Shown one piece after another: positions 1-64,000 of a stretch of DNA of 64,000 bases; within the stretch, counting starts at the first letter, position 1, and each line of letters starts with the position of its first letter. The stretch comes from Cladochytrium replicatum. Taxonomy: Eukaryota; Chytridiomycota; Chytridiomycetes; Cladochytriales; Cladochytriaceae. Both the position numbers and the translations under genes were made by a program. The stretch spans positions 239,533 to 303,532 of the forward strand of contig JAHLKD010000071.1 in the NCBI GenBank assembly GCA_025526935.1, read 5' to 3'. Below the pieces are notes generated by a model. The model was given only the letters and a program-made list of their open reading frames with translations, had not been told where the DNA came from and made no database searches.

Positions 1-74
1 ATTCCAATGCACTGAGAATCTTACGCTGCGCTGGCACCCTGTTTTGATTTGTTGCCCTTCTTTTTTGGTGGCAT
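1..74 (-). CDS. First exon of an unknown gene running off the left edge
   Basis: The minus strand has an ATG at 74-72 followed by a lysine-rich start, MPPKKKGNKSKQGASA. The exon ends at 25 with a good donor (GTAAGA at 24-19), in phase 2. Without splicing the frame would stop after 17 codons, so I read this as exon 1 (25-74) of a gene whose body lies outside the window. No family can be named from 16 residues; basic N-termini like this are common in RNA-binding and ribosome-associated proteins. The alternative is a chance short frame. Confidence 0.4.
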
Positions 75-320
75 TTCTTTTCTTGAACCAGAGGGTTGTG
101 GCTGAGTGCGAGCACAACTTCAAAAATCTCTCATAAATCTCACAAATTTGGTATTAGACATGGGATCATTAAGATACTAACACATCACAGAAGAGAAACC
201 AATTCACAAATCAAACATTAAAACTGCCAATACCGCACGTTGCAAACACTGGTAATCCGGCCCATGTTGATCCAGAGTCAAACGGGAGTTCATGTGCAGC
301 ACATAGGTTAGATACCAGGC

Positions 321-1198
321 TCAAGCAGAGCCTCTTGGAACCCCATTGCCGGCAGTATACACTGGAAGGTCCTCATTTCGATTGTAGTTCTGGCCGAACC
401 GCTGCAATTCATGATCGCGCTGCGCCTTGACCTCCGACGAGTCTTTCGCCGGTTGACGAATGTTCTACCAGAATGATTCAAATGAATTCACAAAGGCGAA
501 AACACCAATATCAGCTCGGCGCTCCCACCAAAGACCACATCTTCGTCACGAGTTGTCCAGTGAAGGCCCCTCCTATGAGAACCAAGATGGCGAAGCCCAT
601 ACTGTACACCAAGTACGCGAACCGGTACAAGTAGCTGTGCACGGCGTACAATAGCAGAAAGAGGATATTGATGAATGCGATGGAAGTGAAAGACGCAAAT
701 ACTGCATCGGGATGGAACGGAGTTCTTCCAGACTGGGACTTTGAGTGATTGATCCACAGTTGTCTGTAAACCATCGACGTGAGTGCTTTTTTTGTTCATC
801 TTTTGCTGAACATATATTACCTCCAACGCATGATCATGACGGTCAAAATCAAGGTTGCGAGATGCCCCGCAATTATCACCGCATCCAGAGCCATCCCGAT
901 TTGGATTGCACTCAACCGGCCTTGCACCTTCGCAGTCTCGCACAACGTCGCAGGGCTACTTAAAGAGACAGGAATGTTACACGTCGCGATCCACAAATAC
1001 AGGCTGCATCGAAAGGGAATTGGGTCAGTAAGAATGGTTCACAGAGCACATGAAACTCAACTCCCAAGCTCCATATGCGGCAAAGCCAACCGCTCCCACT
1101 CTATAGAACCAGATGTTGTTGCGGAGAGCGTCGAGAGTACCATCGAGCTTTCGAGAAAAGTTCTTGCGCCAAAGAACGTGGTCCTTCCTGGAGGTCAT
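321..1198 (-). CDS. Four-helix membrane protein, unknown family
   Basis: I build a four-exon gene on the minus strand: 1198-1050, 1003-821, 763-529 and 464-321. All joins are phase-consistent and give 236 aa. The start is the ATG at 1198 (MTSRKDHVLW), the first that leads into continuous coding sequence. The protein has a basic N-terminus and four hydrophobic segments, around residues 28-55, 80-100, 122-147 and 150-172. It ends in a hydrophilic tail rich in Q, N and charged residues and finishing GVPRGSA. The last exon is separate: reading straight through exon 3 would stop at 511, but a GTGGGA donor at 528 and the TAG acceptor at 465 extend it by 47 residues. No catalytic motif is visible. 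It is probably a tetraspan integral membrane protein of lineage-restricted type. The donor of exon 3 is the least certain join. Confidence 0.6.
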
Positions 1199-1800
1199 GA
1201 TTTGGTGGGTCTGGGAGATCGACGGAAAATTTTCGATGCATTTTATGCATTTTACAGTGTGGCTGTGGGACTCCACCAAAAAAACAGGTTCTAATGTGGT
1301 TGAGAATACAAAAATGTGGTCGTAAAGTACCGCACGACATGTCTGAGAATAATGGTCCGTGCGAACGGACATGGCAGTGGGACATCAAATGTGCAAAATT
1401 TGAGTAGTTGGCAAACCTTTTGCTGTTTGGAGAAGGCTGAAGAGTAGCTAGAATGGTGCTTGCAATTCAAGGTTTAAAAAACTTGCTCTCAGACAAAAGA
1501 AATCGCAGCAGATAGTCACTAGCAGCTTCCTGTGAGCACCGTGTCTACCCTGAATACTTTGTAGCTGCGTACTGTACCCGCCGAAACCAGAATGAATTAG
1601 TGACAATGGATTCTTGCTTTTCCAATTCCCTGTTCAAAACAAAACTTAGAAGACTAATTTATTTGGATTTGTTTGTGTTAGCTACCCATTTCGCAATTTT
1701 TGATGGTGTTCAAGATGCAGATGATGAGACGATACTGATGGGGATTAAAGCATGGAATAAGACTGGGAGACAAGCGCAGGAGCTAAAATAGTGATGTGTC
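1199..1800. other. No supported gene
   Basis: This is the upstream region of the membrane protein gene. A 63-codon plus-strand frame (1600-1791) starts at an ATG but has no recognisable composition, splice context or domain. I see nothing else here. Confidence 0.5.
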
Positions 1801-1967
1801 AGTAAACAATTGTTATCGACTTAACAATTATAACCGGCAGGTCTCTCTGCATCCCACATCGAGCAATCCTGGACGTCTCCAGTCTGTCTGTTATGTAGTG
1901 GTGTGTTATGTGTATGGTTGATAAAGTGACTGTAGTAATAAAGTCATTTTCCATGCATAATCCAACA
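1801..1967 (-). mobile_element. Solo LTR fragment, Ty1/copia-like
   Basis: This 167-bp segment is a diverged copy of the right part of the LTR at 19440-19740. Shared landmarks include 'ggcaggtctctctgcatc', 'gacgtctccagtctgtctg' and the terminal 'cataatccaaca'. Read on the minus strand it begins TGTTGGATTATG, a classical LTR start with 5'-TG. Similarity to the other copy stops at about 1801, so the other end is lost or too diverged. No flanking element is present. Confidence 0.7.
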
Positions 1968-2448
1968 ATTGGAGTGATCAGAGATTTGATCAGTACAAAG
2001 TATTGAGGAGGAGTGGTTTTACAGCAGTGTCTCTGAAGTTCGAGTTGGGAGTTAGCTGATTGTCTGAATCAGAGTCAACCTCCATGTCGTCCGAATTCTT
2101 TGCCTTAGCCGCATTGCCTTTAGGCCTTTGAGCCTTTAGCTTTGCTTTAATGTAGAAAATACATTTCAGCTGGATATGACCTTTCTGACCACAGAAGGCC
2201 CTTCCTTTGATTCGACTTCAGTCAAGTGCCAGACGCCCCATTTGACTCGCCAAATATTTGATATAACATTCTCTAGGACCACTCGTCGAATGCTTTACAA
2301 ATATTTGATTTGCCCAAATCTATTTGACATAGACATTTGCCTATTTGATTCGTCAATTATTTACAGAATTTTTGCTATTCACCAAATATTTGTAATATTT
2401 GGCACGTGCTCCATCAGGTTAGCCATGGAAAATTGGGTACAGACTGTC
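1968..2448. repeat. AT-rich intergenic tract with recurring ATTTGA/CAAATATTTG words
   Basis: No gene is seen. Between about 2230 and 2400 the words 'caaatatttg', 'tatttga' and 'tttgactcg' recur at irregular spacing, including the palindrome CAAATATTTG. This looks like a degraded AT-rich repeat. The long plus-strand frame here is driven by that repetition and not by coding constraint. Confidence 0.4.
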
Positions 2449-3430
2449 CTAGCAGAGAACACAGTGTCGAGTTGCCAGGCAACTGAATTCACTTGATCGA
2501 GGGGTTACAATAGACTGAATCAGTTTCTGTATCTGGTTCATTTCCACAGATGTCCTTTGCCAACCCGCCCTGATGAACCAATTGATGTCGTCATTTGAAA
2601 GATTGAAATCCTTGGCCAAACCTGCCGTATCCACTAATGCTCTGAAGGATACGTATCCACTACTGCTCTGAAGGATACGTATCCACTACTGCTCTGAAGG
2701 ATACGTATCCACTACTGCTCTGAAGGATACGTATCCACTACTGCTCTGAAGGATACGTATCCACTAATGCTCTGAACATACGATATATCGTGGCAGAGGT
2801 ACTGAGTGAGTTGTTGTGCCGAATCCAGTCCTGAGATCGCTCCGAGCACTACTACTTGATGTTCGACTTGAGCGTTTGGCAGATACAACAAAAATGGGCC
2901 ATAAGAACTCATTTTCGGAGAGTGTTTTGTAGTTGACATTGACGAACTTGATTGGTGGTGGTAGAGATGGCAATTTAAGGTCATGTATAAGTTCATGGAT
3001 CTTATGCATCTGGATGCAGATTCCCTGGACAACTTCATTCACCAAAAGGATAGCTGTTGGTGCTGCTGCAGGCTAACCAAGGCACGAGAACTGGTTGCAT
3101 CAGCCTTCGGAATTCTGTCAATAATTTGCCTTAATAGCTGAGAAGCTGCTTCTTGGACCGCCTGTTGATGTTGATGCCGCAGGTGTTGCTGCTTCAGAAT
3201 GACTGGGCTTTCGTTTCAGAGCAGCAAGCTCTTCTTCCGGTGCATTTGCATGTGATATCCATCTGCCAATCTCCTCCGCAGCCGCTTTCTTCTCCCTTTC
3301 CATTGCAGCAACAATCTCCCTGAACCTTGCAAGCTCTTTGTGCTCACCGTGCTGAATCAATGCACCAGCCCTGCCCAACTGATCAATTAACGTATTTTGG
3401 TATTTATTTATTGCTCCACCCCCCGCACTG
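2449..3430 (-). pseudogene. Decayed coiled-coil gene interrupted by frameshifts and a minisatellite
   Basis: The minus strand carries a succession of coding-like stretches that continue one another only by changing frame. First (about 3415-3180) is an alpha-helical charged stretch with ELARFREIVAAMEREKKAA. Next, in another frame, is ASQLLRQIIDRIPKADATSS, then VQGICIQMHKIHELIHDL. A stretch with VVVLGAISGLDSAQQLTQYL follows in yet another frame. After the tandem repeat at 2626-2777 comes GLAKDFNLSNDDINWFIRAG. At least three frame changes with no usable introns between them indicate a pseudogene. I do not recognise the family; coiled-coil content and a Ser/Pro-rich linker are all that can be said. 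It is adjacent to and opposite in strand to the vigilin gene. Confidence 0.45.
2626..2777. repeat. 26-bp minisatellite, about 5.6 copies
   Basis: The unit TCTGAAGGATACGTATCCAC plus TACTGC repeats head to tail at 2641, 2667, 2693, 2719 and 2745, with partial units on both sides. Each unit contains the perfect 12-bp palindrome GGATACGTATCC. The middle units are almost identical, so the array is young relative to the decayed gene around it. Confidence 0.95.
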
Positions 3431-3549
3431 CCACCATTCGAGTCTCCGAGTCTGCACTCGCTTCTACTTCTGGTATTGATGTCGATGTCGATGTTTTTAG
3501 TGTTTCTTGTGGTGTTGATTCAGTTTATTTCTATTCGTTTCAAAAAAAG

Positions 3550-6500
3550 ATGTCCTTCGATTCTGACCCCGTTCTCCGCTCGCTGCACGTCCAGCTGGCC
3601 ACTACCATCTACTCAAGGACCACCGCTGACTCCCCTGCCGACCTGATCGAGAATGTTACTGCCGCCGCTGACTCTGCCGACTCTGTCTCTCTTGCTGCTG
3701 CTAATGCTGGTGCTTCAGACTCCATCGTCGTCGACGTTTCTTCTTCTGCCCCCGCCAAAAAATTAGGCCCGGCCATCGATCTTGCCAGTGAAGAATCTTT
3801 CCCTGCTTTACCAGTCTCGACTGCGACTCGCTCTCCCATGCCCCCCCTCGCGTACAACCGCACCAACCAGGTCAAGGGTGGCTCGATTCCGGTTGTCCGT
3901 GCTGTTACCGAGCGCTTCGAGGTCCCACACCACCTTCAGGTATTGTGAAAGTTAAGAGTGGAGTGTGGGAGAGGGACATTCATCGGTGCAGAGAGAGGAA
4001 GAAAATTATCACGAGACAAACCGGGAGGAATCAATAGGCGGGGAGGCGTCGATATCAGACTGAATGTCCTTGAAGCACTGAGCACCCCGCAGACTCTTAA
4101 CCACGACTGTACCGAAGAACACAAATTTATAATAGTGTTCGATCACTGGACATGTCGACTATCCTATGAAGTCACGGAAAACATTCCTTGACAAACTAAC
4201 AACCTTTTGTCAATGCATAGAAACCCACTCAGTTGCATGCCAAGGCAATCTCCGAGGTTCTCCGTAATGTCGGCAACCGCACCGGTACCACCATCGAAAA
4301 AACCACCTCCAACAAGACGAAATCGATCACCTTCTTGGTCACCGGAAAAGCCGAGGCTGTTAAGCAGGCCAAACGCGAAATTATTCACGGTGTCACCATT
4401 GAGGTTTGTATTTTGCTCTTGCATTTTTGGCAATGTGTTCTCACACTCCCAGGCAGGTCAGTCACACCATGAGCATCCCCGCCTCTGTGCGCCCGCACCT
4501 CCTGGGAAAGGCCGGATCTACCCTCAAGGCTCTGACTACTCGTACTCTCACGAAGATTTCGCTTCCGAAGCCCCCGGCTACCAACGGTGAAGAGAAGGAG
4601 CCGGTCGATGGAATTATCGAGGAGGAAGAGCAGACTGCCACCATCACCGGCGACTTTGAAGGCGTCGAAATCGCAAAGAAGGAAATCGAAGCCATCGTCG
4701 CCCAGCGGGTAAGAAGAAATTTTGTGCATGTTATTTTTTATTTAGAATAGTCGTGGACTATTTTTTTTCCATTCTTCTGGGATACAAATGGGTTTTGCGT
4801 AATGATTTATCTTACAGACCAGCAAGCACATTCTTCGCATGTCGATTCCTCGCCAGTTCCATCCCTTCATCGCCGCCGAAGTCGAGTTGGCTGATGGCGT
4901 AAAGTTGGACATCCCCCCTGCATTCCTTGCATTCGGACCCACTCCTACTGAAAAGAACCTTGACGAGATCATCCTCCGTGGAGACCGTGCCGAAGTTCTT
5001 GCGGTCGCCGAGAAGATCAAAGAGAAGTACGACTACCTCAGTCGGACCTCCAAAAAGTTGATGGCCCCGGTCAAGAAGCGCCAGCAGCGCTTCCTTCTCG
5101 GTCAGCGGGGTGCTGGTTTGGACGAGATTTTCAAGGCGACTGGATGCAGTGTACTTTTGCCTGTTGCCTCGGACACCAGCGACATTGTCACGATCATCGG
5201 TCCCAATGCGAACATCATGGAAGCACTTCAAATGGTTCTGGACAAGGTGAGGCCACACAAAATATTCTTTTATCCTTGAAACATGCTGACTGCCTGTTCC
5301 ACAGTCCAACTCGATCACCTTGGAAGAGCTTGATGTAGCCGCCCTCCTTCCCAAGGGTGTTGACATTGCCGTTTTCCTTCGCTTTGTTTACATCAAGGAG
5401 CGTGCAACCCTCAAGAACATTGAGGCAACTTACTCGGTGTCTATCTACCAGCAAAGTCCTACACCTCCCGCCACCTCGACCCACGTTCTCGAAGTCCAGG
5501 GCAAATCTGCTTCTGATGTCGAAGCCGCCTTCAAGGCCCTGAAGTCCAACATCACAACCTGGGCGACTACGCTCTTCTTCGGGCAAGTCGAGATCCCTCG
5601 TGGCCTTCACAAGTACGTTGTTGGCAAAGCCGGCGCAAACATCACAAAGGTTAAGAGCAACCCGGTGTGGGGCGGCCGTCTCGTCGACATTGTCGTCCCC
5701 ACCGAGAGTGATGAGAGCGACGAGGTCATGATCGTCGTTAAGCGCGGGACGGACGGAAAGGATGCCGAGCTTGTCGAGAAGGTTCGCGGGGAGGTGCTGG
5801 CGCTTGCAAACACGCTCGCGGACTTTGTCACTTTGGTTGTGCAGGTGGACAGCAAGTACCACGGCCGATTGATTGGGTCCGGCGGCGCAACCTTGAGGGA
5901 GCTCCTCTCTGCGTACAACGACGGCGTTGTTGTCAAATTCCCCGCCTCGGCTGGTTCCGGAAAGAAGGAGGCCTCTGGTACGGCTGCTGCCAGCGCGGAC
6001 CCCAACGGAGTGACGATCAAGGGACCCAAGAAGGATGTGAAGGAAGTGAGCGACAAGATTCTGAAGCTGGTCGAGGAGTGGAAGCACATGGAGTTTGTGA
6101 ACAGCTTCTCGGAAAAGTTGGTGCTTCCGAAGGGTGTGTACCGGCGCCTGCTAAGCGGCACCGCGAGCGAGCGCAACAGCAACAAGGACGCACCGCCAGG
6201 CGAGAAGGGCAGCGTGCCATGGCTCTTCCGTGCCGTCAAGGAGCGTATTGCCGAGAAGGGCGAGTCACGCGAGGCAACAAAGCTGGAGGCCGCACTTGTT
6301 GGCGGGACCCTGCGCGTCGAGAGTGACGAAGGGTCCGAGAAGGACACGTTGACGGTGATGGGGCCGAAAGAGATTGTGGGGATTGCGCGATCGATTCTCG
6401 AGGAGCGAGGGACGAAGCTTGCGGAGACGACTTCGGACGAGTTTGCGTTGTTCGAGGCGGGTGTGCTGACTTCTGCTGCTTTAAGTGCGATCGAAGCTTC

Positions 6501-8956
6501 TGAGGAGGGTTCCGAGGAAGCGAGGAAGAAGGTGCTTCGGCGGGTGATTGGGAAGGAAGGAAAGGGGGTGAGAAAAGTTGCGGACAAGTGGAGTGTGCTT
6601 TTGAGGATCTCTGACGGGAGGAGACGTGGAGGGAGAAAAGAAGAGGGTGAGGGCGATGCGATTGGCGAGGAGGTTGAGGCGAAGGATGGGATTGTGTTTA
6701 TTCGGGGAGATAAGAAGGACGTTGCTGGTGCGAAGAAGGAGCTCTTGCAGCTTGTTGAGGAGGAGGTGAGCCGTCAAAAAAATTCCTTCCTTTTTTGGGG
6801 GTGCTGAAAGTCTGATTTCGGGTTGTTAGATCCTCCACTCACACACCGAGCGCTTCATCATCCCGAAGCAAGCCCTCCCCTTCGTCGTGGGTCGCGCCGG
6901 TGCGCGTATTAACAAGATCAAGGAGGACTCTAAGGGAACCGTCCGCACGATCGATTTTGTCGATGTCGAAGCCAGTGATGGGGAGGACGCCACGGAAGTC
7001 GAGGTGCTGCTCGAAGGCAAAAAGGCCGGTGTTCTCGAAGCCAAGAAGAAGATCCTTGATATGGTTGACGAGAACGTGAACGTTGGCACTGTGAACGTCA
7101 TCATTCCGTCGTCGTTGCACAAGCTCGTGATCGGACCTTCTGGATCCCGCATCAAGAAGCTCATTGACTCGCACGGCGGGCGGGACAAGGTCAACGTTCA
7201 GTTCCCGCGTGCGGGTGCTGGTGACATTGTGAGCATCAAGGGACAAGTGAAGACGCTCGAGTCTGCTCGGGCGGGCGTGATTACGATCTTGAAGGAGGCG
7301 CTGAAGGAGGACGGCGTCGAAGTGAAGGGCGCCGTGCCGGTGTTTGGGGAGGACGAGACTCTTGTTGAGGAGAAGGTTGTGCTTGGCAAGGGTGATGTGC
7401 CGAGGGCGGGCGCTGTTAAGGAGTGGATGGGACGGTATGGAGTTGGTTTGTGGGTTGAGGAGGATGGATCTGAGACTGTGCTGAGGATTGCTGCGACGGA
7501 GGACTCTGCGATCGAGGCGGTGAAGAAGGAACTTGCTTCGCAGACCAAGTCGTCCAAGACTGTGGAGGTGCCTTCTGGGCTGCTTGAGTTGCTCAAGGGC
7601 AACGGAGCGACGCATGAGATCCACTTGTCGCTTGTGAACGACGCTGTTAGGCGTGTGCGTGGCGAGTTCAAGGTCCAGGCCGACCTTGACAAGGCTGGGC
7701 AGCGCGGGCAGGCCGGGGGAGTTGTTGTGGTTCGTGGCGAGCCGACAGCGATTGGAAAAGCTGCAGAAGCTATTTCGACAGCTCTTGAAGGCTTGGTGGG
7801 CTCTGGCACAGTCACTGAGATTTCGGTTCCGTCCGAGCTTCGGCCGCACATTATTGGCCGGGGTGGTGGGATCATCACCAGAATTCGGGAAGGCTCTGGT
7901 GCTCAGATTGAGATTTCCAAGGCGCGGGCTGGAGAGGCTGTTGCGACCATTGTGATCCGTGGTGACGACGAAGCTGTTGCGAGGGCCAGGGAGATGGTTG
8001 AGACGATTGTGAAGGAACAGGAGGAGAGGAGGGGACGGGAGGCCGCGTTCAGCGCACGCAAGGCACGGGAAGGAGCTCCCGCTGTGCCAGCGCGTATCGA
8101 CGACGATGCTGGTAGCGCAAGCGAGGTTGGTGGGCAGGGGGTGCCTACGCCTGTTCCCATTGCCGAGCCTGCTGGTCTGGGCGAGCGCACCGTGCCTGGA
8201 CTCGCGTCGACCGCGAGTGGACGTAAGAAGGTTATTGCAGTCGAGAGCGTGGAAGCGACGCGCGAGATTGTGAGGACGGCGACGACTTACGGGAGCGCGT
8301 ACTGGGCAGGATCTGATTCGAAGGGGGAGAGTGCCGGGCAGTGGTTGGAAGTTGGGGGGAAGAAGGGGAAGAACGCTGGTGCAAAGGGGGATGATGAAGA
8401 GGAGGTCGTCGGTGCACCTGCGCAGGTTCCTGGGTCCGCAGGTGCTTCGAAGAAGAAGAAGAAGAACAAGTCGAAGGGAGCGAACGCGGAGGAAGCATTT
8501 ACGCCTGCTGAGGTTGTGGGCGAGCCGACCGTGGCGGCTGTCGAAGTGCCTAAGTCTGTTGATGCGCCTGCACCTGCAGCGCCTGCCGAATCGACTTTAG
8601 CGGAGAAGAAGAAGAAGAAGGGCGGCGCGAACGGAACCGCGACGGTTGCACCGGCTGCAAATACACCTTCACCTGCACCACCACAGGCTGCGAAGGCGGC
8701 ACCGGCCGCTGCACCAGCGCCTGTTTCCGCGCCTGCGCCAGTTGCCGACGAGGACGGATGGGAGACTGTGAACACGGTGAAGAAGTACAAGGCAGCGAAA
8801 GTTGCGGCGGCATTCGTAGAGGAAACAGCTGTGAGCAGTGGTGTTGATGGTGCATCGGGTGCCACGAAGAAGAAGAAGAACAAGAAGAAGAAGAAGGCTG
8901 GTGCTACTGGCGGAGCTGGCGAGGCGGCGAACGGAGGCGAAGAGGACTCTGAGTAG
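3550..8956 (+). CDS. SCP160: Vigilin / Scp160-type multi-KH RNA-binding protein
   Basis: Six exons (3550-3939, 4233-4403, 4457-4708, 4818-5246, 5305-6765, 6830-8956) join in phase and give 1609 aa. I chose the ATG at 3550 (MSFDSDPVLRSL) because it opens the conserved N-terminus; upstream frames start in low-complexity sequence. The body is a long run of KH domains. Canonical GXXG loops are seen as GKAGS, GQRGA, GKAGA, GSGGA, GKEGK, GRAGA, GPSGS and GRGGG, and other copies have degenerate loops, as is typical of vigilins. After the last KH domain, about 290 residues are disordered and Ala/Pro-rich with several lysine blocks (KKKKKN, KKKKKK). Family members bind mRNA and ribosomes at the ER and nuclear envelope and affect translation, mRNA stability and ploidy. 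Size fits (yeast Scp160 1222 aa, human vigilin 1268 aa), with the extra length mostly in the tail. Confidence 0.93.
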
Positions 8957-9954
8957 ATTTCTTGGGGTGATTTGGACGGCTGGAACAAAAGCAGGGCAAC
9001 GGTTTTGACTATTTCATATTTTCGTTATGGAGGGGGGGTACAATGAGTGGCCCAATGGGATACAGATTTTATGAACACCACCACCAGAAAGGGACACGGT
9101 TTCTGTTGATCGGTTGATGATTTGGAAGTGTTGTATTGAGTACAAGAACAAAAAACCAAAAAGAAAACACCCACCTCTTTTGGTAAAACAAAACTCTCTA
9201 TTCTGGATATTTCTGTGAAATACATGTGCTTGTCAAAGAGCAGACCAGGGCGGGATGGAAACATGAATTGAAATCCGTCTGACCAAGCGACTTTTCAGCA
9301 ACAAAAGAGGGTGCAAAATGTGTGTAACCACAGTTGATACTATCACTAGTGCAGCAGCTCTGTGGCAGTGTTGTCCTAGTTAGTTAAACTAGTACCAGTA
9401 GTGGTAGCAGTATAGATATGTCGAAGCCGCTGAGGGCGAACACCAACTCTTCCAAACGTGGTGAAACAGGGGTTGGGACCTCTAAATGCTGTTTCGGGGA
9501 CCGGAGACAGATAGGAAGAAATGATAGTTTGAGTTCAAACCTGGCTGATCTTTAGGGGATCGAGCTATTCATACATTTCGACATAAAACGAGACAAGGAT
9601 AAGAAGTTGGGAAAACTAGATAACAAGATGCATAGGGCGCTATGATGATGCCATTGCTGAAGGTGGGGAGGAAAATAAATACATGCACGAAACAAAATAA
9701 AACTGACCATGAAGAAAGTTGGGTTGTGGACAGAATCGGCATCACTCCAAGCGAATGCATGATAAAGGTGCATATCGGCGCTGGGTGGGAATAATGTGAT
9801 TTGTATGTGTTGTTACTTTTTTGCATTCCAATTAAGATAAATTGATTCTAACCAAAAGGTTCATTACAAGTTGGTCAGTTTCATGACACTACCACAACAA
9901 CTTAGTGATGGTAGCGTTTCAGACGTTTGCCATCGACTAAGTTCTTTAACACCT
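8957..9954. other. 3' flank of vigilin gene; no supported gene
   Basis: This holds the vigilin 3' UTR and AT-rich spacer. The minus-strand frames here (9025-9264, 9552-9826) are hydrophobic by chance composition and have no splice or domain support. Confidence 0.5.
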
Positions 9955-10332
9955 TACCCTTACAATATTTGAGCTAAAATGTTCCATTCTTGTTCAGTTC
10001 TACTATCTTGTATGGGTGTCTTGAGTCTCTTTTGACGGATGTGTTCCAGTTTAACATCATGTTGTTCAATCAACTGGCTTTGTAGTTTCAATGTATAATC
10101 TCCGATTTGATAATTTCATACATTTGGGGTACATTCTGCTCAATTTTCGCGTGTATCGTATCATTCTATCGTATCCCCGCATTCGTTCATCATCCATTTG
10201 CATAAAAGTGTTCCACCAGTAAAGTTTGTTGTCCAAATTCTTGAATTCGGTTTGGGACAGATAGTTTGATGCCATAAACATACTCAAATGGTGATACGTG
10301 TGTAATTGGATGTGCCTAAGTTCTATAGACAT
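9955..10332 (-). mobile_element. Ty3/gypsy pol C-terminal relic
   Basis: On the minus strand a stretch with DERMRGYDRMIRYTRKLSRM is followed, after a frame change, by YQIGDYTLKLQSQLIEQHDV and a glutamine/lysine-rich end that stops near 9958. The layout of a helical region followed by '(F/Y)xxGDxVL' resembles the region downstream of the integrase core in gypsy-type polyproteins. It is frameshifted and isolated, so it is a relic. The family call rests on one motif. Confidence 0.35.
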
Positions 10333-10639
10333 GTCACATAGAGTACAGTATCTGGGTACTTATCCTGTATACAGGGATGGTCAAGAGATAACTTTCCTAA
10401 AATATGGATCAAATCTGATTAAAACGCTCAATTTGTCTGGTCATTTGTGAGGTGGTATGGTGTGGAAAACTTGTGATTTCTGTTTACCAGTCGTATTTGT
10501 TCTTCAAGTAAATTATCATCAAAGTGTGAACCATGGGACTGTTAAAATGATATCGGGCGGCCCAATTCTACAATATACTTCTGAATACATAAATGAATTA
10601 AATCAGGTTACATTCGCACTGACCTTAACAAACATGTAG

Positions 10640-10824
10640 ATTCAAAAGTCTTTGCCACTGCCCATCACGACGTTACTGATCTATGTGTCACCAAAATCTC
10701 CTCTTCAGAGAACATGGCCGACTTACTCACCAAAACTCTCGGCCGCATTCAGTTTACCAAACACCACGATGCAGATATTCGTTCTATGACATCCTTGTCC
10801 AAAGGGGGAGTCTCTATGCGCTAA
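10640..10824 (+). mobile_element. Ty1/copia RNase H C-terminal relic
   Basis: An open stretch ending at the TAA at 10822-10824 contains the standard end of copia polyproteins: SSENMADLLTKTLGRIQF, then KHHDADIRSM and SKGGVSMR. The (M)ADxLTK motif is diagnostic of the RNase H tail in Pseudoviridae-type elements. Nothing recognisable of the polymerase precedes it, so it is a 3' remnant. A polypurine tract and possible LTR follow about 200 bp downstream. Confidence 0.75.
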
Positions 10825-11021
10825 ATATCATGAGTTGGTCAACGATGTCGATTTGAGGGGAGAGAGCCAATATGCATTTTATTCTATGGTTGGGCTTTAG
10901 TTCTTTTGTGGCAAAAGACAACAACCGTTCTTCCATTTCTTTTCGCTCTATGATTCTTTATATATTTCCTAGAGCACTATGTTTAGTTTCATATCTCTAT
11001 GCTTTTACATCTGTTCAGAGT

Positions 11022-11190
11022 GAGGGGGAGTGTCAAACGTGCACATATGTGCATATACATGTATTATGTTCTACTCGAAGGCTTCCAAATATCGACGTGG
11101 GAGCGATCTGTGGCAAATAAACATCGATATATTTTGGACTTTGTTCAACATCCTTTTCAACTGAACATTATTAGATCCGATCAAATCTCT
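11022..11190 (+). mobile_element. Polypurine tract and start of a 3' LTR
   Basis: GAGGGGGAG at 11022-11030 is followed directly by TGTCAAAC. This is the usual copia layout, with minus-side plus-strand priming next to a TG-starting LTR. The LTR start contains the near-palindrome 'cacatatgtgcatat'. Its right end is not defined; it runs into the 3' end of the argininosuccinate synthase pseudogene, and the reading frame of that pseudogene appears to continue into it. Confidence 0.5.
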
Positions 11191-11254
11191 AAGTATTTTT
11201 GAAAGCACACTATAATGAACCGGCTCAGAGACCCAAGGTCTTTCTTCTGCGACA

Positions 11255-12185
11255 CGGCCCTTGAGACGGATGCTGTTGATCTTGATGAAGCCGGTCGAGT
11301 CGGCTGGGTTGAACCCGCCGGCCTCGTCCATGCTCGCAATGTCGGCGTCGTACAGCGACGCGGGCGACGTGCGTCCCTCCACAATCACGCTGCCCTTGTA
11401 CAGCTTTACTGTGAACACGCGAAAAAAAAGCAATGTTCAGGAAAACAGTAAATATGGTTTGAGGGGTTTTTCAAAGCACTCACACTTGGCGGTGCCGTTG
11501 ACGGTGGCCTGCGAAGCCTCGACGCCCGCCATCAAAAACTCGCGCTCGGGCGAGTACCAGAACCCGTTGTAGATGATCTCGGACAGCTTCTGCGCGTTGG
11601 CGTCGCGCAGCCTGCGCACCTCGCGGTCCAGCACCCGGCCCTCGGGTCCACGTGCGCGGCGCGGAGGATGGTGCTGGGAGTCTCGTAGAAGCCCCTGGAC
11701 TTGATGCCCACGAACCGGTTCTCGACAATGTCGATGCGGCCGATGCCGTGGGCGCTGAGCTGCAGGAAGATGTCGAGGGGGTCGGTGTGGGTTGATTTGG
11801 TGTTGTGGTTCTCGAGCTTGGTCGGGACACCCTTGGCGAATGTGATGGACTGGAGTGGGAAGAGATGAGGGGAGCGGGTGTGTCGCAAAGTTGATTGATA
11901 GACGGGGAGAGAAGGGGTGATTGGTGAGATGGGAGTGTCACGAGGATCACTTGGTTCTACTTTTGGCACTCACGATGCGCTCGGGGGTGTTGGGAGCGTC
12001 CTCGGGGTCGACGGTGAGTTCCCACATGTCCTTGGGCGGGGTGGTCGCGGGGTCCTCGAGGATTCCGGCCTCGAAGGAGATGTGGTACATGTTCTCGTCG
12101 GTGGACCACGGCTTGGCCTTGGTCTGGGTTACGGGGATTTTCTTAGATGCCGCGTAGTCAAGGAAGGCGTCGCGACCGAGAACGG
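11255..12185 (-). pseudogene. ARG1: Argininosuccinate synthase pseudogene, 5'-truncated and frameshifted
   Basis: The minus strand encodes the C-terminal half of argininosuccinate synthase, the enzyme that ligates citrulline and aspartate in arginine synthesis. Conserved blocks include [63 protein letters not shown] and ASMDEAGGFNPADSTGFIKI. Two introns are intact: donor GTGAGT after 11974 to acceptor before 11849, and donor after 11484 to acceptor before 11408. About 11640-11645, inside the conserved VDP(E)GRVLDREV block, one base is missing and the frame shifts. Upstream of about 12185 the homology stops abruptly with no acceptor, so roughly the first half of the enzyme is absent. The 3' end abuts copia LTR sequence. 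Retained introns mean it arose by DNA duplication or rearrangement and not retroposition. Confidence 0.85.
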
Positions 12186-12322
12186 TGGAAGTCAAACAAA
12201 AAGTGTCTGACCAGACAATGCCTACACGGCAAGCCCAGCACTTAAAAAGGGAGAGAAGGTTGGGAGAAAGGAGCAAGGGAATGTAGAGGTAAACCAAATT
12301 ACAAATCGAAGTTGACTATCTA

Positions 12323-13379
12323 TCAAAGAAGAAATGGCATGGCAAGCTTCAAACGTTCATGATCGCCCTCGAAGGTGTCCCAATTCGCCCAGACTAGTTC
12401 GAAACCACAACCATCCACGTTGGGAGCTGCAACTGTTCTTACAGAGTCGCCCGAGTCCGACAAGCACAGGTATGTGCCATGAAATGTCTTGAGCGCGAAC
12501 TTGCGTGAGTTTGCACCAAACGGCACAATCGTAAATCTCACCCAACCAGTCAAATCTCTCGTCCCTGAAATGGTTCCGAGATCAGGGTTTGCACATAGGT
12601 ATGTTTCGAAGGCAAGATTGCTGTGGAATGCCTTGAAGGCAAAGCAGTGGGGCTCAACCTGAACAATCTTCAAATTTGTCCATGTGCTCTCCTTATCAGT
12701 TGTGGAAATTGCATTCCCATTGTGCTGTGCAGGTTCAGAGGTTTCAGGAGCGAGTTGAAAACAGTCTTTGAGAAACAAGAACTTACACGGTCGGGAAGCA
12801 CATATTTCCCATTGGAGCATCTCAACCTCACTTCAACAACTTCAATGTTCTGCCAGAATTTTTCACCCGTTTTCGCTTTCCAGACAGCAGATTCTGAAGT
12901 GTCAATCTGAAGAAAGCCATCCCGATGGACATCATACGTCCATAGCTCCTCGCCAGATTGAAATCTGAATGTATAAGGGTTCAACCAGGTGATGGTCTAA
13001 GTTCGCCATTGTGCTGAAAGTGGGTTTTGGTGAGTGTACCAGCAGCCGTCTTTGCAACTCTTGGCTCAATTGTGTTGATTGTTTCAATGAACCGTGAGTG
13101 AGGGCAGTTTTTGATATCAGCTCGACCCAGATTGCCTTTTGGCAAACAGTTATACACCTGGCAGAATCCGCTGCTTGTGAGAATCCAGATCTGCGCGTCG
13201 TATGGCTCCCATTTGAAAAATAATGTGAACAGATTGATGCTCGTTGCGTTCAAATTTTCGATGCCGGCATGGGAGAACACACCATGATCACTGATACGAG
13301 CTGAGATTGAGCCTGTTTCATAACTTCCAACACAAATTGGATGGAAAGACCTCTCCATGGCAAGCTGAAGACCAATCAA
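12323..13379 (-). CDS. Unrecognised multi-exon protein, possible beta-trefoil (fascin-like) fold
   Basis: A minus-strand gene ends at the TGA at 12323. A clear 65-bp intron (GTAAGT to TGCACAG) joins CSNGKYVLPDR to HNGNAISTTDKESTW in phase. The C-terminal 190 residues show short repeated units, such as RCSNGKYVL, FETYLCANPD and FHGTYLCLSDSG. These resemble the 'GxYL' strands of fascin/actin-crosslinking or lectin beta-trefoil folds. A second exon (13379-about 13060, with PHSRFIETINTIEPRVAKT) lies upstream, but I could not find a phase-consistent join near 13000, so the 5' structure is unresolved. It has no signal peptide in the visible part. The fold is my inference; function is unknown. It is surrounded by mobile-element debris and could be decaying at its 5' end. 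Confidence 0.45.
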
Positions 13380-13394
13380 CAGAGAAAATAAATT

Positions 13395-13670
13395 AATTTA
13401 AGACAGTTTAGTTGTACTTGATAGATATCAGTGAAGTACCGTCAATGAGCTAAGAAAGTGTCCGGGTGGACAGAATCTTATTGCTAGTAACATTGATAGA
13501 TAGAGAGGTTAGTTGTACTTGATAGAGATCACTGAAGTACCGTCAATGAGTTGAGAAAGTGTCCTGGACAGAAAAGACATGCCTCGATGTCTGTTGTGAC
13601 GCAACTTGTTTGATACATACAAAACTTATATTGCATCTACTTGGAAAGTGTCTGTGTGGACAGAAAGAAC
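13395..13670. repeat. ~98-bp satellite, about two copies plus a partial copy
   Basis: Two units about 100 bp apart share 'gaagtaccgtcaatgag', 'agaaagtgtcc', 'tggacaga' and 'gctagtaacattgatag'. A fragment ('ggaaagtgtctgtgtggaca') follows near 13640. The same unit forms the longer array at 22940-23500. Confidence 0.9.
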
Positions 13671-13701
13671 AATAGCTTCGTTTTAGCTTCCCTATCACAT
13701 C

Positions 13702-13859
13702 GGGTTTTACTTGGGTCTGATTTTTGACCCGAGAAGGGTTTTGCTACTGGATTTAATACCTGACCCAGATCTGACCCGAAAATTTTCATGAAAACACGGC
13801 AATCGGGCGGGTACATTTGGTCAATAGACCCGGACCTGCCCAGAAAGACCCTAAAACCC
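13702..13859. mobile_element. Possible hAT-like MITE
   Basis: This 158-bp segment has inverted ends, GGGTTTTA at the left and TAAAACCC at the right, and is filled with GACCC/GGGTC words and 'cggcaatcgggcgggt'. hAT-element ends in fungi and plants often carry such GGGT/ACCC and 'GGCAATCGGGCGGG' motifs. I see no clear 8-bp target duplication. It lies next to the satellite array and 7.5 kb from hAT transposase remains. Confidence 0.4.
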
Positions 13860-14590
13860 ACCAATCCTTAGCAGCTACACCATCAGGGCAGGAGACAGGG
13901 GCAACCGGAGGTGACGGCGAAGCCAGCAACCCACCAGGTCCTCGGCCATATCACGACAAACACTAAAAAATTCAGCAGGAGTGTGCCTCGGCAAGTGTGC
14001 AAGCATAAGATCGAGCATTGCCATAAGATCAAAGGTTGCACGAACAGATTGCATCTGAGTGAGAACGACACGGAGATCAGCCAGAGATGCAACACTCGAA
14101 GGAGCAGCAACAGCAGCAAGAACCCAGTCACCAGGCAGATGTGATTGGGAACCAGAAAGGGAGCTACCATGAGGCAATTCATGTTCAGCAGGTCTGTTGG
14201 AGCCGTGCTCACGTGATCCAGAGTCACGTGATGCGACATTTTTGTCCTCCCCATATTCACATCATCAGCCCAGGGAGAATGGGAAGCTGTGGAGCGGAAT
14301 TTTCCAACAGGAGGCACAGGGAGAGTACACCTAATATATAACGTCGCAACCAGAAAAATTCTTTTTTTTTGAACTTCATAATATGTATTTATCTTCCAAC
14401 CAATACATATCACCAGCTGGTGCAAAATCCAAATACAGGTGTAAAAAAACAGGTAAATTGGCAGCACATGGGGAGCCGTGCGAGCCGTAGGAAAAGTAAA
14501 ATGTTTCATAACACTAAGGCATATCCAAACCAACAAAAGCAGACTAGATAGAATCAGGAGCGGGAGACAAAACTAGGTCATAACCAATTT
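13860..14590. other. Unassigned sequence between MITE and copia element
   Basis: A 100-codon minus-strand frame (13875-14177, with ASLADLRVVLTQMQSVRATF) is mildly amphipathic and could be gag-like debris, but no motif supports it. I see no gene. Confidence 0.3.
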
Positions 14591-14599
14591 TGTATACAG

Positions 14600-17500
14600 C
14601 CCTCCTCGTGGACGTGGAAATGGTTCCACCCGCGGTAAGAATATGAAACCTGCACCGCTGATCTGTTATCCTTGTGGCCAGTATGGACACGTCTCTAGGG
14701 TGTGCACGACCTCCAATGCGGAAGCCCAAGCCTTCAAGGCCCAGAACCCACAACCTAACTAGCAGAACAAACAAGACTCTTATGGCCCTCGCCGTCGCGC
14801 AGTAACTAGCAATTACAAACCCATACCTTCACAACAATACTTTATGTTTTCTCATACTGATTCCGATATTCCCTACCCATCAGATCAAATGTCCCAGAAG
14901 ACTGAAGAAGTTGTTGACAACGAGTACTACGAAGAGGAAGAATGTAATGACCAGGACTATGAATATTACTGCAATTACAACTATGACCACAACGACTATG
15001 ATGAGGAACCACCGGCTGCAGGGATGTAAAAATGCTCAACTTTGCTAACATTACTGTAGGAAAAGACAACCATGAAGATTCACCCCCAATCGTTGACTTC
15101 ACCGACAGCGAATCAACTGTCCCCTGCCTTATTGACAACTGTGCTCGAGTTACTGTCCTACGACACCGTGAATTCTTCCTGACTCTGGAAAATTGTCCAG
15201 ATCTCCAATGGGTTACAACAATCAAAAGGAAACGTGAAGTATTTGGTATTGGAGTTGGTAGCGCCCGAGTTTTAATGGAAAATGGAACTGTACTTAATAT
15301 TACCCTTGCTGTTCTCGCTCCAGAAGCCACAGAGAATGTCATACCTGTCAATGTCCTCCACGACAACAACTTGGAAAGTTTTGCTGCATTATCCCGACTA
15401 ACTTACATTACAGATGAACTGACAGTTGAAGTGCTTGACTGTCACCATGACCTCAGCCTCCCATTTGCACGAAATCACCCAGCTCAACTTTCAGCCAATA
15501 TGATTGCGATGACGGATCTCTATGGCCGCAAAATTACACCACCAACCACAATAAAAGACCGTTCCACCGCCTACAAACGATATCATTCTCGACTTGGGCA
15601 TCAGAGCTCAGATTCCATGAAACTCTTGATCAGACACCAATCTGACATCCCATCCTCCATTGCAGACATTGATGAAGAAATCTGTCAACCATGTGCACAA
15701 GGAAAATTCAAGACAGCCCCCTTCGACATTAAAGACAAGTCAACCAACCGACGATTTGGCTAAATGTTACACTCTGACCGTGCCGGACCAATCTACCCAC
15801 CAGCTGTTGGCCGATATACTGGATTTCAGCTGACAATCTATACCAAATCACGTTTGATGAAAGTTACACCATCTGAATCCACTGACCAGTTCCTTGCCAT
15901 TGCAGTTCAACAGATTCATTCCCACAACATCCAGCACCCGGACAACCCAATCACAGTGATACGATTCGACAATAACCAGAACAGTGCTGCATTTGAAAAC
16001 TCTGTCAAGCAAGAGGGATTACTATCGAGCCTGTTCCCTACATACCTCAGATGAATGGCATCGCTGAACGAGGAATTGACATCATCGTCACAATAAACCA
16101 AACCTTCCTTATAGGCTGCAACCTCCCGCAAAATTACTGGCACCTTGCATTCGAACAAGCCTGCGACATCAAGAACCACCTACCTCACTCATCCCTGGAC
16201 TATGCAATCCCTGCAGAAGTAGAATCTGGTTTACCAACCTCAATTAATCATTTTAGGATATTTGGCTGCACTGTCTGGGTTCCTGTACCACCTCCAGCTC
16301 GAATAAAAACCTTCTCAGTTCTCTCATAAGCCATCTACATCGGAGCGAATATAGCAAAACTTATCAAGGCCCTCGGCCCATATACAGGCTATGTGTTCAC
16401 CACTCGCTTTGCTGATTGTGTTTTTGACGAATCTTCTTTCCCACAACTACATCCCTATATAAGACCACAACTACCATCATCTTCACCTCTGACAGTATTC
16501 CCAATCGATAACTGGCCCACTCAGATCCCATTCCCTCACCGGAACCCAGCAAACCGCGAATCTCTCACTCACCGTGCAATTGCTGCGGCTGAACCTGGTG
16601 CCAGAGGGTCTGTTTTCCACCACCACAGTGGTGTCCCAATTGTCATTGTCACTTTCAGGTTGCACATGAGATTTTTTGGCCTATTAATATGATAGGTCTT
16701 TTTGCGTTTTTTGTTGATGTGGCGAGTGGTGATGGAGGAGTGTTTTGTTTGCGGGTTGTTGGGGTGGTTGGTTGGGTTGTTGTTGAAGGTGTTTAGGCTG
16801 ACAAACTGGTGGTTTCGAACAGGAGGGACGTTTGCTGGCATTGGTGTACTGTCTGGTGGTGCATCTGATGTTGATTTACTGGGACGTTGTTGTTTTCGTG
16901 ATGAGGGTGCCCGAATGATTGTGTGGTAGTGGATAATGCCGGCGCCACCGTGGGAGTGGGTAACGCCTCAAATTGTGAAAGTCACAGTGCTCAAACTGGT
17001 ATGTAAGCAGCATCTCGATGGAGTTGTGGAGTTGGGAAAACGTTCATTGGTAAATCATGTTCAAAGGCCCTCCGTCTCGCTTTCTGACAGTTGTTTGCTT
17101 GCTAGGTCCTAACTCTTTGTAGTGTATGTTTGGAAGTCCGGCATATCGCTCGAGAGCTGGATTCGATGCTTTTCTCTATCTTTATTAGTCCAATATTTTT
17201 TTTAACATCTTTCAAATCCCAAATCCCAATCACTCACTATCTACTTACTACATTCAGGGACTTGATCAACTAAACCTCGAATCAAACTTGTTCTCAAACC
17301 TCCTACCAACAACGAGGTCCTCTTCAGTAACATCACCGTCACCGGTTCACTTGTAGACAATGCATTTGCTTTGACCACGTACAAAACCATCATGGCTACA
17401 GACAACACTTCAACAAACTCCAAATCAAAGAAGCAACAACCTTCCAACTCACAATATCAACCAGACCCCATCACGCTGGAAAAAGCCAAAGCCTCACCTG

Positions 17501-18870
17501 ACTGGCCCCAATGGCAAACTGCGATAAAAGAAGAAATTACTGGTCTCTTGAAACGACAAGTTGGAGGCCCTGTACAGGAAGTACCAACCCACAAACTACC
17601 TGTGGACCACAAATGGGTTTTTGTTACAAAACGAGATTCTGATGGAAACATTATTAGATTTAAGGCACGCCTTGTAGCAAAAGGATTCAATCAACGACCT
17701 GGAAGTGAAAGCTCAGATACCTATTCCCCTGTTATGGATTCTACTACCTACCGTATTATCCTTGCACTAAGTGTTATATTTAACATCGAAGTTCATATAT
17801 GATGGACGTTGTACTTGCTTACCTCTATGGAGACACTGACTGCGAGATCTACATGAAGGTCCCTGAAGGCCAATCTTACGAAGGTCTCTATGACAACCCT
17901 GGAATCTGTCTTCTTAAAGCCCTCTATGGTCTTAAACAATCTGGGCGATGCTGGTTCGAACGACTTGTGAAGTTCCTCGATTCTCGAGATTATCTCTCTA
18001 TGCCTAAAGCACTTCCTATTTACTATAAAGCCTTTGCTGATGGATAGGTTATTATCGGAATCTATGTAGACCACCTAAGCATTATGGGAACTCCTGATGC
18101 TATTCGACTAACCAAAACACTTCTCAAATCTGAATTTGAAATGAAAGACCTTGGATTAGCTCAATCATGCATTGGATTTGAATTCCTTCGTACTCCCAAT
18201 GGTCCCTTTGTCTACCAACAGGCTTACACTAAGAAAATTCTTGACAGATTTGGTGTGTCTGACTGCAATGATACTACACTCATCCCACTTGACGTCAGAC
18301 AAATTGAACCCTGGAACGACAAATATGGTCCTCTCCGCGAAGGAGAAGACTTCTTTCACCCGGTTATCCTTACATGAGCTTAGTTGGATCTTTAATTTAC
18401 CTTGCTAACAAAGTAGACCTGACATCGCATTTGCAGTACACCTTCTAGCTCGCCACAGCCAAGCCCCTACTATGAGACACTGGGAAGGAGGTAAAATGAT
18501 TCTAAAATATCTAAAACAGACTATGGACAATAGGCTCTACTTTGATCGAACAAAACCCGCTTCGATTGTTGCCTATGCTGATGCGTCGTTCATGTCTGAC
18601 TACTCCTCTGGTAAAGCTCAAACCAGATACGCACTAACCTGCTGTGGCGCAGCTATCTCCTGGCGATCAACGAAACAGGATACTACCACCTCTACTATGC
18701 ACTCAGAAATTCTTGCTCTCTGGGACACAGCTAAGGAAGTTATCTGGATCAGAGAACTTCTAACAGCTATTCTTACAGACTTATGATTACCTCTTACGAT
18801 CCTCAAGGGACCGACTACTATCTATGAAGACAACGCTGCTTGTGTTTCCCAACAGTGATCGCATCGGCAT
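14600..18870 (+). mobile_element. Degenerate Ty1/copia retrotransposon (gag zinc knuckle to RNase H)
   Basis: Domains follow in copia order on the plus strand. A CCHC zinc knuckle, CYPCGQYGHVSRVC, lies near 14660-14700, then a retropepsin/spacer region from about 15032. A gag-pre-integrase segment (YHSRLGHQSSDSMKL, near 15590) precedes the integrase core (15764-16330). Reverse transcriptase (17371-18377) has WVFVTKRDSDGNIIRFKARL and LKALYGLKQSG, and RNase H (18472-18860) has YADASF, SEILAL and EDNAAC. It is dead: stops interrupt the integrase at 15761, 16054 and 16329 and the polymerase at 17802, 18047 and 18377. The RT active site reads YVDH in place of YVDD. The C-terminus after EDNAACVSQQ is cut off by other sequence. 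Neither flanking LTR is recognisable. About 16600-17350 is GT-rich spacer with no coding similarity. Confidence 0.92.
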
Positions 18871-19080
18871 TCTTTGGACATACCGCTGCTACTTGCCCTA
18901 AGAGCACTTCAATGGCCGCAAGAACATTTTTGAATCCACGTTCGCTTTCTGGTAGCGTGAGGATCACAAATGGCCATATCTTGAACAGTCCCGTACTGGA
19001 GGCTGGTTGGAATCCTTCAGGGTTTGGTAACTGTTTACTGAATGCCTTGCAAACATGGTATTTGGTAATATAATTCTTCA
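18845..19080 (-). mobile_element. Ty3/gypsy integrase relic
   Basis: The minus strand (19080 to 18845) reads MKNYITKYHVCKAF, LPNPEGFQPASSTGLF and IWPFVILTLPESERGFKN, followed by a VLAAIEVLLGQVAAV stretch. The order (residual zinc-finger 'YxxxCxxC', a 'P.P.G' linker, then 'w..I..lp.s..G.k.il.aid') matches the start of gypsy integrases, with several substitutions. It butts against the 3' end of the copia relic, opposite strand, so one element truncated the other. Confidence 0.55.
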
Positions 19081-19439
19081 TTTGACAGTATGATTTCAGC
19101 AACCAATTCAAGTAGCAGCAATACCCAAATGTCCATCATGCCCCTCTATTTGTGGAGTGTTGAAACAATCACCTTGTGTCTGGGAAGGTGTAAGGCAGTA
19201 CAATTGTTGTGTTTTGGGATTATAGCAAAAGTGGTTTCGCGAACTATGGACGTATATAGGCACTGTGCTTCTGAAGCTTGGAATAGTGTGGTGAATCAGC
19301 ATAGTCGGGAGAAGTTTGAGTAGGGTCAATCCTGAGCCTCATACACGCCATTCAATCATTGTTGCATATTTCTTATATAGCAGTATGGCTTGATTACTAA
19401 ACTACTGTTCCCAGTAAGATATTACTATTGATTACTAAA

Positions 19440-19740
19440 TGTTGCTTCAATCAGTCAATGGATATTTTGTTCCCGAACAGGAACAAAGAATACCTTCGAA
19501 CTGATGTAACGTAATATAAGTAATATTACTATAAGTGGTAACAACATAGAAGACACGTAAGTACGTGTTTCCGCCATCATAAATACATATTACTCTTCCT
19601 GAGTAAACAATTATCATTGACTTAACAGTTATACCCGGCAGGTCTCTCTGCATCACGCGTTGAGAACAACCTGGACATCTCCAGTCTATCTGTTATGTCG
19701 TAAGCGACTGTAGTAATAGGGTCCCATTCATAATCCAACA
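19440..19740 (-). mobile_element. Solo LTR, 301 bp
   Basis: On the minus strand the segment begins TGTTGGATTATGAATGGG and ends TTGAAGCAACA, giving TGTTG...CAACA ends. It shares blocks with the LTR fragment at 1801-1967. The flanking pentamers (CTAAA and CCATT) do not match, so no target duplication remains. It lies inside the gypsy relic (19765-21330 and 18845-19080), which suggests insertion into it. Confidence 0.75.
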
Positions 19741-19764
19741 CCATTCTTCCAGTTTGCATATATC

Positions 19765-21330
19765 TTAGACAAGAAAGGTATTTGGTTTAGTCATTCCAAC
19801 ACCCTCAATAAGGTTCACATTATCAGGGATAGGGAAAGAAAAGGGTTTTCTTTTCTTTTTTCTGAAGTTGACGACCATGCGCAACTCATTGGTTTTGGGT
19901 TTGACGCCATGGGCTGGAAAAGCCCAGCTTGAAGTTGGGTTTGGCTTCATAATTCCTTCCTGCACCAAAGGTTTGATTCTCTCTTGATGAATTCATGATG
20001 GGTGTGGCAGTTTGTATCTTTGTGCCTAGTGGGCTACTTGTCACCAGTATCAAAGTCAAATTCAAGCAGGTCACTTTGTCCAAGAAATCAGAGCCAAAGG
20101 CTTATTCCAATGTTTTGGTAAGAGATTCACAAGCTATTCTGCCTGTTCTGGGGTGAGATTCATGCATGATCCATCAATCGCCTTCTCTAATATCACCCTT
20201 GATCGTTATTTCTCACTCTGTTTGCTTAGGAGGTTCCGAGGTTGAGGCATACAGAGACTGATATTCCAATGGAGCAATATTTGTGTTTGTACACCTCTTG
20301 AACATCTGTGGTACAATCTTCTCTGTTTTCTGAGTCTGCAGGCCCATCGCTGATTTCATTGCTGACACTATTGTTGTCACTATCACTCATGATATCTGTT
20401 AATCAATCCCATGTTTTTGCGTCCGCAAAAATTATGTCCTCAAGTCTAAAAGCTTATTTGGATGAATCCGTATCGTAGCCTGTATCATTGGCAGATTCAG
20501 TGTTTTTGTCTTCATGTATATCACAATTGTGAGGTTCGTGACCCATCCTCGTCATCGGTTACTTCAATCCAACATATTGGTTTATTGAGGGAAAGCGGCA
20601 ATCTAGTAGGTGCAATCCGCTTAATCCAGTACTGGATCTCGTAAGACATGCGAAGTGGTATGATCCAGCCTTTTTTGTCCTTGATTCCATAACTATCGAT
20701 ACTGTGATCAATAACCAGGGTTGTCCTAAGAGGATTGTATAAGCCGTCAGATCGAACCCCATGATATCAAATGTCCCAATGTGTGGTCCAAGTTTAATGT
20801 GTACGCCATTGATCTGTCCTAATAGGAGACTGTGATCGCCATTTGCAACACCCAGAGGTACAGAGTACAGATCCAGTTCCTAGTACCCAAGTTTTCTGAC
20901 AAAGTCCAAACTACTAGAGTTAGGTACTGATCCTCTATGCAGGATAATTGGAGGCGACCACAAGTCATTTATCAGAGTGTTGGTTCTTGGTGCACCATGT
21001 CCTATGGGTATGTCAAGGTGGTAGTGTTCTTCTGCATTTGGATTGTATTCAACTAGCTTCTATTTCCGTGTGGGTCCTTCCTTGTTGTTAGGAAACTTTC
21101 CCTATTTCTTTGGCTTAGTCAGCAATTGTTTGAGCCCTGTTCTAAACTGGGGAGAGAGTTCAGCCAATTGTGCCAAGAGACTTGAATAGCCTCCTAGTTC
21201 AGGATGAGTTGGATTGTGTGTAAGGTTTCCTTTGGCTCAGTTGGTTTCTTAGCCTTCTTCAACATCGGTAGGTTTATTGCATCTTCCTTATCTTGGTTAG
21301 ACACTAGGTCCTGATTGTTAGTTTGTCTTC
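19765..21330 (-). mobile_element. Ty3/gypsy protease/reverse transcriptase relic
   Basis: Minus-strand motifs of a gypsy polyprotein occur in order. A retropepsin-like TILLGQPWLL lies near 20700. The N-terminal RT region follows at 20080-19970, frameshifted, with ILVTSSP then HHEFIK in another frame. The RT palm entry, VQEGIMKPNPTSSWAFPAHG with ELRMVVNFRK, is at 19968-19800. Multiple stops and frame changes make it dead. It is continuous in order and strand with the integrase fragment at 18845-19080, once the LTR at 19440-19740 is removed. Confidence 0.7.
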
Positions 21331-21369
21331 AAAAGTATCAATAACAGCTGACTGTTGGACATCAAAGAA

Positions 21370-22710
21370 AGAACCAGATTTCTTTTCTTGGAATTACTGA
21401 CCACTTCATCACAAAAGAATGGAAGCCGCAGGACTTGCTGCTGCAGATGATTCCGATGGTTGGAAAGCATGAAGGCGTCGCCATGGCTAATCAGCTTGTC
21501 AAGTGTCTGGATGAATTTGGCATGCTATCGGGTGAACACTTATTGTGCATTACAACCGACAACAGTTCAAACAACTTTACCATGAGTGCTAAGCTGGAGA
21601 CGCTCTTGGAAGATAGGGATATTGCGTGGTCTGCAGAAACTCAACACATGCGGTGTATGGCACATATTATCAATCTTGCAGCAAAGGATTTTATCGATAC
21701 ATTTGCGCCCACAGGGGACACAGTCGCAAATGACGATAACTCCGGCGTTAATGTCATAAACCTTCTTTGACGGCTAGTCAGAGGAATCCAGTCTTCCCCA
21801 AAACGGCGAAGCTCATTTATTGATTTGTGCCAATTTGTGAAACTGGTTCCTCTATTACCAATTATCAATGTGACAACTCGCTGGAATAGCATGTTCTATA
21901 TGGTCAAACGAGCTTACAGCTACCAGAGGCAATGGACAAAATATGCTGGATTGAAGATTCTTTGAAAGATTGGTCAATAAATCCAAAGCAATGGGAGGTC
22001 CTACAGAAGATCCAGGATGGTTTGAGTGTTTTCGAGGTTATATCAAAGGCAATCGGGGGTCTAGATATCCAACACTTCCGCTTGTTATTCCATTTTATAA
22101 CGATCTTATCGATCAACTGGAGGACCTAGAGGAGGCAGAATTGGATGAAACTTTCATCAAAGCATTTCGAAATGCACTAAACAAGCTGGGAATATATTAC
22201 TCAATCGCTAAGAGCCCGTGTTTAGCAGTTGCTACGGTACTCGATCCTCGTTTTAAGGATCAATATTATCGATTTTCAAAGGCTTGGGAGAAAGATGTAG
22301 GAAGAGATCAGGTCACCCTAGTGCGCAAAGTCTGGCAGGAATTGTATAAGTCACGGAAAATCAAGAACAGTGGTGCCAATGTTTTTGGAACACACCAGAA
22401 CGTCAACACAATTTGAGCGGAGCTTCCGGTGATAGACAGAAAAAAGCAGACGCTGAACGCTAGAGAGCCATTAGATCCAGTTTCATCTGGCAAGAAGAGA
22501 TTCCTGTGGAAAGAGATGAACTGGATCGCTATCTTGGTGATCAGGTACTCCGCAGTATTGATTTTGATGGGAAGCCAATCAATATTATGGACTTGTGGAA
22601 GACCATTGGAAGTGTGAACTTTCCAGCCCTAAGCCATATGGCTATGGACTATTTAGGAATGCCAGCAACAAGCGCTCCAGTCGAACAAAAGGGCCAGGGT
22701 TGATTTGGTA
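21370..22710 (+). mobile_element. hAT-family transposase relic
   Basis: The plus strand encodes the core of a hAT transposase: FLGITDHFITKEWKPQD, LLCITTDNSSNNF, QHMRCMAHIINLAAKDFI and VTTRWNSMFYMVKRA. Next come VATVLDPRFKDQYYRF and the C-terminal dimerisation motif NFPALSHMAMDYLGMPATSA. The frame changes near 21770, 21960 and 22080, and again after 22416, so it is inactive. The N-terminal BED finger is absent here; the left side joins gypsy sequence. No terminal inverted repeat was identified. Confidence 0.88.
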
Positions 22711-22939
22711 CTGGCAACTCGCAATTGCCTTGCTCCAAGAACAATAAATGTGTTTATTTGCTGTCATGACTGGTTGCATCAATTGAGTGCTGAAGAACCG
22801 CTCAAAAATGATTCCCTAGATTTGAAAAGTGATATTAGTGAGGATTTTGCAAAGGTGCATAATTTTGGCGAGGATTCTGATGTGTCTTAGAGTTGGAAGC
22901 AACTGATGATGATGAATCTTTTAAGTATATTGTTGTTTA

Positions 22940-23500
22940 GAGTGTTCATCTGTTGAAGTACCATCCAGGAGTTGAGAAAGTGTCCGGGACAGCATCCTAT
23001 TTGTAAAATTGATCGAGAGGTTAGTTGGGTAGAGAAAACTGAAGTACCGTAAATGAGTTGAGAAAGTGTCCTGGTGGACACAATCTTATTGCTAGTAACA
23101 TTGATAGAGAGGTTAGTTGTATTTAGTAGGAGATCACTGAAGTATCGTCAATGAGTTGAGAAAGTGTCCAGGTGGACAGAATCTTATTGCTAGTAACATT
23201 GATAGAGAGGTTAGTTGTATTTGGTAGGAGATCACTGAAGTATCGTCAATGAGTTGAGAAAGTGTCCAGGTGGACAGAATCTTATTGCTAGTAACATTGA
23301 TAGAGAGGTTAGTTGTATTTGGTAGAGATCACTGAAGTACCGACAATGAATTGATCTAGGTGGAATCCTATTGCTAGTAGTATTTGTGGAGACATTAGCT
23401 GTATCTGATAGAGATTACTGAAGTACTGTCAATGAGTTGAGGAAGTGTCCGGATGGACTGAATCAGGGAGACTGAGTGTCACTGTGTCTGGGTAGACAGT
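22940..23500. repeat. ~98-bp satellite, about six units
   Basis: Units starting 'ttgagaaagtgtcc' occur at 22972, 23058, 23156, 23254, about 23351 (diverged) and 23438. Spacings are 86, 98, 98, 97 and 87 bp. The two central units are almost identical. The unit ends 'gaagtatcgtcaatgag'. The same repeat occurs at 13395-13670 in the same orientation. Confidence 0.95.
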
Positions 23501-23607
23501 TTCTTCCCTAGCTTATTATTATTGTCAGATTGGGTAGAAAACTATAGGTGTAGTATTAGGGAAGTATTATAGCATACATTCCTTTAACATTCCGGATAAG
23601 ACGCACA

Positions 23608-24010
23608 ATGCCTCGAACTACAAAGAAGCGAGCTTTGAAACAACCCAAACCATCATCTGAAAGAGAATCAAGTGCAGAACCGGTGACTGCACCTGAAACA
23701 ACTCTGGGATTGGGTTCTGAAGTGGAAGAAGCAGAAGTAGGCCTTTATGTCAAATCGACAGATGTCAAATCGACTGCTCCTTCAAACAAACTGGCGTGAC
23801 GTGGTACTAAAGGGGATGCTGACTATTTACTCATCGATGGACTCTGTCCTGCTTCAGACATACGACTTTGGTATCGAAAATCCAAAGCAAGTGGCCACAG
23901 CTAGGACTCGGAGCACTTCATCAGCAACTGTCAAACAAACCGTGAGGAATGCTGCCCAAGATTTTTTCTTCAAGGGTTGATCGACAGACACAACTCTGAC
24001 AGCAAGCTAG
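23608..24010 (+). pseudogene. Possible N-terminus of a second hAT element
   Basis: An ATG at 23608 opens a basic frame (MPRTTKKRALKQPKPSSE) that stops at 23797. In a shifted frame the sequence continues with DIRLWYRKSKASGHS, a stop, then DSEHFISNC. This is loosely like a BED-type zinc finger start (C..C...H...C) found at hAT N-termini. The evidence is weak. The position, just after the satellite that follows the hAT C-terminus, is the main reason to link it. Confidence 0.3.
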
Positions 24011-24199
24011 TTCGTCAAGCCCTGTATGAAATTCACGATGCATGCAGTGGACGAACAGAGTTCATAACAGCAGCAAACGCCTGAAAATTTCTTCCTTTCA
24101 GAAGGAAACAACATTCCTGGACTTTTACAGGAGGCAGGGACGCAAGTACAACATTTACAGAGAAATACCTGTCGCTGCAAATGTTGACAAGCAAGCAAC

Positions 24200-24573
24200 C
24201 ATCAAACGAGCAGATGAGGACTGTGTAGGACAAAACAGGTCTTCAAACAGTCAGAACAACTGTTGAACATGACAAAAGATCTTGAAGAGACCCTGTAACG
24301 TGCCCATCTTCCTTGCTCATTCGCCTCGTTTCTAGCTGGCATTCGCTCTTTGTCCAATTCTTTCTACAGCGGGAGAATGCTGACCTGAACGACGATCTTC
24401 TCGTCTTTGTCCGTGAAAACAGCGCGCCAAACGCGGATATCGAGCTGGATCCGGTCTTTGTGTGGCGTAAGGTGTCTTCCGGCATGCCTGCATTGGACGA
24501 CGTCGTTAATACCACCGAATCCAAAGCTTTAAACGGCATTACTAGTGTTCAGGATAGTAATCCGCTCGAGTGA
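24200..24573 (+). pseudogene. 3' remnant of a coiled-coil gene
   Basis: A stretch with FKQSEQLLNMTKDLEETL ends in a stop. It is followed after an intron-like gap (pyrimidine-rich, ending CTACAG at about 24369) by RENADLNDDLLVFVREN and an acidic tail that stops at 24573. The two parts read like one leucine-rich coiled coil, but no donor in the right phase exists. Either the gene is broken or I have the wrong join. The upstream part is missing in mobile-element debris. No family recognised. Confidence 0.3.
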
Positions 24574-24731
24574 ATGCGTTATATCGTCGCGATCGCGAGC
24601 ATGCGCTTCCTAAAACACTTCGAGTTCTTTCGAGTGTTTCGTTGCTTATTTTAGCTCAACCTAGAAGAGTCACGTGTGGGCTGTGGGAATTCGAACGTTT
24701 CTGTTGTGCAAAATCTGTCCCAGAACATTTA

Positions 24732-26676
24732 TTATGCTTTGGTGGGTCGGAAGGAAATACCGTCGATGTTGAAAGAAACTCCCTTCCCGCCATCCTGCAG
24801 CCAGAACTGACCAACAACCCCATTGTTGGTGTATATCGCAGTGTCGACCCAAATCTCAGTGAACGAGGTCCCATTGATCTTTGCTCCCTTCGCCCAGAAC
24901 GAGATCGGGATGCTGTCTACTGTACCCGCAGTATCCTTGAGTCCCACGTTAACATCGCCGATGTTTGGATCACTACTGGAGAGGTAGAACCGGATGTACT
25001 GGTAGTTGGACGGGCTGATTGTGGCTGGGTAAGTGATCGAGAAGGCTCCAAAGGGTCCCGCGGGGATAGATACGCTGATACTCGAGCCGGTGCTCCCAAG
25101 CATTTTGGTCTTATCGGAAAGGTTGACAGTAGACGACCACGAAGCTTCGCTTGCTCCGTTGATCATGACGTCATCTTTGTAAATCTCGATTGCGGATGTC
25201 GGTCTCGGAGATGCGGTGGCCGTAGGAACCGTTGTCTACCAATAATGAGATGAGGGAGAATGGATTACATTTTGTCCATTTACCGTAGTGGCCTTGGGTG
25301 GGTTGACGAGGTGCTTCTTTACGGCGTTCCAGACTCCGCTCTTGCATGGCTCTCTTCCGCACATTGAGCGAGGCTCGATCTCGTTGACATCTGCGAGTGG
25401 CCACCACGGTCCAGCAGCCCAGTACGTGAAACCTAACACGGAATGCAATGTTAACTTGTACATTTCTTCTCTTCCCATCTCACCTTGCCACACGTCAGAG
25501 TTGGCTTCCAAGAACGCCAGCGTGTTGTCGATCGCCGCAATGCACACCGAGTTGTTTGACCCTCCAATCTCTCCCAGGAACGTCTTGAACTTGTTGTCCC
25601 GCGCCCACTTTGTAATTTTTGTCAACCTCTCCACACCAATCGTCTCGCTCACACACTCCGAGAACGTTCCCGAACAATCCTTATCAAGGTACTGATGCGC
25701 CTCGATGAAGAAGTTGTTCAGCGGATCCTTGAACCCAATGAACGCCTCCGCATTCGTAACGCTCCCCGTCTTCCCGGTCTCATACCACGCCCAGCCACCG
25801 GTCCAGTAGTTTCCAGGCACAATAATTTTGTTTGTGAACCCTGCAGCACGAATCGCGTAAACCACAGACTGAGCGGTTTCGACCCACTTCTTCGTGTCCA
25901 TGTCGTGAGGCTCGTTGACGATGTTGATCCACACGTTCGCGCGGTTCTTGTAGCGGTTCGCCATGCGCGTCCAGAAGTCGTTGAAGGCGCCGTTGTCGAC
26001 GGTCGAGCTTTGGCCGATGATCTCGTTGGAGAGGGAGGGGTAGCGGCCAAAGTTGTGGGGCTGGATGATGGCGATGGCGCCGAGGCTGGCGATGGTGTCG
26101 ATCGTTGCATCGAGGCCAGAGAGGTCTAACCAAGTTCAGAAGTTCAAAGGGTCATTTTGATTTGAAGGATAATCGGGGAGATGTTTTTTTCAAGTACATG
26201 AGTCGATCAAGCTTGTGTTGAGCGGTTTCTGAGCACGCTCCCACAAGAACCCAACACGGAAAATGTTCATCCCGCTGTTCGCAAAGTACGTCATGGACGA
26301 CCCGGGCCAGATGTAATCTGGAAACACAGATGCATTGTTAGTGAAACCAACGATTTCACATCGCGCATGCTTGGTTACCGGTTCCGAGGACTCCAGGAAT
26401 GTTCGAACTCCCGAATTCAGCACTGGCCATGTTGATTCCAGTGTACGGAAGCTTGTTGCTTTATGCACCCACTGTTAGATCTCGACTGCTCCACATAACA
26501 TGCTAGAACTTACGTTGGCGATGGCGTGGCATTCGGTGCACTCGTCGGCGTTGGAGATGCTCCTCCGGCTGCCAAAATAAATGGCCTCAGCAAAGGTAAA
26601 CCTTGTAGCAGTGAAACGAACCTGAGACCAGAGCGCATCCGAGGAGCATGATTGCTGCGTATGTGAGACGTGGCAT
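24732..26676 (-). CDS. Secreted GH5 glycosidase with C-terminal accessory domain
   Basis: Seven exons on the minus strand (26676-26622, 26568-26514, 26458-26379, 26317-26198, 26125-25484, 25432-25284, 25235-24732) join in phase to 534 aa. A signal peptide (MPRLTYAAIMLLGCALVS) is followed by a short Pro/Thr linker and the catalytic domain. The GH5 acid/base glutamate lies in VNEPHDM (about E175) and the nucleophile in FLGEIGGS (about E289). The family hydrolyses beta-glucans such as cellulose or mannans; substrate cannot be fixed from sequence alone. After a second linker (TTTTVPTATASPRPTS) comes a ~150-residue beta-rich domain with VSIPAGPFGAFSITYP and WLQDGGKGVSFNIDGISF. This is probably carbohydrate binding, but I cannot name its family. 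The acceptor of exon 3 (CATAAAG) is weak but phase-correct. Confidence 0.9.
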
Positions 26677-27333
26677 TATTTCACTATGCTTTCGAGAAGG
26701 GCAGGAGGAAACCTCCCTGTTATAATATTTTTGATCATCACGTTTGAGAAAATTTGAGGTGAAAATTCCTTCACGATGGATCTCGTGCCCTACACGGCAC
26801 TTTCAAGGGGCTGCCAATGCACCAGTGCACGAAGATGAATGTCTGTGTTGTAATGGTAGAATAATACAGAATAATATGTTATTCATGAGCTGGGCAGTTT
26901 AACGGATTTGAATGTATCATTTCACAGATTGTCTAACATCGCGAACGCCCCAAATCACACAAAAATTGTAAAATGCTCATTGATTTCAATTGGAGTGACA
27001 GAGGTAGATTGCGAAATCATGCATATACAGTGAGTTTAATGGTGGTACTTTCTGGCACAATCAGAACATTTGGGAATTGGAGACTGCTCAACCGTGGGCA
27101 AACCTCGAGCCTTTGCTCTATCCACAATCCCCCTGAATATGGCCACAGTTGTAGAGCTTGCTTGGGAAACGTTTTGGATGTTATTCAGATGCGTTTTTCA
27201 TAGTTGTGGTTGAGGCGGCTTCCACAAGTATTGTATGGAGCTTCTACAGAGTTTTGGGGGTGCGCGTGTGAAAATTTTGAAACATAAACTCAGCAATGAT
27301 TGTCCGGCCACATTGCTTCTCTACGGTTACACC
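26677..27333. other. Upstream region of GH5 gene; no supported gene
   Basis: This is AT-rich sequence without coding signals. Short frames such as 26973-27203 have no support. Confidence 0.5.
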
Positions 27334-27462
27334 ATGGCATCAGCTCTTGGCAGTGTTGGAACTCTAGTTGTGTGTGCGATCAGCATCGTCGCATTTGCGA
27401 TCTTTGCGGATCCAACGCGGGTCGACCCGTCAAGTGGGAATCTCCCTCCGGTTGTTCCATAG
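27334..27462 (+). CDS. Small hydrophobic ORF, doubtful
   Basis: An ATG at 27334 opens 42 codons starting MASALGSVGTLVVCAISIVA and ending in a Pro/Asp tail (NLPPVVP). It resembles a signal peptide or single helix. No intron or downstream exon could be joined. It may be a small secreted or membrane peptide, a lost first exon, or chance. Confidence 0.2.
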   Translation: MASALGSVGTLVVCAISIVAFAIFADPTRVDPSSGNLPPVVP

Positions 27463-27599
27463 TAAATTCATACTTCCCCGGGCCTGTAGGATGAGAGATC
27501 TCATCACGGAAATACGCTCTCAAAACAGAGACCTCGTTCGTATCCATGTAGGATATAATCTCTCTTCTCTGGCAATTTGCTCCTCAGCAGATGCAGCAG

Positions 27600-27990
27600 G
27601 CGATGGTTTGAGAAGGCGATGGTTTGTGGTGCGGGAACACGGGCATAGACGGCCATGTCGATGTTCTCGAATGGCGGAAATCGAGTGGATTGGAGATGAA
27701 CGTCACCGAACAACCGCGGAGAAGCTCGATTGACTATGCATCCATGCACGGCCACGGCGTTCTCGACTGTGCGTTCTGGACTGGTGGAAGGCGAGTGGAT
27801 TGGAGCTCAAGTGGGGTACCTACGCGATGGATTTGGCCAGTCCGGCGGTGCTCGACTGGTTGAAATCAAGCGGTTTGGATACAAACTGGACTGTAAAATC
27901 AATGGATTGGGCTAGGAGAAGTGGGATCTAGACATGCTCGACTCGTGGAAATCGAGCAGACTGGAGATGAAATGTGTTAAGAGCTGGGAT
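27600..27990 (+). pseudogene. Decayed 'DWWK' ankyrin-like repeat gene
   Basis: Scattered across frames are remnants of the 33-residue repeat seen intact at 29068-29907: HVDVLEWRKSSGLEMN, then SIDYASMHGHGVLDC, then VEIKRFGYK-like and 'ctcgtggaaatcgagcagactggagatgaaa'. No open frame is left. It is one of several dead copies in 27-35 kb. Confidence 0.6.
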
Positions 27991-28280
27991 CTGGTTTCAG
28001 GTATAATGTAAGTATCTGTTGTAAAATATGAATGAGAAAAGCAATGTACCTGGTTTCAAGTACAATGCAAGATGATAACCGATTTCCACTATTTATTACT
28101 TCTCGCAATCTAAGATTGTGCTCTAATTGTCCACATTCATTTACATTCAAGACAAAACAGCATTTGAGTTCACACAGAAACACGATCACCCACAACATAG
28201 AAACATGACTACTCACAACAAGATCACAAAACACTTGACCTATGAGATACATAAAATAGATGGACTTTCACATGTGCAAC

Positions 28281-28770
28281 CTATACTTCTGTGGCGGTTG
28301 TTCGGTTAATGGTCTTGTTCTTTCCCAACTTTCTGAACCAATTGAAACTCTTCTTGCCACTTGAATCAGGCGAATCCGCCGTTTCAGCGACCGGCTCGTA
28401 ATGTGATGGGCTCTCGCTCGCAGAAGTTGGGGGGTACACTGGCCGATCCGCTGCCGCAGCTGCATCATCAGTCGAAGGATTAGGATTCTGAACCGTCACG
28501 TTAGTGCGCATCAGGGCGTCTCTTCTTCGATTGAGAATCTTTTGCTTCAACGAGCCGAAGAATTGTACGCACGCGTAGATGAGGACCGCTCTTTAGTTCA
28601 AGGAAAGCATAAGTATTACTGGTACATTGCCAACAAACAAAAAAAAAATGGACGTACACGATCACGAAAGGGAGCCTAGTGGAAAAGCGATCAGTTTGGA
28701 AATTGGCCAGCAAGCTTCGTATCTCTCACCATATCGGGAACGAAACAGACCAACCCCAACCGTTGTCCAT
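28281..28770 (-). CDS. Small single-pass membrane protein with cytosolic tail
   Basis: Three exons (28770-28730, 28675-28658, 28590-28281) join in phase to 122 aa. The start MDNGWGWSVSFPIW is followed by one transmembrane helix (LPFVIVAVLIYACVQFF) and then a basic stop-transfer stretch (KQKILNRRRDALMR). A long Ser/Pro/Asp-rich tail ends KKSFNWFRKLGKNKTI. The middle exon is only 18 nt but both its splice sites are good and it restores both phase and the helix. An N-out/C-in single-pass protein is predicted. Family unknown. An upstream hydrophobic frame (28991-28810) could not be spliced to it. Confidence 0.5.
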
Positions 28771-29067
28771 TGCTTTGGACGAGCAGAATCGGGATCAGGG
28801 ATGGTGGAGCGGTGATATGTGATGAAAATTAATATGATGGCACGGACGATGAGTCGAGCCGGATACAACCATTTGAAAGGCACTCGGACAAGATCATGAG
28901 GTTGTGGGGGTTTATTAACGATAAGAACCAAGAATTTAAATGCATCGGTGGAGGATACAAGAAGAATATAAACGGATACTGTCCAAGTCACAGGTGCGAG
29001 TCCCTTCTGATGACAATACGGGTGTCTCTATTTTTTTCACTTTTCCACGCTTTGACATCCCAAAACC

Positions 29068-29907
29068 ATGGCGTTCTCAACAAAAATTCCCGTAGAAATC
29101 GTCGATGGCATCCTGATTCTGCTCGGCACTTGGGCAGACGATCCAACCCTAGCATTCAGAGTCGCAATGGCTCTGGACAGAAAACGTGTCCAGGCTCAAC
29201 TCATACACAAGTTCACCACCATGGACAATGCGAGCGGTAACGCATACGTCGAGGCTCTCGACCTATTCCTGCAATCTCCCCATCAGCCAACTTACTCGCA
29301 CAAAGCGATCGATACCGCGTGCAGAAACGGTCACGTAGAGGCTCTTGATTGGTGGAAGTCTAGCGAATTAGAGCTGCTTTGGAGCATCGATGCGATGGAT
29401 GGAGCTAGCTCGAATGGGCATTTAGAGGTTCTTGATTGGTGGAGAGAGAGTGGACTGGAAATGAGGTGGAGTGAAATTGCGATGGACATGGCGAGCGGGG
29501 CTGGACGATTGGATGTTCTTGACTGGTGGAAGGAAAGCGGACTTGATTTAAAATATAGTTCCGTGACGATGGACGATGCTAGCTTGGAAGGAAACTTGGA
29601 AGTGTTGAATTGGTGGAGGTCTAGTGGTCTGACACTAAAATATACTTCAGAAGCATTGGACGGAGCGAGTAGGAATGAAGAATTGAAGGTGCTTGATTGG
29701 TGGAAGTTGAGCGGACTGGCACTGAAATGGACTTGTGATGCTATGGACGTTGCGAGCGAGAACGGTGATCTTGAAATACTGGATTGGTGGAAAGACAGCG
29801 GGTTGCAATTGAAATGGAGCTCTGATACGGTTGAGATTGCGCGATCAAATCGCAAGTGGAAAGTGCTCGATTGGTGGAGACAGAGTGGGCTTCTCGAGCG
29901 ACTTTAG
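29068..29907 (+). CDS. F-box-like protein with 'DWWK' ankyrin-type repeats
   Basis: An intronless 279-aa frame starts at a good context (AAAACCATGG). Residues 1-50 form an F-box-like start (IPVEIVDGILILLGTW, then RVQAQLIHKFTTMD). From about residue 90, six to seven tandem repeats of ~33 residues follow, each built around 'G.LEVLDWW..SGLE.KWS..AMD.AS'. Spacing and the AS..G.LEVL core match ankyrin-like repeats, with an unusual invariant DWW in place of the usual loop. F-box proteins recruit substrates to SCF ubiquitin ligases, so this is plausibly a substrate receptor, by inference. It is the only intact member of a local family that includes the relics at 27600, 29979, 31170, 34285 and 34440. 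Confidence 0.7.
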   Translation: MAFSTKIPVEIVDGILILLGTWADDPTLAFRVAMALDRKRVQAQLIHKFTTMDNASGNAYVEALDLFLQSPHQPTYSHKAIDTACRNGHVEALDWWKSSELELLWSIDAMDGASSNGHLEVLDWWRESGLEMRWSEIAMDMASGAGRLDVLDWWKESGLDLKYSSVTMDDASLEGNLEVLNWWRSSGLTLKYTSEALDGASRNEELKVLDWWKLSGLALKWTCDAMDVASENGDLEILDWWKDSGLQLKWSSDTVEIARSNRKWKVLDWWRQSGLLERL

Positions 29908-29978
29908 TGATCCCCAAGACCCTCAAAGACCCTTGTTTTTTGTTTGCTAGTGTCTGAACGCAGTTCAACGTCACGGAG

Positions 29979-31340
29979 ATGGCAGCGTTTCTTCTCAGCG
30001 AAATCATCGACCAGATCCTGATCTTCCTCGGCACTGGAGAGCCTGTCCTCGCCTGCAGAGCCGCTACTTCTCTGAGAAGACGCCGTGTTCAAGCGCAATT
30101 TCTCCACCGCGTCACATCCATGGACGACGCTAGTAGGCGGGGTTCGTCGAAGTCCTCGACCTCATCCTTCACAACTCCAAAAACCTGGTCTACACAAAAG
30201 ACGCGCTCGCATATGCGTGCATGTACGGGCACAGCTCCGTTCTCAACTGGTGGAAATCGAGCGAACTTGCTTTGAAATACTCCGGCGCAGCCATGGACAT
30301 GGCCGGCAAAATGGGTCACATAAACATTCTTGACTGGTGGAAAGCGACGGGCGGTTTGCAGCTCGAGTTTACTCGAAGCGCGCTGATGAACTACGCGAGC
30401 ATGCACGGGCAGGTCGATGTGCTCGAGTGGTGGAAGTCAAGTGGCCTGCAGATCCATTGGGACGAGAATGCGATGGGCGATGCGAGCAGGAACGGCCATT
30501 TGAACGTTCTGGAGTGGTGGAAGTGCAGCGGGTTGGAACTCAAATGGGACGCATTTGCGATGAATTCTGTTGGCTGGACCGGGAGTGTGCTCGAGCGGTG
30601 GAAATCGAGTGGACTGGAGATGAAGTGGACTGAGGTGGCGATGGACGAGGCCAGCGGGCACGGCAATCTGCATGTGCTCGATTGGTGGAAAGCGAGCGGT
30701 CTGAGCTCAATGGAGCACTAACGCAATGCACTCTGCGAGCGAGAATGGTCGGCTGGAAGTGCTGGAGTGGTGGAGATCCAGCGGGCTGGAGATGAAGTAC
30801 TCTTCGCACGCGATGGACTTTGCAAGCTAGAGTGGTCATTTTAATGTTCTTGGTTGGTGGAAACGCAGTGGATTGGAGCACGAGTGGACCGAGTATGCCA
30901 TGGACTCTTCTAGCTCGAACGGACGAATATACGTGCTCGATTGGTGGAAGTCGAGTGGACTGGAGATGAAATACAGCGCAAAGGCTTTGCCCTTTACTAT
31001 CTGAACGTGGACGCACGCTCGAATGTTCTCAACTGGTGGAAATCAAATGGAATTGAGATAGACTTGAGCGATGAGTTGCCTGCGTCGGTTGGATTCTGCG
31101 GCTTCAGCTCCAGCAATAGACGTATCTGAGATGATCCAAGTATCAAAACCATATATCAGATCAGAAAAGAGATGAAATGGAAGGCTCACGCATTCGACTT
31201 TGCGAGCAGCAATGGCCAAACAGATGTCTTGGGTTGGTGGAACCGGAGCGGATTAGATCTCAAGCGGAGCAGGTGTGCTTTGGACTTTCTAGCATGAACG
31301 GGTGGAGCGACGGGTGGAATCGAGTGGGATAGAGTTGATG
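29979..31340 (+). pseudogene. F-box/'DWWK' repeat paralogue, frameshifted
   Basis: An N-terminus like that of the neighbouring gene (LLSEIIDQILIFLGTGEPVL at 29988, then RVQAQFLHRVTSMDDAS) loses its frame at about 30139, in 'aggcggggttcg', through a one-base deletion. The repeat region is then open in the next frame to a TAA at 30719-30721 (with HINILDWWKATGG and HLNVLEWWKCSGLELKW). It continues after stops and shifts to 31130 (LEVLEWWRSSGLEMKYSS, IYVLDWWKSSGLEMKYSA), and a last block lies at 31160-31300 (TDVLGWWNRSGLDL). The gene would have been longer than its intact neighbour, with about a dozen repeats. Confidence 0.8.
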
Positions 31341-31514
31341 TAAATTATTCAATGCCAATATTCCGCTTTGGATGATGGTTTTCACAAAAAGTACTCAGTT
31401 AACTTGTTGCAACTGATCTTGAATCAGGCAAAATTGACACTCGAAAGAAGAAGAAAGAGAAGAACTCCACAATGTCCAGAGTTCCAGCTCTGCTCTACTG
31501 ATTCGCTGATTCAA

Positions 31515-32396
31515 TCAGGTTGACTTTGAAAGTTGCTCACGGTTCCTGATGCCCTTGGCGTGGATCATCCATCCAATGACAATGACCAGTGCGACGGCGA
31601 AGGAGAGCACATAGTGCACGACCACGTAGCGGGTGCCCCACTTGAGTGCATTCCTAAATCCGCTCGCCGCTCTCCACGCGAATCCTCCAAGCACACCGAA
31701 CCCATAGACAACGATGATCACGAGAGCCACCACCGATCCCAGCGGGAATTCTATTGCGACCAGGCCCACAGTAAGCCCGTAGGTTAATACCGCGAGTGTC
31801 CACACGATCCTGAAACCCCACGAATCGTTTTCGGATTTGGATTCCAACGACGCGTGTCTATACGCATACGCGATCGACATGGAATGCGTCAGCCCGCCCA
31901 GCGCATACGCATAATGCGCAATAACGTGTTCCCAGGTCGTCCTGATCCACACGTAAAAATCGTTCCAGTACTCGAAATCGGGGGAGTCGGGGTTCTGTTT
32001 CACGTAGTCCGCTACGGGGTGTTTGAACATTGCCGCGGCGGAATGGAACGCGGCACCTTGCTGGTATATTGCCGCGCCGAAGGCGAAGAGGAGGGCGAAG
32101 ACGACGGTTGAGCGGTTTGGTGGGGATGCGGAGGAGAAGACGTTGGAGTGGACGAGGATGAGGAGAACTAGAGGGAGGGTTATGAGTGGTTCGAGAAGGC
32201 GGATGATGTCGTCGCCGTGGTAGTAGGAGGGTTTGATGATGGGACCCAGGTCTGTGACGACAGGGATGACGGTGAGCACAAGGGTAAGGATGTTTGTGGT
32301 GAGGATGAGCGACATGACTATGAGCGGACGAGCCGTGGAGGACCCCGGGGCATCGCTGGACAGTGCGGGGGACGAGCCGAGACGCTGTAGAGCCAT
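31515..32396 (-). CDS. Seven-helix membrane protein, His-rich loops, unknown family
   Basis: This is an intronless frame of 293 aa from ATG 32396 (MALQRLGSSPALSS). A 25-residue cytosolic start is followed by about seven hydrophobic helices. Loop segments hold conserved-looking polar motifs: YQQGAAFHSAAAMFKHPV, RTTWEHVIAHYAYALGG and HSMSIAYAYRHASLE. Several histidines at helix ends recall metal-dependent seven-helix hydrolases (the CREST group: ceramidases, PAQR, Per1), but the diagnostic S/D/HxxxH set is not clearly in register, so this is only a hypothesis. It lies tail to tail with the decayed 'DWWK' gene, and its upstream side faces the 3' end of the propeller gene at 32643. Confidence 0.7.
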   Translation of the reverse strand: MALQRLGSSPALSSDAPGSSTARPLIVMSLILTTNILTLVLTVIPVVTDLGPIIKPSYYHGDDIIRLLEPLITLPLVLLILVHSNVFSSASPPNRSTVVFALLFAFGAAIYQQGAAFHSAAAMFKHPVADYVKQNPDSPDFEYWNDFYVWIRTTWEHVIAHYAYALGGLTHSMSIAYAYRHASLESKSENDSWGFRIVWTLAVLTYGLTVGLVAIEFPLGSVVALVIIVVYGFGVLGGFAWRAASGFRNALKWGTRYVVVHYVLSFAVALVIVIGWMIHAKGIRNREQLSKST

Positions 32397-32642
32397 GAAT
32401 TTCGGAAATCTTGGAAAGACAAGTTTTTGAGGCTCAGCAGAAAAATTTATCGGAGGGATCTTGGCAAAGTTTGTTTGTATTAAGAGTAGCTATAAGAGAT
32501 ATCGAGGTAAAAGTAGGAGATACCAGAGGTTGGGATCATAGAAATTAACACAAAAAAAAGGTCTGCGGATAGAGCAGAGTTAATGGTTGACATTTACGAT
32601 GTGTTCTCGTGTCACTGATGTGAGCATCTTGAAAGCTGTCTA

Positions 32643-33869
32643 TCACAGGAAAGCGCATTTCTCCTTGCTGGTGCGGACAAGCTCAGTGAACGCACGTCCC
32701 GGGTTAGGTGACTTGAACGTCTCAAGGCAGCCAACTCCCGTCCCATAATCTGCGTTTCCGCACCTGCCGACGACAACCACATCTGTGCCCTGAGGACCCG
32801 CAAACTCAAGGTTGGTTGGTGCATTCGTGCTCACCAATTTGATCTTTCGCACAAGCTTTCCAGCAGGCGACAGCACCACAACCTCACCGTTCCCGTTCCT
32901 CGTCGCAAACAGGTTCCCCTCCGTGTCGATCCGCATGCCGTCAACGTCGACGTTCTGCGACTTGTCCTCTGCGAAATCGAAAAAGACTTTGCGAGAGGCT
33001 TTGTCTATCGTGCCGTCGGGTTTGATCTTGAACGAGATGATCTTGTTGGACACCGGGTTAAAGTTTTCGTTGACAGCTTCGGAGACGTAGAGGGTCTTGG
33101 AGTCGAGAGAGACCTCGATACCGTTGGTGCGGCCGAGGATGCTGGTCTCGTCAGAGATTTTGGTCGCCTTGCCGTTTTTGTCGCAGAGCCAGACTTCGCC
33201 GTCTGCGGGGACGGTTTTCTCATTGTACGCTGAACAAATAACAACGGAAATCGATTAAAAAGTGACAGAGAAGTAGCAAAGTGATATTTGTTTACCTTGA
33301 CCGCTCAGGTAGAATCTCTTGTTCTTGTAGTCAACCGCAAGATCATTTGGCAAGCCTAAGGAGTTAACAGACATGAGGTCCAAAAAACATCCAGAATCTG
33401 CATCTCTTTAATTTTTACCCTGAAGCATAGCTGGGTCACTGCAAAACACGGAGCGCGTGACAACCGCGTCGTCCCGTACCAACTTCAAAACCCTCTTGTT
33501 CAGCTGATCTGCTGCCAAAAGCACCTGAACTCTCGACTCCTTCTGTCCGTCCTTTTCATTGTCGCAAAGGAACCGGATTCCATTGAACGCAGTCGCCTTG
33601 TCGGCATCCACGAAGAACTTGCGCTGCGCACCGGTTTCGGGGTTGATCCGACCAAGGATGTTTCGTTCCGTGTTTGCGCCAAAGTTGACTGCGTACGCAC
33701 GGCCTGCTGCGTCGACACCGGTGCCTTCGATAAATGTGCCGAATTGGGTGGTGTTGACGTTGACTAGAGCTCGAGGTTTGAAGTAGGAGAAAGTTTCAGG
33801 AGCGGCCAAGGTCGAAGCGGCACACGATAGGAGACAGAGCACGGTTCCAGTACTTGCTACGAAGTGCAT
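32643..33869 (-). CDS. Secreted beta-propeller (SMP-30/gluconolactonase-like), copy 1
   Basis: Three exons (33869-33419, 33355-33296, 33229-32643) join in phase to 365 aa. A signal peptide (MHFVASTGTVLCLLSCAAST) is followed by a six-bladed-propeller-type body: GTGVDAAGRAYAVNFGANT, LAVDYKNKRFYLSGQ, LDSKTLYVSEAV, VDVDGMRIDTEGNLFATRNG and ITLVST-like strands. The final GRCG..DYGTGVGCLETF segment contains cysteines that could form a disulphide. Motifs 'vDGMRiDteGNLfAT' and 'NDLAVDY' are typical of SMP-30/gluconolactonase/LRE-like proteins, which are metal-dependent lactonases or esterases. Substrate is unknown. Its paralogue lies immediately upstream on the same strand with identical intron positions. 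Confidence 0.8.
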
Positions 33870-34284
33870 TTTCGTGAATTATTGATGAGACATCCCACAG
33901 TTCGGATCAAGTCTTGCATTTATAGGTATTGCGATGGCACAAATTTTCAGGGAAGTGTGATGAATGAGGCTGAAGGCTTGGAAAAAAATAAGCTGCGCAG
34001 ATCGGAGATCAAAGGAAGAAGCTGGAAGCTGGGACGTTGAGATCAACCTGGACACTGTTGCGTGGAGGTAGGTAAAACCGTGCGACGATCAGAAAGCACC
34101 ACGCTCTTATCCAAAGCACGCACCGTTTTATTCCCAACTTCTATGCGGAGCACCTGCACCACGACATGCATGAACTTGTGGACAATTCCAAAGTTTCTGT
34201 TAAACTTTGAGCCACAAAGAATTTCAGATTGCACCCGAGAAGATGAGAAGCTGGGCGTGCGTTGTGACCGCGGAATCTAAGGGC

Positions 34285-34440
34285 CTATCTCGGACCATAG
34301 ATGCGCTCGACTGGTGGAAATCGAGCGGACTGGGACGAGGTACAGTAAGGCATTGGCGGTCAACTATCTGGCCTTGGTCGTCCGTGCGACTGCTCGATTG
34401 GTGGAAATCAATTGGGCTGGATAAAACTTTGCATCCGGTT
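34285..34440 (+). pseudogene. 'DWWK' repeat fragment
   Basis: Two eroded repeat units occur on the plus strand: IDALDWWKSSGLG, then RLLDWWKSIGLDK. No surrounding frame is open. It is a dead piece of the family intact at 29068-29907. Confidence 0.6.
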
Positions 34441-34600
34441 GGCGGTATCCGTGGCATACTTGGTCCACTTGAGCTCCAAATCTGTCACTAGCACGCATTG
34501 GTGAAATGCGTCCTTTTGTGTAGACCATGTGCCAACGAGAATCACGATCTGATCGATGATTTCTTTGGGAAGAGCTGCCCTTAAAGTGGTCACGTCCATC
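34440..34600 (-). pseudogene. F-box-like N-terminal fragment of the same family
   Basis: On the minus strand, MDVTTLRAALPKEIIDQIVI is followed by LVGTWSTQKDAF and CVLVTDLELKWTKYATDT. It matches the N-terminal domain of the family (IPVEIVDGILILLGTW) and ends without repeats. It is convergent with the plus-strand repeat fragment, so the locus was inverted or two copies collided. Confidence 0.6.
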
Positions 34601-34772
34601 GCAGCAATCGTGTGCTGTTCTTCTTGATGTAAAATAGTTACACAACGTTACAAGTCAGCGGTTTTAAGATCTACAAGAAGGTTTGGTTGCCAAAAAAGAA
34701 GAAAAGCGTGTTTCAAAAGTGTGCTTGTTCTCCACGCTATAACTGCTACCGCACAGTCATTTTGTGCTCCAT

Positions 34773-35977
34773 TCACAGGAAATCGCAATCGTCCTTGCTG
34801 GTGCGCACGAGCTCGGTGAAAGCGTGTCCCGGGTTGGGCGACTTGAATGTCTCAAAGCAGCCAACTCCAGTTCCAAAATCTGCTTTTCCGCACCTTCCAA
34901 CGACAACGACATCGGTGCCCTGTGGGCCTGCAAACTCGATGTTTGTCGGGAAATTCGTGCTCACGAGCTTGATCTTTCTTGTAATCTTTCCCGCTGGCGA
35001 CAGCACCACGACCTCCCCCCCTCCGTTCCTCGTGACAAACAAGTTGCCCTTCGTGTCGAACCGCATCCCGTCCACGTCGACGTTCTGCGTCTTGTCGTCC
35101 GCGAAATCGAAAAAGACTTTGCGCGACGCCTTGTCGATCGTGCCGTCGGCGTTGAGGGCGAACGAGATGATTTTGTTGGAGACCGGGGCAAAGTTTTCGT
35201 TGACGGCTTCGGAGACGAAGAGGGTCTTGGAGTCTAGAGAGACCTCGATGCCGTTGGTGCGGCCGAGGATGCTGGTTTCGTCGGAGAGTTTGGTGGGTTT
35301 GCCTTCTGCGTCGCAGAGCCAGACTTCGCCGTCCGCTGGGACCGTGTTGTTGTTGAATGCTGTACAGAAATATTGAGAACTGATTGTGAAACAGGAACCA
35401 GAAGGCTCATACCTTGACCGCTCAGGTAGAATCGCTTGTTTGCGTAGTCTACAGCAAGGTCATTGGGGACACCTTCGAAAAAAAAAATCAGCTTCTATCG
35501 CCCGAAATAATGGACTTTGGTGACGTTACCCTGAAGCATGGTGGGGTCCGTGCAAAACACAGAGCGTGTGATGGTGGTATCGTCCCTCACCAACTTGATC
35601 ACCCTCTTGTTCGCCTGATCTGCAGCCAAGAGCACCTGAACCCTCGACTCCCTCTGCGCGTCCTTCACATTGTCGCATAAGAATCTGATCCCGTTGAACG
35701 CAGTCGCGTTGTCCGAGTCCACGAAGAACTCCTTCTGCGCACCTGTGCCGACGTTGATCTTTCCCAGCTTGTTCCTGTCGGTGTTTGCGCCAAAGTTCAC
35801 CGCGAACGCACGCCCTGCGGCGTCGACGGCGGCACCTTCGATGAACGTGCCGAACTCGGTGGAGTTTTCGTTGACAAGAGCACGCGGTTTGAAGAGCGCA
35901 GCTTTGGGAGTCTTTGTGGGAGCTGCTGCGGCCGAGACGGCGCACGAGAGAATGCAGAGAGCGGCCGCGAAGTGCAT
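34773..35977 (-). CDS. Secreted beta-propeller (SMP-30/gluconolactonase-like), copy 2
   Basis: Exons 35977-35530, 35472-35413 and 35359-34773 join in phase to 364 aa. Exons 2 and 3 have exactly the same lengths (60 and 587 nt) as in copy 1, and intron positions match. It has a signal peptide (MHFAAALCILSCAVSAAAAP). The body is highly similar to copy 1: AAVDAAGRAFAVNFGANTD, NDLAVDYANKRFYLSGQ, VDGMRFDTKGNLFVTRNG, and the C-terminal GRCGKADFGTGVGCFETF. Copies 1 and 2 are a direct tandem duplication about 0.9 kb apart, with 'DWWK' relics between them. The longer frame upstream of ATG 35977 lacks a signal peptide and I reject it. Confidence 0.82.
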
Positions 35978-36277
35978 GTTTGGACTTGCGGTGTCGGTGT
36001 GGCAGGATGTTTTGGAATGGTCAGCCGCACATTTTATAGTTTTGAGCCCCTCCGTTGATAAATTCTGATGGAAGTCAAATTTCAGGGTGCAGAAGGGGCG
36101 TGACATGGCAAGTGCGGTAGATGTGGCCAGAAAGTGGACATCGGAACTTCTGTTTTGTTTGCTAGGGGTAGAACTAGCTGTCCCGCTGGATTTAGCTAAA
36201 CGGGTACGACTGTACTCCTTCCCGACATTGGCGGATACCAAGAGGATTGGAGCCGTGATGAAGAATTTTTAATGAGG

Positions 36278-36628
36278 GCTGAGAAATGAACAAAAAATAG
36301 TAGAATAATAATAATGATGATGATTATAATAGTGATGATGTGGTCAACCGGAAACAGGTTCATCGTAGCCGAACAGCAGCACGCTCTCCGCCCAAATTAA
36401 AAAGTCGTCCTCTCGGTAACTGCTAAAAGGGTAACCAGTCACGTTGACCGGAGTTGGTTGGGAAATAACCTCGACGACACTGCCACCGAGAGCTGTAGTC
36501 CGGGTGTAAAATGCATGGGGGATAACGTTAGGACTTGTATTCCAATATATCTTACATCAGTATACCAGTCTCCCTACAAGCCTGGTGACGTGCCACAGGC
36601 GTGGCACCCCCCTCCCCGTCCCTCCTGA
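36278..36628. other. Intergenic region with AT-rich trinucleotide microsatellite
   Basis: Around 36300-36345 lie runs of AATAATAAT and GATGATGAT. No gene is seen; this is the upstream region of the BORCS8-like gene. Confidence 0.6.
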
Positions 36629-36964
36629 ATGGACGCTTCGCTTCCAACGCAGTTCCTCAGCGAACCGTCGCTGGGACTGTACCGCATCCAGGAGCATGTC
36701 ACCACAAAGGTGCCCCAGCTCGTCGCTGTAAAGGTAACAATGCTACAGTAATCCACCTGCTATCGTCAGTTCTGACTTTGATGTGCTGTTTAGAAAGAGG
36801 TCAGGGAAGTCGAACGCCTGGTGGTCATGGCGAACAGTGACCTCCACGAGGCACAGGAGATCGTTCGAAGTCTCGACCGCGTCACAGAGTTTACAAAAAT
36901 CGCGGAGAGCTTGAAGGCTCTGAAGTCGCGACTGCAGGAGAAGCGTGCTGGGGGACAAAATTGA
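36629..36964 (+). CDS. BORCS8: BORC complex subunit 8 (BORCS8/MEF2BNB) homologue
   Basis: Two exons (36629-36733, 36794-36964) join in phase 0 to 91 aa. The start is MDASLPTQFLSEPSLGLYRI. The conserved core 'EPS(L/V)xLYR(I/L)QEHV' is nearly unchanged from animal BORCS8, followed by VPQLVAVK and a helical segment (ESLKALKSRLQEK). BORC recruits the small GTPase Arl8 to lysosomes and so links them to kinesin; in this fungus it would act on vacuole or late endosome positioning, by inference. Length is a little shorter than the human protein (119 aa), which has a Pro-rich C-terminal tail absent here. Confidence 0.85.
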
Positions 36965-37219
36965 CCAAAAAACAGGATTTGCTACTGAGGATACAAAAGA
37001 GAGTAGAGGTTTTTTGGTTCTTCTACGCTTGCTCGATTCCATCATTAGATTAGTGCGCCGATCATTTGTGCTTTTCCCCATATTCTTTGAACAATGGAAC
37101 ACCGCCCAATCCGCATGCTACGCACATCTAGGACCCATCACCCATATCTCTGTAGCGATTGTAGTCATCTCCTGAGTGCTTTTGTCCAAACGCCCAGTGT
37201 CCAGATATTCAAATTTCGT

Positions 37220-37511
37220 CTGGGTTCAGGTACCCGCTGACGTACATTTTGCTCTGGGCCTACGCAATCGTCAACCGTATCTACTAGTCCCTCGGCATCT
37301 TCAACAACGAATTTTGGTCCTGCAGTCGTTTTCGCTCCTCCATCCTGCAGCGAATTCTATCGTGTGGCTGGTCACGCAGTTCATTCGCAAACGACGGGCA
37401 AAGGCTGCAGCAGAGACGGTGATTGTGTCGATGATGAGCAAGGCGATGACGTCGACGATGGGGGGGAAATCGACCGCCTGCGGCCCAGCAGTCGAGAGCT
37501 TTTCTGGGTGA
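37220..37511 (+). pseudogene. GPCR C-terminal relic (TM6-TM7)
   Basis: The plus strand reads YPLTYILLWAYAIVNRIY, then a TAG stop, then SLGIFNNEFW. After a one-base frame change near 37319 it continues VLQSFSLLHPAANSIVWLVT and a basic tail. The layout matches the TM6-loop-TM7 segment of the GPCR at 40534-41933 (YLILYFPLILNRTYEAIG, then LLPAANCLVWIVTE). Upstream exons are missing. It is a dead partial paralogue. Confidence 0.65.
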
Positions 37512-37894
37512 GTAAAATTTGTCAACGACTGTGCAACGCATTTTTGGGAGCGGGGTGTTTTCAGTGCAGGTGTGAATATACACTATGAAATCAAATCGAG
37601 TTCTGTCTTTCATGATCGCTACTAATAGTAATACAACCCGCCAATTGCATCTGCTCCACTCCCCGGTCACAAGGCATCTGCAAGCAAGTCCTCCTCTCCA
37701 AAAAGTTATGTGTTGAAATCAGGTACAACCATCGATCAACTACAACCAAGGTAATTATGAGCGAGCAACTTCTATTTGGAGTTCCCCTATCGTTTACCTT
37801 CAGATCAAGACATTATTATTCGCCCTAATAGTGATTTACAAATTTTTGTGGCTCCATTTGCGGACCATAATTTTTCAACTACTAGCTGCCAGAA

Positions 37895-39190
37895 ATGAAG
37901 CCCGCCGTAAAGTTCCTGGCTGCCGGCGCTTTCCTGGTCGTGCTCCTCGCTGTCATAAGGCTTACATATCATGCCGGAAACTCCAGCTCCTGGAACGCCT
38001 CCCTCGAGTCGGAAGAACTCCTGCTGGTGAACACAACAAACGGACACCCATCCAACCCCACCACCAGCGTCGCTCCTCCCTCTCACCATTCTCCATCGCC
38101 CGTCCCTTCACTCCCTTCTCCCTCGCCTTGCCCTGTGTGCCCTGCTTGCCCGTCCCCTTCTCCTGTACCGTCGCATTCCCCAGTCAAGGCAGCAGAACCG
38201 GCCTTTGTGCCCACAAATGAGTTCGATACCTACACACCGAAACGGCTCGATAAGAACGGCAAATTGCGGAGGCTCGCGTACGGTTTTTATGTCACGAACG
38301 ACCAGTATGCGTGCACGGCGTTGACGGCTGCAAAGTCGATTGTTGAGTCGGGGGGTCGTTCGGACCCGGAGATTATCGATTTTGCAGCCATGGTAGTTAG
38401 CGCGCTTGTGTCGGACAAGTTTGTGGACAAGCTGAAAAAGTTTGGGATGAAGGTCATCGAAGTGGAGCTCATTGAGAACCAGGCCAAAGGACCGTTCCAT
38501 GAGAACTGGAAGCACTCCATGACGAAAATTCTTGTAAGACATACGGGGGAGCTAACTGCTTGATTCTTCGTATGCTGACTGCCTTACTGTTTGGGGCAGA
38601 TTTTTAACCAGACGCAGTATGAGCGTATCATCTACATGGATTCCGATGCCGTTGTTGTACGCGACCTCGACTGGATGTTTGACCTTCCCCCTTACTTTAC
38701 CTATTTCCGTGAGAATTTTTGCTCTTCGTAATTCCAATATCTAAACGTTTTCATCCCAGCTCGTGCATACTGGCTCCACCAGCCCTTTGTCAACGGCCAG
38801 TTCTACATTATACAACCGAACGACAGGCTGGCCAAAGACCTTTTCGACTTCTTCTACAAAAACGAGGCCGAGAACAAGGTCTTTTACGACATGGACGTTG
38901 CTAACGAGGTCCTGCAATCGACAGCCTCATTTTTACCAGGAACACTGGTACTCTTGAACACCGAGCTGATTCGTGGCGGAAATCACCGCATCGATTCTCT
39001 TCGACTCACAGTCAACGAAGCGGTAGAGCTTGTTCACGTCTGGCATTTCTCTGAGGGTCCGAAGGGAGGGTACGGCAAGCCGTGGCACGTTGATGGGATC
39101 GATCAGGTGAAGACCAAACCCGAGTACCATCCCGACTTCTTGGAAGTGTTTAGAAAGTGGTACAAGTACAGAGACGAGCTCTGCTTGTGA
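37895..39190 (+). CDS. Type II membrane glycosyltransferase, GT8-like
   Basis: Exons 37895-38533, 38600-38708 and 38760-39190 join in phase to 392 aa. A short cytosolic start (MKPAVK) and a signal anchor (FLAAGAFLVVLLAVIRLTY) precede a Pro/Ser-rich stem (residues 50-105) with N-glycosylation sites. The catalytic domain begins RLAYGFYVTNDQYACTALTA. It contains the metal/nucleotide-sugar motif YMDSDAVVVRDLD (DxD) and a later PFVNGQFYIIQP and GTLVLLN, as in GT8 (glycogenin/galactinol synthase-like) enzymes. It probably acts in the Golgi on glycoproteins or cell-wall glycans; donor and acceptor are unknown. The C-terminus (YKYRDELCL) follows directly. Confidence 0.82.
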
Positions 39191-40533
39191 TGGCAAGAGT
39201 TATTTTGACATCGTTTTGATGCCATTTGTTTTTTGCGGTTATTGGAATAGATTCTGTTTGGCATATTTCACTGCACAAGCTTTCAATGAGAACCAGGGAA
39301 TGGTTACTTGAAAACCTGACACACAGTCCATCCCTCCAAAAAGACTCTGCGAACAAATAACAAAAGCAAATAAACCATAATCACCATCCATCCTCTCCCT
39401 CATCGTCAGGAGAGTTTGAGCGAAGCGAACTAAAATATGCCTGCCAACTGCTTCCCCTGGCGTAGCGCAGATGAAGTGATAACGTTACCCGGAGTCGAAC
39501 GCAAGTACAATACCGGACTCGTTTCCCCCTGCTGGCTAGATCTACACTCGACGTGCACTTCCGGAGTGTCCGAGGGAACTGCGATGAGTTGCTGAAAAAC
39601 GCGGGACGGCTGAGACTACGGCCGTGAAGCTCGATCCGCTTGCTTCTTTTTTTGCAATTTGCTGTGTGTTGAAAAAATATATGTCTCGCGGTTCGCATTT
39701 TGAGGAGTCAGGGTGAAAGACTCTTGCGTGCAGTCACCTTCAAACGCTCAGGCTCTTTAATTCCTGCTTCATCATCAGTTTTGTGATCATCATCATCTAA
39801 TGTGGGGTCGTGATGAGTTTTACTTCACGTTCATGCTGCTTCATTATGCCTTATCAGATGCATGGTTGTCGTTGTGGGTTGACAATCGCCATGCTCAGAA
39901 ACGTCTTTTGCACTGAGGGGTGATTGCTGGCTTTGTGACTCAATAAACAGTTTCTTCGGCACAATTCTTGGTTTCGAAGGAGTTGCGACGGGTTGGTTGG
40001 CTTGGTGTGGATTTCATCTGCGAGGGTGACATATCCAAGTCGGTCCATGTTGTCATCTGGGTGCCCGTCACTTTCGAAAGCTCCCTCCGCAGGTTGCCCG
40101 TCATGAACAGCTGCATCGGCAACTTATCCACAATTTGTGCAAGCAACACTCGTTCCCTTCACGTCAACATTTCCACCTGAAGCTTCACCCGCTCCTCGTG
40201 ATCCCCAATTCTCCACCCCGTTCTCTCCACCCTTCACTCTTTCATTTTTCTGGTCGATCCAAGCAATCGGGCTCATATGACCTTCCTCCTTATGAGTCTG
40301 CGAAAGCTCGTCCCCAAGTGATTCGTCTACCCTAACTAGGGCTCACGCCCATTAAAACTCTGGTGATGTTGGCTGATTTTTAAGGTGTTGAGCCAAAATG
40401 TGATGTAAAAACAAAAACAGCTTAGTAAGTTGGATCTTCTGAAGTGCATTTACCTGACAAAGTAATAGATAACCTGGTTTACGTTCCTATTTGGAACTGT
40501 GATTGGCGATGATCGGTAGCAAGTTTTGACGCC
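39191..40533. other. No supported gene
   Basis: This is a 1.3-kb spacer. Frames at 39381-39698 and 39940-40335 are short and lack splice or domain support. Some clusters of 'cttcatcatc' and 'tcatcatcatc' occur near 39770-39800. Confidence 0.5.
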
Positions 40534-41933
40534 ATGACCCAGACATACCCCGTTGCCGAGCTAGCAGCCACATGCTCCACCATCTCGTCGTTTGTAGCTG
40601 TAGCAACTCTGATCTACCGCCACGCATTCGTGCGCCCAGCTATGGTGGCTCGAGAGTGCCTTATAACGTCCATGCTTGTGGCGGGCCTGATCAATTCTAT
40701 CAATACCATGGTCCAGACACTTTCTTATCTCGGTCGAGTTGACACACCTCCGAGGGGAAGTGCAGCTTGTACCACCGCCGGTTTCCTTGCTCAGATGTCT
40801 GTGCAAGCGCTTGATCTCAACCTCTTAGCCATCACGTTGATCACCACCACAGTCTTGACGGTATTTGCACAACAGCAAACCTGAGTTGCTCTGAGAATAG
40901 ACTTCGTTAAAGAAAAGATCGGACAGCATGAGAATTCTGAGCTTTGTTTCAAAATGGCTCTGGTACATGCTTGCAGTAATCTGGGGGATACCTGTAACAA
41001 CAGGAACGGCAGCACACTTCATAGTTGGATACGCACCGGCAGGTGTGTGGTGCTGGATTGCCGACAGTCCCCTTCCATTGGCTTCGTGTGAGTTTACCTG
41101 AGAAATCCTGTATTTTGTATTTCCCTAAAGTGTTTTGAAATCATCCCAGACATTCGTTACGGTAATCACTTGTGTCTGATATCTCCAACAGGATGGTCCT
41201 TGAAACTCCTCATCTAGGTTTCACTCTTGGGCCAAGAATCGGTGTTTTCGTTATCATGGCCGTGAGTAAACTTATTATTGCCCTTCTGGTGCAGACTCAT
41301 TGTTTCCTTGATCGTAAGATTTGCTATTCGGTTGTCTTCGTCATTTTGTGGTCACACAAGAGAGAAGTACAGCGAGCTTTCAAGAAACCCTCCAACGAGA
41401 ATTTTGCATCTCAGAAACCTAGTGATGGGTCTGCCCCTCCCCATTTGTCAGACAACCTGGGCAGCGTCCGTTCATCGCTGGCTTCAAATGCCCGCACGCA
41501 AAGTCAAGACCACATTATCCGATCCATGATATTACTCTCTTTGTGAGTACAATAAACTTAGCATATCGTCATTAACAACTAACCGCGTATGAGACACCCC
41601 ATCTTCTACCTCATCCTGTATTTCCCACTCATTCTCAACAGGACCTACGAGGCCATCGGTGCACCAAGCAGACTCCTCCTCCTCCTGCAAGGGCTCTCAT
41701 GGCTCTTGCCTGCTGCAAATTGCCTCGTATGGATCGTGACCGAACACTTCAGGACAAGATCAGGTAGTGTATGTGAAACGGAAGAGGGGCGGAAGGTCAG
41801 CGGAGAAAAGCGGACAAGGGTGAAAGAGACCTTGCCCAGAGTTCAAATGACAAGGGCGGCGTCTGCAAATCCACCTCCTGAGCTTGGACATTTTTCTGTA
41901 CCACCATCACAAAAGCGGGAATTAGAGAAATGA
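40534..41933 (+). pseudogene. Class E/cAMP-receptor-like GPCR, probably disabled
   Basis: Most of a seven-helix receptor can be assembled. Exon 40534-40860 has TM1-TM3 (SSFVAVATLIYRHAFV, LLAITLITTTVLT). Exon 40913-41087 has TM4 and loop (WLWYMLAVIWGIPVTTG, VGYAPAGVWCWIA). A 12-nt exon at 41150-41161 gives YIRYG, and further parts hold TM5 (LGPRIGVFVIMA), ILWSHKREVQRAFKKP, and TM6-TM7 from about 41594 (YLILYFPLILNRTYEAIG). The YIRYG and CWIA motifs are typical of Dictyostelium-type cAMP receptors and their fungal relatives. In the spliced frame a TAG appears at 41215-41217 in TM5 and the TM5 continuation is in another frame. Either the gene is a recent pseudogene or I have missed an intron there. 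The C-tail is charged and Ser/Pro-rich. Confidence 0.65.
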
Positions 41934-42122
41934 GGTTGCGACACTCATCGAGGGAACTCACAGTTTCAAAAATCAAATGGAGCAATAGATTTCAATGTCT
42001 TCCACTGCTTGAAAACCTCACTCACAACGAAATATAAAGCATCTGCACATCAAATACTACCTGCACCAGAACACTGCCGCTACAAAATTAGATCTCTAAA
42101 ATACCGCAGACTTTCTAGGTGA

Positions 42123-43560
42123 ATGTGGTTGGTCTCGTTGGTCGCAGTGAATGTGCCTGACCCGTCTCGACAAAGTTTCTCGACTCCGTGCACAGCTCGC
42201 CTCTACAAAATCCGACCACTACCCCCAACTGCTCGAGCCCATCCATGTCTGATCCTGCACAACCCCTCGTCGCAGCCTCAAGCATCGGTTGGGTCTCTCA
42301 AAGAACTTTCCATACCCCGCACATCGCGAATGGTGTTGGAGACCTTGCAAAGTACCGCACGCTCATTGGATGGGCAAGGGCACGATACGGAGGTCAGCTG
42401 CGCTGGATGCAAACACGCACGCTCATGCGTCGCATAAGCTGTCTCATGCACTCCATCGAGCGATCCGAGCTCGCGATCGTGAAGCGCGACAGATCGATGG
42501 AGCTTGAAACACGGGCAGGAGGATCAGATCTACTCGGCATCCAATTAATCTGTGCTTCATGGCGATTTCGCATGCAGTGCAGGCCGTTTGGCGCGCAGTT
42601 GCAATGGCGATGATCGCGCCGCGGAGCGGTATCCCGGTACATGTGACGGCGTCGCATTGTTTCTGGACTACAGCGTCGAGGATGTAACTGTTCTTGGCGT
42701 TTGCTTTGCCCTCAGGTTCTTTACCATACCTAGGGATGGGGAAACTGAGAGGCTTCATGGTGGAGATGCGTACTGGAAGTCGCAGTGCACGATCTCATTA
42801 GGATGGGCACAGACTAAGTACGGCAAGTGATTGAGGTGAGAACTCCTTGGTGATCAGAGACCCTTTTTATAGACTCCAAGTTCTTCTGTGCAAAACAAAA
42901 TGGCAGCTCCCTGACCAGTGGAAAAGTGGCGGAAGCTGACCCAGTTCAGTGTGAGGTTGGTAAAATGAAGGAAATCCTAAAGAAAAGAGATGGTAAAATG
43001 AAGGAAATCCTAAAGAAAAGAGAAATCTGTGAAGTGCGCTAAGTATCTTTCAAGAAGCTAGTACCTGAGAGCACAGAGAGACCATTCATAATCAGAAAAT
43101 TCTGAATCGACCCATCAGGAAGCTTTGGCAGATCATCATCAAATGACAGTTCTCTGCGAGTGGACGGAAGATGTTTAAGCCTGTCTTCATTGCTTCTTCC
43201 TGCCGAGTCTATTGATCTGATTCTAGATCACGGGTTTGAGAGGCCTCGATTGAGTTTGTGAGACCGGTTAAGTGACGCATGAGCGTGCATGTTTGTATCC
43301 AGCAGAATTGTCCACCATACGGGGCAAGTGCCCATCAAACGAGCATGCTGTATTGTTAATGGCCGCTGATTGCGGTTGCAATGCCGCGGAGTGGGCTGCC
43401 GTTGGTTTTGCATGTGTTAGCTTGGATCAGAACGAAAGATTCGAGGATGCGAGATGGGGAATGAGGAATGGAGGGCATTGAGAGGAATAGATGCATGTTG
43501 AGACCTGGTGCCGTTCGGGAAGATCCAGAAACACAGCTGTCAGAGCCGACTATTTCTCTG
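42123..43560. repeat. Rearranged low-copy duplication, decayed coding sequence
   Basis: Segments near 42350-42450 (plus) and 43345-43270 (minus) encode similar peptides (YGGQLRWMQTRTLMRR and YGGQFCWIQTCTLMRH). Segments near 42595 and 43371, both plus, share 'AVAM...PRSG(I/L)P'. Two copies of one sequence have been broken and partly inverted. No frame is intact and I do not recognise the original gene. Confidence 0.4.
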
Positions 43561-43829
43561 TGTCGAAGCTTCACCGTCACGATTTTTGGACTACAGTCGA
43601 GGGTTCCATCGCTCGTTGTTTGCAGACATGGTCACGATCCGTCTCACTATCTGCCGGAGCCTGGCCAAGCGACATGCACTATCCTCTGCTCCCTTGATCA
43701 ATTCTGCGCCAACCCATCTTCTTCCACATCCGCATCACTCTCGCACCGCTAATCATCGTCTTTCCCGTGCATCATTCTTTCCCATTCAGCTTCCTCGACC
43801 GGACCTTCTGGATCCCACCGCTCGCCGAC

Positions 43830-45430
43830 TCTCGCGCCTAAGTGCAGGAACAAGTGCTGCTACGTGAAGCGCGAGAGTACCGGAGCCCCCCTGCCCCGAA
43901 TAAGATCGCATTCTCGTTTAGAGGCTTCGGTGCTAACACAGCTTTTAAAGTTGTGCACGAAGCTCGCGCCAGTGTGCTCTTGGTGATATTTTCGTCCAGG
44001 TGGACTTGAAAGAGCGAACCAGGATACGCGAACAGCACACCCAGTGCCGTTCCGCTGATGCCGGTGACCCAAGGAGACTTAGGACAACTATTTCGCCCAC
44101 AGGTCTAGAGTGGTCATGAATCGGGAGTGATCGAGCCATTGCGAAACTAATGACCGGTTCGTCCTATGGGAGGAAAACATGCTCGATGACGAGTATGGAC
44201 CACCTAAGAATACATAGAGAGAATCAGATATGTTGAAAGTGGTGTTTGGGGGAAAATAAACCGCCAGTGCGTCCGTCGCTCTTCCATCTCGTTGCTGAAT
44301 GTCAACCGCTGATGAACTCGGTGGTGGAATGTGCTCATGAAGGCCCAATCGCGCAGCGTAGTCTCACCTAAGCTCAAGAGCATCCTGCAATGCGATTTGT
44401 AGTGCGAGTCACTCGATTGAAGGATGTCAGTTGGGGGGATTAAGAACCAAAGGGACATGCAGGCGGCAAGAATGGTCTTAAAACGATGCCATTCAACTGA
44501 GACGAACGATTCCCACATATCAGGAGTGATGCTCGCAGAAAGCGGTTGATACGACGCCATTTCCAAGTGCATGGATCGTATGGGTCCAAAACACGTCCCC
44601 AGTGATCTTCGAACTCTTTCGAGAAGCGGGAAAAAGCTGTTATTTTGGAGCGAAAGACCCTCCTGGTAGGTTTTAAGTTCTTCTAAGCAAAAGGATCGGC
44701 AGCAGGCTGCAAGGACCATTGAAGCAGTGGCAGGGGCGGAAGATCATCATCGAGGAGAGTTCGCTTTGAGGCGACAAACGTTCCTGCTGGTTTCTGCAGC
44801 TTTCTCTTCCATTGTCATTCATATGTTGCAAGAATCCAAAACTTGGCGATATATCCAAGCTTAGTCGGGGGATACATGTCGATGGCATTGATCGATCGCA
44901 TTTTCAATGATATGTGCTGTCGACGGAGCTCTCGAATATTCATAAGACGACGAGTGTCGCGGAGTTGTTGATATGTACACAAGGTTATTGTTTGATCCAT
45001 CATGCCAAATCATCCGCCTCAGCTTGACGATCATCGTTCGGCCATGGAGTAGGTTCAGGTGCAGGTAACTCTACAGTTGCTCGGAATCGTTTGGAGCACC
45101 TTCAAGCTTCTTCCGCGGACGAGAGCGAGGCACTGTAAATGTGTAGGCTCTGTTGCGTCCTGTGCATGCACCACAAGGCTGGTTCCCACATGAACAACAT
45201 AAAAACATCAGGGGCCAATTATGATAATTCGTAAAACTAACAAGCAAGGAGTCTTCTTGACAATGCATTGGTTGCAAGCCCTCGAAGCATTGGAAGGCGA
45301 GAAATGACCAACTAGCCCTGGGATTGGTGAATTGACGGACAAATGTGAGTCCTAAACTAGTTCTCTGATGGCAGCATTGCTTTTGTGCGTTGCACCCAGA
45401 ATGGAATGTTTCTCGAATACTTCCCACAGC
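43830..45430 (-). pseudogene. Possible Zn2Cys6-type transcription factor relic
   Basis: On the minus strand, 45230-45080 reads CCSCGNQPCGACTGRNRAYT followed by RSRPRKKLEG. This matches the second half of a Zn2Cys6 binuclear cluster ('PCxxCxxR...C.Y....R..RKK') with the last cysteine changed. Downstream stretches (LEMASYQPLSASITPDMWES, then LLSLGETTLRDWAFMS) are helical and could be a middle homology region, but the frame changes at least three times between 45000 and 44090. I see no consistent intron set, so I call it a pseudogene. The identification is tentative. Confidence 0.35.
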
Positions 45431-45683
45431 GGTATGAAGTAATTTTTAAAAGTTTTGTGTTTCTCCTTATTTTTTAATATCTTTTTTTGTTTATACTTGA
45501 ATGAGCGAAAAATGGGACCCAAATCAGCTCTCGACATTTTGGAATATTAACAAGCACTGCGCTTTTGCAATGGACCACCGAAGTTAATGAAAAGCAAGAA
45601 AGACACATCGAAACAGAAATAGTCCCAAAAATCACATCATCTCAGTCTGAAAGAAACCTCCCGTTCCGCTTTCTTTGCCTTAA

Positions 45684-48906
<3,223 letters not shown>

Positions 48907-49416
48907 CTTGTGCTATGTAGTGGCAGCTAATCCTATAGCGGTCGAGCGAGTATTTCCAGCGACGCGCACCCGTCGGATCAGCGCTCCTGGAATGCGATTC
49001 TCGGCCTCTGTGGGTTTAGTTTTCCAGGGGCAACTTCGTGGCACGAAGATTTTTTGGCACCGTAAAACTTTGAGTTGGGAGGGACCGGGGGGTTGCAAGA
49101 TGTTATTGATGTACGTCTTTTGGATATGAATGAATGCAGGGAGTGTAAAACAAATAGCACAGCTGTGTAAAAACAAAATAACAAGCCATCGAGAGATTCA
49201 GTTGTCAGAAACTGGCACTAAGAATCCCAGATCGTCATCACCATCGGCATCCCTTGCACATGGGCCACATTGTAATAGCCAGCCAATGCAAACCCCAAAT
49301 CAAAAAAAAGTTCAATCCGATTGTGTGCCAATACAGTTCGCATCGCAAGACCTCCAATGCGCCTCCCCATCCAGCCCCTCCCGCGTAGTCCTTCTTTGAT
49401 ATATCGACGACCACCT
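48907..49416. other. Spacer between GH47 and eIF1A genes
   Basis: This contains the promoter side of the GH47 gene and the 3' UTR of eIF1A; both genes are on the minus strand. Small frames on both strands are unsupported. Confidence 0.5.
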
Positions 49417-50000
49417 TCAGATGTCGTCGATATCGAACTCGACGTTGGCTTCTACAGAAATAAAATAGAATGAGTCAAAGGTGTGACGTCTCTCATAAAG
49501 ACACTGACCGTCGTCGGGTTCGCCCATTGTGTCAGTCTCGTTGACCTTGATGTTGTCAGGGATCTCTCCGTAAGACTTTAACATTCTCGCCTCGTCCGCA
49601 GTGTATTTCAAAATGACGTCCGCCTTCTCGTCCTGGAAATCTCTCAACCCCAACAGCACCAAATCTCCAGCTGTAATCCTACAGAGCAACAAGTTAATCG
49701 ATTACAGAAAATGACTCCTCCTCCCCAATTACCAAACTTTCTTCCTGAAAGCACCACGAATATGAGCCTGACGTTTTGAGCCGTCACAGCAGTTCGATTC
49801 TACCCAGCCGTTTCCGAGCATTTTAGTGACTACAGCGTACTCCTGGCCGTCCTCCTTGAAGACGAGCTCACGCTTCTCCGAATCGTTCTCGTTCTTACCC
49901 CTGTTGAGAAGAGCGTTAGTATTATACACATTCACAGCCCAGCAATACTTAGTACGCACCTCTTCCTGTTCTTCCCTCCCTTTCCCTTGTTCTTTGGCAT
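49417..50000 (-). CDS. TIF11: Translation initiation factor eIF1A
   Basis: Four exons (50000-49960, 49900-49733, 49678-49509, 49451-49417) join in phase to 137 aa. The start [20 protein letters not shown] is the conserved basic N-terminal tail. The OB-fold follows: [60 protein letters not shown] and [19 protein letters not shown]. The acidic tail ends EFDIDDI, as in other eukaryotes. eIF1A binds the 40S A site and promotes scanning and start-codon selection with eIF1 and eIF5B; the terminal DIDDI contacts eIF5B. Length fits the family. Confidence 0.97.
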
Positions 50001-50324
50001 TTCTGTCGCTTAAAGTGGGACAAGTTCAAGCAGCCACAGAGACACGCTTTTCTTTTCTTTCTTTTCTTCTTATTTTCTAAAAAGGTTGCACTGCCACAAT
50101 CACACCTCACACACAAAAACACCAGCTTCTCCTCTAATTCTATTCTTAGTTTCTCTTTTTTGATCTGCTGTTAATAATAGCAATTTCTTCTCTCCTCCAA
50201 ATTTGCTTTACTGTCTTTTTTCCTTTTCTTTTTTGAAACGCGTCCTGTCATAAACTCTCCGCAGCTCCCGTCGATCCCAGTTTTCTTTCTTTCATCCACA
50301 AGAAAAACTACGAAATCGATACTC
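50001..50324. promoter_or_regulatory. Shared bidirectional promoter of eIF1A and nucleolin genes
   Basis: Only 324 bp separate the two start codons, which face away from each other. The plus strand carries long pyrimidine tracts (for example 'ttttcttttctttcttttct' at 50048-50067, and 50220-50235 and 50281-50293) leading to the nucleolin ATG. Both genes serve translation or ribosome production, so co-regulation is likely. I see no clear TATA box. Confidence 0.6.
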
Positions 50325-52254
50325 ATGGCAAAGAAGGCTGCTCAGACGACCGTCGCGGCGGGTGGAAAAGGCGCAAAGGTACCTCCTCCTGCATCGCACA
50401 AGGCGACTACAAAGACCGACCCCAAGCAGCAGAAAGTTGAGGTACATTGCTTTGTGTGATTGATTTGTGCTTGTTGATCGGGCTGATTTCTTGTGTGCTG
50501 CTGCTGTGCAGGCTAAAAAGGCTGCAAAGAAGGAAGAGTCTTCTGAAGAGGACGATTCCGACGAAGAGTCTTCTGAGGAAGACGCTCCTGCTCCCAAGAA
50601 GAACGGTGTCGCTAAGCCTGCTGCGAAGAAGGCTGCTACTCCTGTGAAAGCCGCGCCCGCCAAGAAGAAGGAGGAATCTTCGGACGAGGAGGATTCTGAC
50701 GAGGAAGAAGAAAAGCCCGCTCCCAAGAAGGCTGCCACACCCGCCAAACCCGCTGCAAAAGCCGCACCGGCGAAGAAGGCGGAATCGTCAGACGACGAGG
50801 ACTCTGACGACGACTCTGAGGAAGACAAGAAGCCCGCTCCCAAGAAGGCTGCCGCATCTGCCAAACCCGCTGCAAAAGCCGCACCGGCGAAGAAGGCGGC
50901 ATCGTCTGATGAGGACTCTGACGACGACTCCGAGGAGGAGGAGAAGCCCGCCAACGGCAAGAAGGCTGCCACCCCAGTGAAACCCGCCGTAAAAGCTGCA
51001 CCTGCAAAGAAGGAAGAGAGCTCGGACGACGATGATGATGAGGAGGACTCGGATGAAGACGAAGCACCAAAGAAGGCTGCACCGGCTAAGCCTGCGGCTG
51101 CTGGTGGTGTGAAGCGCAAGGCGGACGACGAGGAGAGCGATGAGGAAGAAGATGATGAAGATGATGAGGAGGAGTCCAAGCCTGCTGCCAAGAAGGCCAA
51201 GAAGTCTGACGACGAGGACGAGGAGGACGACGATGAGGAAGATGACAAGCCTGCAAACAAGAAGAGACAAGCGGCTGAAACCGAGGGACCTGCATCCAAG
51301 AAGGCCAAGAACAACGACGGAAGCTCTCGCGAGACTGCTAACGGCTCTTCAGATGTCAAGACTGTGTTTTTGGGTAACTTGTCGTGGAACACCGATGAAA
51401 ACGCTATTCAAGAAGCTTTCGCTGAGTGCGGAGAGATCGTTAGTGTTCGAGTTGTTCTGAACAACGGTAGACCTAAAGGGTGCGTTCAGAATCGGTGATG
51501 CAAAATCCTTGGCTTGATCTGATCTTCTTTTGTTTGTAGTATTGCCTATGTCGAGTTTGCAACATCCGAGGGAGCACAAGCCGCCCTCAAGTACAACGAG
51601 ACCGAGTTCGATGGCCGCACCATCAAGGTTGACCTTGCCGAGTCCAAGGGTCCCGCAAACCGAGGCCCTCGCGCCGAGGCACCAAAGTCTGAACCCACCG
51701 CAACCCTGTTTGTCGGAAATCTTTCCTTTGACGCCACCGAAGACGCCATCCACGAAGAGTTTGGAAAGTACGGCACAGTCAAGCGCGTTGGAATTCCCTA
51801 CGACCGCGAGCAAGACAAGCCCAAAGGGTAAGGGTTATTTAACCAGAAAAGTTTGTGCCTTTTCCTAATCTGTATGCATTGCAATAGATTTGGATACGTC
51901 GAGTTCGAAGACACTGCGACTGCTACCGCTGCTCTCGAGGCACTCAACGGCACCGACTTCTGCGGACGCAACATCCGCATCGACTACGCTGCTGCTCGCG
52001 ACGGTAACGGCGGAGGCGGAGGAGGTGGTGGTGGATTCCGTGGTGGCCGTGGAGGCGGTGGATTCCGTGGTGGTCGTGGAGGCGGAGACCGCGGTGGCCG
52101 TGGTGGTCGTGGCGGCGGAGGATTCCGAGGTGGTCGTGGAGGTTTCGGAGACCGTGGAGGTCGTGGAGGCGGACGTGGTGGTGGATTCCGAGGTGGACGC
52201 GGAGGAGGATTCAACTCTGGGCCTTCTGGCAAGAAGACCGTCTTCGGCGAGTAA
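50325..52254 (+). CDS. NSR1: Nucleolin-like ribosome biogenesis protein (Nsr1/gar2 type)
   Basis: Exons 50325-50441, 50512-51479, 51540-51827 and 51888-52254 join in phase to 579 aa. The N-terminal half alternates Lys/Ala/Pro blocks with acidic Ser/Asp/Glu blocks (EESSDEEDSDEEEE-like, typical CK2 sites), about ten times. Two RRMs follow, at about 320-400 and 416-495: RNP2 TVFLGN and TLFVGN, RNP1 GIAYVEF and GFGYVEF. A Gly/Arg-rich tail (RGG repeats, residues about 500-565) ends KKTVFGE. The family works in pre-rRNA processing and ribosome assembly in the nucleolus. Introns in both RRMs lie at the same codon (PKG|) in phase 2, which suggests the RRMs arose by exon duplication. The strong antisense Ser-rich frame is a shadow of the acidic repeats. 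Confidence 0.96.
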
Positions 52255-53017
52255 ACGATTACGAGTGCGTATTGGTCCCTATTCTAGAATGGTATCACTT
52301 TTTATTTCTTCCTCCTTCACGATTGAGTTATGCAGATATGGTTGTTTTTTTTGTGCTAACCAAGAGCTTGTCAGCTTATTTTTATCTTTCTCCTTTGGCC
52401 GCATTGCTTTCAGTTGTGCCAGTTTTGTTTCAAAATCGGGGGTACTTTCTTTCTTCTTCCTCAGCATGGGACGCTTCTCGATGTGTTATTAGCGGGTCTT
52501 CTTCTTTTGCACCCAAACGAGCAACCGAAAAAGAGTGATTTTTTTAAAAAATAGCAGTCTCCTGGCCAATGACACGTCGCGCTCTTTGCGCGCTTCAAAA
52601 CACGAAGGATTGGGAGAGGTGAGTCTGTGAGACAGATACCACACGCTGGACCAGCGAAAGGGTTGTGCGGGCGAGCTGAGCATTGCGCTTCCTCGGCATG
52701 GGCACCATTTGTTCATGTCCAGAGCGTGTTGTAATCTGTTGACGAAGGTGCTACGGCCAGCGGTTAGCTAGCACTTCCTTTGTTTATGATGCGACAAGAG
52801 ACTACAACCTCAACGAAATGGCTCTGAAAAATAATCGCATCTAGTTGCTATTTTGTGTCGGACAACACAGTCTCTGATTGGCAGCTCACAAATCTCACGT
52901 CCTTCCAATCTGAACAGCTTCTTGGTCTCATTTCGTTAACCTTCTTTCCTTTCTTCCTTTCTTCCTGGGAACAGAAACTGACGACACTCCGCGCATTGCA
53001 TCGTACAAGTTTGCCTA
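52255..53017. other. Spacer between nucleolin and Sds3-like genes
   Basis: This contains the nucleolin 3' UTR and the upstream region of the next gene, with pyrimidine tracts near 52940-52965. No gene is seen. Confidence 0.5.
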
Positions 53018-54395
53018 ATGACTGCACTCAACCCTGGTGGGCAAAAGAGCTTTACCATCACCCCTGCAACATTCGCAGAACATCCCGTCGTTCCTCTCGA
53101 AGTGGGATCAAAGCAGAACCCTTTCGTTCCTCAATCAACCCCTGATCAATCAAATCCCCTGCCAAAAAGTGCTCGTTCCATGGAAGACGTACCTCCGGCA
53201 CCACCACGTCGCGGTGGTCAGAAACGAGGGAGCAACAGTGCGGGAAATGAAGCTTCTCCACCACCGCATCAGAGGCCCATGGTTCACATTGAGGAATGGG
53301 ACGTTAGAGATATGCGGGGAAGAGGAGGTATGAGAGGGGCGGAGTCGTTCGAGGCGAGTGACTCCACAATTCATGATTTGATTCTGGCTGCCACGGCGGC
53401 AGTGTCGTCGTCGTCGATTGGGAGTGCGGGATCCGGGAATGCGACTGCATTGTTTGTAAATTACACGGAGCCGATATTGGGGCAACAGACTTCTGACTCG
53501 GAAGTGTCATTCAATAAGGCACTCCGAGAGTTCAAAGATGAAATGAACGATATCAAAGCAGCGATGGACGAGTGCCGGAAACAGTAAGCTGTTGCGAAGC
53601 GCATATTGAAATTATTGTACTGATGGAAACGGTGAAGATTATTTGTATTTAAATCACAACAACTGGACATCGAGGAACAGCTGCTAAACGATGGAAAACA
53701 TCCTGAACTTCTGGCTGCGCTGCAAGACATTGAGGATCGGAACGAAGCTCGAATTCAAATCGCGCGGGATCGTTTACGTCACGCGGTCGAGTCTACGGAA
53801 CTTCATTTCGATGCATCCCTTCAGCTTGCACGAGACTCATTTTATGTAAGTCTTCGAGCCTTCTCTCAATCATGCAGGTTTCTTATAGTGCTGTTTTACA
53901 GAACGCACGGAGTCGAGTTCGTCGCGAAATAATTGAAGACGCGAGCGATCGACGATTCCAACTTATTGCCGAGTACGAGCGCTACCAGGCAATTCACAGT
54001 TGCGGCGGATCATCTACACCGCAGCAGTACAACCAAACACCTGAGGCAGTGCACCGCAAGCGGATCAGGGAGGTGGAGGGTGCGACACATGCACGGAGCG
54101 GATTGGCGCAAGGAACTGAAGAGAGCGGTGTACCTGATTGGGTCAGGCGTGATGCGAAGAGACGACGGTGCGCTAAGGAGAAAGCGGTAAGCACTCGTGT
54201 TTCAGATGAAAAATAGTCGTGGCCAAACTTTTTTCTTGCAACTAGTTGTATGTGCCAAGTGTATGCGCAGGGTTGAACGACAACGAAAAGGACGAAGATC
54301 TTTTCTTTATTCGACTTTTGTCCACTGATGTGCAAGACAATGGAGGAACAGGGGCTGACGGCGGGAGCTCAGTTGGTGAAGAATCCGATTTTTAG
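53018..54395 (+). CDS. SDS3: Sds3/BRMS1-like subunit of a Sin3-HDAC complex
   Basis: Exons 53018-53583, 53638-53845, 53902-54186 and 54246-54395 join in phase to 402 aa. Residues 1-160 are disordered (Pro/Gly/Arg-rich). The Sds3-like core starts in exon 1 (SFNKALREFKDEMNDIKAAM) and continues FKSQQLDIEEQLLNDGKHPE, LLAALQDIEDRNEARIQIAR, SRVRREIIEDASDRRFQLIA and EYERYQ. The order of the helical pair, the 'G.HPEL' turn and the final helix fits the Sds3/BRMS1 family. A short C-terminal block (LYVPSVCAGLNDNEKDEDLF) resembles the end of BRMS1. Family members scaffold Sin3/Rpd3 histone deacetylase for gene silencing. The acceptor of exon 2 (GGTGAAG) is non-standard in its pyrimidine tract but phase-correct. 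Confidence 0.75.
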
Positions 54396-54893
54396 AGAAG
54401 ATATATTGCACCTTTTTCTTGTTCTCGCTCTCCGGATTTGTCAATCTTGGAGCTCAGAACAGCCGTTGTGATCGTTTACATTAATGTCACTTTTCGTCAT
54501 GTCAACAATCTCGAGATCTCTGTACAATTAATTCTGGGAAAGTTTCGTTCTTTCTGCTATTTTGCCCAGACAACAACATCCACTCTGCACACCAGCGCAC
54601 GAAGTTCCAGAAAACAAATTTATGAGTAGCGAAAATGCATAAACTGCTGGAGCGCATGCTGAGTGCGGAAAGTTGCAATTGTAGATATTATTGATGGCAT
54701 CACCATTGAAAAGTGGTGGACACATCATGGCGGAACTCGGTTGCTTGTTCTAGCACCGACATTTCATTATTCGCCAAGTATTGCTCTGTGCCCAAATTGC
54801 TCTTTCCTGCGTCAATGCAGATCATCGGTGGTATAAAAAATTAAGAACACTTGAGTATCCCTAGCTCACTAGTACACCACCCCAACTCTACCT
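54396..54893. other. No supported gene
   Basis: This is the 3' flank of the Sds3-like gene and upstream sequence of the truncated glycosidase. 'tataaaaaat' at 54833 and an 'actctacct' start context precede the ATG at 54894. Confidence 0.4.
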
Positions 54894-55250
54894 ATGAAAG
54901 TGATCTTGTTTCTCTCGGTTCTTGCTGCGGTGCTCTCCGGAGCAGGTACGGTACAGTCGATTGTCTGGCGTGATCACTGTGTTGATCTCTGCATTTCCAA
55001 CCGGCGAGATGCTGCTCGAGGTCGTCCACATCTCAACGGCAAAACTTTTGTTGCGGACAACGGCCAACTCCTTCGAGGTCCATTTACGTCTACTGAGTGG
55101 GCAGGTCCTGCTTCTCAGGCGGAGTTTAACAATATCAAGACTCTCGGGATGAATGCTTTGCACCTGTACGCCGAAGTGTTTCCCATCCCACTACATCTAG
55201 ACCTCCCAGGTCAGTTCATATTATTGTCCATTGTTCTCAATGCTAACTGA
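54894..55250 (+). pseudogene. Truncated N-terminus of a secreted glycoside hydrolase
   Basis: An ATG at 54894 opens a signal peptide (MKVILFLSVLAAVLSGAGTV). A probable intron (GTACGG, after 54945, to the AG at 55020) leads in phase to GRPHLNGKTFVADNGQLLRG and then FTSTEWAGPASQAEFNNIKT, LGMNALHLYAEVF. This is the usual beginning of a TIM-barrel cellulase/GH5-like secreted enzyme ('ngk.fvadnGq.lRG...'). After residue ~85 the similarity stops and no downstream exon is found before the next gene. The gene is truncated by about 80%. It may still make a short secreted peptide. Confidence 0.6.
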
Positions 55251-55742
55251 ATTTCCATGTTTTGTAGTGCTTTTAATCATATGAATCTCACAACTGGCGA
55301 TCTTTCTGTGCATAATAACTTACCGGTCACTGAATATATCCGGTGTTCGTGTGTAATGCTCGTTTATGATTAATATACTAAGATATTCGTCAAGTAGGTC
55401 CTCGTATGCATTAGCTCGTCCAAAATGCTCTCATCCTTCCGTTACTCACATAAGCGCATCGGTCGAGGTGCAAACGATCACTCCTTTCCCAGCATCGATT
55501 ATTTGCTTTTTTCATTAAATAGCTTTCAAATTTTTTCAAAATTTTTCAGGTGGTAAATTTGCTCTCGTGGTTATTTTTCCCTTCATGTGGAGGTGGTCAT
55601 TTGGCTCTCTGAAAGCGTAAGAAGGTATTATGTTACGACAGTGATAGAGGTGTTTCACCAACCCACACAGCCCACACGCTGACATTCCACATTGCTCTCT
55701 TTGCAGCACGTTCGCCATGTAGAGCCATCCATCTACGTCATA

Positions 55743-57629
55743 ATGAAACGAACACCGAAGAACCAGCATCAGTCTTCTATTACAGGAGCCAACACAAGGG
55801 CGCAGGGTGCGGCTACGACCGTTAGCAGTGCTGTGGTTCGCAAGACCTCCACCAACCCAACAACGGCAAAACGTAACCCGGCACCAACCAACTCATCATC
55901 GCGACCCACCACACCCACCATTTCAAAGTCAAGAATTCCTGTCTCCACCCCATTGGAGCGCGGCCCAACTATCGAGGTTGCCGTTGACACATCACAAAAG
56001 CCCAAGCGCGACCGTCGAAACACACTCGAGGCCATCTCCGATAAACTCAAACTCGCCGCGAAAAAGTCCTTTTCGCCTGAGCAACCTGCAAGTCTCAACG
56101 AGGATCCATTCTCCCGTCTCGCAGAGTCTCACACACAGGCATCCCTCGCCAAGCGCACGTCGCGCAGAGGTCCAAGCGCGGACGGAACCTGGCGACCGCC
56201 TTCGCTCAGCCGAACATCACCGCTCCCACTTCTTTCCTCACCCTCCACACCAAATAAGCGCTCTTCCTTGTTCCCATCGCGCGTGTCGTCGCCAGTCGAT
56301 GTCAATGATGATGACGAAGGGCATCGAGCGACTGTCAAACCTAGGAACCGCAAAGGATCCATATCGTCATTCTGGCGAAGTGCGACATCTGGGACTGCAT
56401 CATCGTCATCGAGCCCTTCGACCCCTGTCTCGAACGTTGTCGCAAACGCTGCAGTGAACCCTGGGACCGTCCTTACTCCCCCGCCGCCGTACTCTCCCGC
56501 ACAGTCTCCCGAGCCTTCAGGAATCCGCCGTCATGCTGCCTCACGAATCGTGGTCACCGAGACCATTGCTGAGGGAGATGAAGGTGGCGAGCCCACGCCA
56601 TCTCCACCTCACCCAAGATCCGTTCTCTTCTCATCGTTGTCCGCAAGTGGCCCCAGCCGCATCCCGATTCCGCCGACTCCGACAACGTTCACTGTCGCAC
56701 CGCGGACCGCTACGCCGCCCATCTCCCGCGATATTCCGTTCTTTAGCTCAACCCCTCGCTCCACGCCTCCGCACGAGTCTCCGCTGTCTGCGTCTTTGCA
56801 TGCTCACCTTACCCTCCGAGCATCCAACTCGAGTACGTCCCTGACCTCGACTTTGGCTTCGCTTGTTAGTACGCCAATCACTGCAGCACTAGACCTTTTT
56901 TCTCACGCGCGAGATCGTGACGATGACGAGGACAACTTCGAGGACGACCGATTGGACGATGACGAAGAAGACGACGATGTCGAGAGAGCAACGCAAGCGT
57001 GGCTGGACAAATTGCATTCGACATCGAGTATCGTTACCGCACAGGCTTTTGCGGCCCTCACCTCTGCTCCGCTACCTGAGGAGATCGACCGGTTGTTCCA
57101 TGGAGTCGAGACAGAAGCGAAACCGAGTGCATATCCCGAACAAGTCGAGCCAACCTTTATCCCTGTTGTACCAGCAATCCCGCAAGAACCCCTCGTGGAG
57201 TCACAAGTCCGCAATGCACTTGCACGTGGTGACGCTATATTTGAAAGGAACGAGATCGAGATGCTTCGACTCGAAAACGCTGATCTGAGGCATACCCTCG
57301 CTGAATTTGCGGCTGAGCATGATAGGTTACACGGTGAACTTGAGCTACGTGCGATGGAGCAGAGTCGCATGGACGAGGAAGCACTGCAGAAGATCGAGGC
57401 AGCAGCCAAGATTGTTCTTGCGGTGCGCGGCGTGTCAAGTGAGAACGATGTGATTTCTCGACAGAGATCGCGCAGCTCAGCGTCATCATCAGTTTCATCG
57501 TCATCATCGATATCGTCACCGTCATGGTGGACTTTCCTGCAATTTGCAAACAGTAGCAGCAAATCGAGGGACAGATCCGCGGGGAAACGGAAGGGTGGTA
57601 ATGTAACGAAAGGGATGCTTCTGCCTTGA
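55743..57629 (+). CDS. Large disordered protein with C-terminal coiled coil
   Basis: This is a single-exon frame of 628 aa from ATG 55743 (MKRTPKNQHQSSIT). The first 400 residues are low-complexity Ser/Thr/Pro with basic patches (RRNTLEAISDKLKLAAKKSF) and many SP/TP sites, suggesting phosphoregulation. An acidic stretch follows (residues about 405-435, DDDEDNFEDDRLDDDEEDDD), then an amphipathic coiled coil (IFERNEIEMLRLENADLRHT) and a Ser-rich tail ending basic (KRKGGNVTKGMLLP). I do not recognise a family. The layout is that of cytoskeletal or polarity scaffold proteins, but that is only an analogy. In-frame near-cognate starts upstream lack an ATG. Confidence 0.75.
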   Translation: MKRTPKNQHQSSITGANTRAQGAATTVSSAVVRKTSTNPTTAKRNPAPTNSSSRPTTPTISKSRIPVSTPLERGPTIEVAVDTSQKPKRDRRNTLEAISDKLKLAAKKSFSPEQPASLNEDPFSRLAESHTQASLAKRTSRRGPSADGTWRPPSLSRTSPLPLLSSPSTPNKRSSLFPSRVSSPVDVNDDDEGHRATVKPRNRKGSISSFWRSATSGTASSSSSPSTPVSNVVANAAVNPGTVLTPPPPYSPAQSPEPSGIRRHAASRIVVTETIAEGDEGGEPTPSPPHPRSVLFSSLSASGPSRIPIPPTPTTFTVAPRTATPPISRDIPFFSSTPRSTPPHESPLSASLHAHLTLRASNSSTSLTSTLASLVSTPITAALDLFSHARDRDDDEDNFEDDRLDDDEEDDDVERATQAWLDKLHSTSSIVTAQAFAALTSAPLPEEIDRLFHGVETEAKPSAYPEQVEPTFIPVVPAIPQEPLVESQVRNALARGDAIFERNEIEMLRLENADLRHTLAEFAAEHDRLHGELELRAMEQSRMDEEALQKIEAAAKIVLAVRGVSSENDVISRQRSRSSASSSVSSSSSISSPSWWTFLQFANSSSKSRDRSAGKRKGGNVTKGMLLP

Positions 57630-58400
57630 GTATGTGTGAACAGGCATAGAGTCTTTCGTTGATTCGGTGATTGAGACATGTGGATATTCAAGCTTAGACT
57701 GGCAGTTTAACTCTTTTCTACCTTCATTTTTTCTTCCTTCATTTTCCCCCATCTTTGTCGCTTGTTCTTCAAATTTTATGTCATGCTTTTACTTTTGTAC
57801 TCGGTCTTTTTTTGAGCAACCCTCATTCTCGCAGGATGTTCTGATGTACCAGATTTACCCAATAAAAACCCACGGGAGACCTCTTCTCAATGATCTATGA
57901 ACACTTGGTGCTGATCCATAAGAATCTTAGTGCTTGTTACAAATTAGTTCCATTTCATTCAAGCGTGGGCGGGTTGCTGGCAAACCTCGCTTCCCAAACT
58001 CTGGATAAACTGTAGAAACGGAATCCACTTCCGAAGAATGGTTTTACTTTGCCTTGCTGTTGTTTGAGATTTCTTTTCTTTCACCGTTTTCTTTAGTTGT
58101 GCAATCTGATGGTTGGCGATCTTGGGTATTCGTTAGACCAAATACCGCGAATTTTTTACAATAAAACCAAATACCGTTGGTCCTCATTGAGAGCTTAATA
58201 GATCGCACCTGTGCTCTTCAATCCCTGTACCTTTTATGCTTCTGCCATGTCTTCCTTGCTCACTTCCTTGCCAACACACATCGCCGCACTTTCCCTTTGT
58301 GAATTTCAACCACTAGCGGGAGGAAACTTTCTCAAATTTTGTAACGCCACGAGTGTCACCCAAACCAACATCCACAACCAACGAATCGCTCAACCTCTCA
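57630..58400. other. Spacer before the NLR gene
   Basis: This is an AT-rich region with poly-pyrimidine runs (57720-57760, 58070-58100). No gene is seen. Confidence 0.5.
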
Positions 58401-61400
58401 ATGGGAAACTCCCAGTCGCAGCAGATTGAATTCTGCAACGTTTGCATCAACCATGCTGGTAACGAGGTTATCGTGACAATCTACGAGGATAAGTCAATTG
58501 CTTATTTGCGGAAGGAGGTAAGAATTCACGGACTTCGAAAGTTCACACTCATGCTTGTTTTTCCAGGTGAAGAACGAGTGCGATTTCGGTGACGCAGAAT
58601 TTGCTCTTTTTGTTTTGTTAGGCGACAATCGCGAGAATCTTGAGAGCGACGAGGATGTCGTTGAGCTGGTGGATGGCCGCTTGCTTGGATCTCGTTCGAA
58701 GGCTCCCACGATTTTCGTTGAGATTGTTGGAGCGGCTACTGCCCTTGTGAATCCGCTAACGCCTCCGAAAACGGATCCCGCCTCTCCAATCGCTGGACAG
58801 GAAACTTTAGCCCAACCTGCAATCCCCCAGTTTCCGACTGGTGAAAGCTTCGACGTCATGCTGTCGTACCAGTAAGCTTGCGAAATTCAAAAACAATCAC
58901 GGCAGCTAACTTTGATTGACAGGTGGGATAGTAAGGACAAGGTTAAATGCATGTACGACGACCTTGTTGCGAGCGGACTGAAGGTGTGGATGGACCTTTA
59001 CCAGATGCACGGCGACATCTACCAACGCATGGCCGAAGGCGTTGTTGCCAGCAGCATTTTTTCTCCTTGCTTGACTCTGGCTTACTCTGTATGTCTTTCA
59101 TCTCTCGGTAAGACATTGCTGACATCTTGTTTAAAAGAAATCCGTAAACTGTCTCGCTGAAATCGAATATGCCCGAGTGCTTCGAAAAGCGATGGTGCCA
59201 AGCTTGCTCTGGAAATCTCCTGTTGATGCGCGTCTTGATCAAACATTTGCTGAACTAAAGAGAGTTGGCCTGATGACTGCGGGCTTGCTGTTTGTTGACT
59301 TTTCAGACGTGGAGCCTGATCACCCAAATTGGGCTGATCGTGTATCAAATCTTAAAATCCAGATTGGCAAACGACTTTTGGAATTGAACTCCTTGGCTGT
59401 GAATCCTGCATTACCAGACACAGATCAGTTGCAATCACCCTTGCCTATACCTCAGCTGTCTTCTAAGCCTGATATCCTCAGAGAATGGCTCAAACCAGTT
59501 GATATTGGATCTGACATCAACTCATACGCTGAATCCTATGCAAGTGGAACACGCCACTGGCTACTGGAGAAGATCAACACTTGGATTGATGACCCTGAAG
59601 CCAGTCAAGTTATGTGGCTCCGAGGTGGAGCAGGAGTTGGGAAATCAATCATGGCATGGTTTGTGGGAGCCTACTTTAGTCGTAGGCTACCAAAACAAGC
59701 AGACCAATCTTTGGAGATAAACCCACCAATTGATACATTTCTTGGTGCTCAGTTTTTCTGCAAGTTTAATGATAGCTCAAAAAATGATCCTCATCGTGTA
59801 ATTGAGTCAATTGCATATCAACTCAGTCGGTTTGATACACAAATTTTCACCTTCCTAAAGAACCTCTGTGAGCAAGATAAGAGTTCCAAACTTTCACTGT
59901 TAGACCAAGATGTGCTAATCAAATTTGACAAACTCATACTTCAGCCCCTGCAATACTATTCTGCGCAAAATGAAGCCAGTGAGAAGATCGTGATCATTTT
60001 GGATGCACTTGATGAATGTGGAGACACTGGTACAAAAAGCCGGAAGAGATTATTGTCAGCTCTTGCAAACTCCACAAACAAGACTCCAAAGAATGTGAAG
60101 CTTCTCGTCACTGGAAGGCCAGAGCCTGATGTCTACTCTATGCTCCATGATATCAACTGCACACAGCTCCGCCCAACAGATAAGAACAACTTGAAGGACA
60201 TCAAAATTTATGCACACGAGCGTCTGAAAATCTATCTTGGAAAGAATAAAAAGCTGCTTGATGAAGCAGTTGACTATCTCAGTGCTGCAGCAGAAGGGGT
60301 TTTTGTATGGATGAGGCTGGTGTGTGACCTGATCAGATCAGAATCTCCACAAACTGAAGATGAAACCATGTCTATCATATCAGCACAGGGCAGAGGTGTT
60401 GACTCAAAGTATCACCAACTCTTGGAAAATGCTCTCCAAAATACTGGAGGATCAGCTGAGAATTTCAGAACAGTGTTTGGAGTTCTCTGTGTCGTCAGAG
60501 TACCTGTTTCTTTAAGTGTTCTGGCAGAGCTTCTCAATATGGAAGAGACCCTTGTATCAGCTGAACTACTGCGCTATAGGTTTTTGCTTGAGATTATGTC
60601 AAGTGGAGAAATCAAGTTCATGCACAAGAGTGTCAGGGACTTCTTGACCAATTCAAGCCGTTGCAGTGATTCTAGGTTTTCAATTGATTTATCAATTTAT
60701 GAGACATTAATTCTTGACAGATGCTTGGATATCATGATGTCAGGTCTTATTGCAAACATTGGTGACTTGAGCTCAATAACAATCTATGATAAAATACCTC
60801 CCTCTGCACTGCAAAAGATTCCCCAAACTCTCATATATTGCTGTCTTTACTGGATTGAGCATTTTGTTTGGGTTTCTGACGGTTCTGAAATTTCATCAGA
60901 TGGATTACGTAAAATATACAGCTTTTGCAAAGAACATCTTCTTTCTTGGGCCGAGGTTATGATTATCAATCAGGCTATTCAGACTATGATTGGGGAATTA
61001 GAGAAAATTTCTTCTAAAATTCCAATAGCAGAAAACATGCCAGATGACATCAGTATCATAACTTTACCAGAAGAAAGTGGGGCAGATACAAGTATTCCAA
61101 TTTCAAGAGCAACAGCAATAAATTTCATTCAAAACATTTCAGTAGATCTTGCAAGAGTTCTCGAGTACAATCTGGTTCCAATCTCAAAGTGTCCACTTCA
61201 GCTTTACTGCACGGGATTGGCTTTCTGTCCCACCAGAACTGAGCTATGGAAAACATACAAGGATGTTCTTAATGGACCATTCTCTTCAGTGAAATTCACT
61301 ATTGGCAGAGAACTCTCTTGGAGTCCACAACTCTGGACTCATCAACTTTCTGATTATTGCCACTCGGTGATATACTCTCCAGATGGAACCATGATTGCAG

Positions 61401-62569
61401 CAGCAGCAGGAAATGACATAATCATACTCGATGTGCAGTTCCATAGTGTATTGATCAAGCTCAAGGGTCACAGTAAATGGGTGAAATCAGTAGCATGGTC
61501 ACATGATGGAACAAAGATTGTGTCAGGATCAAGAGACAGTACAGTGAGAGTGTGGTCAGCGACAACAGGAGAGCAGCTGATGAAACTTGAGGGTCACATT
61601 TCTTCAGTTAATTCAGTAGCATGGTCATATGGACCAAGGATTCTGTCAGGATCACATGACAGAATGGTGATGGTTTGGTCAGCAACAACAGGAGAGCAGC
61701 TGATGAAGCTGGAGGGTCACAGTTCTTCAGTTAAGTCAGTTGCATGGTCACATGATGGGACAAAGATTGTGTCAGGGTCATATGATAGAACAGTAAGAGT
61801 GTGGTCAGCAACAACAGGAGAGCAGCTGATGAAGCTCGAGGGTCACAGTTCATCAGTTAATTCAGTAGCATGGTCACATGATGGTACAAAGATTGTGTCA
61901 GGATCAGGATCAGGTTACGATAGACCAAATGACAGTACAGTGAGGGTGTGGTCAGCGATAACAGGAGAGCAGCTGAGAAAGCTTGATGGTCACGTTGATG
62001 AAGTGCTTTCAGTGGCATTGTCTCGTGATGGGATAAAGATTGTGTCAGGATCATATGACAGAACAGTGAGGGTGTGGTCAACAACAACAGGAGAGCAGCT
62101 GATGAGGCTCGAGGGTCACAGTGATGAAGTGCTTTCAGTAGCACTGTCTCGTGATGGGACAAAGATTGTGTCAGGATCATACGACAGAACAGTGAGGGTG
62201 TGGTCAGCAACAACAGGAGCGCAGCTGATGAAGGTTGAGGGTCACATTTCTTCACTTAATTCAGTAGCATGGTCACATAATAGTACAACTATTATGTCAG
62301 GATCAGGTTCCGATAGACTAAATGATAGTAAAGTGAGAATGTGGTCAGCAACAACAGGAGGGCAGCTCATGAAGCTTAAGGGTCACAGTTCTTTGGTTCT
62401 TTCAGTAGCATGGTCAAATGATGGGACAAAGGTTATGTCTGAATCATATAGAGATCTATTTATTTGGTCAGCAGTTACTGGACAGAAACTTGATGGAGAG
62501 ATTCTATCAGACTGGGATCACAGAGATGAAAATGACAATCTATTGTTTCAAGTTGAGTCAGATGGATAG
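58401..62569 (+). CDS. TIR-NACHT-WD40 STAND receptor (NLR-like)
   Basis: Exons 58401-58517, 58567-58871, 58923-59088 and 59138-62569 join in phase to 1339 aa. The start MGNSQSQQ fits N-myristoylation (Gly2, Ser6). Residues about 10-95 look like a ubiquitin-fold domain (EVIVTIYEDKSIAYLRKE). A TIR domain follows (about 134-260): FDVMLSYQWDSKDKV, LKVWMDLYQMHGDIYQRMAE, and YSKSVNCLAEIEYA with the candidate catalytic Glu. Then comes a NACHT ATPase with P-loop GGAGVGKS (about 359-366), Walker B IVIILDALDEC (about 480-490) and VKLLVTGRPEPD. A helical region (about 600-950) leads to WD40 repeats (about 935-1320): one degenerate blade plus eight 'GHSSSVNSVAWSHDGTKIVS'-type units. STAND proteins of this design oligomerise on ligand binding and trigger their effector domain; TIR domains often cleave NAD+. 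Here it is probably a defence or allorecognition receptor, by inference. No inactivating change is seen. It lies about 1.3 kb from the telomere. Confidence 0.93.
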
Positions 62570-63270
62570 GCAGTTTTGGGCAATCACAAGTTCTGGTTAC
62601 CAGCCGAGATGAGGGGGAAGATTTACAATAATGGTGAGAATGGAGTGTGTGTTGTTCAGGGGTTCAAGATTTATTGTTTCTTAAAGTGAAAATATACTCA
62701 GTTTCCAGAGAGCTAACCCCCTTCAGCAAGTACAAGCAGCGACACCACCGGCTAATACAGCAACCAGCTCAAACAATCGAGGTCAATCCTAGGGTCCCCA
62801 ACTGCTCCCACCTTCGATTAACATGGATGAATGAATATTGATTGATTCTCCTTTGAGCCTAAAGTGACAGGCTTTTCATTTTGTGCTCAAATTATAGTGA
62901 ATACATGTAGTTGCGAATTTTAAAATCAATTTTCTAATTGGTAGGTGTAATTAATAGACATTTTAACGGATTTTCCTTGGGTTGTCCAACAGATTTCTAA
63001 TTGGCGCGTCAACTCTCCTTTCGGTGTCTGCACCAGCCCTGAGAAACCCCTCTCTGGATGGGCGAGCCACAGACAGCAGCCAGTGCACTCCTGCCGAGAA
63101 AGCAACATGATAAAAAATGAGAAATAAAACAAAAAAACGACGAGAAGAAACAACACCGTAGCAAAGGGTAGAGATAAAAAACAGGAACAAACACGCTTAT
63201 TCAGGTGAACATCACCATAAAGAATAATTTCCCAGTAAAGAATAAAGAACATTCTTCATGATTCCACTTG
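62570..63270. other. Subtelomeric spacer
   Basis: No supported gene. The minus-strand frames at 62926-63252 are hydrophobic (FFVLFLIFYHV-like) but arise from A-rich plus-strand sequence near 63100-63190. Confidence 0.4.
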
Positions 63271-63407
63271 TTAAAACCAGTGATCCCAGATAATGTTTTT
63301 TAAGCTATGTTTGCAATTATAATTTCCCCATAAAGAATAAAGAATATTCTTCATGATTCCACTTTGAAAACATAGCATAAAAACCATGATCTGGGATCAC
63401 TGGTTTG
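63222..63407. repeat. Inverted repeat with internal direct repeats
   Basis: The arm 'aaaccagtgatcccagat' (63275-63292) is repeated inverted as 'atctgggatcactggttt' (about 63390-63407). The homology extends inward ('ttttaagctatgttt' against 'aaacatagcataaaa'). Inside and just left of the arms are two direct copies of 'aaagaataaagaayattc' plus 'ttcatgattccac', one starting near 63235 and one near 63332. The structure could form a long hairpin or be a foldback element. Confidence 0.85.
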
Positions 63408-63451
63408 AACAACAAACATAACATTCATTCCGAGCCACAATGTTAATAACA

Positions 63452-63590
63452 TTCGGACGGACAGTTCCACGCGAATTTATTAGCCACGGACGGATGGTCC
63501 GACGCGCTTTTATCAGGCGCAGACTGACCGTCCAACCCGTTTTATTAACCATAGACAGCCCTTCCAGATGCAATTTATTCTGCTTTGACT
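63452..63590. repeat. ~32-bp imperfect tandem repeat, four units
   Basis: Units of the type 'acggacagttccacgcgaat' plus 'ttattagcc' recur: 'acggacggatggtccgacgc' plus 'gcttttatcaggc', then 'gcagactgaccgtccaaccc' plus 'gttttattaacc', then 'atagacagcccttccagatg' plus 'caatttattctgc'. They are diverged, with conserved 'TTTATT' ends. A short open frame across it follows from the repeat period and is not a gene. Confidence 0.7.
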
Positions 63591-63850
63591 GTCATTCATG
63601 CTACCTCAATCTCTCTTGCAGCTGGTTTTTTCACTAAGTCTTTTCATTTCATGGGCATAGCGATGCTGCTCTAGGGCGAGACTCCTTCCATTTTGTGGGC
63701 TAGAGCATGCTACTGGAGCAGAGAACTGATTCTTCGTATTTGATTGTCCAAAATCTCCACCAACCTTACACCTTCATAACAGGCTTCTCTGCCACTTGGG
63801 GGGATATCCTTTTTAGGAAACTAGAGGGCAAGACCTGGCAACAGGGTCTA

Positions 63851-64000
63851 GGGTTAGTTAGGGTTAGTTAGGGTTAGTTAGGGTTAGGGTTAGTTAGGGT
63901 TAGTTAGGGTTAGTTAGGGTTAGTTAGGGTTAGGGTTAGTTAGGGTTAGTTAGGGTTAGTTAGGGTTAGTTAGGGTTAGTTAGGGTTAGTTAGGGTTAGT
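63851..64000 (+). repeat. Telomere-type array, TTAGTTAGGG with interspersed TTAGGG
   Basis: 150 bases of uninterrupted repeats run to the window end. Counting from GGG, there are about 13 full GGGTTAGTTA units plus a partial, with GGGTTA hexamers at 63881-63886 and 63927-63932. The G-rich strand reads 5' to 3' toward the end, the orientation of a right-hand telomere. The array may continue beyond the window. Confidence 0.9.

Follow-up and report, generated by a model that had tools for sequence, protein, structure and literature searches.

Plant TIR-NLRs such as RPP1, Roq1 and RUN1 combine a TIR domain with NB-ARC and LRR domains. In the HNWD receptors of Podospora anserina, WD40 codons 7, 9, 25 and 27, which lie where the propeller faces its ligand, are reported to be under positive selection, with codons 8 and 26 conserved (PMC1805685; PMC2873952). 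The HET domain is reported to be no more than distantly related to TIR (PMC4986451). TIR domains are reported to occur in fungi (PMC7075850), one survey found no NLRs in chytrids (PMC4986451), and another gives NLR numbers starting at one in Chytridiomycota species (PMC12258605).

The gene analyzed herein had been regarded in a first-pass annotation as part of an undescribed system. This went too far, since NLRs of Chytridiomycota with TIR are mentioned in PMC9815663, and homologues of seven chytrid genera are present in public databases. In our literature search, with subscription papers mostly outside its range, we found no account of a PB1-TIR-NACHT-WD40 architecture, no description of a large chytrid TIR-NLR family, and no report of WD40 hypervariability in chytrids. 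The gene family described here is a predicted chytrid repertoire of HNWD-like receptors that carry a TIR as their effector.

Gene structure and chromosomal setting

The window, i.e., the whole 64-kb stretch of DNA analyzed (C71:239533-303532), ends together with its contig (303,532 bases) in a genome of 50.5 Mb in 198 contigs. The gene occupies 58401-62569 on the plus strand, where four exons (58401..58517, 58567..58871, 58923..59088 and 59138..62569) join into a reading frame of 1339 codons with 0 internal stops. As defined by the frame and the family alignment, its three GT-AG introns are 49 nt (58518..58566, phase 0 after residue 39), 51 nt (58872..58922, phase 2 at residue 141) and 49 nt (59089..59137, phase 0 after residue 196) in length. 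Exon 1 encodes residues 1-39, and the open frame of exon 4 contains the end of the TIR, the NACHT, a helical arm, the WD40 units and the stop codon. The first-pass annotation had described a complete gene with good introns, a P-loop, a Walker B motif and about nine WD40 blades beside a telomere, and all these features were confirmed: Walker A (GGAGVGKS, 59624-59647, plus strand) and Walker B (VIILDALDEC, 59990-60019, plus strand) were read directly in the translation, the WD40 sensor of about nine units (61337..62503, plus strand) comprised eight Pfam stretches, or eight GH-anchored units, and one degenerate unit recognized by eye before the Pfam stretches, and a telomere array of mixed TTAGGGTTAG/TTAGGG units (63849..64000, plus strand) ends both the window and the contig. 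The annotation had overlooked a predicted N-terminal PB1/ubiquitin-like domain ahead of the TIR, and the large gene family described below.

Between the gene and the telomere lies a telomere-associated repeat of about 405 bases (63443..63848, unstranded), similar stretches of which occur on many contigs, often near their ends (C2:924912 of 926711, C63:2871, C66:307726 of 314143) and at least once internally (C3:477074). At 63268-63412 there is an inverted repeat, reminiscent of a small hairpin transposon, with a 77% match to itself on the opposite strand. Elsewhere in the window, inspection by eye suggested an open frame similar to a portion of a copia-type retrotransposon (15005-15763), repeated LDWWKxSGL units in open frames at 29056-30721 that perhaps belong to a degenerate ankyrin-type repeat protein, and a tandem pair of similar minus-strand genes at 32643-35459 (frames 32643-33254 and 34773-35459), perhaps encoding lactonase-like beta-propellers.

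Family size and genomic distribution

Comparison of the TIR-NACHT part with its own genome gave 69 matches, fragments included, the best 30 of which were taken as loci L009-L038, L009 being the window gene. The family to which the gene belongs numbers at least 30 loci. When intactness was defined as residues 1-330 without a stop or frame shift, followed by more than 600 open residues, 16 of the 30 loci were intact and 14 failed; seven of the 16 intact genes end beyond the DNA retrieved, and one (L031) is without an obvious start methionine. The 22-row alignment used below omits the eight loci whose models are interrupted by a stop or by at least two frame shifts. Three contigs carry 22 of the 30 loci (10 on C63, 9 on C61 and 3 on C80), and each of them begins with telomere repeats of the same units as the window array, which were not seen at the other ten contig ends examined. 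The TIR-NACHT match of the window gene stops 2.7 kb from its contig end, and the remaining loci lie 17 to 161 kb from the nearest one; the term "subtelomeric" applies strictly to the window gene and loosely to the other loci.

Other TIR-encoding genes were also observed in this genome. At five places (C103:115659, C45:257803, C45:314779, C21:101565 and C21:187763), TIR_2 was located 0.56-0.62 kb upstream of NB-ARC on the same strand, in plant-like order, as a second TIR-STAND family. For 38 of the 71 TIR_2 matches in the genome, neither NPHP3_N nor NB-ARC was matched within 2.5 kb downstream, and some isolated matches look like TIR-only proteins (e.g., L003, L004 and L007). These TIR_2 counts are lower bounds, because an intron-split TIR such as that of the window gene escapes the 71. 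The genome also contains 19 HET-domain (PF06985) matches, and TIR and HET proteins thus coexist there.

TIR domain and the putative catalytic glutamate

The TIR domain (about residues 134-280; 58849..59389, plus strand, split by introns 2 and 3) was detected as TIR_2 (PF13676) with an E-value of 1.8e-13 and 51.5 bits against the Pfam cut-off of 28, and the profile matches of this segment in the PDB were TIR proteins, in good agreement with the full TIR domain annotated at first pass. A fold other than TIR, named there as the outcome that would speak against this assignment, was not seen in the model of a relative (31% identity at 74% query coverage), as opposed to the window protein; the matching segment of this relative appears to have the TIR fold. 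A model of P0003 alone (pLDDT 40) was left unused. With PADLOC, the TIR was weakly matched twice (E 0.0002 and 0.0066) and the NACHT was not matched.

E204 and E206 had been named at first pass as the two candidates for alignment with the catalytic Glu. E204 (codon 59159..59161, plus strand) was found to be Glu in 29 of the 30 loci, is kept in seven of the eight loci left out of the 22-row alignment, and is also Glu in three aligned rows from other organisms; moreover, it aligns with residue 86 of Roq1, one of the profile matches in the PDB, which we take to be the catalytic residue. E206 was rejected for this role, since 14 of the 22 aligned copies have K at this position and one has R. These observations suggested that E204 is the putative catalytic position of an NAD+-cleaving TIR. 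In the same receptor, the TIR could instead act as a non-catalytic scaffold that recruits other TIR proteins, as in MyD88, but we consider this unlikely, because the retention of E204 beside a neighbor that is not retained is the pattern expected of a catalytic residue, and because several of the best PDB profile matches carry the name NAD(+) hydrolase.

NACHT and N-terminal domains

The NTPase core (residues 333-523; 59546..60118, plus strand), assigned from Pfam and its motifs, scored 102 bits for NPHP3_N (cut-off 24.8) and 30.1 bits for NACHT (cut-off 26.7). The window protein shows the STAND/NLR layout of an N-terminal effector, a NACHT with Walker A and B, and C-terminal repeats.

The protein begins with MGNSQS, which reads as a predicted site under the N-myristoylation sequence pattern. 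M1-G2 was conserved in 21, N3 in 20 and S6 in 21 of the 22 aligned copies, and the N-terminus of the family thus fits this pattern. The following region (about residues 11-95; 58431..58734, plus strand, split by intron 1) lies below every Pfam cut-off in the window copy. PB1 (PF00564) was detected at 34.6 bits in the Quaeritorhiza homologue P0001, above the cut-off of 23.6, and at 20.5 bits, under the cut-off, in a second Quaeritorhiza protein (P0004), and was absent from the Pfam listings of P0009, P0007 and the own paralogue L027. A profile built from 12 N-terminal domains matched best the PB1 of Bem1 (E 0.008). Up to E 1, the list comprised 18 distinct sequences, two of them Bem1; the other matches were ISG15, SUMO, other ubiquitin-like chains, PB1-bearing kinases, NBR1 and two ferredoxins. 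The region is therefore predicted to be PB1/ubiquitin-like, with the PB1 identity of the window copy suggested by the homologue and weak profile scores. Since PB1 domains oligomerise, the N-terminal domain could extend the assembly.

Two other assignments were rejected. A Crinkler-type N-terminus (E 0.11) was dropped because the homologue has a PB1 and because the four matches of a genome-wide Crinkler search all avoid the 30 family loci. As for a HET domain (PF06985) as the N-terminal effector, the Pfam scan listed TIR_2 only for residues 128-284 up to E 0.5, and no HET for residues 1-127.

Relatives and NACHT phylogeny

A protein search with five own rows and P0001 as the query, in which 8000 candidates were scored, returned 218 proteins, the best 120 of which were examined. 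All of the nine top-ranking proteins (two each from Quaeritorhiza and Nowakowskiella, and one each from Blyttiomyces, Polychytrium, Obelidium, Siphonaria and Dinochytrium) had NPHP3_N and TIR_2, the latter listed for four and separately scored over the cut-off in five (Dinochytrium lowest, 31.8 bits), and WD40-type families were listed in six of the nine (not in P0005, P0009 and P0010). The first-pass annotation had proposed to look for the same architecture in other chytrids, and homologues with TIR_2 plus NPHP3_N were found in seven named chytrid genera. Zopfochytrium came next after the nine, with no TIR seen by eye before its NACHT. As far as they were inspected, the lower fungal-named rows were Dikarya NACHT proteins except for one glomeromycete and P0116; the domain lists of some of these rows are truncated, so that a TIR may have escaped notice there. 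P0116 (Blyttiomyces) and P0002, a protist entry, had TIR_2 without an NPHP3_N entry.

In a midpoint-rooted NACHT tree of 36 hand-picked rows, the 16 chytrid TIR-NACHT rows formed one group (support 100/99), and the 17 rows of Dikarya and the glomeromycete were separated from the 19 chytrid rows (100/99). The seven own family rows clustered separately (100/100), deeper in the tree lay a divergent own copy from C123, and an own NACHT without TIR (on C2) grouped with Zopfochytrium. The assignment of the gene to a chytrid is based on the homologues and on this NACHT tree.

Variability of the WD40 sensor

From 136 GH motifs in the 16 intact genes, 91 units fitting a 42-residue pattern were sampled, one of which, from the window gene, loses register towards its end. 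In this pooled family, WD40 positions 4, 5, 7, 23 and 25 had an entropy of 2.8-3.6 bits, and no other position exceeded 1.63. When the genes were halved at random 200 times, the top five picked on eight genes were these same positions in 199 cases, and pN/pS at the picked positions in the other eight genes, which are related to and not independent of the first half, showed a median of 1.35 (5-95%: 1.20-1.53) versus 0.39 at other positions. The hypervariable positions 5, 7 and 23, 25 flank the conserved V6 and D24, a spacing equal to that in Podospora at an offset of two, which we infer; the chance of four named positions falling in the top five of 42 at a fixed offset is 4.5e-5. The pooled family thus displays the HNWD hallmark of two hypervariable codon pairs 18 apart, each around a conserved residue, while the window gene, taken by itself with its five canonical units, does not show the pattern clearly.

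When 154 units were pooled from the other search proteins with at least eight units (Dikarya and unnamed), positions 5, 7, 23 and 25 ranked 1 to 4 and position 4 ranked 13. The same four positions ranked 2, 5, 1 and 6 in the Quaeritorhiza pair (16 units) and 2, 3, 1 and 17 in Nowakowskiella JEL0078 (7 units); the pattern was not seen in the units of Polychytrium and Nowakowskiella JEL0407. All these analyses showed predicted PB1/ubiquitin-like, TIR, NACHT and WD40 domains across a family comprising at least 30 loci, the pooled units of which vary at putatively ligand-facing, HET-E-type positions.

Because the hypervariable positions are spaced as in HNWD, these receptors might serve allorecognition, policing fusion or contact between conspecific strains, as HET-E/HET-D do, rather than parasites; the mechanism would be the same and the trigger would differ. 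Heterokaryon incompatibility is not known in chytrids, however, and we consider this trigger to be distinctly improbable.

Selection, sequence exchange and gene integrity

The median synonymous difference between genes was 0.70 for the TIR, 0.56 for the NACHT, 0.345 for the arm and 0.26 for the WD40 units, the WD40 value being under that of the NACHT in 113 of 120 gene pairs, and the nearest unit was found within the same gene for 33 of the 91 WD40 units versus 5.3 by shuffling. These figures fit sequence exchange within and between genes. As the value of the arm is also low, forming a gradient towards the 3' end, the exchange extends beyond the WD40 units; codon bias or the all-against-all unit comparison may add to the low WD40 synonymous value. 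The median dN/dS was 0.22 for the TIR (37 of 120 pairs kept) and 0.19 for the NACHT (78 of 120), the other pairs being saturated, and 0.27 for the N-terminal domain (61 of 120 pairs); the TIR and NACHT are under purifying selection.

Duplication is common in telomere-near regions, and both the concentration of family loci on three telomere-starting contigs and the proportion of loci failing the intactness criteria would be in accordance with a family that expands and decays by birth and death without a present function, with little selection on the window copy. This is, in our estimation, very improbable, given the low dN/dS in the TIR and NACHT and the confinement of excess non-synonymous change to five WD40 positions.

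In a splice-aware alignment allowing any GT-AG pair of 40-140 bases, with the window protein as the guide, all three introns were at the same places in 26 of the 30 loci, one of which (L028) has one additional intron; the third was at its place in 30 of 30 and the second in 29 of 30. One intron is shifted by two or three residues in L017, L024 and L038, and L013 is degenerate at its start. Although exon 4 by itself is an open frame of 1144 codons, the idea that exons 1-3 form an independent gene, with the TIR read only through a splicing artefact, can be dismissed as scarcely conceivable on the basis of the intron positions and phases common to the family loci and the annotated chytrid proteins having TIR_2 and NACHT in a single chain, and the single gene assumed at first pass, whose first exons are conserved with the rest across the family, stands.

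Discussion

The first-pass picture of a STAND receptor with a TIR in an early-diverging fungus is supported with regard to its domains, its being one gene, and E204. The gene is not a lone receptor but one of a repertoire. Judging from these sequence features, we lean towards the window gene encoding an intracellular STAND/NLR receptor with an NAD+-cleaving role in non-self recognition. In the proposed mechanism, the WD40 propeller would bind a non-self or altered-self protein, upon which the NACHT would exchange nucleotide and build a ring. The clustered TIRs would then cleave NAD+, or form a nucleotide signal from it, through E204, and this output would arrest or kill a cell under infection or invasion. 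Through myristoylation and PB1 contacts, the assembly may be placed at a membrane and extended. The repertoire itself would be renewed as genes are duplicated and lost and as sequence is exchanged within their 3' portions, above all in the WD40 units.

The presence of at least 30 TIR loci with mould-like hypervariable WD40 positions suggests that diversified non-self recognition machinery predates Dikarya, and that such machinery need not have originated for heterokaryon incompatibility. As a speculation that we regard as possible but rather doubtful, chytrids would possess a large, fast-diversifying repertoire of membrane-anchored PB1-TIR-NACHT-WD40 receptors forming NAD+-cleaving clusters; the WD40 mode, common with Dikarya, would hence predate fungal hyphal fusion, and HET receptors would have arisen later, the TIR being replaced by or turned into HET.

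Among known proteins, the other chytrid TIR-NACHT proteins are the closest, the NACHTs of eight of the nine grouping with the window family (100/99), although they are only 26-36% identical to the window protein; Dinochytrium falls outside the chytrid TIR-NACHT group on a long branch, and Quaeritorhiza has a clear PB1, whereas the window copy scores below the cut-off. SARM1 and the CRISPR-associated Cat1 resemble the family in their TIR profile match, and SARM1 also in the fold of the relative's TIR model, but both have partner domains and triggers other than those of the window protein. The plant TIR-NLRs likewise place a TIR ahead of a STAND NTPase, but the window protein has NACHT/NPHP3_N and WD40. 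The RPP1 resistosome was the first Foldseek match by E-value (6.7e-12) of the relative's model, while TM-scores of 0.22/0.27 and an rmsd of 22 left the domain arrangement of that model unmatched. With the HNWD proteins HET-E, HET-D and HET-R of Podospora anserina, the window protein shares the NACHT and WD40, and its family shares equally spaced hypervariable WD40 codons with conserved residues between them; the N-terminus is HET in the Podospora receptors and TIR_2 in the window protein.
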